From Gammaproteobacteria bacterium (lineage in GTDB: Bacteria > Pseudomonadota > Gammaproteobacteria > SZUA-140), in the NCBI GenBank assembly GCA_016218365.1, contig JACREF010000011.1, forward strand, positions 73,094 to 137,093: DNA of 64,000 bases. The letters run 5' to 3'. How positions within the stretch are numbered: the first letter of the stretch is position 1; every line of letters starts with the position of its first letter. A model generated the notes under the pieces. That model saw only the letters and a program-made list of their open reading frames with translations. It had not been told where the DNA came from and did not search any database. Of the stretch, positions 1 to 64,000 are shown in pieces. Made by a program: the position numbers and the translations under genes.

Positions 1-1
1 C

Positions 2-1363
2 ACCGGCGATTACGACACCTTCCGGGTCTGGCACGTGGTGCCTGATGAGGAATATGACATGGGTGTCGAGCCGGGTTATGACGATTCACATATGACCGTT
101 GAGCAGGCGCAGGCGATCCGCAGTGATGCTCAGGTCGGCGAGGTCGTCGAGCAGCAGATCGAATCGATGGCATTCGGCCGTATCGCAGCCCAGACCGCCA
201 AACAGGTCATCATCCAGAAGGTGCGCGAGGCCGAGCGTGCGCTGGTGGTGCAGCAGTATCAGGATCGGGTCGGTGAGCTGGTGACCGGCATCGTCAAGCG
301 GGTCGAGCGCGGCAACATCATCGTCGATCTCGGTGGCAATGCCGAGGCGATGATCCCGCGTGAGGACATGATCCCGCGTGAGGCGATCCGGACCGGCGAC
401 CGGGTACGTGGCTACCTGTACCAGGTGCGCAGCGAGAGCCGCGGCCCGCAGCTGATGATCAGCCGCACGGCGCCGGAACTGCTGATCGAATTGTTCAAGC
501 TTGAAGTGCCGGAGGTCGGTGATGGTCTGATCGAGATCGTCAGCGCCGCCCGTGATCCGGGTTCACGCGCCAAGATCGCCGTCAAGACTAACGACTCGCG
601 CATCGATCCGGTCGGCGCCTGCGTCGGCATGCGCGGTTCCCGGGTACAGAGCGTTTCCAACGAGCTGGCCGGTGAACGCATCGACATCATCCTGTGGAAT
701 GATAACCCGGCACAGTTCGTCATCAACGCGATGTCACCGGCCGAGGTGGCCTCGATCGTTGTCGACGAGGAACGCCAGAGCATGGACCTGGCCGTGGCGG
801 ATGAATACCTGTCGCAGGCGATCGGCCGCGGCGGTCAGAACGTGCGCCTGGCCAGTGAACTGACCGGCTGGGAGCTGAATGTGATGACGATCACCCAGGC
901 CGAGGAAAAGAGCGAGGCCGAGACCCAGACGCTGCAGCAGATGTTCATGACCGAGCTTGGCGTCGACGAAGACATCGCATCGATCTTCGTCCAGGAAGGA
1001 TTCTCCAGCATCGAGGAGATCGCCTATGTGCCGACCGAGGAGCTGTTGTCGATCGAGGAATTTGACGAGACGCTGGTGCAGGAACTGCGCGAACGTGCCC
1101 GCGACATCCTGCTGACCCGTGCCATCAGTGGCAGCGGTGAGGCCAGCCAGGATGGTCCGGCCGAGGACCTGCTGGCGCTCGACGGCATGGACCCGGCGCT
1201 GGCCAGGTCGCTGGCGGCCATCGGCATCCGCACCCAGGAAGAGCTGGCTGAACAGGCCGTCGATGATCTGATGGTGGTGGATGGGCTGGACAAGCAACGT
1301 GCAAGCAAGTTGATCATGGCGGCACGTGCACCATGGTTTGAGGCAGTGGAACAGCAAGGATAG
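2..1363 (+). CDS. nusA: Transcription termination/antitermination protein NusA (5' end truncated by window edge)
   Basis: Frame is open upstream of the listed ORF start ([17 protein letters not shown]...); S1/KH domains ([17 protein letters not shown]) and C-terminal acidic repeats; directly followed by infB. Confidence 0.97.
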
Positions 1364-1380
1364 GCGACTCTGGAATCATT

Positions 1381-3918
1381 ATGGCAGAAGTGACAGTAAA
1401 ACAGCTTGCAGGCGTGGTCGGTATCCCGGTGGACCGTCTGCTGACCCAGCTCGCCGAGGCCGGGGTCAAGGTCAGTGACGCGAACGAGCCGATCAGTGAC
1501 AAGGACAAGATGATCCTGCTGTCCCATCTGCAGAACAGCAAGGGCAAGGTCAAGGCGCCGGCCGGTGACAGCCCTGCCGACAGCGGCGATGCCGGCCCGA
1601 AAAAGATCACGCTGCGTCGCAAGACCGTCAGTGAACTGAAGCAGACTGGTTCCGCCTCCAAGGCGACCAAGAAGGTCAATGTCGAGTTCCGCAGCAAACG
1701 TACCTATGCGATGCGTCGCGAGGTGGTCGCGGACGAGGCTGCCGAGATCGGCAAGAAGCTGGCCGACAAGGCGGCGGAAGAGGCACGACTGGCCGAAGAG
1801 ACCGCGCGCCGCAATGAAGAACGCCGCCGTCGCGAGGAAGAGGAACAGGCCCGCCGCAAGGCCGAGGAAGATCAGCGTACGATTGAGAAGACCCAGAGTG
1901 GTGACAACGGCCGTCCCGTGCCCGCGGCGACGACCGCTGTAGCCGCCGTGACCGATAGCAAGCCTAAACCCGCGGCCACCGATGAGGCCGGCAAGAAGGG
2001 CAAGCACAAGGGCGAGCGTGACGAGCGCAAGGGGACGAAGTTCGAGCGCGAGGAATTGCATGTTGCCGCCAATGCGCTGCGGCGCAAGAAGGGCGGCAAG
2101 GCCAAGCATCATGCCCAGGTGGCCGTGGCCGGCAAGTATGCCTTCGAGAAACCCACCGCGCCGATCGTCCATGAAGTGGCGATCCCCGAGACCATCACGG
2201 TGGCCGAGCTGGCCCAGAAGATGTCGATCAAGGCTGCCGAGGTCATCAAGACCATGATGACGATGGGCAGCATGGTGACGATCAATCAGGTGCTCGACCA
2301 GCAGACGGCGGCCGTGGTTGTCGAGGAGATGGGACACAAGGCCAAACTGTTGCAGGAAAATCTGCTCGAAGAGGATCTGTATCGCGGCCAGGAAGGTGGC
2401 GAGCTGACGACGCGGCCACCGGTGGTCACGATCATGGGTCACGTCGACCATGGCAAGACCTCGTTACTGGACTATATCCGTCGTACCCGTGTGGCCGCCG
2501 GTGAGGCCGGTGGCATTACCCAGCACATCGGTGCCTACCATGTCGACACCCATCGTGGTACGGTGACCTTCCTCGATACCCCGGGTCACGCGGCGTTCAC
2601 CGCCATGCGTGCCCGTGGCGCCCAGGTTACTGATATCGTGGTGCTGATTGTTGCCGCCGATGACGGCGTCAAGCCGCAGACCATCGAGGCGATCCAGCAT
2701 GCCAAGGCAGCCGGTGTACCGATCGTGGTCGCAATCAACAAGGTCGACAAGCCGGATGCCGAGCCGGATCGCGTCAAGCAGGAACTGATGAAGTATGAGG
2801 TGATCTCCGAGGACTGGGGCGGTGACACGATCTTCGTCAATGTGTCGGCCAAGACCGGTGCCGGTGTCGACACCCTGCTCGAGTCACTGCTGCTGCAGGC
2901 CGAGGTCATGGAGCTGAAGGCGGTACACGACGGTCCGGCCAAGGGACGTGTCATTGAATCAAGCCTCGACAAGGGCCGCGGCCCGGTGGCGACGGTACTG
3001 GTCCAGACCGGCACCCTGAAGAAGGGTGATGTGGTACTGGTTGGCAAGGAGTTTGGCCGCGTGCGCGCCCTGCTCGACGAGGCCGGTCGCGGTATCGATG
3101 CTGCTGGTCCGTCGATGCCGGTGGTGATCCTCGGCCTGTCCGGCGTGGCGGCATCGGGGGATGACATGATCGTGGTGCCGGAGGAACGCAAGGCACGCGA
3201 GATCGCCCTGTTCCGTCAGGGCAAGCATCGTGAGGTGCAGATGGCGCAGCAGCGCAAGTCAACCAAGCTCGAAGATGTGTTCTCGCAGCTCGACAAGGAC
3301 AAGCAGGTGATGCTGAACATCGTGCTCAAGGCCGATGTGCAGGGTTCTGCCGAGGCCTTGCGTGATGCCTTGAGCGCGCTGTCGACCGGTGAGGTTGCCG
3401 TCAAGATCGTCGCCAGCGGCGTCGGCGGCATTACCGAGTCAGACGTCAATCTGGCCCTGGCCTCCTCGGCGATCGTCATTGGTTTCAACGTGCGTGCCGA
3501 TGCCGTGGCGCGGCGCATCATTGAGGAAAACAGCATCGACCTGCGCTATTACAGCGTGATCTATGATGCGATCGACCATGTGAAGAATGCGCTGACCGGC
3601 ATGTTGAAGCCGGAGTTCCGCGAACAGATCCTGGGTAACGCCGAGGTGCGCGACGTATTCCGTTCACCGAAGTTCGGCGCCATCGCCGGTTGCATGGTGA
3701 CCGAGGGTGTGGTGCGGCGCAACTGTCCGATTCGCGTATTGCGCGACAATGTCGTGATCTACGAAGGTGAGCTTGAATCCCTGCGCCGTTTCAAGGATGA
3801 CGCCAGCGAGGTCAAGCAGGGCATGGAGTGCGGTATCGGGGTCAAGAACTACAACGACGTCAAACCCGGCGACCAGATCGAAGTCTACGAGCGTGTCGAG
3901 GTCAAGCGTACGCTCTGA
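1381..3918 (+). CDS. infB: Translation initiation factor IF-2
   Basis: GTPase motifs [29 protein letters not shown]-terminal charged repeat region; nusA-infB-rbfA synteny. Confidence 0.98.
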
Positions 3919-3961
3919 TCCTGTTTTTTCCTAAGGATCAGTTGCGACGCAACAGGGTAAT

Positions 3962-4342
3962 ATGGCCAAGGAATTCAGCCGAACGTTGCGGATCGCCGAG
4001 CACATCAAACGCCAGCTTGCCGGGTTGATCCGTGATGAGATCAAGGACCCGCGGGTCGGCCGGGTGACGGTCTCCGATGTCGAGGTCAGTCGTGATCTGG
4101 CGCATGCCAAGGTCTATGTGACGGTGCTGGGCTTGGAGGCCGAGGCTGCGCAGTCGACCATCGAGGCGCTCAATCATGCCGCCGGATTTCTGCGCCGCGA
4201 ACTTGGTCAGCAGCTCAACACCCGTACCGTACCGGCCTTGCGCTTTTTCTATGATGCAGTCCAGGAAGAAGGCAATCGAATCGAGGCGCTGATCGACAAG
4301 GCGATGGCCAGTCATCGTGATGGAACGGCGGGCGGTCAGTGA
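3962..4342 (+). CDS. rbfA: 30S ribosome-binding factor A
   Basis: MAKEFSRTLRIAEHIKRQLAGLIRDEIKDPRVG...; position between infB and truB. Confidence 0.95.
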   Translation: MAKEFSRTLRIAEHIKRQLAGLIRDEIKDPRVGRVTVSDVEVSRDLAHAKVYVTVLGLEAEAAQSTIEALNHAAGFLRRELGQQLNTRTVPALRFFYDAVQEEGNRIEALIDKAMASHRDGTAGGQ

Positions 4343-4343
4343 C

Positions 4344-5264
4344 ATGTCGCGACGCGCCTCGGCCCGTAATGTTCACGGCATCCTGCTGCTCGACAAGCCG
4401 CAGGGCCTGACCTCCAACCGGGCGCTGCAGCGCGTCAGGGGGCTGTTTCAGGCCCGCAAGGCCGGTCACACCGGCAGCCTCGATCCGCTGGCGACCGGCA
4501 TGTTGCCGATCTGTCTCGGTGAGGCGACCAAGGTCTCGGGTTTTCTGCTCGATGCCGACAAGGAGTATCAGGTCAGCATCCGGCTCGGCCAGACCACCAC
4601 CACCGGCGATGCCGAGGGCGAGACAGTCTCTATCCGCCCGCTCCCCGATCTTTCAATGACCGGGCTCACACAGACGCTGCAGCGCTTTGTCGGGGGCATC
4701 GATCAGATACCGCCGATGTACTCGGCCTTGAAGCGTGATGGCCAGCCCTTGTACCGGCTGGCGCGGCAGGGCATCGCGGTCGAACGGGCGCCGCGCCGGG
4801 TGATCATCGAGTCTGTAGTCTTGCACCGTTTCGATGGTCAGGAGTTGGCGCTGACGGTACGCTGTTCCAAGGGGACCTATATCCGCAGCCTGGCGGTGGA
4901 TATCGGTGAGCTACTGGGCTGTGGCGCCCATGTCACGGTGCTGCGCCGCAGCGCCGTGGCCGGGTTTGACGGGGCGAGCATGGTCACGCTTGAGCAGTTA
5001 GAGCAGCAGGCCGCCAGCGGCGGCCTGGACGCGCTGGACCGATGGCTGCTGCCGATGGACAGCGGTCTGGCGCACTGGCCGGATATCCATCTGTCCGCTG
5101 AGGGTTCATTCATAGTCCGGCGCGGTCAGGCGGTGCTGGCCATGGCCAGCCCGGTCCCGGGACCGGGCTGGGTCAGGTTGTATGGCGCGGAGGCCGGGTT
5201 TCTGGGTCTGGGACAGATGCTGGGCGATGGCCGGGTGGCCCCTAAACGTCTGTTCAATCTTTGA
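4344..5264 (+). CDS. truB: tRNA pseudouridine(55) synthase
   Basis: GILLLDKPQGLTSN, KAGHTGSLDPLATGMLPICLGEATK motifs; start chosen at the internal ATG (ORF track start is 4317). Confidence 0.95.
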   Translation: MSRRASARNVHGILLLDKPQGLTSNRALQRVRGLFQARKAGHTGSLDPLATGMLPICLGEATKVSGFLLDADKEYQVSIRLGQTTTTGDAEGETVSIRPLPDLSMTGLTQTLQRFVGGIDQIPPMYSALKRDGQPLYRLARQGIAVERAPRRVIIESVVLHRFDGQELALTVRCSKGTYIRSLAVDIGELLGCGAHVTVLRRSAVAGFDGASMVTLEQLEQQAASGGLDALDRWLLPMDSGLAHWPDIHLSAEGSFIVRRGQAVLAMASPVPGPGWVRLYGAEAGFLGLGQMLGDGRVAPKRLFNL

Positions 5265-5298
5265 TAGGGAGAAAATTCCCGGATTTCGCATTCTTAGC

Positions 5299-5328
5299 TT
5301 GTCATGAGGCCGGCCCGCCGTATAGAAT
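5299..5328 (+). promoter_or_regulatory. Candidate sigma70 promoter for rpsO
   Basis: TTGTCA (5299-5304), 18-nt spacer, TAGAAT (5323-5328), about 45 nt upstream of the rpsO ATG. Confidence 0.45.
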
Positions 5329-5373
5329 ATGGCGGATTTTAAAGAGACCGATTCGTAGGTGGAAAATACACAC

Positions 5374-5643
5374 ATGTCACTTGATAGCACAGCTAAATCA
5401 GATATCTACAGCAAGTACCAGCGCGGCCCGAAAGACACCGGCTCGCCCGAGGTACAGATCGCCCTGTTGTCGGCGCGGATCCAGCAGTTGACCGAACATT
5501 TCAAGGCGCACGTCCATGATCATCATTCCAGACAGGGTCTGTTGAGGATGGTCAGCAACCGCAGAAAGCTGCTTGATTACCTGCGTCACAAGAATCCTGC
5601 CCGTTATCAGCAAGTGATCTCTGATCTCGGGTTGCGCAAGTAA
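5374..5643 (+). CDS. rpsO: 30S ribosomal protein S15
   Basis: [36 protein letters not shown]...; between truB and pnp. Confidence 0.97.
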
Positions 5644-5680
5644 GCGGTACGCACCGGAACCTTGGGTGCAGAATCATCAG

Positions 5681-5735
5681 ACAAACGGGTTTCCAGTGTG
5701 ACGCAGATGATGCGTTGGGCTGGAAGCCCGTTTGT
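5681..5735 (+). promoter_or_regulatory. Long nested hairpin in rpsO-pnp spacer (terminator and/or RNase III-type pnp leader)
   Basis: ACAAACGGGTTTCCAG (5681-5696) pairs with CTGGAAGCCCGTTTGT (5720-5735) with one T-G wobble; inner ACGCA-gatga-TGCGT stem (5701-5715). Confidence 0.7.
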
Positions 5736-5783
5736 ATTTATCATCCCTGTCCGCGCAGGACAGCTCATTTAAGGAAATGACCA

Positions 5784-7886
<2,103 letters not shown>

Positions 7887-7924
7887 GCCAGCGATTGCCG
7901 GAGCACGGGCCGGAGTAACAACAG

Positions 7925-8039
7925 AAAAGGGGCCGCTGGCCCGGGGTATAGTGTAAGGGAATTTAGTTCCGTTTTCTGACCACACCCTGGCTAGGCCCTC
8001 AAAAAAGCCGCCACCCACCCCGGGTGGCGGCTTTTTTGT
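7925..8039 (+). repeat. Left copy of a 115-bp imperfect inverted repeat, in the 3' region of pnp
   Basis: Gapless by-eye alignment to the reverse complement of 9273-9387: 104/115 identical; ends in an intrinsic terminator. Confidence 0.9.
8001..8037 (+). terminator. Intrinsic terminator downstream of pnp
   Basis: Perfect 16-bp stem AAAAAAGCCGCCACCC / GGGTGGCGGCTTTTTT with 5-nt loop and U-tract. Confidence 0.9.
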
Positions 8040-8360
8040 CATAAGACATACAGAACATTATTCCTGACGGCTTACTGCGTTGCGTCACATGTTAATTGTC
8101 ACGCCGTAGTACGGTTTTGGCTGCGCAATGTGCTCGGGCCAGGAGCCGACCCAAAACGGTCATTACCCAAAATAATTAGCCCCCCCATAGCATGGATGAC
8201 TGGGGAAACGCTGAGTTATATACTCCACTGATATGTCTCGTTTTGCTTCGGTTTATAATGAGACAAGCGCATACCAATTCTATATAAAACAATGTAATAC
8301 ATAACTATGTTAGAATTCCACGGAGTAAACTATACAGATCGGAGTGTGCATATAGTGACT

Positions 8361-8367
8361 GTTAGGC
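8361..8367 (+). other. GTTAGGC: integron core-site-like motif (GTTRRRY) just before the insert gene
   Basis: 10 nt separate it from the ATG at 8378; GCATATAGTGACTGTTAGGC matches the reverse complement of the post-gene segment GCCTAACAGTTATTATATGG at 17/20 positions. Confidence 0.45.
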
Positions 8368-8377
8368 GTCAATATCC

Positions 8378-9136
8378 ATGATCGACGATCTACTTAAATC
8401 CGCTAAGGAATCAATCTCTGAGCGTTTGGGAAATCCATTACTCGGTAGCTTCTCAGTTGCATGGTGTCTCTGGAACTACAAGTTTCTTGTAATTCTGTTC
8501 TCCGCCGCGAGCGTGTCACGGACATTCAATCTCATTGAAACGGTGGCATTTCCGGATGCATGGTCTATTTTCACGCGAGGCGTCGGCTTCCCGCTAGTTA
8601 CCGCGCTTCTTTATGTATTTGTATATCCATATCCGGCTCGCTACGTGTATGCCTTCACTCTAAAACGCCAAAGAGAAATCAATCAAATAAAGCGTCAGAT
8701 CGAAGAGGAGACGCCTCTCACCCTCGAAGAATCCAAGAGGATTCGAGCAGGATACGTTCAGTTGGAGCGCAAGAACCAAGAGACCATCGATCGCCTTAAC
8801 GAGGAAGTGGCACGTCTCAAGGCCGCACTAGACCAAATACAAAAAATTGAGTCAGATAGTCCCAAGCTTGCGCTGTCAGAGAAACTATATGGGCAGCTTG
8901 AGCCCACGCAGCTAGATTTGCTCAAAACCCTTGAAGAGAGCGGTGGAAGGGTCGCTCTGTCTCAGCTGTTAAATCGTTCTTCAGAGTCTAAAATTAAAAC
9001 GGAGTTCGATATTGGGGAGCTTGAGAGAAGAGAATTAATTCATAAGAGTTTCGATAGGGATATCGAGGAAAATGTGTTCGCATTCACTCATGAAGGGCGA
9101 AGAGTGCTTCTCAATGAAGGCAAGCTTGGAGCCTAA
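8378..9136 (+). CDS. Uncharacterised protein: two predicted TM segments, coiled coil, C-terminal winged-helix-like domain
   Basis: MIDDLLKSAKESISERLGNPLLGSFSVAWCLWNYKFLVILF... (TM), second hydrophobic stretch GFPLVTALLYVFVY, charged heptad-like region, then LTPTQ-like LEPTQLDLLKTLEESGGRVALSQLLNRS...FTHEGRRVLL wHTH-like end. Confidence 0.85.
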   Translation: MIDDLLKSAKESISERLGNPLLGSFSVAWCLWNYKFLVILFSAASVSRTFNLIETVAFPDAWSIFTRGVGFPLVTALLYVFVYPYPARYVYAFTLKRQREINQIKRQIEEETPLTLEESKRIRAGYVQLERKNQETIDRLNEEVARLKAALDQIQKIESDSPKLALSEKLYGQLEPTQLDLLKTLEESGGRVALSQLLNRSSESKIKTEFDIGELERRELIHKSFDRDIEENVFAFTHEGRRVLLNEGKLGA

Positions 9137-9137
9137 C
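9131..9137 (+). other. GCCTAAC: integron R''-like motif (RYYYAAC) overlapping the stop codon of the insert gene
   Basis: Stop codon TAA (9134-9136) lies inside the motif; no matching GTTRRRY was found downstream within 140 bp, so a complete attC is not shown. Confidence 0.4.
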
Positions 9138-9272
9138 AGTTATTATATGGACCGGATCGAGTCCTAATCATGAATGGCTTCCGCTCCATGTTTTTTACTC
9201 TCAATGTACTACCTTAAATGCCCTGAGAGTTTGGTAGTTAACCCTCAGAGCTATCAGTTTTCCTTCTGGAAT

Positions 9273-9387
9273 ACAAAAAAGCCGCCACCCGGGATGGGTG
9301 GCAGCTGCTTTGAGGGCCTAGCTGGGGTGTGGTCAGAAAGCGGAACTAAATTCCCTTACATTATACCCCGGGCCGCTGGCCCCTTTT
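9273..9387 (-). repeat. Right copy of the 115-bp inverted repeat, in the 3' region of the pilZ gene
   Basis: Reverse complement aligns gaplessly with 7925-8039 (11 mismatches by eye). Confidence 0.9.
9275..9311 (-). terminator. Intrinsic terminator of the minus-strand PilZ gene
   Basis: On the minus strand: AAAGCAGCTGCCACCC-atccc-GGGTGGCGGCTTTTTT; imperfect stem with U-tract. Confidence 0.75.
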
Positions 9388-9415
9388 TTTGTGTTGCAAC
9401 TGCTGGATCAGTGCA

Positions 9416-9805
9416 TCAGGCCTCGGTGGTGACGCCGTCGAACTCGTCAAGGAACTTGCGCATCGCCAGGAAGAAGAACGAATTGCTGCTGCCATTGCTG
9501 CGGCTGAATTCGATGCCGAGCGCGAACTTGCTGCGTGCTGCGGTGCTGGTGCACCACATGACGGTGCCGTCGATATCAAGCTTGAAGTCACCTTCGGTGT
9601 AGTGCAGGACGACGGCTGTGCCTTGTTTCAGCGGCTGATCCATCTCCAGGCCGGCACCGGACACCGAGACATCACGGATCGCGGTGATCGGAAAATCCTG
9701 CTGCCCCGCCGACATCGTGAACAGGTGTTCGCGGCCATCGATCTGGACGCCATGGCGTGCGCTTTGACGCTGATCGGCCTTGGTTTGCGCGGTATTCTTT
9801 TTCAT
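9416..9805 (-). CDS. PilZ domain protein
   Basis: DQRQSARHGVQIDGREHLFTM...ITAIRDVSVSGAGLEM...IGIEFSR-like PilZ features; SD GGAGG upstream of the ATG. Confidence 0.8.
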   Translation of the reverse strand: MKKNTAQTKADQRQSARHGVQIDGREHLFTMSAGQQDFPITAIRDVSVSGAGLEMDQPLKQGTAVVLHYTEGDFKLDIDGTVMWCTSTAARSKFALGIEFSRSNGSSNSFFFLAMRKFLDEFDGVTTEA

Positions 9806-10091
9806 TACTAACCTCCGAAAGGTCTGCGTGGTTCAGATAGTTGTTGATCTATTTATTGCGCTCACGATATTGTCAGCGTCATTTGTATATTTCATGCTCA
9901 CATTGCCTATCGGCCCCCGGTGAGCGGTTCTTGAGTCGGGTTACTGACGCCTGCCCCAAGTGATGCAAGGATCGGGCCTACTTTTTGTGGTATTAGCTGA
10001 TTTCCGGGTCCGCCGCTGGGAGTATGGACCTGCCACTAAACTCTGCTAGTATATGGCGTTGTCCCGAGGCCATCATTTCTGGAAGCACGCT

Positions 10092-11291
10092 GTGATAGAA
10101 GATTTCCCGCGAATCAAGCGGTTGCCGCCCTATGTATTCAATATCGTCAATGAGCTGAAGGCCAAGGCCAGGGCCAGGGGCGAAGACATCATCGATTTCG
10201 GCATGGGTAACCCGGACCAGCCGACGCCGCAGCATATTGTCGACAAATTACACGAGGCTGCCGAGCGCGGCGACACCCATCGCTATTCGTTGTCCAAGGG
10301 TGTGCCGAGGCTGCGCCGGGCGATCTGCCGCTGGTACAAGGGTCGCTATGATGTTGACCTCGATCAGGATACCGAGACCATCGTAACCATCGGCTCCAAG
10401 GAGGGTCTGGCCCACCTGGCGCTGGCAACCACCGGTCCCGGCGATGCGGTGCTGGTGCCGAACCCGACCTATCCGATCCACCCCTACGGTTTTGTCATCG
10501 CCGGTGCCGACATCCGCCACGTGCCGCTGGTCCCCGGGGTCGATTTCTTTGCCGAGCTCGAAAAGGCGATCAAGGATTCGTGGCCGAAACCCAAGATGCT
10601 GGTGCTCAATTTTCCCGGCAATCCGAGCACGATGTGTGTCGACCTCGACTTCTTCGAGAAGGTCGTCGCCGTGGCCCGTGAATACGGTATCTGGGTGATT
10701 CACGACCTGGCCTACGCCGACATCGTGTTCGATGGTTATGTTGCGCCATCGATCCTGCAGGTCAAGGGTGCCAAGGATGTCGCAGTTGAATTCTTCACCT
10801 TGTCCAAGAGCTACAACATGCCGGGCTGGCGTGTCGGTTTCATGTGCGGCAACAAGGTGCTGGTGGCCGCGCTGGCACGCATCAAGTCCTATCTCGATTA
10901 TGGCATGTTCACGCCGATCCAGATTGCGGCCATCACTGCGCTGGAGGGTCCACAGGACTGTGTGCGCGAGATCAGCGAGATCTATCGGGTGCGTCGCGAT
11001 GTGTTGTGTGACGGCTTGAATTCAATCGGCTGGCAGGTCGAGCGGCCGAAGGCGACGATGTTTGTCTGGGCACAGATCCCGGAGCAGTATCGTCACCTCG
11101 GGTCACTGGAGTTTTCCAAGAAGCTGTTGCAGGAGGCCAAGGTTGCGGTATCACCCGGTATCGGCTTTGGCAGCTACGGCGATGATCATGTCCGTTTTGG
11201 TCTGATCGAGAACGAACACCGCACCCGGCAGGCAATCCGCGGTCTGAAGCAGATGTTCAAAAATGATGGCAAGAAGATCGTAGGAGCCTGA
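10092..11291 (+). CDS. alaC: Alanine transaminase-like class I/II aminotransferase
   Basis: [53 protein letters not shown] site [16 protein letters not shown] start at 10092 preferred over 10053. Confidence 0.88.
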
Positions 11292-11293
11292 GT

Positions 11294-12604
11294 GTGCTGA
11301 AACCTGTCAGAGTTGGATTGTTGGGGTTGGGGACCGTGGGCGGCGGGGTCGCCAATGTGCTGGCACGCAATGCCGAAGAGATCCAGCGCCGCGCCGGGCG
11401 CGGCATCACACTGGTGCAGGCGGCCGATCGGGCCACGGAGTTTCCCGGCGTCACAATCGCCGGCGTCAAGATCACCGCTGATGCCTTCGAGGTCGTCAAC
11501 AATCCCGATATCGACATCGTCGTCGAGCTGTTCGGTGGCTATGAGCCGGCGCGTCAGCTGGTGTTGCAGGCGATCGCCAATGGCAAACACGTCGTCACTG
11601 CCAACAAGGCGCTGATCGCCAAACACGGCAATGAAATATTCGCTGCGGCGCGCGCCCAGGGTGTGGTGGTGGCCTTCGAGGCTGCCGTGGCCGGCGGCAT
11701 CCCGGTCATCAAGGCGATCCGTGAAGGGCTGGCGGCCAACCGCATCAACTGGCTGGCCGGCATCATCAACGGTACCGGCAACTTCATCCTGACCGAGATG
11801 CGCGACAAGGGCCGTGATTTTGCCGATGTGTTGCGCGAGGCGCAGGCGCTCGGTTATGCCGAGGCCGATCCGACCTTCGATGTCGAGGGCATCGATGCCG
11901 CGCACAAGCTGACGATCCTGGCGTCGATTGCCTTTGGCATCCCGCTGCAGTTTGACAAGGTCTATACCGAGGGCATCAGTTCGATCACCCGTGAGGATGT
12001 CGCCTACGCCGAGCAGCTGGGTTACCGGATCAAGCATCTGGGTGTCAGCCGCCGCACCGAGCGTGGCATCGAGATGCGGGTGCATCCGACGCTGATCCCG
12101 GAGCGACGGTTGATCGCCAATGTCGACGGCGTCATGAATGCCGTGCTGGTCAACGGTGATGCCGTCGGTTCGACGCTGTATTACGGCGCCGGTGCCGGCC
12201 GTGAACCGACCGCCTCGGCGGTGATCGCCGATCTGGTCGATGTCACCCGTGCATTGACCTCCGATCCTGGCAACCGGGTGCCGCACCTGGCCTTCCAGGC
12301 CGATGCGATGGCCAATATCCCGATCCTGCCGATGACCGAGGTCGAGACCGCCTATTATCTGCGGATGCTGGCCCAGGATCGTCCCGGGGTGCTGGCCGAT
12401 GTCACCCGTATCCTCGGCGATCAGCAGATCAGCATCGAGGCCATCATCCAGAAGGAACCGCAACCCGAGGCCACCGCCGTGCAGGTCATCATGCTGACGC
12501 ATCGCGTCCATGAGCGGCAGATGAACGAGGCGATCCGCGGCATCGAGGCGCTGGATGGCATCTCGGGCAAGGTCACGCGCATCCGCATGGAGACACTGCG
12601 CTGA
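11294..12604 (+). CDS. hom: Homoserine dehydrogenase
   Basis: GLLGLGTVGGGVANVL, KALIAKHG, catalytic region plus C-terminal ACT domain (AQDRPGVLADVTRILGDQQISIEAIIQKE). Confidence 0.96.
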   Translation: MLKPVRVGLLGLGTVGGGVANVLARNAEEIQRRAGRGITLVQAADRATEFPGVTIAGVKITADAFEVVNNPDIDIVVELFGGYEPARQLVLQAIANGKHVVTANKALIAKHGNEIFAAARAQGVVVAFEAAVAGGIPVIKAIREGLAANRINWLAGIINGTGNFILTEMRDKGRDFADVLREAQALGYAEADPTFDVEGIDAAHKLTILASIAFGIPLQFDKVYTEGISSITREDVAYAEQLGYRIKHLGVSRRTERGIEMRVHPTLIPERRLIANVDGVMNAVLVNGDAVGSTLYYGAGAGREPTASAVIADLVDVTRALTSDPGNRVPHLAFQADAMANIPILPMTEVETAYYLRMLAQDRPGVLADVTRILGDQQISIEAIIQKEPQPEATAVQVIMLTHRVHERQMNEAIRGIEALDGISGKVTRIRMETLR

Positions 12605-12665
12605 TAACGTGCCGTGATCACTGCCCGGCGCTCATTGAGACAGTTATAGTAAAGAGGTAGATTGC

Positions 12666-13745
12666 ATGTCCGCACGTCGTCATTACACCGGCCTGATCGA
12701 GCATTACCGGGACCGCCTGCCGGTGACGGCCAGTACCCGGATCATCAGTCTCGGCGAGGGCAACACGCCGCTGATCAAGCTCAACAACATCCCGCGCCTG
12801 ACCGGACACACGGTTGAGCTGTACGTCAAATATGAGGGGCTGAACCCGACCGGTTCGTTCAAGGATCGCGGCATGACGATGGCGGTGACCCAGGCCGTCA
12901 ATGAAGGCAGCCGCGCGATCATCTGTGCATCGACCGGCAACACCTCGGCCGCCGCCGCGGCCTATGCCGCGCGCGCCGGCATCACCGCTTTTGTCATCAT
13001 CCCGGAGGGCAAGATCGCGCTGGGCAAGCTGGCGCAGGCGATGATGCATGGTTCGATCGTGTTGCAGATCAAGGGCAATTTCGACGCCGGCATGGAGCTG
13101 GTCAAGCAGGTCGGCGGGCAGGCGCCGGTGACCATCGTCAATTCGATCAACCCGTACCGGCTGCAGGGCCAGAAGACCGCGGCATTCGAGATCGTCGACG
13201 AACTCGGCGATGCGCCGGACTATCATTGCCTGCCGGTGGGTAACGCCGGCAACATCTCGGCCTACTGGATGGGTTACAGCGAATATCACAGCGATGGCGT
13301 CGCCAGGCAGCGGCCGAAGATGCTCGGTTATCAGGCGTCAGGCGCCGCGCCGTTTCTGCGTGGCACGATGGTCGATCATCCGGAGACCGTCGCCACCGCG
13401 ATCCGTATCGGCCACCCGCAGAGCTGGGACAAGGCCTGGGCGGCGCAGCAGGAGTCCGGCGGCTGGTTCGATGAATTCTCCGACGGCGAGATCCTGGCAG
13501 CACAGAAGCTGCTGGCCGAACAGGAAGGCATCTTCTGCGAACCGGCCTCGGCGATCTCGCTGGCCGGCGCATTGCGTGATATCGCCAATGGCAAGATTCG
13601 CGACGGCAGCCGGGTGGTGTGCACGCTGACCGGGCATGGTCTGAAGGATCCCGACACCGCGATCCAGCAGGTCACGCGGCCGGTGCTCAGTGTCGATGGT
13701 ACGCTGGCGGCGGTCAAGCGTGCTATTGTGGAAAATATGAAATAG
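12666..13745 (+). CDS. thrC: Threonine synthase
   Basis: [21 protein letters not shown]-lysine motif; follows hom. Confidence 0.96.
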
Positions 13746-13771
13746 CGATTTGACGGTCTGCGGAGGCGGCA

Positions 13772-14413
13772 ATGCGCGGCAAGCGGTTTGCTATCCCGAT
13801 ATTGATGGTTGGCTGTGTGCTGCTGTCGGCCTGCGCAACCAGCAGCAGGACCGCGCTGTACGGTGACGGTGACGTCTATTTCAAGCTGCAACGCTATGTC
13901 ACCGCTGCCGACATCTACCGCCGTCAGGCCGAGCTCGGTGATCTGCAGGCGGCACGCAAGCTGGCCTGGATGTATGAACAGGGCAAGCTCGGCGGCAAGG
14001 ATTTTCGCCAGGCGGCCTACTGGTACCAGCAGCTGGCGGATCAGGGTGATGCCGAGGCGCTGTATCACATCGCCGTGATCTATGAATACGGCCTCGGCAA
14101 TGTCGAGGCCGATCCTGCCCGCGCCATCGAGCTGTATACCCGGGCCGCGAACGCCAATCATGTGTATTCACAATATCGCCTCGGGGCGCTCTACACCCAG
14201 GGTCTGGCGGTCCCCCCCGACTATGTGACGGCCTATATGTGGTTGCTGCTGGCCGAGCGGCATGCCCGGGGCTGCGCCGCCCGTGACGCGTTGTGCGATG
14301 TCGCATTGCATGACGGGTTTGGCTATCGCTGGCGCTTGCGGCAGTTGCTGACGACTGACCAGCTGAGGACTGCGCAGCAACGTGTTTCGCACTGGGCGCC
14401 GCAGCGCGGCTGA
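13772..14413 (+). CDS. Sel1/TPR-repeat lipoprotein
   Basis: Lipobox-like VLLSACATS; repeats AARKLAWMYEQGK, ALYHIAVIYEYGLG, SQYRLGALYTQGL. Confidence 0.8.
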   Translation: MRGKRFAIPILMVGCVLLSACATSSRTALYGDGDVYFKLQRYVTAADIYRRQAELGDLQAARKLAWMYEQGKLGGKDFRQAAYWYQQLADQGDAEALYHIAVIYEYGLGNVEADPARAIELYTRAANANHVYSQYRLGALYTQGLAVPPDYVTAYMWLLLAERHARGCAARDALCDVALHDGFGYRWRLRQLLTTDQLRTAQQRVSHWAPQRG

Positions 14414-14420
14414 CTGGCGG

Positions 14421-15479
14421 TTACCAGGTCGTCATGACGCGGTTTTTGCCGGCACGTTTGCCGGCATACAGTGCCTCGTCGGCCGATTGCAGGCAGTCGC
14501 TGAGCGGCGTGGCGTGTACAATGTGATGGACCCCGAAGGTTATGGTGACGGGATTGTTCTCTTCCGGCCGTATGGCCACGGACTGTTCGATCGAGCTGCG
14601 CAGCCGTTCGACGATGGTTGTCGCCTCATCGCGATTGGTATTGGCGAGCAGGATGATGAACTCCTCGCCGCCCCAGCGACCGATCGCGTCCTGTCTGCGC
14701 AACTGTTCCTTCATGATGGAGGCGGCCTTGCCCAGCACCTTGTCGCCCACCATATGCCCATAGTGATCATTGATGCTCTTGAAGTTGTCGATGTCGCACA
14801 TGATGACCGCATGGCCGTCTGTCGGTATCTCGCCTTCGATGTTGCGTCGCAGGACGTCAAGCATGGCGCGGCGGTTGTAGAGCTGGGTCAGCTTGTCGGT
14901 ATTGGCGTCGAGGACGGCGGCATCGCGCGATCGGCTCAGTTCAACCTCGAATCGCGCCACGGACGTGGCATAATAATGGGCCGAGAATGCCATGATGGTG
15001 ACGACCACCGCCAGCGATCCAAAATGCACGGTATGGACAATCTGCGGATTGATCTGGATGGTTCCGTACAGTATGTCATGATAGCCGAGAAACATGACGG
15101 ACATGATCAGCCCTGCAGTCGCGACCATGATGACCTTGATTTTCATGTCCAGCTGGGTGTTCAGAAACACTACCGGGATTGATAACAGCGCAAACATGTG
15201 AAAGCCGCTTTCCCATCCCAGGTAATAACAGCCCACATAGGCAAACAGCATCATTTCACTGATCACCAGTATCAGCGCCATGGTCGATAAATTGTAGCGA
15301 TTCAGTGCAGTAGCGATGATAAAGATCAAGGCGCTGCCGAGGTTCAGATATACCACCTGAGGGATCTCCACGGCGATAAACAGCAGCATCATGACGGTAT
15401 GTACGACGGCGCCGAGCGGGTACAGCACGTTAGTGACCATGATGAAACGCTTGTCATAGCCGATCTGCGCGGTGGTCAT
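14421..15479 (-). CDS. Membrane-bound diguanylate cyclase (GGEEF active site, RxxD I-site)
   Basis: Several TM helices then LTQLYNRRAM...DIDNFKSINDHYGH...RRQDAIGRWGGEEFIILL; RRQD lies 5 residues before GGEEF. Start approximate (ORF extends to 15704). Confidence 0.88.
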   Translation of the reverse strand: MTTAQIGYDKRFIMVTNVLYPLGAVVHTVMMLLFIAVEIPQVVYLNLGSALIFIIATALNRYNLSTMALILVISEMMLFAYVGCYYLGWESGFHMFALLSIPVVFLNTQLDMKIKVIMVATAGLIMSVMFLGYHDILYGTIQINPQIVHTVHFGSLAVVVTIMAFSAHYYATSVARFEVELSRSRDAAVLDANTDKLTQLYNRRAMLDVLRRNIEGEIPTDGHAVIMCDIDNFKSINDHYGHMVGDKVLGKAASIMKEQLRRQDAIGRWGGEEFIILLANTNRDEATTIVERLRSSIEQSVAIRPEENNPVTITFGVHHIVHATPLSDCLQSADEALYAGKRAGKNRVMTTW

Positions 15480-15741
15480 TGATTGTTTGAGTGTTTCCAA
15501 TGGCGTGACCCGGTTACGATTTCCGATGGTATGAACAGTTATTGAGTAGTATTCACGGTGAATATCGACCCTGCGGCGCAGCGCTTGAGGTTGGTCCAGT
15601 TTCTGGTCGGTTGTGGCTTGCTGCCAGGCCGGGCGCAGGGGGCCCGGCAGGGAAGGTTTTGCTCGCAATCTGTTGTATTGGAAATGAATTTTATATTGAT
15701 CCATGATAATATAGCCAGCTCTGTGAGCGGGAACCCGATCT

Positions 15742-19434
<3,693 letters not shown>

Positions 19435-19492
19435 TATAAACGGTCGCTGAGGGTCGTGGCAAGGGGCCAGAGATGCTGGGCTATATCCTTTC

Positions 19493-19531
19493 GTCATTCC
19501 GGGCGCAGCGCAGCGTAGACCCGGAATCCAG
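19493..19531. repeat. Palindromic dispersed repeat of the type TCATTCCGGG...CCCGGAATCCAG
   Basis: Inverted arms ATTCCGGG/CCCGGAAT in an intergenic region. Confidence 0.6.
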
Positions 19532-19603
19532 AGTCTTTCAGTTCAGTATCTTGCTGGCCATCGGGGAGGATGACGGCACCGACGATGCTACGGGCGCAGC
19601 CCG

Positions 19604-19849
19604 TCACATACTGTTCGGCGTATTCTTCTTGCACATGCTGGTGAAGCCGTCAGAGGCCATGCCGACCAGGATCGGCGGTTGCTGGGCATTGTCAGTCAGC
19701 ATGTCGACCATATACAGCTCATTGACCCCGGGTTCCGACAGCTCGGTGATCCGGGCCTTGGCGGCGTCCTTTGACGTATACGAGCCGGCCAGGTAGACCT
19801 TGTGCTCAGGTTCGCTGTGATTGATCATGACGACGACCCAGGTTTTCAT
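19604..19849 (-). CDS. Small conserved-looking hypothetical protein (81 aa)
   Basis: MKTWVVVMINHSEPEHKVYLAGSYTSKDAAKARITELSEPGVNELYMVDM...; SD AGGAG 7 nt before the ATG on the minus strand. Confidence 0.65.
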   Translation of the reverse strand: MKTWVVVMINHSEPEHKVYLAGSYTSKDAAKARITELSEPGVNELYMVDMLTDNAQQPPILVGMASDGFTSMCKKNTPNSM

Positions 19850-19926
19850 GCGATGACTCCTGCGCTGTATGTAGGGAAGAATCTCGGTTGATTATAGGGG
19901 AAAGCGGGCGTATCTTCATCATTCTG

Positions 19927-20150
19927 GTGAAGGCTCCTTCGATACGCACTGCTACGCAGCGCTACTCAGAACAGGCCCCTTCGATCCTTCGATACGCGAT
20001 GCTACGCATCGCTACTCAGGACGAACGGTGTGGGGGAAGGCCGTTCGTGGTGAGTAGGTGCGCAGCACCGTATCGAACCATACGCGGCTTGCGCCGCTAC
20101 TCAGGACAGGCCCTTCGGTATGCGCTACGCGCTACTCAGGACAGGGTCCG
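19927..20150. repeat. Cluster of CCTTCGATACGC...GCTACTCAGGACAGG repeat units
   Basis: Several copies of TTCGATACG, CTACTCAGGAC and GAACGGT units in both orientations; runs up to the aspC stop codon. Confidence 0.85.
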
Positions 20151-21329
20151 TTATTTTTTCAGCGCCTTGCTGATGCGCTCCATGCCTTTCTGCAGGTTGT
20201 CCATACTGGTCGCAAACGAGATCCGCATATAACCCGGCGCGCCAAAGGCCGAACCGGGCACCAGCGCGACGCCGGCCTCATTGATCAGGTATTCACCGAA
20301 GGCGACATCATCCGTCATGCCAAGCGTGTCCATCGCCTGCTGCATCAGCGGGAAGGCATAGAATGCGCCCTGGGCATGCAGGCAGCGCACGCCGGGCATC
20401 GCGTTCAGCGTCTTGACCACATATTCATGACGGCTGCGGAAGGCCTGGTTCATCTGGTCGATGCACTCGGTGCCGCCGTTCAGCGCCGCCACCGCCGCGA
20501 CCTGCGAGATCGAGGTCGGGTTTGACGTGCTCTGCGATTGCACGTTCTCCATCGCGCTGATCAGGTCCTGCGGTCCGGCGGCATAACCGATGCGCCAGCC
20601 GGTCATCGAATAGGCCTTCGAGACCCCGTTCAGGATCACCGCACGGTCGTACAATTCCGGCACCGCCATCAGGATGTTGCAGAACGGCTGGCCGTCGAGG
20701 TTGATGTGTTCATAGATGTCATCGCTGGCAACGATGAGCTGCGGGTGCTGCTTCAGCACGGCACCGAGTGCGACCAGCTCAGCGCGGCTGTAGCTGACGC
20801 CGGTCGGGTTCGACGGGCTGTTCAGCACCACCAGCCGGGTACGCGGCGTGATCGCCTGTTCGAGCTGCTGCGGCGTGATCTTGAACGACTGGTCGATGCC
20901 GGCGCTGACGATGACCGGGATGCCGTCGGCCAGCAGCACCATGTCCGGGTACGACACCCAGTACGGGGCCGGGATGATGACCTCATCCCCGGGGCTCAGC
21001 AGCGCCTGGACCATATTATAGAAACTTTGTTTGCCGCCGCACGAGACCAGGATCTGATTCGGCGTATACTGGAAACCGTTGTCGCGCTTGAACTTGGCGG
21101 CCACCGCCTGGCGCAGCTCGACGGTGCCGGCCACCGCGGTGTACTTGGTGAAGCCGCTTTCGATGGCCTTGATCGCCGCCTGTTTGATGTGGTCCGGGGT
21201 GTCGAAATCGGGCTCACCGGCGCCAAAGCCGATGATGTCCTTGCCCTCGGCGCGCAGCCGGGCGGCGCGGGCGGTGATGGCCAGGGTCGGGGAGGGCTTG
21301 ATGCGTTGGACGCGCTGCGACAATTCCAT
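20151..21329 (-). CDS. aspC: Aspartate aminotransferase-like PLP enzyme
   Basis: MELSQRVQRIKPSPTLAITARAARLRAEGKDIIGFGAGEPDFDTPDHIK; NGVSKAYSMTGWRIGYAAGP. Start trimmed from ORF 20151-21935. Confidence 0.92.
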   Translation of the reverse strand: MELSQRVQRIKPSPTLAITARAARLRAEGKDIIGFGAGEPDFDTPDHIKQAAIKAIESGFTKYTAVAGTVELRQAVAAKFKRDNGFQYTPNQILVSCGGKQSFYNMVQALLSPGDEVIIPAPYWVSYPDMVLLADGIPVIVSAGIDQSFKITPQQLEQAITPRTRLVVLNSPSNPTGVSYSRAELVALGAVLKQHPQLIVASDDIYEHINLDGQPFCNILMAVPELYDRAVILNGVSKAYSMTGWRIGYAAGPQDLISAMENVQSQSTSNPTSISQVAAVAALNGGTECIDQMNQAFRSRHEYVVKTLNAMPGVRCLHAQGAFYAFPLMQQAMDTLGMTDDVAFGEYLINEAGVALVPGSAFGAPGYMRISFATSMDNLQKGMERISKALKK

Positions 21330-21395
21330 GATAGTGATCCGTGGTAACAATAGTTGGCCTTTGGGCGTGTAATGATACTGCAAGTTTAGCCTGCC

Positions 21396-23414
<2,019 letters not shown>

Positions 23415-23495
23415 TCGACAAACCGCCAGCCCGGAAGGGCTTGCCAGCATCGGGGTTTCCCGGTATCTTATGCCGCTCTTCAATGACGACGATTT

Positions 23496-23572
23496 AGGCG
23501 CGTAGCTCAGTTGGTTAGAGCACCACCTTGACATGGTGGGGGTCGATGGTTCGAGTCCATTCGCGCCTACCA
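23496..23572 (+). tRNA. tRNA-Val (anticodon GAC)
   Basis: AGGCGCG/CGCGCCT acceptor stem, CCACC-TTGACAT-GGTGG anticodon arm, GGTTCGAGTCC T-arm, encoded CCA; 77 nt. Confidence 0.97.
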
Positions 23573-23787
23573 GTTTCGTCTCTCCATGCCGTTTTTTTCA
23601 TCTCTGCCACAGGGCTTCATTGCTGCGATCGGCTTGATCCGCAGCCGCTGCAGGCCTGGAAGGGCGCTCTTCCGCTGATTTTTCGTCTGCCTGATGTAAC
23701 ATTGACGTCGATTGGGTGTCTAGACAGCACGGTAAGCTGAGAAGTTTTCAGCGGCTGCCGGCTTACTCTGTTATGCGAGGTAGCGCC

Positions 23788-24741
23788 ATGCTGATCAAGA
23801 TCAAAGGTCCGGGTGAGGTCACCGAGTCTGAGGTCACGTCGCAGGATCTGTACCTGGATCGGCGCCGGTTTCTGCGGCTGGGGGCCGGCTCTCTACTCAC
23901 TGCGGCAGCCCTGTCCAATGAGATCTGGCAACCGGCGCTGGCGGGTAACAAGTTAGCGCATGTCATCAAGGGGCCTTATACGGTCGACGAGCCGTTGACG
24001 CCTTATGAATCGGTGACTACTTATAATAATTTCTATGAGTTCGGCACCGACAAGGAAGATCCATCCCGACTGGCAGCTAGCCTCAAGGCTCGGCCATGGA
24101 AGGTCATCATTGACGGTGAGGTGGCCAGGCCGGGCAGCTATGACATTGACGACTTGATCAAACCCCATACCCTGCAGGAACGGGTCTATCGGCTGCGTTG
24201 CGTCGAGGCCTGGTCGATGGTGATCCCCTGGGTGGGCGTTCCACTGGCCGATTTGCTCAAGCGGTTTACGCCGAACTCGCGCGCCAAATTTGTGCGCTTT
24301 GAAACGCTCTATGACCCCAAGCAGTTCCCCGGGCAACGGCGTTCGGTGCTGGACTGGCCGTATATCGAAGGTCTGCGTATCGATGAGGCCATGCATCCGT
24401 TGACACTGATGGCGGTCGGGCTCTACGGCGAGGTATTGCCGAACCAGAATGGGGCGCCACTGCGGCTGGTGGTGCCGTGGAAATACGGCTTCAAGAGTAT
24501 CAAATCCATAGTCAGGATCACCCTGACAGAACAGATGCCGGTGAATACCTGGGCCAGGTCGGCGCCTGACGAATATGGTTTTTATGCCAACGTCAATCCG
24601 CAGGTCGATCATCCGCGCTGGAGCCAGGCCAAGGAGCGGCGCATCGGCGATTATTTCAAACGCGAGACCTTGATGTTTAATGGCTATGGTGCAGAGGTCG
24701 CACCGTTGTACAGCGGCATGAACCTGAGGAAGTCCTTCTGA
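23788..24741 (+). CDS. msrP: Protein-methionine-sulfoxide reductase catalytic subunit (YedY family)
   Basis: Tat-like [10 protein letters not shown]; molybdopterin-site [25 protein letters not shown]; next to msrQ. Confidence 0.93.
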
Positions 24742-24755
24742 GGTCATGGACGGCG

Positions 24756-25382
24756 GTGCAGTGGACGACGCGGGTGATCAAGCCTGTGGCCTTCATGTTG
24801 TGTCTGCTGCCACTGTTATGGTTGCTGGCAGACGGACTGCAGCATCATCTCGGTGCCAACCCGGTCGAGAAGATCAGTCACCGGACCGGCGACTGGACAT
24901 TGCGCCTGGTGTTGCTGACACTGATGATCACGCCACTGCGCCGCCTGACCGGCTGGAATGTGCTGATCCGTCTGCGCAGGATGCTCGGTTTGTACAGTTT
25001 CTTCTATGCCTGTCTGCACTTTCTGAGCTGGCTGGTGTTCGATCATTTCTTTGACCTGCATGAGATCGTCAAGGACATCATCAAGCGGCCGTATATCACG
25101 GTCGGCTTTGCGGCATTCGTGCTGTTGATCCCGTTGGCCGTCACCTCGACCAATCGCTGGATCAAGCGTCTTGGTTCGCGTTGGGTGCAGTTGCACCAGC
25201 TGGTGTATGTGATTGCAACCGGCGGGGTGCTGCACTATCTGTGGCTGGTGAAGGCCGATGTGCGCAGGCCGGTGATCTATGCGCTGCTCCTGGCGGTATT
25301 GCTGGCTTATCGGGCCTGGGTGCGGCGGCGTACCAATTCGACGGCAGTGCCCCGGCCGATGACCCAATCTAAAGCTGCTTAA
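24756..25382 (+). CDS. msrQ: Heme-binding membrane subunit of MsrPQ (YedZ family)
   Basis: RMLGLYSFFYACLHFLSWLVFD, WVQLHQLVYVIATGGVLHYLW; follows msrP. Confidence 0.92.
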   Translation: MQWTTRVIKPVAFMLCLLPLLWLLADGLQHHLGANPVEKISHRTGDWTLRLVLLTLMITPLRRLTGWNVLIRLRRMLGLYSFFYACLHFLSWLVFDHFFDLHEIVKDIIKRPYITVGFAAFVLLIPLAVTSTNRWIKRLGSRWVQLHQLVYVIATGGVLHYLWLVKADVRRPVIYALLLAVLLAYRAWVRRRTNSTAVPRPMTQSKAA

Positions 25383-25562
25383 CCAGCGTCACTTGAGGGC
25401 GGCGTCACTGCAGCCGGCCATTGAGTGAGGTGAATCTGTGGTATCCCATTGATACGCTAATCTAATGCCATTCCATCGCCGGGCGATACTGTTTAGACTA
25501 TGGCACCGCCACGTTTCTGACGGACGGTGTCTTTTTATATCTGCGAATGCTAGGGGCCTGCG

Positions 25563-27491
25563 ATGCCAACGATTACCCTGCCCGACGGTACCACCCGATC
25601 CTTTGACCGGCCGGTCACGGTCATGGAGCTGGCCCAGTCCATCGGCCCCGGCCTGGCCAAGGCCACGCTGGCCGGGCGGGTCGACGACGTCCTGGTCGAT
25701 GCCTCACACCTGCTGGAGCACGATGCCGCCGTCAAGCTGGTCACCGACCGCGATGCCGACGGGCTGGAGATCCTGCGCCATTCCTGTGCCCACCTGATGG
25801 CGCAGGCCGTCAAGGCCTTGTACCCCGAGGCCCAGGTGACGATCGGCCCGGTGATCGAGGACGGCTTCTATTACGACTTTGCCTACACGCGCCAGTTCAC
25901 CCCCGATGATCTGGTCGCGATCGAACAGAAGATGGAGCAGCTGGCGGCGCAGGACCAACAGGTGACACGCAGCGTCATGGTGCGTGAAGAGGCGATCGGC
26001 TTCTTCCGGCGCATGGGTGAAGACTACAAGGCGCAGATCATCGAGGACATCCCGGCCCATGAACCGCTGTCGCTGTACCAGCAGGGCGAGTTCATCGACC
26101 TGTGCCGTGGCCCGCATGTGCCGGCCACCGGCAAGCTGAAGGGTGGTTTCAAGCTGATGAAGCTGGCCGGTGCCTATTGGCGCGGCGATTCACGCAACGC
26201 GATGCTGCAGCGCATCTATGGCACCTGCTGGGCCAACAAGAAGGATCTGGCCGCTTACCTGCACCGCCTCGAGGAGGCCGAGAAGCGCGATCACCGCCGC
26301 ATCGGCAAGCAGCTCGGGCTGTTCCATACCCAGGAGGAGGCACCGGGCATGGTGTTTTGGCACGACCACGGCTGGCGCATCTACCAGCAGGTCGAGCAGT
26401 ACATCCGCCAGGTGCTGCGCGAGCACGATTACCAGGAGGTGCGCACGCCGCAGGTCGTCGACCGCTCGCTGTGGGAGCGCTCCGGCCACTGGGAAAAGTT
26501 CTCGCACATGATGTTCACCACCGAGTCGGAGAGCCGCAACTACGCGGTCAAGCCGATGAATTGCCCGTGCCATGTGCAGATCTTCAACCAGGGTCTGAAA
26601 AGCTACCGCGACCTGCCGCTGCGCATCGCCGAGTTCGGTTCCTGTCACCGTAACGAGCCCTCCGGCACCTTGCACGGTCTGATGCGGGTGCGCAGCTTCA
26701 CGCAGGACGATGCCCACATCTTCTGCACCGAGGACCAGATCCAGGCCGAGGTCGCGCAGTTCATCGAGCTGCTGTATGGGGTATACCGTGACTTTGGCTT
26801 CACCGAGGTGCTGATCAAGCTGTCGACGCGGCCGGCGCAGCGCGTCGGCTCCGACGAGATCTGGGACAAGGCCGAACATGCGCTGGAGCAGGCGCTGAAC
26901 ACCAAGGGTCTGCCGTGGGATCTGCAGCCCGGCGAGGGGGCGTTCTACGGCCCGAAGATCGAGTTTTCACTGAAGGACTGCATCGGCCGGGTCTGGCAGT
27001 GCGGCACGATCCAGGTCGACTTCAACATGCCGGGCCGGCTCGGGGCCAGCTATATCGCCGAAGATGGCAGCAAGAAGACCCCGGTAATGCTGCACCGGGC
27101 GATCCTCGGTTCACTGGAGCGTTTCATCGGCATCCTGATCGAGGAGTACGCCGGGCGCTTCCCGCTGTGGCTGGCCCCGGTGCAGGCCGTGGTGCTGAAC
27201 ATCACCGAGCGTCAGGCCGGCTATATCGAGGCGGTGGCGGAATCTTTGAGAAAACAAGGGCTCAGGGTCAACTTTGACTTGAGAAATGAGAAAATAAGCT
27301 TTAAAATCCGCGAGCACACTTTGGCGCGGGTCCCGTATCTACTGGTCGCCGGCGACCGCGAGGTGTCAGAGAATACTGTGGCCGTGCGCACGCAGGCCGG
27401 CGCGGATCTGGGGAGCATGTCAATCGATGCCTTCGCAGAGCGGATCCGTGCCGAGATTGCGGGCCGCGGCCGGTCCGTTTTGGAGGAATAG
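25563..27491 (+). CDS. thrS: Threonyl-tRNA synthetase
   Basis: TGS domain start [34 protein letters not shown]; class II motifs; thrS-infC synteny. Confidence 0.98.
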
Positions 27492-27494
27492 AAT

Positions 27495-28016
27495 ATCGCT
27501 GCAGAAAAGACACTGCGCCTGAACGAAGAGATCAGGACGCCACAGGTTCGCGTCATCGGCGCGAATGGGGAGCAGTTGGGAGTGATCTCCAGTATGGAGG
27601 CCCAACGGCTGGCCGAAGAGGCCGAACTGGATCTGGTGGAGATCGTGCCGAATGCCGATCCGCCGGTGTGCCGAATCATGAATTTCGGCAAATTCCAGTT
27701 TGAAGAGACCAAGAAGAAGCAGGCTGCGAAGAAAAAGCAGAAGCAGATTCAGGTCAAGGAAGTGAAGTTTCGTCCAGGGACGGAAGAAGGGGATTATCAG
27801 GTAAAGCTTCGCAACCTGATACGTTTCCTGAATGAAGGGGACAAGGCCAAGGTCACGCTGCGCTTTCGCGGTCGTGAGATGGTCCATCAGGAACTGGGAC
27901 GTACTCTGCTCGAACGGCTGCAGCAGGATTTGATTGAAGTCGGTCTGGTCGAACAGTTTCCCAAGATGGAAGGCCGTCAGATGGTGATGGTCTTTGGTCC
28001 CCTGAAGAAAAAATGA
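27495..28016 (+). CDS. infC: Translation initiation factor IF-3, predicted AUC start codon
   Basis: Frame open upstream of the ORF-track start (27576): ATC-GCT-GCA-GAA-AAG-ACA-CTG-CGC-CTG-AAC-GAA-GAG = (M)[31 protein letters not shown], a typical IF3 N-terminus; SD GGAGG 8 nt upstream; no ATG/GTG/TTG between the thrS stop and this N-terminus. Confidence 0.93.
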
Positions 28017-28074
28017 TCGCGGGCCGGTTGGGTCCGTAATAGGTAAACAATGAGAAAATGCGGAGATTGAAGCA

Positions 28075-28269
28075 ATGCCGAAACTTAAAAATCACAGTGG
28101 CGCGTCCAAGCGATTTAAAAAGACCGCTTCGGGACGCTACAAGCGCAAGCAGGCGCATCGCAGTCACATCCTGACGAAGAAGAGCACCAAGCGCAAGCGT
28201 CATCTGCGCAGCCCTAGCATGGTTCACCCCAGCGACATGGGCCTGGTCAACCAGATGCTACCTACATAA
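28075..28269 (+). CDS. rpmI: 50S ribosomal protein L35
   Basis: [45 protein letters not shown]. Confidence 0.98.
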
Positions 28270-28291
28270 CGTTACGGATGGAGATTGAGAG

Positions 28292-28651
28292 ATGCCTAGA
28301 GTAAAACGTGGTGTCACGGCGCGCGCCCGACACAAAAAGGTCATTGCGAGGGCCAAGGGCTACCAGGGCCGTCGCAAGAATGTATACCGTGTTGCCGTTC
28401 AGGCGGTAACCAAGGCCGGCCAGTACGCCTACCGCGACCGCCGTCAGAAGAAGCGTCAGTTCCGCAGCCTGTGGATCGTCCGCATCAATGCGGCGGCCCA
28501 TGAGTGCGGTCTGTCGTACAGTCGTCTGATCAACGGTCTGAAGAAGGCGGCGATCGAGATCGATCGCAAGGTGCTGGCGGAGCTGGCGGTCAACGACAAG
28601 GTGGCGTTTGCCGCCATTGCCGAGCAGGCCAAGGCCAGCCTGGCCGCATAA
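28292..28651 (+). CDS. rplT: 50S ribosomal protein L20
   Basis: [35 protein letters not shown]. Confidence 0.98.
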
Positions 28652-28675
28652 CGCAGTACGAGCCGATCCCGGTGA

Positions 28676-29782
<1,107 letters not shown>

Positions 29783-29810
29783 TAGGGACGCCCTGAATAA
29801 TCGTGTTGTC

Positions 29811-29837
29811 GTCATGCCCGCGCAAGCGGGCATCCAG
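29811..29837. repeat. Palindromic dispersed repeat GTCATGCCCGCGCAAGCGGGCATCCAG in the pheS-pheT gap
   Basis: Perfect arms ATGCCCGC-gcaa-GCGGGCAT. Confidence 0.8.
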
Positions 29838-29932
29838 TGATGACAGAGATGTGCCGCAGGATGCGCTGCATAGACAGAGTTTGTAGCTAGATAATAACAA
29901 GGCAGTGGCGGTGACCACTGTAGATGGGGATT

Positions 29933-32329
29933 ATGAAATTCAGCGAACACTGGTTGCGCGAGTGGGTCGATCCACCGATCTCGACCGCGCAGTTATCCGC
30001 TCAGCTGACGATGGCCGGACTCGAGGTCGATGCGGTCACGCCGGTGGCGGCCGCCTTCAATAATGTCGTCGTCGGCCAGGTCGTGTCGGTCGGGCCGCAC
30101 CCCGAGGCCGACCGCTTGCAGATCTGCCGCGTCGATGTCGGCCGTGGCGAGGCGCTGCAGATCGTCTGCGGTGCCAAGAATGTCCGTGCCGGCATGAAGG
30201 TGCCGGCGGCGTTGATCGGCGCGGTGCTGCCGGGTGATCTGACGATCAAACCGGCGAAGCTGCGCGGCGTCGAGTCCTCCGGCATGTTGTGTTCGGCCAA
30301 GGAGCTGGGCCTGGCCGAGCAGTCGGACGGGCTGCTGCCGCTCTCCGATGATGCGCCGGTCGGTGACGACATCCGCCGCCATCTGCAGCTCGACGATGTC
30401 AGCCTTGAACTGGGCCTGACACCGAATCGCAGTGACTGCCTGAGCGTGGCCGGCATCGCCCGCGAGGTCGGGGCGCTGAACCGCAGTATGGTGCAGGGGC
30501 CCGCGATCAGCGCGGTGGTGCCGCAGTGCGATCAGACACTTCCATTGCGCATCGAGGCCCCGCAGGCCTGCCCGCGCTATCTGGGTCGAGTGATCCGCGG
30601 CATCCGCCGTGATGTGCAGAGCCCGCTGTGGCTGCGCGAACGCTTGCGTCGCAGCGGGCTGCGCAGCATCGACCCGGTCGTCGACGTGACCAATTATGTA
30701 TTGCTCGAGCTCGGCCAGCCGATGCATGCCTTTGACCTGGCTATGTTGCAGGACGGCATCGTCGTGCGGATGGCGCGGCCGGGCGAGACGCTGACGCTGC
30801 TTGATGGCCAGACGCTCACATTGCGTGATGACACACTGGTCATCGCCGATGGCCGCGGCCCGCTGGCGCTGGCCGGCATCATGGGCGGTCAGGCGAGCGC
30901 GGTCAGCGACAGTACCGACAGCATTTTCCTCGAGAGCGCATTTTTCGCCCCGGCGGCACTGGCTGGCAAGGCCCGCAGCTATGGCCTACATACCGATTCC
31001 TCGCACCGCTTTGAGCGCGGTGTCGACCCTGAGTTGCCGCGGCGCGCGCTGGAGCGCGCGACCCGGCTGCTGTGTGATATCACCGGTGGCCAGCCCGGCC
31101 CGGTCATCGAGCAGCTGGAGCCGACGGCCCTGCCGCAACGTGCGGCCATCGGTCTGCGTGCGGCCCGGCTCAAGCGGCTGCTCGGCATTGAGCTGCCTGG
31201 TGCTGAGGTCAGCGGAATCTTTGAGCGCCTCGGTCTGACAGTGCTAGAGCAGGATGCAGAAGGCTGGCGGGTGGTGCCGCCGTCGTTTCGTTTTGACCTG
31301 GCGATCGAGGCCGACCTGATCGAGGAGGTCGCGCGCATCCATGGCTATCACCAGGTCCCCGAGACCCGCGCCCGCGGCGAGGTGCAGCTCGATGCCGCCC
31401 GCAACCTTCAGCGTGAGCAGCAGCGGCGGGTACGTCAATGTCTGGTCGACCGTGGCTATCAGGAGGTCGTGACCTACAGCTTTGTTGATCCGGTGCTGCA
31501 GGGCCGGCTGGTGCCGGGGGTGGATTCGATTGCACTGGCCAATCCGATCTCTGCCGACATGGCGGTGATGCGGACCTCGTTGTGGCCTGGTCTGGTGCAG
31601 GCGCTGCTCTATAACCTGAACCGCCAGCAGGGGCGCATCAGATTTTTCGAGATTGGGGTTAAGTTTTTGCGCCAAAGAGCTGATATCCATGCTGATATCA
31701 GCGAGGAAAAGGTGCTGGCCGGACTGGTGCGGGGTGCCCGGATGCCCGAGCAGTGGGGCAGCGGCCACGACGACAGTGACTTTTTTGACGTCAAGGGTGA
31801 CATCGAGGCGCTGCTGACACTGACCGGAAACAGCGCACAGTTTCGCTTTGAACGGGCCGAACATCCGGTGCTGCATCCGGGCCTGAGTGCGCGGATCACC
31901 ATCGAGGGCCGGGACGTCGGCTGGTGCGGCGCGCTGCATCCGCAACAGGCCGCCGAGCTGGATGTCGACGGCAACGTCTGGCTGTTTGAGCTTGTGATGA
32001 CGGGCTTGCAGCAACAGGCCGTGCCACGGTTTGCCGAGCTGTCGCGCTTTCCGGCGATCCGCCGCGATCTGGCCTTGATCGTCGCCGAGGCAGTGACGGC
32101 GCAGCAGATCGAGGACTGCGTCCGTGCGGTGGCCGGTGAGCGGCTGCGCGACTACCGCTTGTTTGATGTCTACCGGGGCAAGGGCATAGAGAATGGTAGA
32201 AAAAGCCTGGCTATAGGCTTGACCTTACAGGATGTTTCACGCACCCTTACCGATGCTGACGTTGAGTCTATTGTTGGCAGGGTGCTGGAAGCTATGCAGG
32301 ATCGATTTGGGGCAACGTTGAGAGAGTAA
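29933..32329 (+). CDS. pheT: Phenylalanyl-tRNA synthetase beta subunit
   Basis: [35 protein letters not shown]; start moved to 29933. Confidence 0.98.
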
Positions 32330-32333
32330 AATT

Positions 32334-32639
32334 ATGGCTCTGACTAAGGCAGAAATGGCCGAGCGTCTGTTTGAGGAATTCGGCCTGAACAAGCGTGAGG
32401 CAAAAGAACTGGTCGAGATGTTTTTTGAAGAGATTCGGGGGGCCCTGGAAGGGGGGCGCCAGGTGAAACTGTCCGGTTTTGGCAATTTCAACCTGCGCGA
32501 GAAGAATGAACGGCCGGGCCGCAACCCGAAGACCGGCGAGGAGATTCCCATCACCGCCCGTCGTGTAGTAACATTTCATCCGGGACAGAAACTGAAGGCG
32601 CGTGTGGAGGCCCATGCTGGAACCCAGCAGCAACAGTGA
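32334..32639 (+). CDS. ihfA: Integration host factor alpha subunit
   Basis: [41 protein letters not shown]...[27 protein letters not shown]. Confidence 0.97.
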
Positions 32640-32970
32640 ACTGCCCGCGATCCCGGGCAAGCGCTACTTCACCATCGGTGAGGTCAGCGAACTGTGTACG
32701 GTCAAACCCCATGTGCTGCGTTACTGGGAGCAGGAATTCCCGCAGATCAAGCCGGTCAAGCGCGCTGGCAACCGCCGTTATTACCTGCGGCAGGACGTGA
32801 TGATGATCCGCCAGATCCGCTCCCTGCTCTATGATCAGGGTTACACGATCGGCGGGGCGCGTCAGCACCTGTCGGGTGATGAAGGCAAGAAGGATACCCG
32901 ACGCAGCCGCCAGATCATTCACCAGTTGCGCAAGGAGCTGGAAGAGGTCATGGCGCTGCTCGAGCCTTGA
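32614..32970 (+). CDS. MerR family transcriptional regulator
   Basis: [42 protein letters not shown]; overlaps the ihfA 3' end. Confidence 0.9.
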
Positions 32971-33046
32971 AATCACTTCCCCATCTGTCGTAAGGTGGCG
33001 TCTCCGTCACGGCCAGAGATGGGCGTGATGGTTTTGTCGTTTTTTT

Positions 33047-33124
<78 letters not shown>

Positions 33125-33219
33125 TCCCCGGCTTCATTGTCGACCACAGCATGATTATCTGGAGATCCTCTCCACCAGGATAGGGCAACGGTCGCATTGC
33201 AGCAGCTAATGAAGATGAG

Positions 33220-34476
33220 GTGCACGGTTCAATGGTGATCTGGCTGTGGACAGCATTCCTGTCATTCATCGCCTTGATGCTGGTGTTTGACCTCGGGGTG
33301 TTGAACCGCCAGTCGCGTATCATCACCTTCTATGAAGCCCTGGCCTGGACCGCGGTCTGGGTCATGCTGGCGCTGGGTTTTACCGCCGTGGTCTACTTCC
33401 TGTACCAGCACCAGGTATGGGGTATCAATGCCGGCGGCGTATTGAGCGGACAGGATGCCGCCTTGCAGTTTGTCACGGCCTATCTGATCGAGAAGTCACT
33501 GTCGATCGACAACATCTTCGTCATCGCGCTGGTGTTCGGCTATTTTCATGTGCCGCTTGAATACCAGCATCGGGTGCTGTTCTGGGGGGTGTTGACGGCG
33601 ATCGTGCTGCGCGGCGCGATGATCTTTGGCGGGCTGGCGCTGCTGCATGCCTTCGAATGGATCACCTATATCTTTGGCGCCTTCCTGCTGTATACCGCGG
33701 TCAAGATGCTGGTGGCACAACACGATCAGCTCAGGCCGGAACATAACCCGCTGATCAGGGTGATGAGGCGCTGGTTGCCGGTGACGGCCGATTACCATGG
33801 CGAGCATTTTTTCATCCGTGATGAACAGCGCAAACGGGTGGCGACGCCATTGCTGCTGGCGCTGATCATGGTCGAGTCCGCCGACATCATCTTTGCCGTC
33901 GATTCGATCCCGGCGGTGATTGCCGTGACCCGCGACCCGTTCCTGGTATTCACGTCGAACATCTTCGCGATCCTCGGGCTGCGCTCGCTGTATTTCGCGC
34001 TGGCGACGATGATCCAGAAACTGCGCTATATCAAGATCAGCCTGGTGTTCCTGCTGGTATTTATCGGCCTGAAGATGCTGCTGGCCGGCGTTTATCAGGT
34101 GCCGACCGAGCTGTCACTGATCATCATTGTCGCGATCCTGGCGGTGGGGGTCATCGCCTCGGTGGCGGCGCGGCGCCAGCAGGCCGAGGAGTTTCTGTCG
34201 CCGATGGCCGATGAACTGCAGCGCATGTTCACGATGACCTATTACAATGCGCGGCGCGTCGTCATCCTGGTGACCGGCAGCACCGTGGTGCTGGCCGGGC
34301 TGGTGATGATCGTGGCGCCGGGACCGGCGATACTGGTGATCCCGCTTGGCCTCAGTATCCTCGCCACCGAGTTCATCTGGGCGCGCCATCTGCTGAACAA
34401 GTTCAAGGAGAATGCCGATCACGTCACCAAGCCGGTGCGCGGGTTTTTCAGCCGGCTGTTTCGGCGCGGGAAGTGA
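33220..34476 (+). CDS. TerC/Alx family membrane protein with C-terminal PGPGW-like extension
   Basis: TerC core EKSLSIDNIFVIALVFGYF...ESADIIFAVDSIPAVIAVTRDPFLVFTSNIFAILGLRSLYF; C-terminus VMIVAPGPAILVIPLGLSILATEFIWARHLL. Start could be 33232. Confidence 0.88.
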   Translation: MHGSMVIWLWTAFLSFIALMLVFDLGVLNRQSRIITFYEALAWTAVWVMLALGFTAVVYFLYQHQVWGINAGGVLSGQDAALQFVTAYLIEKSLSIDNIFVIALVFGYFHVPLEYQHRVLFWGVLTAIVLRGAMIFGGLALLHAFEWITYIFGAFLLYTAVKMLVAQHDQLRPEHNPLIRVMRRWLPVTADYHGEHFFIRDEQRKRVATPLLLALIMVESADIIFAVDSIPAVIAVTRDPFLVFTSNIFAILGLRSLYFALATMIQKLRYIKISLVFLLVFIGLKMLLAGVYQVPTELSLIIIVAILAVGVIASVAARRQQAEEFLSPMADELQRMFTMTYYNARRVVILVTGSTVVLAGLVMIVAPGPAILVIPLGLSILATEFIWARHLLNKFKENADHVTKPVRGFFSRLFRRGK

Positions 34477-34649
34477 GGGCGTGGCTTGGCCAGGGATTAA
34501 TCCTGTCTCTGCGTGATACCCTCTGAAAACCGTTTTTCACATATCATCAGGGGCAGTCTAATCTGGGCCGGGTATTTCATATGCAACTGGAGAGAGGTGG
34601 AAAGCGTGGTCTGACCCGAATGGTACTTACTTAAGGAGGTAGCCGGCGG

Positions 34650-34706
34650 GTAGCCTGGGTTGAGCGACAGCGAAACCCGGGTTTCACTCCGTTCAACCCA
34701 GGCTAC
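34650..34706. repeat. Palindromic repeat copy 1 (GTAGCCTGGGTTGAGCGACAGCGAAACCCGGGTTTCACTCCGTTCAACCCAGGCTAC)
   Basis: Identical to 35019-35075; arms and centre self-complementary. Confidence 0.92.
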
Positions 34707-34895
34707 CTCCTGATTCAACAACCTCCGCGACTAGGGCCTGTTAACACTAATTTTGATACACTGCGCGAATGGAAATCACATCAGCGTAATTCGAGTAATT
34801 AGCGGCGCAGGACTTTGACGAACCCCACGCTTTGGACAGATTTCAGCTTTGGCTTTGATGATGCTGCCGCAATCTGCGCGGGAAATAATAGGGGA

Positions 34896-35018
34896 GTGCG
34901 CCAGCACAAACTGGCAAGTGATAGTCGGCGAAAGTCCGATACAAGCAAGGAGTAGCGAACCGTCTTGACCCCGAGTCATGCGTTGCCCATTGCGAGGTGA
35001 GTAGCGAAGCGTTGACAG
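34896..35018 (+). mobile_element. Truncated group II intron 5' region (domain I-like), no intron-encoded protein
   Basis: Starts GTGCGCCAGCACAAACTGGCAAGTGATAGTCGGCGAAAGTCCGATAC...GAACCGTCTTGACCCCGAGTCATGCGTTGCC, resembling bacterial group II intron 5' ends; ends at palindromic repeat copy 2. Confidence 0.55.
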
Positions 35019-35075
35019 GTAGCCTGGGTTGAGCGACAGCGAAACCCGGGTTTCACTCCGTTCAACCCAGGCTAC
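35019..35075. repeat. Palindromic repeat copy 2
   Basis: 57 bp identical to 34650-34706. Confidence 0.92.
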
Positions 35076-35107
35076 CTCCTCGTTTCGCCGTTCCGGCAAG
35101 TCTTGAG

Positions 35108-35758
35108 TCATGGCTTGCGGCTATAGATCTCTGTCAGCCATATAAATGTTGAGCTTTGTTCGCAGCGCGTCAGCGCCTGTTGCTGCAACCACGCCTCAAC
35201 ATCACCGGGGCGATGCAGGTAATTGCGGAACTCGATGCGCAGCAGCCGCATGACCATGCCGAGCAGTGTGATCCCCAGACGATTGAACAGATGATCGCGC
35301 GGATAGCTGAGCGCGAGCAGTGCCCCGGTCTTGCCGGCGGCGGCCTGCAGCACCGCGCGGGCATCCGGATAACAGCAGATGACCCGGTCGAGCAGCACGA
35401 TGTCGGCACGCTCCAGCTCAGGTGCGAGGGCCGTGAACTCACCGAGCTGGTAGCGGCAGCGCTCTGCAAGATGATTGATTTCGGCCTGTTGCCGCGCCAG
35501 CGCCAGCATCTGCTCCGACAGATCGATGCCGACCGCCGAGGCCGCGCCTTGTTGCAACAAGGTGTGATGCAGATAGCCGACGCCGCAACCGATCTCCAGC
35601 AGACTGCGGCCGGTGATGCCGCCGTGGCGCTGCAGACCGTCAACAATTTGTCGCTGATTCGGGTCCAGACCGCGGCGCTGGTAGCGTTTGACATAGCGGT
35701 GGGCAAAACGCGAGAACAACCGGCCGGTGCTGCAGCTGTTGTAATGACAGCAATCCAT
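35108..35758 (-). CDS. Class I SAM-dependent methyltransferase with Cys-rich N-terminus
   Basis: SLLEIGCGVGYLHHTLLQQGAASAVGIDLSEQML SAM-binding motif; N-terminus MDCCHYNSC. Confidence 0.82.
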   Translation of the reverse strand: MDCCHYNSCSTGRLFSRFAHRYVKRYQRRGLDPNQRQIVDGLQRHGGITGRSLLEIGCGVGYLHHTLLQQGAASAVGIDLSEQMLALARQQAEINHLAERCRYQLGEFTALAPELERADIVLLDRVICCYPDARAVLQAAAGKTGALLALSYPRDHLFNRLGITLLGMVMRLLRIEFRNYLHRPGDVEAWLQQQALTRCEQSSTFIWLTEIYSRKP

Positions 35759-35884
35759 GGGAACCTCCGGCGGGGCGGCGACGTCCTGTGACAGTCAATG
35801 TTCGAGTATAGAGACTGGGGGCCTTGCGTGACCAGTGACAGTGCGGCACGATAGCCGCGATTTTCAGCTAACGAGGGGGGAGAG

Positions 35885-36616
35885 ATGCATAACTACTATA
35901 AGGGTGTCGTGGCAGCGGCGATGATGGCACCGGCACTGGTGCTGGCGGCACAGCCTTCGGCGATCCTGGGTCAGGAGCTGGCCGCGACCGCAGCCAAGGG
36001 TTCGGTCAATGTCGATTTCTACAATGTTATACCCAATATAAGCAATGCCAACTCGGCCGCCTATGGCGGCGGCAACAATCATCCGGCATTGCGTGTCGGT
36101 GCGCTTGACGGTGAGGTGTTCGTCACCAATCAGGTGCACAGCGATAGCTATCAGATCGGTTACAAGCGTGTGCTGAGCCAGGGCCCGCAGGGCAGGCAGA
36201 AGGGCGCTGCCCCGGTCAATGTCGCCTTGTATGGCGGCCTCGGTGTCGACACACCACCGAATCCGTCTACCAATGACAAGACGGTGCTGACGCTGGGTGC
36301 GGCCATCGATTATCGCGCCACGCCGTGGCTGCTGAACATGAACCCGCGCATCGAGGACGATGGCACCGACAGCTGGACGGATATCGTGCTTGGCGCCTTC
36401 TACACGGTGGCCAACAGCGGTGCCAGCAAGGCGCTGCTGCTGGGTGCCGAGGTTGATCTGGCCGTCGATACCCCGGCCGGGATCAAGAAGGAAAACATCT
36501 CGCGTCTCGGCGTGCGCTGGGTGCCGACCGACAATGTGACGTTTGACTTTGTCGTCTATGATTCGAGCAGCGGCTTGCAGGTGCCGGGTCTGATGCGGGT
36601 CAATATCGGCTTCTGA
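35885..36616 (+). CDS. Predicted outer-membrane beta-barrel-like protein (YfaZ-like)
   Basis: Signal peptide MHNYYKGVVAAAMMAPALVLAA; alternating beta pattern; ends in ...LMRVNIGF with C-terminal Phe. Confidence 0.6.
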   Translation: MHNYYKGVVAAAMMAPALVLAAQPSAILGQELAATAAKGSVNVDFYNVIPNISNANSAAYGGGNNHPALRVGALDGEVFVTNQVHSDSYQIGYKRVLSQGPQGRQKGAAPVNVALYGGLGVDTPPNPSTNDKTVLTLGAAIDYRATPWLLNMNPRIEDDGTDSWTDIVLGAFYTVANSGASKALLLGAEVDLAVDTPAGIKKENISRLGVRWVPTDNVTFDFVVYDSSSGLQVPGLMRVNIGF

Positions 36617-36638
36617 CCGTTTTTGCAGGGTACACTTC

Positions 36639-36666
36639 AAAGGCCGGCTTGACCGGCCTTTGTCAT
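36639..36666 (+). terminator. Intrinsic terminator
   Basis: AAAGGCCGG-CTTGA-CCGGCCTTT followed by T-rich sequence. Confidence 0.75.
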
Positions 36667-36747
36667 TTTCACCGCCCTCAAATTCCTTGAGGCCGGTGAT
36701 GGCTCATGGCAGTATCGTTGTGTTGAATAGTTAGCACAGGGACAGAG

Positions 36748-38055
36748 ATGAAATTCACCTTCTGGCGCCGCAACAAAATGGCTGCATCCTCGCCGACGCT
36801 GGAGGGTGAAAACGAACTGGCCCCGCTACCGCCGTGGTGGCGCTCGTTCAAGGTGTGGGGGATTGGCTTTGCCGCAATACTGGCAGGCGGGTGGTTGCTG
36901 CTGCCTGGCCAACAAGGCTCGGCTGATGTGCAATACCGTCTGGAGCCGATACAGAAAGGCAATCTGACCGTCACCGTGACGGCCACCGGCGTGTTGCAGC
37001 CGATGAATCAGGTCGATGTCGGCACCGAGATCTCCGGTACTGTCAAACAGGTTGCGGTGGATTTCAATGACCATGTCAAGGCCGGGCAGCTGTTGGCGCG
37101 TCTCGATACCGATCAGCTGCAGGCGCGTTATCGGCAATCACGCGCCGCCTTGCAACTGGCCCAGGCCAGGGTCAAGGATGCCGAGGCCACGCTGACCGAG
37201 ATGCGCGGCAAGCTGCAGCGTGCGCAGGAGATGGAAAGGCGCGAGCTGTGTGCCCAGGAGGAATGCGACAGCATCCGGGCCTCGGCGATGCGTGCCGAGG
37301 CCGGACTGGCCAGCGCCCGGGCGCAGGTGGTCCAGAGCCAGGCTGAACTCGATGCCAATCAGACCGCGCTGGCCAAGGCCGACATCATGTCTCCGATCAA
37401 CGGCATTGTGCTGAAGCGCCAGATCGAACCGGGGCAGACCGTGGCCGCCTCGTTGCAGACTCCGGTATTGTTCACGCTGGCCGAGAGTCTGGCGCAGATG
37501 GAATTGCATGTCGCGATCGATGAGGCAGATATTGGTCAGATTGCAGAGGATCAACAGGCCGTATTCACGGTCGACGCCTATCCGGCGCGCAGCTTCGCGG
37601 CCCGAATCAAGCAGGTGCGTTATGCGCCGCAGACCGTTGACGGTGTCGTGACCTATGAGACGGTGCTGACGGTCGACAACACCGATCTGGCCTTGCGCCC
37701 CGGCATGACGGCAACGGCCGATATCACCGTCAGCAGACTGCAGGATGTGTTGCTGGTGCCGAATACCGCGTTGCGCTTCACGCCGCCGCGCCCGAGTGGG
37801 GCGCAAACCAGCGGTGGCCTGTTGCAGCGGCTGATCGTCGGTGGCCGTCCACGCCGTGATGATCAGGCCAGCCGGCGCAAGGCGGTCAACGGTCATGGCC
37901 GACCACAGCAGGTCTGGGTGCTGAAGGATGGTCAGCCGGTGGCGGTAACGATCACGACCGGTGTCAGCGACGGCAGGATGACCGAGGTCATCGATGCGCC
38001 GCTGCCGGTCGGCAGTCAGGTGGTGGTTGATGCGACGACAGGCGCGTCGCGATGA
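36748..38055 (+). CDS. MacA-like periplasmic adaptor subunit
   Basis: Hydrophobic N-terminal anchor; TVTATGVLQPMNQVDVGTEISGTVKQVAVDFNDHVKAGQLLARLD lipoyl/HlyD motif. Confidence 0.9.
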   Translation: MKFTFWRRNKMAASSPTLEGENELAPLPPWWRSFKVWGIGFAAILAGGWLLLPGQQGSADVQYRLEPIQKGNLTVTVTATGVLQPMNQVDVGTEISGTVKQVAVDFNDHVKAGQLLARLDTDQLQARYRQSRAALQLAQARVKDAEATLTEMRGKLQRAQEMERRELCAQEECDSIRASAMRAEAGLASARAQVVQSQAELDANQTALAKADIMSPINGIVLKRQIEPGQTVAASLQTPVLFTLAESLAQMELHVAIDEADIGQIAEDQQAVFTVDAYPARSFAARIKQVRYAPQTVDGVVTYETVLTVDNTDLALRPGMTATADITVSRLQDVLLVPNTALRFTPPRPSGAQTSGGLLQRLIVGGRPRRDDQASRRKAVNGHGRPQQVWVLKDGQPVAVTITTGVSDGRMTEVIDAPLPVGSQVVVDATTGASR

Positions 38056-38756
38056 GCGAACCCGCACTGGTGGCGCTGCGCGCCGTTACCAAGGTCTATG
38101 GCCGCGGTGCGGCGGCGATGCAGGCCCTGCGAGGCATCGATCTGGTCATTAATGCCGGTGATTTCGTTGCCATGATGGGGCCCAGTGGCTCCGGCAAATC
38201 GACCTGCATGAATATCCTCGGCTGTCTGGACACGCCGACCCGCGGCAGCTATCTGTTCCGCGGTCGCGATGTCAGCGGGATGTCACGTGATCAGCTGGCC
38301 TGGTTACGACGCTTTCATATCGGTTTTGTGTTCCAGGGTTTCAATCTGCTGGCGCGCACCTCGGCACTGGAGAACGTCGAGTTGCCGCTGATCTACCGCG
38401 GTCTGCCGGCGGTGCGGCGTCGGGCGCTGGCGCGTCAGGCGCTGGCCGCTGTCGGACTGACCGACTGGGAGGATCACACCCCGAGCGAGTTGTCCGGTGG
38501 CCAGCAGCAGCGCGTCGCCATTGCCCGGGCCATCGTTACCGAACCTGCTGTGCTGCTGGCCGATGAACCGACCGGCAATCTGGACAGCGAACGCAGCCGC
38601 GAGATCATGGGGTTGCTGACGCAGTTTAATCAGGAGCGCCAGTTGACGGTGATCATGGTCACCCACGAGGCCGAGATGGCGGCCTATGCGCGGCGTATCA
38701 TCCGTTTCAGTGACGGCCTGATCAGCCCGATCCAGGATCATGCGGGGGCACACTGA
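38052..38756 (+). CDS. MacB-type ABC transporter ATP-binding protein
   Basis: Walker [10 protein letters not shown], signature LSGGQQQR, Walker [13 protein letters not shown]. Confidence 0.95.
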
Positions 38757-39961
38757 TGTTCTGGAATGCCTGGCTGCTGGCCTTGCGCGCGATCCGGCGC
38801 AATGTGCTGCGTTCGTCGCTGACGATGCTGGGCATTGTCATTGGTGTGGCCGCGGTGATCACCATGGTCAATCTCGGCCAGGGGGCGACGGCCCAGGTCA
38901 CGGCGCAGATCGCCAGCCTCGGTAGCAACCTGCTGATCCTGCGCCCCGGCCAGCGCTTCGGGCCGGGTCAGCGTAATACCGCGCCGCCGTTCAGGATCGA
39001 TGACGCGACCGCAGTGGCAACCCAGATTGGTTCGTTGGCCGCCGCCGCGCCCACCGCCGCCCAGCAAACCATCGCGGTCTATGGCAATGAGAACTGGTCG
39101 ACCAGTGTGACCGGCACCACGCCGGAGTATTTTCAGGTACGGAACTGGGCAGCGGCCAGCGGGCGGACCTTCACCGCCAGCGAGTTGCGGGCCGGCAAGG
39201 CGGTGTGTCTGATCGGCGCCACGCTGGTCCGGGAGCTGTATCGTGGGCAGGATCCACTCGACAGCGCATTGCGCCTGAAGAAAGTGTCATGCCAGGTGAT
39301 CGGTGTGCTGGCCGCCAAGGGCCAGAGTGCGATGGGCAGCGATCAGGATGATGTTGTCATCATGCCGCTGCGCACCTTCTGGCGCCGCATCGCCGGCAAT
39401 CAGGATGTCAACCTGATCCATGTCTCGGCACGTGATGGCGTGGCGACGCAGCAGGTCAAGCGTGATATCGAACTGCTGATGCGTGAACGGCGTCATATCT
39501 CGCCGGCTGAGGACGACAACTTTTCGGTGATGGACATGCAGGAGATCGCCGCCACGCTGGCGGACACCACCAAGATCCTGACCATGCTGCTAGGCACGGT
39601 CGCTGCGGTCAGTCTGCTGGTCGGCGGTATCGGCATCATGAACATCATGCTGGTGTCGGTGACCGAGCGCACCCGCGAGATCGGCATCCGGCTGGCGATC
39701 GGTGCCCTGGAGCGCGAGGTCATGATGCAGTTTCTGGTCGAGGCCGTGGTGTTGTCGTCGCTGGGTGGTGTGGTCGGCGTGGTGCTGGCGCTGGCGGCGA
39801 CCTTTGGCCTGTCCGGCGTGCTCGGTGTGCCGTTTGTATTCAGCGGCGGGATCGTGGTGATCGCCGTGGTGTTTGCCGCGGCTGTCGGGGTGGTGTTCGG
39901 CTATTTTCCGGCCTTGACCGCGGCGCGGCTCAATCCGATCGAGGCCTTGCGCCATGAGTGA
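38756..39961 (+). CDS. MacB-type ABC transporter permease
   Basis: N-terminal TM, MacB periplasmic domain, VGGIGIMNIMLVSVTERTREIGIRLAIGA. Confidence 0.95.
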   Translation: MFWNAWLLALRAIRRNVLRSSLTMLGIVIGVAAVITMVNLGQGATAQVTAQIASLGSNLLILRPGQRFGPGQRNTAPPFRIDDATAVATQIGSLAAAAPTAAQQTIAVYGNENWSTSVTGTTPEYFQVRNWAAASGRTFTASELRAGKAVCLIGATLVRELYRGQDPLDSALRLKKVSCQVIGVLAAKGQSAMGSDQDDVVIMPLRTFWRRIAGNQDVNLIHVSARDGVATQQVKRDIELLMRERRHISPAEDDNFSVMDMQEIAATLADTTKILTMLLGTVAAVSLLVGGIGIMNIMLVSVTERTREIGIRLAIGALEREVMMQFLVEAVVLSSLGGVVGVVLALAATFGLSGVLGVPFVFSGGIVVIAVVFAAAVGVVFGYFPALTAARLNPIEALRHE

Positions 39962-39994
39962 TGCTATGCTGGCCGCATTTATTGAGAAGCGATA

Positions 39995-41047
39995 ATGTCT
40001 ACCAGTCTGTTTCTGTACTGCCGCCCCGGCTTCGAGGGGGAATGCGCCGCCGAGATCCAGCAGCGCGCCCAATATCAGGGTAGCGACGGTTATTGCCGCG
40101 CCAAGCCCGATTCCGGATATGTGGTGTTTGTTCCCCACGACGTCACGCAGCTCAGGAGGTTGACGTTGTCAGTGCGACTCACGGACCTGGTCTTCGCGCG
40201 CCAGTGGTTCGAGCTGATCGAGCTGTGCAAGGACCTGGCGGTCGATGACCGGGTAGCCGGGTTGATGCAGGCCATTGCCACGGCGCAGGTGACGATCGCC
40301 GAGCTGTTGATCGATACGCCCGATACCAACGAGGCCAAGGAGCTGCAGCCCTTGTGCCGGGCCTTGCAGCGTCCGCTGTCCACGGCGCTGGAGCGGGCCG
40401 GGATGCTCGATGCGGCCGGCTGGCGGCTGCACGTCTGCTTCATCGCCACCCATGTCGCCTACGTCGGGATCTCACCGCTGGCTGCCAGCAGTCCGTGGGC
40501 GATGGGCATCCGGCGGCTGAAGTTTCCGGCCGGCGCACCGAGCCGCTCGACGCTGAAGCTCGAGGAGGCGCTGCTGACCCTGCTCAGCGACGATGAACGG
40601 CAGCGGCTGCTGCGCAGCAACCAGACCGCGGTGGACCTCGGGGCGGCGCCCGGCGGCTGGACCTGGCAGCTGGTCAGGCGCGGGCTGCATGTCACGGCCG
40701 TCGACAACGGGGCGCTGGCTCCGGCCTTGCTGGCCTCGGGACAGGTCGAGCATCTGCGTGCCGACGGTTTTCATTATCGCCCGGCATCCCCCGTCGACTG
40801 GATGGTCTGCGACATGGTCGAGCAGCCGGCGCGCATCGCCGAGCTGGTGGTGCGCTGGATCACCCAGCGCTGGTGCCGGCATACCGTCTTCAACCTGAAA
40901 CTGCCGATGAAAAAACGCTATGCCGAGGTGCAGCAGTGCCGGCAGCAGATCGAGGATGGCCTGCGGGACACCGACTACCGCTTGCGCTGCAAACAGCTGT
41001 ACCATGATCGCGAAGAGGTGACCTGTTATCTGGGGCTGCGCGAGTGA
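39995..41047 (+). CDS. rlmM: 23S rRNA (cytidine(2498)-2'-O)-methyltransferase
   Basis: LYCRPGFEGECAAEI..., VDLGAAPGGWTWQLVRRG, FNLKLPMKKRY. Confidence 0.93.
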   Translation: MSTSLFLYCRPGFEGECAAEIQQRAQYQGSDGYCRAKPDSGYVVFVPHDVTQLRRLTLSVRLTDLVFARQWFELIELCKDLAVDDRVAGLMQAIATAQVTIAELLIDTPDTNEAKELQPLCRALQRPLSTALERAGMLDAAGWRLHVCFIATHVAYVGISPLAASSPWAMGIRRLKFPAGAPSRSTLKLEEALLTLLSDDERQRLLRSNQTAVDLGAAPGGWTWQLVRRGLHVTAVDNGALAPALLASGQVEHLRADGFHYRPASPVDWMVCDMVEQPARIAELVVRWITQRWCRHTVFNLKLPMKKRYAEVQQCRQQIEDGLRDTDYRLRCKQLYHDREEVTCYLGLRE

Positions 41048-41320
41048 CCAGGCCTGGTCCTGTCGGACAGTTGGGTGGGCCACGGCAGGGGGTGCCCTCA
41101 ATGATCTATGAATATGTCAATTATTTGGCTTATAATGGAGGCCTGTCCGCCCGTTGATATTCAACCCTGTGTGGGGCGGGTCAGGGGTTCCAGCCCGGGT
41201 CAAGGGCTGATTCCTGCAACATTTATGAACAAGTGCAAGAGATTGGCACCGTAATTGCTGTTATTATGATGTGGTGTGTCCCGGCTGGCGGTGTTGCCAT
41301 GGCCAGGCCCCCGGGAAACC

Positions 41321-41332
41321 GACCGATCGGTC
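41321..41332. promoter_or_regulatory. 12-bp perfect palindrome GACCGATCGGTC adjacent to the rsd ribosome-binding site
   Basis: Directly followed by AAAGGAG and the rsd ATG at 41347. Confidence 0.4.
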
Positions 41333-41346
41333 AAAGGAGTTCGACA

Positions 41347-41796
41347 ATGAATCAGGTATCCGCCGCAGACCGTCGCGCCGAGTCGCAAGGGCTGATCGAC
41401 AAGCTGGTCCGTGAACGCACGGCGATGTTGTCGCTGTACGGGGACCTGGCCGCCCATCATCCATATACCGAGATTACTTCGGTCTCTGATCTGCTGGAGC
41501 GTTTCTGTGAGGCCCTGATCGACTATACTGCCGACGCCCATTTCCGGCTGTACCGCTTCATCGACGAGGGGCGCGAGCGTCGCAAGGAGGTCATGGACGT
41601 GGCCAACAAGGTCTATGGCCGGATCGCCGCGACCACCCAGTCGATCCTTGATTTCAATGACCGCTATGACGAATCAGCCCATGCGCTGAATATCGATCGG
41701 CTGGATGAGGACCTGTCCCGGCTCGGCGAGGAACTGGCCGAGCGCATCGAACTCGAGGACCAGGTCATCCGGGCCATGAGCCGCAAGAAGCACTAA
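41347..41796 (+). CDS. rsd: Rsd/AlgQ family anti-sigma70 factor
   Basis: LVRERTAMLSLYGDLAAHHPY...LLERFCEALIDYTADAHFRLYRFIDEG. Confidence 0.88.
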   Translation: MNQVSAADRRAESQGLIDKLVRERTAMLSLYGDLAAHHPYTEITSVSDLLERFCEALIDYTADAHFRLYRFIDEGRERRKEVMDVANKVYGRIAATTQSILDFNDRYDESAHALNIDRLDEDLSRLGEELAERIELEDQVIRAMSRKKH

Positions 41797-42058
41797 TCCT
41801 CTCGATATCTCCCGCACACATTGCCACTGGCTTGGCCGCTACAACCGGTCCTTGTCAGCATATCCCAGTGGCAGACTCAGTCTACCCCGATTGTTGTCGA
41901 GTTTCCTGCGCCTGCTGCATATGATCCAGGGAATTAGAAAAGTTGCGGACAATGTATTAACATAGCAGCCTGTTTTGCCAGACCACCCGCAGACAGGGAT
42001 CGCTCGGGTCTGAGGTAACACTATGACCCTGGCCAGTGCTGCGACAGATGGAAACCTA

Positions 42059-42571
42059 ATGAGAAAAAACAGCTTCTCGCGTGATGAATTGCTTGAGTGT
42101 GGACATGGCCGGATGTTTGGGCCGGGCAACGCCCAGTTACCGTTGCCACCGATGCTGATGTTTGATCGCATCGCCCATATCAGCGATAGCGGCGGCCGTC
42201 ATGGCAAGGGCGAGATCATTGCCGAGCTCGATATCCGGCCCGATCTGTGGTTCTTTGGCTGTCATTTCGAGAATGATCCGGTGATGCCGGGTTGTCTGGG
42301 GCTGGATGCCATGTGGCAGCTGATTGGCTTCCATCTCGGCTGGATGGGTGGGCCGGGGCGCGGCCGCGCGCTCGGTTGTGGCGAGGTGAAATTCACCGGT
42401 CAGGTGACGCCGGACAAGAAGCTGGTCCGTTATCATATCGATCTGAAGCGGGTCATCATGCGCAAACTGTTCATGGGCATCGGTGATGCCCGCCTCGAAG
42501 TGGACGGTCAGACCATCTATACCGCAGCTGAGTTGCGGGTCGGGCTGTTCACATCGACGGATGGTTTTTGA
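42059..42571 (+). CDS. fabA: 3-hydroxydecanoyl-ACP dehydratase/isomerase
   Basis: [31 protein letters not shown] active site; next to fabB. Confidence 0.97.
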
Positions 42572-42584
42572 GAGGGCCGCTGTG

Positions 42585-43802
42585 ATGCGTCGTGTCGTAA
42601 TAACCGGTGTCGGCATCGTCTCCAGCATCGGCAACAATGCCGGGGAGGTCACGACCTCCTTGCGTGATGGCCGGTCCGGCATCGAGTTCTGCGAGGAGTA
42701 TGCCCGTCTCGGTTTCCGTTCCCATGTCCACGGGCCGATCCGCATCGACACCGCCGCGCTGATCGACCGCAAGCTGCTGCGTTTCATGGGCGACGCCGCG
42801 GCCTATTGCTATCTGGCAATGCGTGAGGCCATTGAGGATGCCGGTCTCACCGGGCAGCAGGTCTCCGATCCGCGTACCGGGCTGATTGCCGGCTCCGGCG
42901 GGGCGTCGAACAAGAATTTTCTGCAGGCAGTAGAGATACTGCGCGACAAGGGCGCCAAGCGCGTCGGCCCGTACATGGTGCCGCGGACCATGGGCAGCAC
43001 GGTGTCGGCAAACCTGTGCACCGCCTACGGCATCAAGGGCATCAATTATTCGATCAGCTCCGCCTGTTCGACCAGCGCCCATTGCATCGGCAACGCGGTG
43101 GAACAGATCCAGTTCGGCAAACAGGACGTCATGTTTGCCGGCGGTGGTGAAGAGGTCGACTGGACGATGACGATGCTGTTTGACGGCATGGGCGCCTTGT
43201 CGTCGGCCTATAACGACCGTCCGGCGGTGGCCTCGCGGGCCTATGATGCCAAGCGTGACGGCTTTGTCATCTCCGGCGGCGGCGGCATCGTGGTGCTCGA
43301 GGAGCTGGAGCATGCGCAGGCGCGCGGCGCCAGGATCTATGGCGAGGTCGTCGGCTATGGCGCCAACTCCGATGGTCACGACATGGTGCAGCCGTCCGGC
43401 GAGGGCGCGGTCCGCTGCATGCGCCAGGCGCTGGCGACGGTCCGGCAGCCGATCGATTACATCAACACCCACGGCACCAGCACACCGATCGGTGACGTCA
43501 AGGAGGTCGAGGCCTTGCGTGAGGTGTTTGGCGCCCGGGTGCCGCCGTTCTCGTCGACCAAGTCCTTGACCGGTCACGCGCTCGGTGGCGCCGGTGTCAA
43601 TGAGACGATCTATTCGCTGCTGATGATGGAGCACGATTTCATTGCGGCCTCGGCCCATGTCGAGACGCCGGACCCGGCGGTCGAGGGCCTGCCGCTGGTC
43701 CGGACGCGGCGCGACGCGGCCGGTCTGCAGTGCGTGATGTCGAACAGCTTTGGGTTTGGCGGCACCAATGCAACACTGGTGTTTGCCAAGTTTGGTGGAT
43801 AA
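42585..43802 (+). CDS. fabB: Beta-ketoacyl-ACP synthase I
   Basis: [33 protein letters not shown] active-site Cys; [22 protein letters not shown]. Confidence 0.97.
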
Positions 43803-44042
43803 TCACGCGGCGCGCCGGCGCTGTCGTACTATCCGCACGATCTTCCACGCGATCAGCAGCAGCGGCGCGGCATGCAGCAACAGGTCGACGATGTCGGCGG
43901 TCTGGTTCAGCTCGCCGCTGCCGAGCAGCTTCAACTGCTGCCACAGATGGGGTTCAGGGAAGAACGGCGCCAGGATCAATACGCTGCAGAGCAGCGTCAG
44001 CCACAGCAACGAGATCGAATCCAGCCACTTCATGATGTCCAT
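43803..44042 (-). CDS. Small two-TM membrane protein (79 aa)
   Basis: MDIMKWLDSISLLWLTLLCSVLILAPFFPEPHLWQQLKLL...DIVDLLLHAAPLLLIAWKIVRIVRQ; convergent with fabB. Confidence 0.65.
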   Translation of the reverse strand: MDIMKWLDSISLLWLTLLCSVLILAPFFPEPHLWQQLKLLGSGELNQTADIVDLLLHAAPLLLIAWKIVRIVRQRRRAA

Positions 44043-44117
44043 GCCCCCGGGTTGGTCGCAGTCAACGGCGCGGCGTTATTGTGCCACAAATCACCTGTTG
44101 TCACACCGGGCCGGGGC

Positions 44118-44846
44118 ATGAGCCTGCTGGCCGATGAAGCCGTGGACATCGAGTACAGCGTCCGGGTATCGCCGCGCGCCCGGCGCTTGTTGCTGAAGGT
44201 CAGCCGGCGTGGTGAGGTCGAGGTGGTGCTGCCACGCGGTGTCGCGCGACGTGAGGCGGCGGCGTTTGTCGCGGCCCACCGCGCCTGGGTCATCGAGCAG
44301 CGTCAGTATTATCTGCAGCAGCATGGTCCTGCTGCATCGGCAGCACGCCCACCCACTATCGAGTTTGCCGCCACCGCGCAGTGCTGGCGCATCGACTATC
44401 GCGCCTCGCCGCGCGGCCGTGTGGTTGCGACGCTGCAGGATCAGCAGCCGGCATTGCTTGTTTATGCGGCTGATGATGCCGCGGTGGGCCGGACGCTACA
44501 ACGCTGGCTGCAGGGCCAGGCACGCCATCATCTGCTACCGTGGTTGCAGCAGGTCAGTCAGGAAACGGGTTTGCGCTATCGCAGCGCAACAGTGCGCGGC
44601 CAGAAGACGCGCTGGGGCAGTTGCACGCGTGACGGTGACATCAGCCTGAACCGCAGCCTGCTGTTTCTGGCGCCGGAGCTAGTGCATTACCTGTTCATCC
44701 ATGAGCTATGCCACACCCGCGTCATGAGTCATTCGGCGCGCTACTGGCGCGAGGTGGCACGGTTTGCACCGGATTACCGTGACCGTGAGCGGGCGTTGCA
44801 CCATGCGGTGGACCAGGTGCCGCTGTGGGCCAGCAGCGGCAGCTGA
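44118..44846 (+). CDS. YgjP-type M48-related metallopeptidase
   Basis: QKTRWGSCTRDGDISLNRSLLFLAPELVHYLFIHELCHTRVMSHSARYW with HELCH zinc motif. Confidence 0.88.
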   Translation: MSLLADEAVDIEYSVRVSPRARRLLLKVSRRGEVEVVLPRGVARREAAAFVAAHRAWVIEQRQYYLQQHGPAASAARPPTIEFAATAQCWRIDYRASPRGRVVATLQDQQPALLVYAADDAAVGRTLQRWLQGQARHHLLPWLQQVSQETGLRYRSATVRGQKTRWGSCTRDGDISLNRSLLFLAPELVHYLFIHELCHTRVMSHSARYWREVARFAPDYRDRERALHHAVDQVPLWASSGS

Positions 44847-44888
44847 GCGCAGCTGCAGGTCGCAACGCTGATGTGCTCTCTGCCGTGG

Positions 44889-45112
44889 CCCCGTTCGCCC
44901 TGAGTAGCGGCGATGACCGCGTATCGAAGGACGCCTACTCACCACGAACGGCATATGTTAGGGCCTGCCCTGAGTAGCGGCGCAGCCGCATACCGAAGGA
45001 CGCCTGCTCACCACGAACGGTCCTTCGGCCTCCGATCACCGCGGTACTCTGCGTCTACTCACCACCGCCTCCGTTCGCCCTGAGTAGCGGCGACAGCCGC
45101 GTATCGAAGGGG
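44889..45112. repeat. Second cluster of CCGTTCGCCCTGAGTAGCGGCG...CGTATCGAAGG repeat units
   Basis: At least three GCCCTGAGTAGCGGCG...TATCGAAGGACGCC units plus CTCACCACGAACGG units; same family as 19927-20150. Confidence 0.88.
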
Positions 45113-45215
45113 TAGACCCGTGACAATATGATTGAACACGCGCAATATACCATCAGCCAGGGTCGGCCGGAGATCCGCGACCGGCGTTGTCAACCTGATC
45201 ATCAGGGGCCATTCG

Positions 45216-46913
45216 ATGCTTGAAGATTTCATCCATGAACCGCGCGTCGCCTATTTCTCGATGGAGATCGCGCTGCGCAATGACATCCCCACCTACAGCG
45301 GCGGTCTCGGTGTGCTGGCCGGCGATACCTTGCGCTCGGCGGCGGACCTTGAGTTGCCGATGGTGGCGGTCACGCTGGTCAGCCGCATGGGCTATTTTCG
45401 TCAGCAGCTCGATGGGCAGGGTCACCAGCTTGAGGCACCCGATCCATGGGATCCGGCCAGCGCGGCATCCGCGCTCGATGCGATGATCGCCGTCGTCATC
45501 GACGGCCGGCCGGTATGGATCCGCGGCTGGCTGTATATCATGACCGGTTACCAGAACGGCCGGCAGCCGGTGATCCTGCTTGATACCGACCTGGATCACA
45601 ACAGCAGCGATGATCGCCAGCTGACGCATTATCTGTACGGCGGCGACATCAGCTACCGGCTGAAGCAGGAGATCGTGCTCGGTATCGGCGGGGTGCGGCT
45701 GTTGCAGGCGCTGGGTTTCAACATCCGGCAATATCATATGAACGAGGGCCACTCGGCGCTGCTGGCAGTCGAGCTGTTGCGGCGTTTCTCCTTTGCTAAA
45801 GAGGACCTGCGGCCCGGTGAGCCCTTGTATGACATGCCGCGCATCCGCGAGATGTGCAATTTCACCACCCATACCCCGGTCGAGGCCGGCCAGGATCGCT
45901 TCCCGTATCCGCTGCTGCAACGGGTGCTGCAGGATGGCATCGATATGGCGACGCTGAAGCATTTGGCTGGCGACGATGATCTGAACATGACGCGGCTGGC
46001 GCTGAACCTCAGTGATTTCGTCAACGGCGTCGCCAAGCGCCATGCCGAGCTGTCGCGGACGCTGTTTCCCGGTTATCAGGTGCATGCAATCACCAACGGC
46101 GTGCATCCGCAGACCTGGGTCTGCCCGAGTTTTGCCGCGCTGTATGACCGCTTCCTGCACGGCTGGCGCCATGAGCCGGAGCTGCTGATGCGTGCCGAGT
46201 GTTGCATCCCGGATGACGACGTGTTGCAGGCCCATGTGCTGGCGAAGCAGGCCTTGATCGCCCGGGTCAGGGCGCTGACCTCGGTGGAGCTCGATCCGCA
46301 GTTGCCGATCCTGGGCTTTGCCCGGCGCATGACGGCCTACAAACGTGCCGACCTGTTGTTTCATGACCTCGAGCGGCTGGCCGCCATTGCGCAACAGCAG
46401 CCGTTGCAGATCGTGCTGGCCGGCAAGGCCCATCCACAGGATGGCGGCGGCAAGAAGATGATCGAGATACTGCATGCGGCGATACGGACACTGCGTGGCC
46501 GTATCACCATCGCCTATCTGCCGAACTATGACATGGAGATCGCGCTGGCGATGGTGTCCGGTGCCGACCTGTGGCTGAACACACCGCTGCGGCCACTTGA
46601 GGCCTCCGGTACCAGCGGCATGAAGGCCGCCTTCAACGGTGTGCCCAGCCTCAGCGTGCTCGATGGCTGGTGGATCGAAGGCTGTATCGAGGGCATCACC
46701 GGCTGGGCCATCGGCAGTAGTACCAGTGAATCGGCCAATGGCAATGATGCGCTGTCCCTGTACGACAAGCTCGAACATGTGGTGCTGCCGCTGTATTACC
46801 ACAATCGCAGCAAGTGGTTGATGGTCATGAAGGGCGCGATCAGCAAGAATGCCTCGTTCTTCAACAGTCACCGCATGATGCGGCGCTATGCCACCGAGGC
46901 CTATATCCGCTAG
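45216..46913 (+). CDS. glgP: Alpha-glucan phosphorylase, bacterial/archaeal type
   Basis: [70 protein letters not shown]. Confidence 0.93.
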
Positions 46914-46987
46914 AATGCAGCCATGATCTTGGTCGCGTGGACATATGCCGGCGCGTAATCTGACGACATAAATAATGGAGTGCAGCA

Positions 46988-48049
46988 ATGAAACTGTTTG
47001 AACCCGTGACCGTCGGCAACATCACGCTCGGCAACCGCATCGTCATGGCGCCGATGACGCGCTGCCGTGCCACCGGCAATGTCCCGAATGAACTGCATGT
47101 CCAGTATTACGGTCAGCGCGCCGACGCCGGTCTGCTGATCACCGAGGGCACCTCGCCGTCGCCCAATGGCCTGGGGTATGCGCGTATCCCCGGACTTTAT
47201 AATCAGCAACAGGTGGCGGGCTGGCGCAAGGTGACCCGGGCCGTGCATGACCGCAAGGGCAGGATCTTCCTGCAGATCATGCACACCGGCCGGGTGTCGC
47301 ATCCGGCCAATATGCCGGAGGGCGCGCGGATGCTGGCGCCGTCGGCGATCAAGATCTCCGGCCAGATGTGGACCGACCGTCAAGGGATGCAGGATCACCC
47401 TGTCGCGCAGGCGATGACCGAGGCCGACATCCGCAGCACGATCGCCGAATATGCCAGCTGCGCCGAGCTGGCGATCGAGGCTGGTTTTGATGGCGTCGAG
47501 CTGCATGGCGCCAACGGTTATCTGATCGAACAGTTTTTAAATCCACTCGCCAATCAGCGCAGCGATGGTTATGGTGGTGCCGCCGCGGGCCGGATGCGCT
47601 TTGCACTGGAAGTCACCAAGGCCGTCGTCGACCGCATCGGTGGTGAACGCACCGGCATCCGTGTGTCACCGTATGGCGTGTTCAATGACACTGGGGCCTT
47701 TGATGGTATCGACGAGTTTTATGCCGAACTGAGCCACACGCTGGCGGCGCTCAAGCTGGCCTATATCCATGTCGTCGATCACAGTGCAATGGGTGCGCCA
47801 GCGGTCAGCCCGCAGGTCAAACAGCTGATCAGGACAAACTTTACCGGCGCCTATATCCTGTCCGGCGGCTATGATGGCGAGCGCGCCGAGCACGATCTGC
47901 AGGCCGGCCGTGGTGATCTGGTCGCCTTCGGCCGGCCGTTCATCTCCAATCCGGATCTGGTCAACAAGCTGCGCAACCATGCCGCACTGACGCCACCGAA
48001 CGCCGACACGTTTTATACGCCGGGGCCGGCGGGTTATACCGATTATTGA
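46988..48049 (+). CDS. Old yellow enzyme family ene-reductase (NemA-like)
   Basis: LFEPVTVGNITLGNRIVMAPMTRCRA; GFDGVELHGANGYLIEQFLNPLANQRSDGYGG. Confidence 0.93.
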   Translation: MKLFEPVTVGNITLGNRIVMAPMTRCRATGNVPNELHVQYYGQRADAGLLITEGTSPSPNGLGYARIPGLYNQQQVAGWRKVTRAVHDRKGRIFLQIMHTGRVSHPANMPEGARMLAPSAIKISGQMWTDRQGMQDHPVAQAMTEADIRSTIAEYASCAELAIEAGFDGVELHGANGYLIEQFLNPLANQRSDGYGGAAAGRMRFALEVTKAVVDRIGGERTGIRVSPYGVFNDTGAFDGIDEFYAELSHTLAALKLAYIHVVDHSAMGAPAVSPQVKQLIRTNFTGAYILSGGYDGERAEHDLQAGRGDLVAFGRPFISNPDLVNKLRNHAALTPPNADTFYTPGPAGYTDY

Positions 48050-48051
48050 AT

Positions 48052-48073
48052 GGTGACGGTGGCCGCCGTCACC
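48052..48073. other. Hairpin GGTGACGG-tggccg-CCGTCACC after the ene-reductase
   Basis: 8-bp perfect stem; no U-tract, so not called a terminator. Confidence 0.5.
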
Positions 48074-48162
48074 GGAGCGCCTGCAGCAGGGAAGATGCTG
48101 CGTTGGGGTATGACAGACCGGCAATGTGATGTCCTTTTGTTTGGATCAGAAAGGGATCAATC

Positions 48163-49554
48163 ATGAAGTTCATGCGATCTACCAGTCCACTCTGCATCGG
48201 ATTGCTGTTGAGCAGCCTCTGTGATGCGGAGGCGCTGACGCTGGATGCCTACCTGTCCGAGGTTGGCAGCGCCAACCCCTCGCTCCAGTCAGCGCAACTG
48301 CGCACCACGGCGTTCGAGGATCGCATCAAGCCGGCGGGGGCACTGGACGACCCCTTCATTGCACTGGGTGTTGATGAGATCCCGTTCGGTGGTGGATCGG
48401 ATTATGTGACGCGCTATCAGATCAGTCAGGCTTTCCCGTTTCCGGGCAAGCGGTCGGCAAGATCGGACGCGGCCACAAGCAAGGCGAGTTCCGCCCGCAG
48501 CGATGCAGAAACCCTGGACAGGGAGCTGGCCGTGCTCGCAACCCAAGCCTTTTATCGCGCCTATTTCAACCAGCAGGCCATCGCATTAAACAGCGAGCTG
48601 AAAAACGTTGTTACGGGTACGGTTGCCAGTACCCGGTCACGGTATGAACCGGGGGGCGGGGGGCACCATGAACTGCTGCTGGCACAGATTGAGCTGTTTG
48701 CGCTCGATGTGGATGGACTGAAACTGGCAAGGGAGCAGAACATCCTCCAGGCCGTGGTCAATGAACTCAGAAACAAGCCGGCGGAGACGCCGCTGGGCGA
48801 CTTGTCCGTCACATTTTCCGACGGGGATCTGGCCGGTGGCGAGCCGCTAACGCTACAGAATCAGCCCGAGCTCAAATCGCTGGATTCCTTCGTGACGCAG
48901 ACTGAAAAGGAAGAAACCCTCGCCAGGCTGGCCTCATACCCTGATTTCGTCATTCAGGGGATGGCGATGGACCCCGGTTCCGGCATGGGCACTGCCAATT
49001 GGGGAATCATGATAGGGGCCAATATCCCGCTGTATGCCGGGAATAAACAAGCCAGGCTGTTGACGGCCAGCAAGAGTGACAAACAGGCTGCCATGCTGGA
49101 GCGCAGCAGTCTGGAAAACCGCCTGAACACCGAGCGGGTGGCGGCGCAGCAACAGTTCAAAACCGCCAACGACATTGTCGATCTGTATAAAAATACCGTA
49201 ATACCAACGACGACGCTGGCGGTTAAAAACGCCCGGTCAAGTTATAGCGCCGGCCGGCTGCCGATGACTGAATATCTGGATACGCTGAAGGTCCAGCGCG
49301 CGCAACAACTGGAATATCTGGCGGCGCAGATTGATGTCGCACTGGCCAGAACCAGGATGAAAGAACTTCTTTCCGCCCCGCCCGTTCTACGGCTGGCACC
49401 CAGTAAGCCGAGTCTTTTTGGCGGCCGCATCATGGGCGACGGCATGGGCTCTGATACCGTGGACATGGGGGGTGGCATGAGTGGCCCGACGCGCAGGCCC
49501 AAGGCATCTCCCAGGTCAGGCGACAGCGCTGGTTCCGGCATGGGAGGGATGTAA
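48163..49554 (+). CDS. TolC-family outer membrane factor (CusC-like) with Met/Gly-rich C-terminal tail
   Basis: TolC-type helical repeat; tail GGRIMGDGMGSDTVDMGGGMSGPTRRPKASPRSGDSAGSGMGGM. Confidence 0.88.
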   Translation: MKFMRSTSPLCIGLLLSSLCDAEALTLDAYLSEVGSANPSLQSAQLRTTAFEDRIKPAGALDDPFIALGVDEIPFGGGSDYVTRYQISQAFPFPGKRSARSDAATSKASSARSDAETLDRELAVLATQAFYRAYFNQQAIALNSELKNVVTGTVASTRSRYEPGGGGHHELLLAQIELFALDVDGLKLAREQNILQAVVNELRNKPAETPLGDLSVTFSDGDLAGGEPLTLQNQPELKSLDSFVTQTEKEETLARLASYPDFVIQGMAMDPGSGMGTANWGIMIGANIPLYAGNKQARLLTASKSDKQAAMLERSSLENRLNTERVAAQQQFKTANDIVDLYKNTVIPTTTLAVKNARSSYSAGRLPMTEYLDTLKVQRAQQLEYLAAQIDVALARTRMKELLSAPPVLRLAPSKPSLFGGRIMGDGMGSDTVDMGGGMSGPTRRPKASPRSGDSAGSGMGGM

Positions 49555-50705
49555 TGAGAATACTGTTTACCTGCCTGGCGCTGTACTGCAGCGCCGCCAT
49601 TTCCGCCCCGCCGCATGGCGGGCATGACATGGATAGCGCGCCACCGCTGCAAGAAATCCAGGCAGCGGGCGGCAAGGCCGCAGCGAAAACGGAAGCACCG
49701 CGCGTGCCGATTGAAGTGCCCGTTGCCAAACAGGCCAGGATCGGACTGAAGGTGATCAAGGCGGAAAGGAAAAAGGTTGAACATACCATCCGCACCGTCG
49801 GCACCGTCACGGCCGATCAGACCAGGGAGGCGCACGTGCATACCAAGATCAACGGCTGGATCGAGCGGGTGTACGCGGACTACGTCGGACGGCCGGTGCA
49901 TATCGGTCAGCCGCTGTTCGATCTTTACAGTCCCGATCTGGTCGCCACAGAGGAAGAATATCTGGCGGCGCGCCAGCAGGGCGCCATCGGCAGCGAAATT
50001 GCTGCCAGTGCACGTGACCGGCTGCGCCTGTGGGGCATCCCGCAGGCGGAGTTTGCCAGGCTGGAGAAGAGCGGACGATCCAATCGTGCCGTGACCTTCA
50101 CGTCTCCTGCCGAGGGGTTCATCATCGAAAAGATGGCGGTGCATGGCATGTACATCACGCCGGAGATGGAGCTCTACCGTATCACCGACCTGTCGCGGCT
50201 GTGGATCATCGCCACCCTGTATGAATATGATATCGCGGTCATTGCCACAGGCGATGAGGTGGACATCAGCTTTCCTTATGATCCAGGTCCAGCCATCAGC
50301 GCCAGGATCAGCTATATCTATCCGCAGGTCGAGCAAGAGACGCGCACCGCCAAGGCCCGCATCGAGGTCGACAACCTCGATCAGCGCCTGAAGCCGGGGA
50401 TGTTTGCCAACATCGAACTCAAGAAGGATCTGGGCGCATCGATAGTCGTTCCTGACGACGCCGTGATCGATACCGGCGCACGAAGCATTGTGTTCGTCAA
50501 GACCAGTGCGCTGCGCTTTGAACCGCGCGAGGTCAAGGTGGGTCCCCGGGTCGAAAATGCCTTCATTATCCTCTCCGGACTGGCAGGCGGGGAGGAGGTC
50601 GTCGTCAGCGCCCATTTCCTGATCGACGCCGAAAGCAAGTTTCAGGCCGCGATGCAGAAGGGGGCCCCTGCCCAGGCGGGTCATGGCGGACATGGCGAGC
50701 AATGA
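49554..50705 (+). CDS. CusB-type periplasmic adaptor, copy 1
   Basis: RTVGTVTADQTREAHVHTKINGWIERVYADYVGRPVHIGQPLFDLYSPDLVATEEEYL; His-rich ends HGGHDMDS and AGHGGHGEQ. Confidence 0.9.
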   Translation: MRILFTCLALYCSAAISAPPHGGHDMDSAPPLQEIQAAGGKAAAKTEAPRVPIEVPVAKQARIGLKVIKAERKKVEHTIRTVGTVTADQTREAHVHTKINGWIERVYADYVGRPVHIGQPLFDLYSPDLVATEEEYLAARQQGAIGSEIAASARDRLRLWGIPQAEFARLEKSGRSNRAVTFTSPAEGFIIEKMAVHGMYITPEMELYRITDLSRLWIIATLYEYDIAVIATGDEVDISFPYDPGPAISARISYIYPQVEQETRTAKARIEVDNLDQRLKPGMFANIELKKDLGASIVVPDDAVIDTGARSIVFVKTSALRFEPREVKVGPRVENAFIILSGLAGGEEVVVSAHFLIDAESKFQAAMQKGAPAQAGHGGHGEQ

Positions 50706-50711
50706 ACGAAG

Positions 50712-53700
50712 ATGATCGGTAACATTATTGCGTGGTGCGGCAGCAACCCGCGGATCACCTTCGTGCTCTCCGCGCTGCTGGGGCTGTGGGGGATGTTTTG
50801 CCTGAAGAACATCCAGGTGGATGCCATCCCCGACCTGTCGGAAACCCAGGTGGTCATCTTTACCGAGTGGATGGGCAGAAGTCCCGATCTGATCGAGAAC
50901 CAGATCAGTTACCCGCTGATAGCGGCGATGCTGTCTGCCCCCAAGGTATCGGTGGTACGCGGCTTCTCGATGTTTGGCATGTCCTTTGTCTATGTCATCT
51001 TCGAGGACGGGACCGATATTTACTGGGCGCGGTCGCGGGTTGTCGAGTATCTGTCGAAGCTGGCGGGGCAGTTGCCGCAGGGCGCGACACCGTCGATCGG
51101 TCCGGACGCCACCGGTGTCGGCTGGGTATTTCAATATGTATTGACCGACCCGACCGGAAAATATGACCTGTCAGAGATCAAGACCTTCCAGGACTGGTAT
51201 CTGAAATACTGGCTGGCGTCGGTTCCCGGCGTCGCGGAGGTCACCAGCATCGGCGGTTTTGAAAAGCAGTACCAGGTTGAGGTCGACCCCAACAAACTGG
51301 CTGCACTGAAGATCCCGATCCAGCATGTCATCAGCGCGATCCGTGACAGCAACAAGGATGTCGGCGGGCGAACCCTGGAGGTTTCAGAGCGGGAGTATTA
51401 TGTGCGGGGGCCGGGTTATATCAAGGATCCCACGGAGATCGAGAATATTTCGATCGGCATCGGTCCCGACAATACGCCGATCCGGGTGGGCAACGTCGGC
51501 ACGGTGAACCTTGGCCCCAATATACGGCGCGGCCTGGCGGACTTTAACGGCCACGGTGATAGCGTGGGCGGGCTGGTCGTGATGCGGCAGGGCGAAGATG
51601 TGTCCCGTGTTATCGCAGCGGTGAAGAAAAAGATCGAGGACGTCAAAGGCGCATTTCCGCCTGGTCTGGAACTGAAGATCGTCTATGACCGATCGTCGCT
51701 GATCGAGGAGGCCATGGCGACGCTACGCGATGCAATCTTCGAGGAGATCGCCCTGGTCTGCCTGGTCATCCTGATCTTTCTGTTTCACATCCGCAGCGTG
51801 CTGGTCATTGTCATCACGCTGCCGCTCTCAGTGCTTATCTCGATGATCCCGCTGTACTACCTCGACATCAGCCTCAATATCATGTCGATGGGCGGCATCA
51901 TCCTGGCGGTGGGCGATATCGTCGATGGGGTCGTGGTCTTTATCGAGAACACGCACAAGAAGATTGCGGCGGCGCAGGGGGCAGGTTCATCCCGGGCGCT
52001 GGCGATCGAGGCCTGTCAGGAGCTCGGGCCCTCGATCTTCAGCGCGTTGCTGATTATCGGCGTGTCCTTTCTGCCGATCTTCGCGCTGCAGGCGCAGGAA
52101 GGAAAGTTGTTCCATCCGCTGGCCTACACCAAGACCTTTGCAATGATGGCCGCGGCGCTGGTGTCGATTACCGTGACGCCGCCACTGATCGCCTATTTTG
52201 TCAAAGGCAGGATCAGAAGCGAGCAGGAAAATCCCGTCAACCGCTGGCTGCAGGCCTGTTACCGGCCGATCCTGCACTGGTGTTTGCAAAAGACTGGCCT
52301 TGTCCTGGCGGCGATGGTGGCACTGATCGTGGTCTGTGGCGTCGCTTTTACCCGTCTCGGTTCGGAATTCATGCCGCCACTCTGGGAGGGGGATCTGCTG
52401 TATATGCCGGTGACGGTGCCGGGGATTTCAGTCACCGCCGCCTCTGATCTTTTGACCCGGCAGAGCGCCGCCATCAAGGCCTATCCCGAGGTGGAGACCG
52501 TTTTTGCAAAGGCCGGACGATTTGACACCGCCACCGATCCGGCGCCGCTGTCGATGTTTGAATACACGATACGCCTGAAGCCGCGCAGCCAGTGGCGTAA
52601 GGGTTTGACGGATGAGGCCTTGATTGCCGGGCTTGACGAGGCGGTGGCGGTGCCGGGTTTGAACCGGGCGTGGACCAAGCCGGTCCGTGGCCGGATTGAC
52701 ATGCTGTCGACCGGCATCCGGACGCCGGTCGGGATCAAGATATTTGGCAAGGATCTGCAGGTCATCGAGGGTATCGGCCAGCAGCTGGAGCGGACCTTGA
52801 ACACCGTGCGCGGTACGCGCAGCGTCTATGCGGAACGGATAGTCGGCGGATATTATCTGGACTTTGAGCCGGACCGCGCTGCGATGCAGCGTTATGGCCT
52901 GAATGTCGGTGATGCCCAGATGGTCGTGGAGACCGCCATCGGCGGCATGGAGATTTCGCAGACCGTCGAAGGCCGGGAGCGCTATACGATCAGCGTCCGC
53001 TATCCGAGAGAGCTCAGGGATAACATCGACAAGCTGAGCCGCATCCTGGTGGCGACGCCCACCGGCGTGCAGGTGCCGCTGGGCCAGCTGGGAAGACTGG
53101 TCACGCGGATGGGACCGCCGATGGTGCTCGATGAAAATGGTTCGCTGGCGGGCTACGTCTACATCGACCTGAAAGACCGCGATCCCGGTGGTTATGTCAA
53201 CGATGCCAAGGAGGCGGTCAAGCGGGACATCCAGCTGCCGCCCGGCTATTTTATCAGCTGGACCGGGCAGTACGAGTATCTGGAGCGCATGCAGGACCGG
53301 ATGAAGATCGTCCTGCCGCTGACACTGGCGTTGATCTTCGCGGCGCTCTACTTCAGCATGAGATCGGTCGCCAAGACCGTCATGATCATGGTAGCGGTGC
53401 CGCTGTCGCTGATCGGCGGCATCCTGCTGATGTGGACGCTGAAATATAACACCAGCGTTGCGGTCTGGGCGGGGGCGATCGCCCTGATCGGCGTCGCGGT
53501 TGAAACGACATCGATCATGATCGTCTTTCTCGACCAGGCATGGAAGAAACGCAGGCAGGAAGACCGCCTGAAGGATGCCGGCGATGCCATCGCCGCGACG
53601 CTTGAGGGCGCCCAGAAAAGTCTGAGATCAGTGTTGATGGCGGTGAGCATGAACATCTTTGGCCTGCTGCCGGTGATGACCGCGACCGGCCTGGGCGCCG

Positions 53701-53825
53701 ATGTGATGAAAAGGCTGGCATCACCGATGTTTGGCGGACTCGTTTCGCTGATACTGCTGACGCTGCTGGTCATTCCGGTCATTTATAAGATGCGCGAACA
53801 GCGCATGATGCCAGGCAAGCCTTGA
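50712..53825 (+). CDS. cusA: CusA-type HME-RND efflux pump, copy 1
   Basis: DAIPDLSETQVVIFTEW; Met residues at LLYM...PLSM(+50)...RIDM(+49), the same spacing as the E. coli CusA M573/M623/M672 triad. Confidence 0.92.
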   Translation: MIGNIIAWCGSNPRITFVLSALLGLWGMFCLKNIQVDAIPDLSETQVVIFTEWMGRSPDLIENQISYPLIAAMLSAPKVSVVRGFSMFGMSFVYVIFEDGTDIYWARSRVVEYLSKLAGQLPQGATPSIGPDATGVGWVFQYVLTDPTGKYDLSEIKTFQDWYLKYWLASVPGVAEVTSIGGFEKQYQVEVDPNKLAALKIPIQHVISAIRDSNKDVGGRTLEVSEREYYVRGPGYIKDPTEIENISIGIGPDNTPIRVGNVGTVNLGPNIRRGLADFNGHGDSVGGLVVMRQGEDVSRVIAAVKKKIEDVKGAFPPGLELKIVYDRSSLIEEAMATLRDAIFEEIALVCLVILIFLFHIRSVLVIVITLPLSVLISMIPLYYLDISLNIMSMGGIILAVGDIVDGVVVFIENTHKKIAAAQGAGSSRALAIEACQELGPSIFSALLIIGVSFLPIFALQAQEGKLFHPLAYTKTFAMMAAALVSITVTPPLIAYFVKGRIRSEQENPVNRWLQACYRPILHWCLQKTGLVLAAMVALIVVCGVAFTRLGSEFMPPLWEGDLLYMPVTVPGISVTAASDLLTRQSAAIKAYPEVETVFAKAGRFDTATDPAPLSMFEYTIRLKPRSQWRKGLTDEALIAGLDEAVAVPGLNRAWTKPVRGRIDMLSTGIRTPVGIKIFGKDLQVIEGIGQQLERTLNTVRGTRSVYAERIVGGYYLDFEPDRAAMQRYGLNVGDAQMVVETAIGGMEISQTVEGRERYTISVRYPRELRDNIDKLSRILVATPTGVQVPLGQLGRLVTRMGPPMVLDENGSLAGYVYIDLKDRDPGGYVNDAKEAVKRDIQLPPGYFISWTGQYEYLERMQDRMKIVLPLTLALIFAALYFSMRSVAKTVMIMVAVPLSLIGGILLMWTLKYNTSVAVWAGAIALIGVAVETTSIMIVFLDQAWKKRRQEDRLKDAGDAIAATLEGAQKSLRSVLMAVSMNIFGLLPVMTATGLGADVMKRLASPMFGGLVSLILLTLLVIPVIYKMREQRMMPGKP

Positions 53826-53861
53826 TGGAGTGATCAAGGTTTCGCTGCGAGGAACCGCCTC

Positions 53862-56504
53862 ATGATCAATACACCGTGGGCAGATGCTGCTGAAGAGGTG
53901 CTGGCGATATTGAATGTCAGCCCTGATACGGGCTTGTCGATGGCAGAAGCCCATGCACGTCTGATGCGCCATGGCCGGAACATCCTGACGTCCGAGGCGC
54001 GGGTCACGCCGCTGCGCCGCCTGCTGTCCCAATTTAAAAGTCCGGTGGTCATTACGCTGCTGGTGGCCACGGTTATCTCGGCGCTGCTGGGGGAAACCAG
54101 AGACGCCATCGCGATTGCTGCCATCGTCGTTATCAATGCCATCATCGGCTATGTCCAGGAGGCGAAGGCCGAAGCCGCCGTCGCGGCGTTAAAAAAACTT
54201 TCGGCGCCCAGGGCGAGGGTCTTGCGAGACGGGAATATCCTGGAGGTCGTAGCACCGGAGATATGTCCCGGCGATATCCTGGTGCTGGAAGCAGGCGATT
54301 ATGTGCCGGCAGATTGCCGGATCATTTTGGCCAGCCAGCTGGCGGTGGATGAGGCGATACTGACCGGCGAATCACTGCCGGTGACCAAGGATTCAAGCCC
54401 GGTAGCTGGCAGTGCAATCCTGGCGGAACGGAGAAATATGTTGTTTGGCAGTACTGCCGTGGTGACAGGGTCGGCACGGGCCGTGGTGACAGCGGTGGGC
54501 ATGGACACGCAAATAGGCCATATCGCGGGATTGCTGGCAACCGTCAGCATCGCAAAAACCCCGCTGCAGCAGATGCTTGAGAAGGTCAGCAGCAAGCTGC
54601 TGGTATTTTGCGCTGTCATTGTATTGATGGTAGCCGTGCTGGGAATTCTCCATGGAGAAAAATGGCTGGATGTATTGATGACGGCCATCAGTCTTGCCGT
54701 CGCCGCCATCCCCGAAGGGCTGCCTACGGTTGTCACCTTGGCGCTGGCGTTGGCCATTCGGCGCATGACGAAAAGGAATGCCATCGTCAGGCATATGCCG
54801 GCGGTCGAGACGCTGGGCTCGACGAATGTCATCTGTACCGACAAGACGGGGACGCTAACGACCGGAAAGATGAGGGTGCGCGAAACTTTTACCGTGTCTC
54901 AGGGGATAGTGCGAGCAGGCGGTTCAGCGCGCAATGATTCCGCGGAGGGTGAGGCGCTTGTCGTCAGTGGCGTATTATGTTCCAACGCCGCTGTTAATGA
55001 TGCAGCGGCGGCAACGGGGGACCCTACCGAGGTCGCCCTGTTATACCTTGCCCAGGACCATCATCATAGTGCCAGGGCGCTCAATGCCAGATACCCGCGA
55101 CTTGCTGAATGGAGTTTTGACAGCAACAGAAAACGGATGAGCGTCGCGGTGCAGGCCGATGGAAAGGTGGTTATCCATTGCAAGGGTGCTCCGGAATCAG
55201 TGCTGCCGCTGTGCCTGATCAGTGAACAGGACAAGGCCGAGATTGACAAGGCTGTTATAGCCTTATCCTCGCAAGGCCGCAGGTTGCTGGCGATAGCGCA
55301 ACACACACTCCCGCTGGCTGCCACGGATTTTAATCCCGCCACCTTCAGCGATCATGCTAGCGTCGAACACAACCTGACCTTCCTCGGCCTGGTGGCGATC
55401 GCCGATCCGCCACGGCAGGAAAGTATCCCGGCCATTCAGGCCTGCAAGGCGGCGGGAATAAAAGTCGTCATGATCACCGGCGACCATCCTGTCACGGCCT
55501 GGGCCATCGCCGGTGAACTTGGCATTGTGGAAGATGGAAGATTCGATCAGGTGCTTACCGGGGCAGAACTTGAAAAGATGACGGCTGGTGAGCTGTCAGC
55601 AAGGGTTGAACAGGTGGCAGTCTATGCCCGGGTATCGCCGGAGCATAAATTAAAGATTGTCCAGGCGTGGCAAGGCAGGGGAAATATTGTCGCCATGACC
55701 GGTGATGGCGTCAACGATGCACCGGCGCTGAAGCAGGCTTCGATAGGTATCGCGATGGGCAAGGGTGGTACCGAGGTTGCCAGGCAGGCATCCTCGATGA
55801 TCCTGACGGATGATAATTTTTCCACCATCGTTGCAGCCGTCGAGGAAGGCCGGTCGATTTATGGTAATATCCGCCGGACCATTCAGTATTTATTGTCGGG
55901 TAATCTCAGCGAAATCCTTGTCATGCTCGGGGCGGCGGTGGCCGGCCTGCCTGCCCCCTTGGCGCCGATCCATCTGCTGTGGATCAATCTGGTGACCGAT
56001 GGCCTGCCGTCATTGGCACTGGCGGCCGAGCCTGTGCCAAAAAATGTGCTGGCGACAACGAAACGGCCCTCACCGGGCAGCTTTTTTGACAGGGGCTTCT
56101 ATGTCGAGATGGCCTTTATCGGCATCATTACCTCAACCATGGCGCTTGCTGTCTATATCTATAGCCTGCGCACCTGGGATGAGATCACTGCCAGAACCCA
56201 TGTATTCTCGTTCCTGGTGTTCGCCGAGCTGTTCAGATCGTTTGCGTGCCGAAGCGAGCACAAGACGATCTTTCAGATGGGACCTGCATCCAATCTATTC
56301 CATTTGGCGGCGGTTGCGATTCCTGTCACATTTCAAATCATGCTGCACCATACAGGATCGTTCGATGATGTGTTTAAAGTCAAGGCAATCAGTTTGGAGG
56401 AATGCCTGATATTGATTTCGCTGACGCTGGTGCCGGTTACTGCCGTGGAAATCAGGAAATGGCTGAAGCAAAAAATTAACATGGCGGGAGGTTCTGAAAG
56501 ATGA
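53862..56504 (+). CDS. P-II type (Ca2+-ATPase-like) cation-transporting P-type ATPase
   Basis: ICTDKTGTLTTGKM phosphorylation motif; M4 AVAAIPEGLPTVVTLAL; M6 WINLVTDGLPSLALAAEP; MTGDGVNDAPALKQASIGIAMG. No CPC motif. Confidence 0.92.
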   Translation: MINTPWADAAEEVLAILNVSPDTGLSMAEAHARLMRHGRNILTSEARVTPLRRLLSQFKSPVVITLLVATVISALLGETRDAIAIAAIVVINAIIGYVQEAKAEAAVAALKKLSAPRARVLRDGNILEVVAPEICPGDILVLEAGDYVPADCRIILASQLAVDEAILTGESLPVTKDSSPVAGSAILAERRNMLFGSTAVVTGSARAVVTAVGMDTQIGHIAGLLATVSIAKTPLQQMLEKVSSKLLVFCAVIVLMVAVLGILHGEKWLDVLMTAISLAVAAIPEGLPTVVTLALALAIRRMTKRNAIVRHMPAVETLGSTNVICTDKTGTLTTGKMRVRETFTVSQGIVRAGGSARNDSAEGEALVVSGVLCSNAAVNDAAAATGDPTEVALLYLAQDHHHSARALNARYPRLAEWSFDSNRKRMSVAVQADGKVVIHCKGAPESVLPLCLISEQDKAEIDKAVIALSSQGRRLLAIAQHTLPLAATDFNPATFSDHASVEHNLTFLGLVAIADPPRQESIPAIQACKAAGIKVVMITGDHPVTAWAIAGELGIVEDGRFDQVLTGAELEKMTAGELSARVEQVAVYARVSPEHKLKIVQAWQGRGNIVAMTGDGVNDAPALKQASIGIAMGKGGTEVARQASSMILTDDNFSTIVAAVEEGRSIYGNIRRTIQYLLSGNLSEILVMLGAAVAGLPAPLAPIHLLWINLVTDGLPSLALAAEPVPKNVLATTKRPSPGSFFDRGFYVEMAFIGIITSTMALAVYIYSLRTWDEITARTHVFSFLVFAELFRSFACRSEHKTIFQMGPASNLFHLAAVAIPVTFQIMLHHTGSFDDVFKVKAISLEECLILISLTLVPVTAVEIRKWLKQKINMAGGSER

Positions 56505-56647
56505 AGCCAGCCGGTGTCCGCCAGTCCAGCGGCGGATGAACGCGCCATAGACTCGGCTGCGGCGTCATGGCCAGACATGTTGATATATTCCAGGGTTTGT
56601 AGCAGAATCCGGCAATGGTGGATCTCCAGAGGGGCGGGTAGTCGCTG

Positions 56648-57067
56648 ATGTTGCAGCGCTGCAGAAAACGGCCATTGGTGCGCAGCGTCATGGCCATGTC
56701 GTTGATGGCGTGGCTGATGATGCTGGGTCAGTCGTGTGTCATGGCAATGACCGCGGCAGCGGAACCGCCCGCCGTCGCCGCTGGCCAGATGGCCATGGAT
56801 TGTCACGGCACAGAACAGATGCCCGATTCCCGGCACGGTGATGATGAATGCCAGTTGCCGGCATGTCATGTGCTGGAGGCGCTGGGACAGCCACGGCTGG
56901 ATCAGGCCTTGGCCTCTGCCCCGGACAACTATGCATTATTGTCACCATTGCTAATGGTAGTGAACGCTGTCCCGCTACGGCCGCCACGGTACCGTATACC
57001 ACCCGATCCTTTATTGTTCGTCTCCGCTGTGCCCCTCATGGTGCGGTATTGCACCTTTCTGATTTGA
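56648..57067 (+). CDS. Small exported Cys/His/Met-containing hypothetical protein preceding the second Cus operon
   Basis: Signal-like hydrophobic N-terminus then MAMDCHGTEQMPDSRHGDDECQLPACHVLEA. Confidence 0.6.
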   Translation: MLQRCRKRPLVRSVMAMSLMAWLMMLGQSCVMAMTAAAEPPAVAAGQMAMDCHGTEQMPDSRHGDDECQLPACHVLEALGQPRLDQALASAPDNYALLSPLLMVVNAVPLRPPRYRIPPDPLLFVSAVPLMVRYCTFLI

Positions 57068-57136
57068 TCTTCCAGCCACGCCTGCAGTAGCACGGGTGTC
57101 ATCATCAGCCGGGCCCATCGTTGAGATGGCGGCGCT

Positions 57137-58399
57137 GTGATCAGAGGATGGTCGATGGGCAATAAAAAGATGTTTTTTATCATGGTGGCACTGTTCGCCA
57201 TGCCGTGTTATCGCGGCGTCAGCGCAGCTGTTGCGGAGACTGTTGCGCCGTTGACGGCGCAGGCGGCCGTGGCGCAGGCCGTGGCCGCGAATCCGCGGCT
57301 GGCGCAACGCCGCGCCGAGGCCGAGGCGCGTACCGCCATCCCTGCGCAAGCCGGCACCTTGCCCGATCCCACCCTGACGCTGGAGCCGGGCCGCGCCGCG
57401 ATGAATCAATTCAAGGTCGGGATCGTTCAGCCACTGCCCTACCCCGGCAAGCTCGATCTGCAGCGCGAGATCGCCCGACATGAGGCCGAGGCCGCGACGC
57501 TGGAGGCGGGCGAGACGCTGTTGCAACTCACCGCACAGGTGCGGCAGGCCTGGTGGCAACTGTTTTACCTGGACCGGGCATTGCAGACGCTGCACCACAG
57601 CAAGGATTTGCTGCGCCAGCTGGTGAACGTCGCCGAGAGCCGCTATCGCGTCGGGGCAGGGTTGCAGCAGGATGTGCTGCGGGCCCAGTTAGGACTGTCC
57701 AGATTATTGGCGGAGGAGGTCGAATTGGTCGGTCAGCGGCGCAGTGCCGAGGCGCGGCTTGATGCCTTGCTGTACTGGCCGGTGACCACGGCCGTGATAT
57801 TACCCGCGGAGGTTGCTGAAACGCTGCCGGAGCTGCCTGCCGAGGCCGAGCTGCAGGGCCGGGCCGCGCAGCGCCCGATGCTGCTGGCGCGACAACGGGA
57901 TATTGAAGCGGCCCGCAGCCAGCGGGCACTGGCGCGCACCGATTATCGCCCTGACTTCATGGTGGGCGCCAATTATGAGTGGCGCAATGGCGAGCCGGAC
58001 ATGCAGGGCGTGATGTTTTCAATGACCTTGCCGCTGCATACCGCGACGCGCCAGGACCGGGCGGTGGATCAGCGCGATGCGGAGCTGATGGCGCAGCGCC
58101 TTGCGTTGCAACAAGCTCAGATGCAGGTGGCGGCCGAGGTGGCGGCGGCAGCGGCCGATTATCAACGCAGCCGCGAGCAGGCGCGCTTGCTGAAGAATGC
58201 CGTCATCCCCCAGGCCACGCAGACGGTGACCTCGATGAGGGTGGGCTATCAGGTGGGCAAGGTGGATTTCTTCAACCTCAGCGATGCCCAGATGATGCTG
58301 TACGATTATCAGACCCGTTACTGGCGGGCAGTGAGCGAGGCAGGCAGCGCATGGGCGCAGCTGGTGGCGGCGGTGGGACAGGAGGTGGTCGATGAATAG
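57137..58399 (+). CDS. TolC-family outer membrane factor, copy 2
   Basis: AVAANPRLAQRRAEAEARTAIPAQAGTLPDPTLTLEPGR; ...YQVGKVDFFNLSDAQMMLYDYQTRYW. Confidence 0.9.
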   Translation: MIRGWSMGNKKMFFIMVALFAMPCYRGVSAAVAETVAPLTAQAAVAQAVAANPRLAQRRAEAEARTAIPAQAGTLPDPTLTLEPGRAAMNQFKVGIVQPLPYPGKLDLQREIARHEAEAATLEAGETLLQLTAQVRQAWWQLFYLDRALQTLHHSKDLLRQLVNVAESRYRVGAGLQQDVLRAQLGLSRLLAEEVELVGQRRSAEARLDALLYWPVTTAVILPAEVAETLPELPAEAELQGRAAQRPMLLARQRDIEAARSQRALARTDYRPDFMVGANYEWRNGEPDMQGVMFSMTLPLHTATRQDRAVDQRDAELMAQRLALQQAQMQVAAEVAAAAADYQRSREQARLLKNAVIPQATQTVTSMRVGYQVGKVDFFNLSDAQMMLYDYQTRYWRAVSEAGSAWAQLVAAVGQEVVDE

Positions 58400-59762
58400 C
58401 CGGATGCTCGTTGTGGCACTGGTCGCGCTGGTGCTGGGCGCGGGTGGCGGATACTGGTGGGCGCACCGCGCTGTTCCCGCTGCGGTGGCGCCGCAGACAG
58501 CGCTGCCCGCAGCGCGCACGCCGCTTTATTACCGTCACCCGATGAATCCGGCGGCAACATCGCCGCTGCCGAAAAAGGACGAGATGGGCATGGACTATGT
58601 GCCGGTCTATGCAGAGGCCGGCGCGGGGCCGGCCGGGACGGTCAGCATCGATCCGGTCACCGTGCAGAATATCGGTGTGCGCAGCGTGCGCGCCGAGCGC
58701 CGTGTACTGGCCCGCACCATTGATGCCGTCGGCCGGGTCGATTACAACGAAGAGCATCTGGCGCGCCTCAATCCTCGGATCGAGGGCTGGGTGGAGTCGC
58801 TCAAGGTCTCGGTCACCGGCGGGCGCGTCACCAAGGGTGCCGTGCTGTTGAGCCTGTATTCACCGCAGCTGGTGACGGCGCAGCAGGAGTATCTGCTGGC
58901 ATTGCAGAATCTGGCGGCGCTGCAGGACAGTCCCTATGCGGACATGCGCAACGGCGCCGAGCAACTGGTCGGCGCAGCGCGCGCCCGTCTCGAGTTGCTG
59001 GAGGTACCGGCCCATCAGATCGAGGCGCTGGAGGCCACGCATCAGGTCAGCAAGAATATCCATATCCACTCGCCGTTCGACGGCGTCGTCGTCGACATCG
59101 GCGTGCGCCCTGGCCAATACGTCACCCCGGATACCGAGCTGTACAAGATCGCCGATCTCAGCAAGCTGTGGGCCTATGTGGATGTCTATGAGAATGAGCT
59201 GCCGTGGGTGAAGGTCGGCGACCGCGCCGAGATGCGCAGCGCCGCCGCGCCAGGACGGCTGTTCAGCGGCCGGGTGACGTATATCTACCCCTCGGTCGAC
59301 GCCAAGACCCGCACCGCGCGGCTGCGGCTGGAATTCGACAACCGCGGTGGCGTGCTGAAGCCGGAGATGTTTGTCCAGGTGACGCTGCGTAGCGGCCGGC
59401 GGCTGGAGGTGGTGGCGGTGCCGAGCGAGGCGGTGATCCGGTCCGGCGAGCGCGAGCAGGTGTTCGTGGTGCGCGCACCGGGCCGCTTCGAGCCGCGCGA
59501 GGTCGAACTCGGGCTCAGCGCCGAAGGCTGGACCGAGATCAGCAAGGGTGTGCAGGCCGGCGACGAGGTGGTGAGCTCGGCGCAGTTTCTGATCGACTCG
59601 GAATCCAAGCTGCGCGAGGCCACGGCCAAGATGTCCGGGGTGACGGCGCCCGCGGCGGCGCCGACGACCGATGATCTCGATATGTCGGGCATGGCGATGC
59701 CTGCGCCCGGCAACGGGCAGAAGGCTGCGCCGCCATCCGCCGGGGCGCACCGCCATGATTGA
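58392..59762 (+). CDS. cusB: CusB-type periplasmic adaptor with heavy-metal-binding-like N-terminal segment, copy 2
   Basis: LYYRHPMNPAATSPLPKKDEMGMDYVPVYAE; RTIDAVGRVDYNEEHLARLNPRIEGWVESLKVSVTGGRVTKGAVLLSLYSPQLVTAQQEYL. Confidence 0.93.
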   Translation: MNSRMLVVALVALVLGAGGGYWWAHRAVPAAVAPQTALPAARTPLYYRHPMNPAATSPLPKKDEMGMDYVPVYAEAGAGPAGTVSIDPVTVQNIGVRSVRAERRVLARTIDAVGRVDYNEEHLARLNPRIEGWVESLKVSVTGGRVTKGAVLLSLYSPQLVTAQQEYLLALQNLAALQDSPYADMRNGAEQLVGAARARLELLEVPAHQIEALEATHQVSKNIHIHSPFDGVVVDIGVRPGQYVTPDTELYKIADLSKLWAYVDVYENELPWVKVGDRAEMRSAAAPGRLFSGRVTYIYPSVDAKTRTARLRLEFDNRGGVLKPEMFVQVTLRSGRRLEVVAVPSEAVIRSGEREQVFVVRAPGRFEPREVELGLSAEGWTEISKGVQAGDEVVSSAQFLIDSESKLREATAKMSGVTAPAAAPTTDDLDMSGMAMPAPGNGQKAAPPSAGAHRHD

Positions 59763-62700
59763 CGCCGTCATCGCCGCGGCGCTGCGCAACAAGTTCCAGG
59801 TCGCGCTGGCGACCGTGCTGCTGATTGCGGCGGGCCTGTGGGCGCTGCGCACCACGCCGCTGGATGCGATCCCCGATCTGTCCGACGTGCAGGTGATCGT
59901 GTTCACCGACTATCCCGGCCAGGCGCCGCAGGTGGTCGAGGACCAGGTCACCTATCCGCTGACCACGGCGCTGCTCGCCGTGCCGCACGCCCGGGTGGTG
60001 CGCGGTTATTCGCTGTTCGGCATGTCCTTCGTCTATCTGATCTTCGATGACGGCACCGATCTGTACTGGGCGCGCACGCGGGTGCTGGAATATCTGAACT
60101 ATGTGCGCGAACGGCTGCCGGCCGGGGTCAACCCGACGCTGGGCCCCGATGCCACCGGCGTGGGCTGGGTGTATGAATATGCGCTGGTGGACAGAACAGG
60201 TCGCCATGATCTGGCGCAATTACGCGCGATCCAGGACTGGTTTCTGCGTTATCAGCTGCAGACCGTGCCCGGTGTCGCCGAGGTGGCGGCGATCGGCGGT
60301 TATGTCAAGCAATACCAGGTCGAGGTGGACCCGCGTGCGCTGGCCGCCTACAACATCCCGCTGGCGCGGGTGCGCGAGGCCATCGAGCGCTCCAACAGCG
60401 ATGTTGGCGGCGGCGTGGTCGAACTGGCCGAGACCGAATATGTGGTACGCGGCCGTGGCTACCTGCACTCTATTGACGACATCGAGGGCATACCGGTCGA
60501 TGTCGACGTGCGCGGCGTGCCGGTCCGTATCAAGGATATCTCCCAGGTGCACCTTGGGCCGGAACTGCGGCGCGGCATCGCGGAACTCGACGGCGACGGC
60601 GAGGTGGCGGGCGGCGTGGTGGTGATGCGCCATGGCGGCAATGCACTCGCCGTCATCGAGCAGCTGCGCGCCCGGCTGGCAGAGTTGAAGAAGAGTTTGC
60701 CGGAAGGCGTGGAGATCGTGCCGGTCTATGATCGCGGCGCGTTGATCGAGCGCGCGGTCGCGACACTGAAACGCGCGCTCGGCGAAGAGTCGCTGGTGGT
60801 TGCGCTGGTGTGCATGCTGTTCCTGTTACATGCCCGCTCGGCGCTGGTGGCCATCGTGACCTTGCCGCTGGGGATCCTCGCCGCGGTGCTGGTCATGCGC
60901 TGGCAAGGTATCAACGCCAACATCATGTCGCTGGGCGGCATCGCCATCGCCATCGGCGCGATGGTCGACGGCGCGATCGTCATGATCGAGAACGCGCACA
61001 AGCATCTGGAGCGTGCGGTCGCGGAAAAAGGGCGCGCGTTGAGCGATGGCGAACGCTGGCAGGCGTGCAGTGCCGCAGCACGTGAGGTCGGGCCCGCACT
61101 GTTCTTTTCGCTGCTGATCATCACGGTGTCGTTTCTGCCGGTGTTCACGCTGCAGGCGCAGGAGGGCCGGCTGTTCGCGCCGCTCGCCTTTACCAAGAGC
61201 TATGCAATGGCCGCGGCGGCGCTGCTGGCGGTGACGTTGGTGCCGGTGCTGATGGGCTATCTGATCCGCGGCAAGATCCTGCCCGAGACGCGCAATCCGG
61301 TCAACCGCCTGCTGCGTGCCTGGCACATGCCGGCACTGGCACTGGCGATGCGCCGGCGCCGGCTGACGCTGGGCATCGCCGCGGCGCTGCTCGCGGTCAC
61401 GCTCTATCCGGTGTTGAAGCTGGGCACGGAATTCATGCCGCCGCTCGATGAAGGCGACATCCTGTACATGCCGACGATGTATCCCGGCGTGTCGATCACC
61501 AAGGCGCGCGAGTTCACCCAGCAGACCGACAAGATCCTGCACAGTTTCCCCGAGGTGCAATCGGTGTTCGGTAAGGCGGGCCGCGCGGAGACCGCCACCG
61601 ACATGGCGCCGTTGTCGATGCTGGAGACGACGGTACGGCTGAAGCCGCGGGCGCTGTGGCCCGAGCCTGCCAAGCCCACGTCGCAGCTGATCCAGCAGAT
61701 GGATGCGGCGATCAGGTTTCCCGGTGTCGCCAATGTGTGGACGCTGCCGATCAAGAACCGCATCGACATGCTGGCCACCGGCATCAAGACGCCGGTGGGG
61801 ATCAAGGTCAGCGGCCCCGATCTCACGGTGCTGCAGCAACTGGTGACACAGCTGGAGCGTACGTTGAAACGCCTGCCGCAGACCCGCTCGGCCTTCGGCG
61901 ACCGCGCAATGGGCGGCTATTACCTGGATTTTGATATCCGGCGCGAGCAGGCGGCGCGCTATGGCCTGGCCGTCGGCGAGGTGCAGGATGTCATCCAGAC
62001 CGCCATCGGTGGCATCAACGTGACGCAGACCATCGAAGGGCTGGAGCGTTATCCGGTCAGCCTGCGTTATCCGCGCGAATTGCGCGACAACCTCGAGCAA
62101 TTGAACCGGGTGCTGATCCCGACGCCGAGCGGCGCGCAGATCCCGCTGGCGCTGGTGGCGGACGTAAAATTGCGGCGCGGCCCGCCGGACATCAAGAGCG
62201 AGAACGCCCGCCCCAATGCATGGGTGTATGTGGACATCAATACCGCGGACATCGGCGGTTATGTGACGCAGGCCAAGGCGGCGGTGGCGCGTGAGGTGCA
62301 ACTGCCGTCCGGTTACACGCTCGCCTGGTCGGGGCAATATGAATACATCGAGCGCGCCGCGGCGCGGCTGCGGATCGTCGTGCCGGCGACGCTGCTGATC
62401 ATCTTCGTGCTGCTGTACTGGAACTTCAGGAATGTCACCGCGCCGCTGGTGGTGATGCTGTCGATCCCCCTCGGCCTGATCGGCGGCGTGTGGCTGGTGT
62501 ATCTGCTGGGCTATAACCTGTCGGTGGCGGTGATGGTGGGCTTCATTGCGCTGGCCGGTGTCGCCGCCGAGATCGGTGTGCTGGTGCTGACCTTCATCGA
62601 TCAGGAGGTGGCGCGCCGCCGTGCCTCCGGTGTGCAGTTGACCGCGGCGGAACTGCTGCAGGCCGCCGAGGCCGGCGCCGCCGAGCGCGTGCGGCCGATC

Positions 62701-62886
62701 GCGATGACGGCCACCGCCATCATCGCCGGGCTGCTGCCGATCATGTGGAGCAGCGGCACCGGCTCCGAGGTCATGCGGCGCATCGCCGCACCGATGGTCG
62801 GCGGCATGGCGAGTGTCACCGTGCTGAGCCTGATCGTGCTGCCGGTGATCTATGGCTGGGTGCTGCAGATCAGCGAGAAGAGATAG
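59755..62886 (+). CDS. cusA: CusA-type HME-RND efflux pump, copy 2
   Basis: DAIPDLSDVQVIVFTDYPGQAPQVVEDQVTYPL; LYM...PLSM(+50)...RIDM(+50) Met triad; start moved from 59671 to the ATG at 59755. Confidence 0.95.
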   Translation: MIDAVIAAALRNKFQVALATVLLIAAGLWALRTTPLDAIPDLSDVQVIVFTDYPGQAPQVVEDQVTYPLTTALLAVPHARVVRGYSLFGMSFVYLIFDDGTDLYWARTRVLEYLNYVRERLPAGVNPTLGPDATGVGWVYEYALVDRTGRHDLAQLRAIQDWFLRYQLQTVPGVAEVAAIGGYVKQYQVEVDPRALAAYNIPLARVREAIERSNSDVGGGVVELAETEYVVRGRGYLHSIDDIEGIPVDVDVRGVPVRIKDISQVHLGPELRRGIAELDGDGEVAGGVVVMRHGGNALAVIEQLRARLAELKKSLPEGVEIVPVYDRGALIERAVATLKRALGEESLVVALVCMLFLLHARSALVAIVTLPLGILAAVLVMRWQGINANIMSLGGIAIAIGAMVDGAIVMIENAHKHLERAVAEKGRALSDGERWQACSAAAREVGPALFFSLLIITVSFLPVFTLQAQEGRLFAPLAFTKSYAMAAAALLAVTLVPVLMGYLIRGKILPETRNPVNRLLRAWHMPALALAMRRRRLTLGIAAALLAVTLYPVLKLGTEFMPPLDEGDILYMPTMYPGVSITKAREFTQQTDKILHSFPEVQSVFGKAGRAETATDMAPLSMLETTVRLKPRALWPEPAKPTSQLIQQMDAAIRFPGVANVWTLPIKNRIDMLATGIKTPVGIKVSGPDLTVLQQLVTQLERTLKRLPQTRSAFGDRAMGGYYLDFDIRREQAARYGLAVGEVQDVIQTAIGGINVTQTIEGLERYPVSLRYPRELRDNLEQLNRVLIPTPSGAQIPLALVADVKLRRGPPDIKSENARPNAWVYVDINTADIGGYVTQAKAAVAREVQLPSGYTLAWSGQYEYIERAAARLRIVVPATLLIIFVLLYWNFRNVTAPLVVMLSIPLGLIGGVWLVYLLGYNLSVAVMVGFIALAGVAAEIGVLVLTFIDQEVARRRASGVQLTAAELLQAAEAGAAERVRPIAMTATAIIAGLLPIMWSSGTGSEVMRRIAAPMVGGMASVTVLSLIVLPVIYGWVLQISEKR

Positions 62887-62930
62887 TGTAGCGATGATGC
62901 TGAAAACCGCAGTTGCCACCCCGCTCATGC

Positions 62931-63061
62931 CCTTCGACATAGCTCAGGACAGGCATCGATACACCTTGCTACGCAAAGTACTCAGCACGAACGGGGTGGT
63001 CACCAATCTGGTGAGAGGCCGTTCGCCCTGAGTAGCCCGCACAGCGGACGTATCGAAGGGT
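62931..63061. repeat. Third, degenerate member of the TTCGATACG/CTGAGTAGC repeat family
   Basis: CCTTCGACATAGCTCAGGACAGGCATCGATACACC...GTACTCAGCACGAACGG...CCGTTCGCCCTGAGTAGCCCGC...CGTATCGAAGG. Confidence 0.75.
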
Positions 63062-63097
63062 TGTCATCGTTAAACCATATTGACAGGAGGATTAAAA

Positions 63098-63490
63098 ATG
63101 AAATTTACTGCTTTGGTGCTCGCTGCTGTATCCAATCTGTTCCTTGCGAACATCGTGGCCGCCGGTACGGTACTGGAAGAAAAACAGCTCATCGATGGTT
63201 ACACTGTGAGCTTCCGGATTGCCCCGGCAAAAGCGGGGGCGGAGATGGGTGGCAGCCACGACGTCTTGGTGAAGATTGACAAGAATGGCAAGGCCGTGAC
63301 CGATGCCCAGGTGAACTCCAAGGCCGTCCATCCTGATGGCAACGAAGAGAGCAGGATGATGATGGCGATGGGTGACGGGTATATGGCCGGCTATGACCTG
63401 GGTCATGCCGGCCGGCATCAGATGATGATCCTGTTCAAGACCGCCGATGGCGCCAGACACCGCGGCGGGGTGTGGTATAACGGTCGCTAG
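63098..63490 (+). CDS. Exported Met/His-rich small protein, candidate periplasmic metal-binding protein
   Basis: Signal peptide MKFTALVLAAVSNLFLANIVAAG; ESRMMMAMGDGYMAGYDLGHAGRHQMMILFKTADGARHRGG; SD AGGAGG upstream. Confidence 0.75.
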   Translation: MKFTALVLAAVSNLFLANIVAAGTVLEEKQLIDGYTVSFRIAPAKAGAEMGGSHDVLVKIDKNGKAVTDAQVNSKAVHPDGNEESRMMMAMGDGYMAGYDLGHAGRHQMMILFKTADGARHRGGVWYNGR

Positions 63491-63520
63491 GCCTCCATGC
63501 TGATCTGACAAGGAGATCAT

Positions 63521-64000
63521 ATGCCCGACATCATCCCGAACTGGCACCCGGTCTTCGTGCATTTCACCGTCGCGCTGTGTTCGCTCGCGGCGGGGCTGTT
63601 TGCCATCACCCCCTTCGTCAAACCGCCGTTGCAGCAACAATGGCAGATCGTGGCGCGCTGGGCGTTGTGGTTTGGCGGCGGATTCACGATCATCACTGGC
63701 CTGACCGGGCTCTATGCCTATAACACTGTGACCCATGATACCCCCTCCCATGTCGCAATGACCGATCACCGCAACTGGGCGCTCGCGACCATCACGCTGT
63801 TTGTGGCGCTCGCCGTTTGGTCGATGGTCCGGGTGCGCCGCAACCAGGCGCTTGGTACGGTATTTATTGCGGTGATGATCATTGCCGGCGGCGTGCTGGC
63901 CGCAACCGCATGGCGCGGGGCGGAGGTGGTATTTCGCTATGGCGTGGGGGTGATGTCCTTGCCCAGGCCGGAAGGCGCGGGCCATGTGCATGAACATGCC
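63521..64000 (+). CDS. DUF2231-like four-TM membrane protein (3' end beyond window)
   Basis: Open frame to window end, absent from the ORF track: MPDIIPNWHPVFVHFTVALCSLAAGLFAITPFVKPPLQQQWQIVARWALWFGGGFTIITGLTGLYAYNTVTHDTPSHVAMTDHRNWALATIT; SD AGGAG upstream. Confidence 0.8.
   Translation, partial: MPDIIPNWHPVFVHFTVALCSLAAGLFAITPFVKPPLQQQWQIVARWALWFGGGFTIITGLTGLYAYNTVTHDTPSHVAMTDHRNWALATITLFVALAVWSMVRVRRNQALGTVFIAVMIIAGGVLAATAWRGAEVVFRYGVGVMSLPRPEGAGHVHEHA

Follow-up and report, generated by a model that had tools for sequence, protein, structure and literature searches.

The window, by which we mean the whole 64-kb stretch of DNA analyzed, contains the polynucleotide phosphorylase gene pnp (5784-7886, + strand), an open reading frame 71-80% identical to its orthologues in the same family, and a convergent pilZ-domain gene (9416-9805, - strand; Pfam PF07238, E=3.8e-9). 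Between the two genes lies a pair of long inverted repeats. Alignment of 7925-8039 with the reverse complement of 9273-9387 gave 115 bp without gaps and with 11 mismatches, reproducing exactly the figures of an earlier note on this DNA. The repeat can be prolonged to 123 bp (7917-8039 and 9273-9395, 14 mismatches; BLAST E = 4.6e-39), and the 123-bp pair occurs once in the host genome. The enclosed 1233 bp (8040-9272), which the same note had described as AT-richer than its surroundings and as holding one gene without known function, has a GC content of 45%, compared with 58-64% for the genes alongside, and contains a single open reading frame (8378-9136, + strand). The left part of this interior (8040-8322) is AT-rich and non-coding, and a plasmid search found no relative of it.

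A short hairpin, GGGCCGCTGGCCC, is intact on both flanks of the insert in the same orientation, forming a 13-bp direct repeat. The host terminator's AAAAG precedes the left copy (7930-7942), and the right copy (9370-9382) is followed by a host C and the T-run tail (9383-9390). With the hairpin in brackets, the left junction reads AAAAG[GGGCCGCTGGCCC]GGGGTATAG... and the right junction reads ...TATACCCC[GGGCCGCTGGCCC]CTTTTTTT. On both sides the loop of the hairpin is GCT on the + strand, so that an inverted duplication is excluded in favor of an insertion that duplicated its target. Because the target is palindromic, the length of the duplication is formally 3 to 13 bp; a length of 13 bp requires no coincidence. 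When the flanks were rejoined with one hairpin copy, an 89-bp intergenic region with a normal bidirectional terminator, AAAAGGGGCCGCTGGCCCCTTTTTTT, was obtained.

The pnp-pilZ locus was compared in four relatives of the same family (G012, G009, G006 and G001; loci L016, L018, L019 and L027), and in all four pnp and pilZ are convergent and the insert is absent. The stop-to-stop distance is 72-112 bp in the three relatives measured, each of which has one strong hairpin, and two of these hairpins form extended palindromes, e.g., AAAAAAGGGGCCATTTGGCCCCTTTTTT. A search for the whole insert found no match among 54 relatives. The earlier note had called for loci lacking the insert, and had named as evidence against mobility that all close relatives carry the gene and both arms; the empty sites contradict the latter. 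They also bear on the view that the pnp-side terminator was simply duplicated locally in inverted orientation, with no mobile element involved. It is true that the arms have similar sequences and that the native terminator is a palindrome, but the relatives' sites are short and empty, other genomes have related arms at other terminators, and the direct orientation of the loop counts as a refutation, which makes a local duplication extremely improbable.

The apparent inverted repeat is longer than the element's own because the outermost 18-26 bp of each arm consist of the palindromic host terminator and the 13-bp direct repeat. The element proper is 1427 bp long (7943-9369) and has terminal inverted repeats of 97 bp with 8 mismatches; thus the repeat pair of the earlier note stands, but its limits of 7925-9387 had to be corrected, the outer parts of the arms being host DNA. 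The terminal bases of the element are GGGG only. The left repeat (7943-8039, + strand) starts with GGGGTATAGTG and includes TTTTCTGACCAC, and the right repeat lies at 9273-9369 (- strand). Each repeat contains an inner terminator. That of the left repeat (8000-8038, + strand) has a 17-bp perfect stem with A6/T6 and is predicted to work in both directions, and that of the right repeat (9280-9306, - strand) has kept its T-run only for leftward transcripts, i.e., those from the pilZ side. Rfam gave only sub-threshold terminator-like matches. As the earlier note had observed, no transposase is encoded within the insert: the sole open reading frame in 7943-9369 is not one. The element is present in its own genome in one copy.

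Since long inverted repeats surround a gene, the segment might be an invertible phase-variation switch; the earlier note had envisaged that recombination between the arms could invert it. No recombinase is encoded inside, however, there is no clear promoter to be switched, and the inner terminators of the two arms insulate the segment in either orientation. Moreover, the arms belong to a terminator-associated family of ends, and target duplication explains the repeats and the whole arrangement as an insertion. No inverted allele was seen in the single assembly available for this genome. We therefore abandon the inversion proposal as highly improbable.

Related ends were sought in other genomes with a profile built from the two window arms (R1) and with a second profile (R2). 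Profile R1 yielded three full-length matches in genome G282, which belongs to the same class and another family, and profile R2 added a fourth match in G282, two matches in G774 and one weak match in G775. These three genomes (4, 2 and 1 related ends, respectively) belong to one genus and lie outside the host's family. The conserved end consists of GGGGTATAGTGAYAGG...TTTTCTGACCAC, followed by a GC-rich inner hairpin and a T-run; the inner hairpin was retained in 6/6 ends folded (-13 to -32 kcal/mol). Two of the G282 copies, which lie at unrelated loci (one precedes lexA, the other is beside a tRNA gene), have a 218-bp unit in common with 89.5% identity, and this is evidence of movement. A search for the 20-base end with up to 2 mismatches found no match in the other 368 genomes of the class, and neither BLAST nor pattern searches with the arms found a relative among plasmids, phages and viral contigs.

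Junctions were scored as positive when a hairpin with a stem of 4 or more was preceded by AAA and had its foot at the junction. A hairpin with an A-run was present at the junction in all six ends tested, which represent five independent sites, the two window ends belonging to one insertion; the background is 0.14-0.33% of positions. Every strong match in G282 abuts a host hairpin. Among three ends found later, the one on contig C39 has a hairpin, CCGGAGCGCTCCGG, at the junction as judged by eye, and those on C279 and C5 look degraded. These results support an association of the end family with terminators. In G282 the proximal stem of the hairpin overlaps the GGGG of the element, so that the window alone demonstrates duplication of the hairpin. 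Near the related ends outside the window, no second, inverted end was found; these are solo ends, and only the window shows two ends as a pair.

The solo ends raise the possibility of a composite, in which two copies of a short solo repeat of ~100-115 bp, itself inserting at terminators, enclose a passenger gene that travels with them, like TIME-COMP elements or MITE-flanked integrons. Only the ~100-bp end is common to the differing contexts, composite TIMEs are documented (PMC4133298), and a MITE pair flanking an integron is known (PMC3934969). On the other hand, no terminal repeats within a single arm delimit a ~100-bp unit, and in the window copy one target duplication encloses the entire structure. 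A composite would still need a transposase in trans and differs from our preferred reading, a single non-autonomous element, mainly in origin; we consider it possible but fairly unlikely.

The cargo gene encodes a protein of 252 amino acids with predicted N-terminal hydrophobic helices, which would be membrane segments, a predicted coiled coil and, at about residues 174-247, a predicted C-terminal winged helix of the MarR type. Its GC3 is 0.48, compared with 0.75-0.80 for the neighboring genes. Pfam and NCBIfam gave no family assignment for the protein, in line with the earlier description of the gene as one without known function, and PADLOC found no match to a defence gene. The low-confidence structure model contains N-terminal helices and a long coiled coil; its C-terminal domain is better predicted and matches MarR-type winged helices. 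In Rhodocyclales MAGs and Pseudomonas fluorescens, relatives with 45-58% identity occur as lone genes. Comparison with PHROG gave weak to moderate matches to families of unknown function, and distant relatives of the protein were found in viral contigs (L055-L058), suggesting that phages carry this gene family as well. In P. fluorescens PS918, a cargo relative is bracketed by direct copies with ~80% identity (L011:3631-3885 and 4836-5089), which correspond to the 3' part of a neighboring XRE/cupin-like gene. The PS918 copies suggest that members of this gene family are also inserted in another way.

The borders of the cargo gene resemble those of an integron cassette. The right half (L'-R') of an attC-like site lies upstream of the gene (8323-8367, + strand) and the left half (R''-L'') at its end (9131-9175, + strand). 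The R' box GTTAGGC (8361-8367) ends 10 nt before the start codon, and the R'' box GCCTAAC (9131-9137) includes the stop codon; each heptamer occurs once on the + strand of the 64 kb. Among 165 open reading frames of at least 100 amino acids, the cargo gene is the only one with attC-type motifs at both ends, and the two half-sites fold together into one hairpin. No clear, intact R' box of the gene's own attC was found downstream of it, and there is no complete attC. A relative in Rhodocyclaceae (L009:3940-4800) is likewise a lone gene, preceded by GTTAGGC and followed by GCCTAA...TATATGGAC. This relative adjoins a PIN/VapC-like toxin gene.

An integron integrase is encoded in the same genome (G000, contig C29:2927-3865, L012), with a score of 477 bits against a cut-off of 265. 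Upstream of it, palindromic attC-like sites and open reading frames for small membrane proteins extend up to the contig end. A fold-based attC scan of C29 was discarded as non-specific, the control having folded equally well, and for this contig we rely on the integrase match. The integrase contig is not that of the cargo gene, which is not in an array. Because the attC half-sites bracket a single foreign gene, it was most likely captured from an integron array into the element. With attC half-sites around the gene and IntI encoded in the genome, IntI itself might have put the whole cassette into a secondary chromosomal site. We regard this as very unlikely, since the insertion boundaries lie ~420 bp (left) and ~230 bp (right) outside the attC boxes and consist of terminal repeats and a target duplication, a structure that IntI insertion does not make. 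Given these boundaries, IntI can only explain how the gene arrived in the element.

We looked for an insertion sequence with the ends of the element and found none in the host genome (by end sequence), the 369 genomes of the class or the plasmids, phages and viral contigs searched. Part of the arm, TCAGAAAACGGAA, resembles the Tn21 repeat. A Tn3-type end was nevertheless rejected: it points in the wrong direction, the duplication differs from 5 bp, and a Tn3 transposase is absent from the host genome. An IS6-like fragment beside the arm on C279 of G774 was rejected as the owner of the arm, as it appears by eye to have its own left end. An IS1182-family transposase on C255 of G282 (397 bits) was ruled out as owner by its own, different terminal repeats, CAGGCTGTGTGAAAACTCC. 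This IS1182-family insertion sequence (L067:137-1817) landed with a palindromic repeat, GTCATTGCGAG, on one side and the unit that bears the arm on the other.

The element could still be an IS1182-family derivative of the IS1272 type that undergoes stem-loop-directed transposition in a stem-loop-duplicating variant. Stem-loops, terminators among them, are the targets of IS1272 and TnSha1, which carry a passenger gene (PMC4923244, PMC5678879), and the published model has a branch that duplicates the whole stem-loop, which is the geometry of the window. Against such a descent, IS1272 insertions remove the stem-loop without duplication, the sole IS1182 transposase near an arm has another terminal repeat, and a sequence link of the arms to IS1182 ends is not established. 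We judge this origin unlikely.

Taken together, the locus is probably occupied by a non-autonomous transposable element that inserted into the pnp/pilZ terminator, carries a former integron cassette gene as cargo and is moved by a transposase in trans. The 1427-bp element would have transposed into the stem-loop of the bidirectional terminator, and joining at the hairpin feet may have produced the 13-bp stem-loop seen on both sides. The family of ends lands at intrinsic terminators, as it did at several independent sites. The inner terminator of each end probably substitutes for the disrupted host terminator, and the inner terminators probably also protect the cargo gene from read-through. The earlier note's proposal of a mobile cassette that needs functions in trans is upheld by the empty sites in relatives, the 13-bp direct repeat and the ends at other terminators elsewhere; with one copy in the genome, current mobility is a proposal.

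More tentatively, the element may represent an undescribed family of Proteobacteria elements that hunts intrinsic terminators, duplicates their stem-loop rather than removing it, supplies replacement terminators and moves single integron cassettes from arrays to safe chromosomal sites. If so, insertion would be transcriptionally neutral, the lost terminator being replaced by one in each end. The ends bring their own terminators into a terminator target, a simple way to a harmless insertion, and the window provides a natural case of duplication of the whole stem-loop, an outcome that is only an alternative branch in the IS1272 model. The element also suggests a possible exit route of cassette genes from integrons, and its arms can serve as a search key for the missing transposase.

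Like mobile insertion cassettes of the MIC231 or mic-qnrD type (PMC3913671), the element consists of a passenger gene enclosed by terminal inverted repeats, lacks a transposase and has a target duplication (exact length 3-13 bp), and mobility is expected in trans. The repeats of MIC231 match a known insertion sequence, IS231, whereas the element here has no known parental insertion sequence; ends of the IS231 subgroup begin with CAT and have repeats of 10-12 bp, whereas those described here begin with GGGGTATA and have repeats of up to 13 bp. With IS1272 and TnSha1 of the IS1182 family, it shares hairpin targets that are often terminators (6/6 ends tested), and TnSha1 carries a passenger metabolic gene (PMC4923244, PMC5678879). 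Unlike IS1272, which deletes the stem-loop without duplication, the window element duplicates it, and it has no IS1182 transposase and different ends. TIME-COMP and MITE-flanked integron segments are likewise non-autonomous repeats around foreign DNA, including integron-derived genes. However, the repeats of TIMEs are of the 38-bp Tn3 type and their duplications are 5 bp long, in contrast to the GGGG ends and 13-bp direct repeat found here, so that the element does not conform to a Tn3-derived TIME or TIME-COMP, and the known MITE-bracketed integron carries resistance genes. An integron gene cassette also consists of a single gene with RYYYAAC at the stop codon and GTTRRRY just before the start codon, as the R'' and R' boxes of the cargo gene have it, but the window gene lies outside an array next to intI, its attC is incomplete, and it is bounded by transposon-like ends. 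Membership in the IS1182 family or the Tn3-derived TIMEs, or status as a resident integron cassette, is thus not supported. The element appears to be functionally like a mobile insertion cassette and like IS1272 in its targeting, membership in neither group being shown, and we classify it as a variant of the non-autonomous passenger-gene elements.
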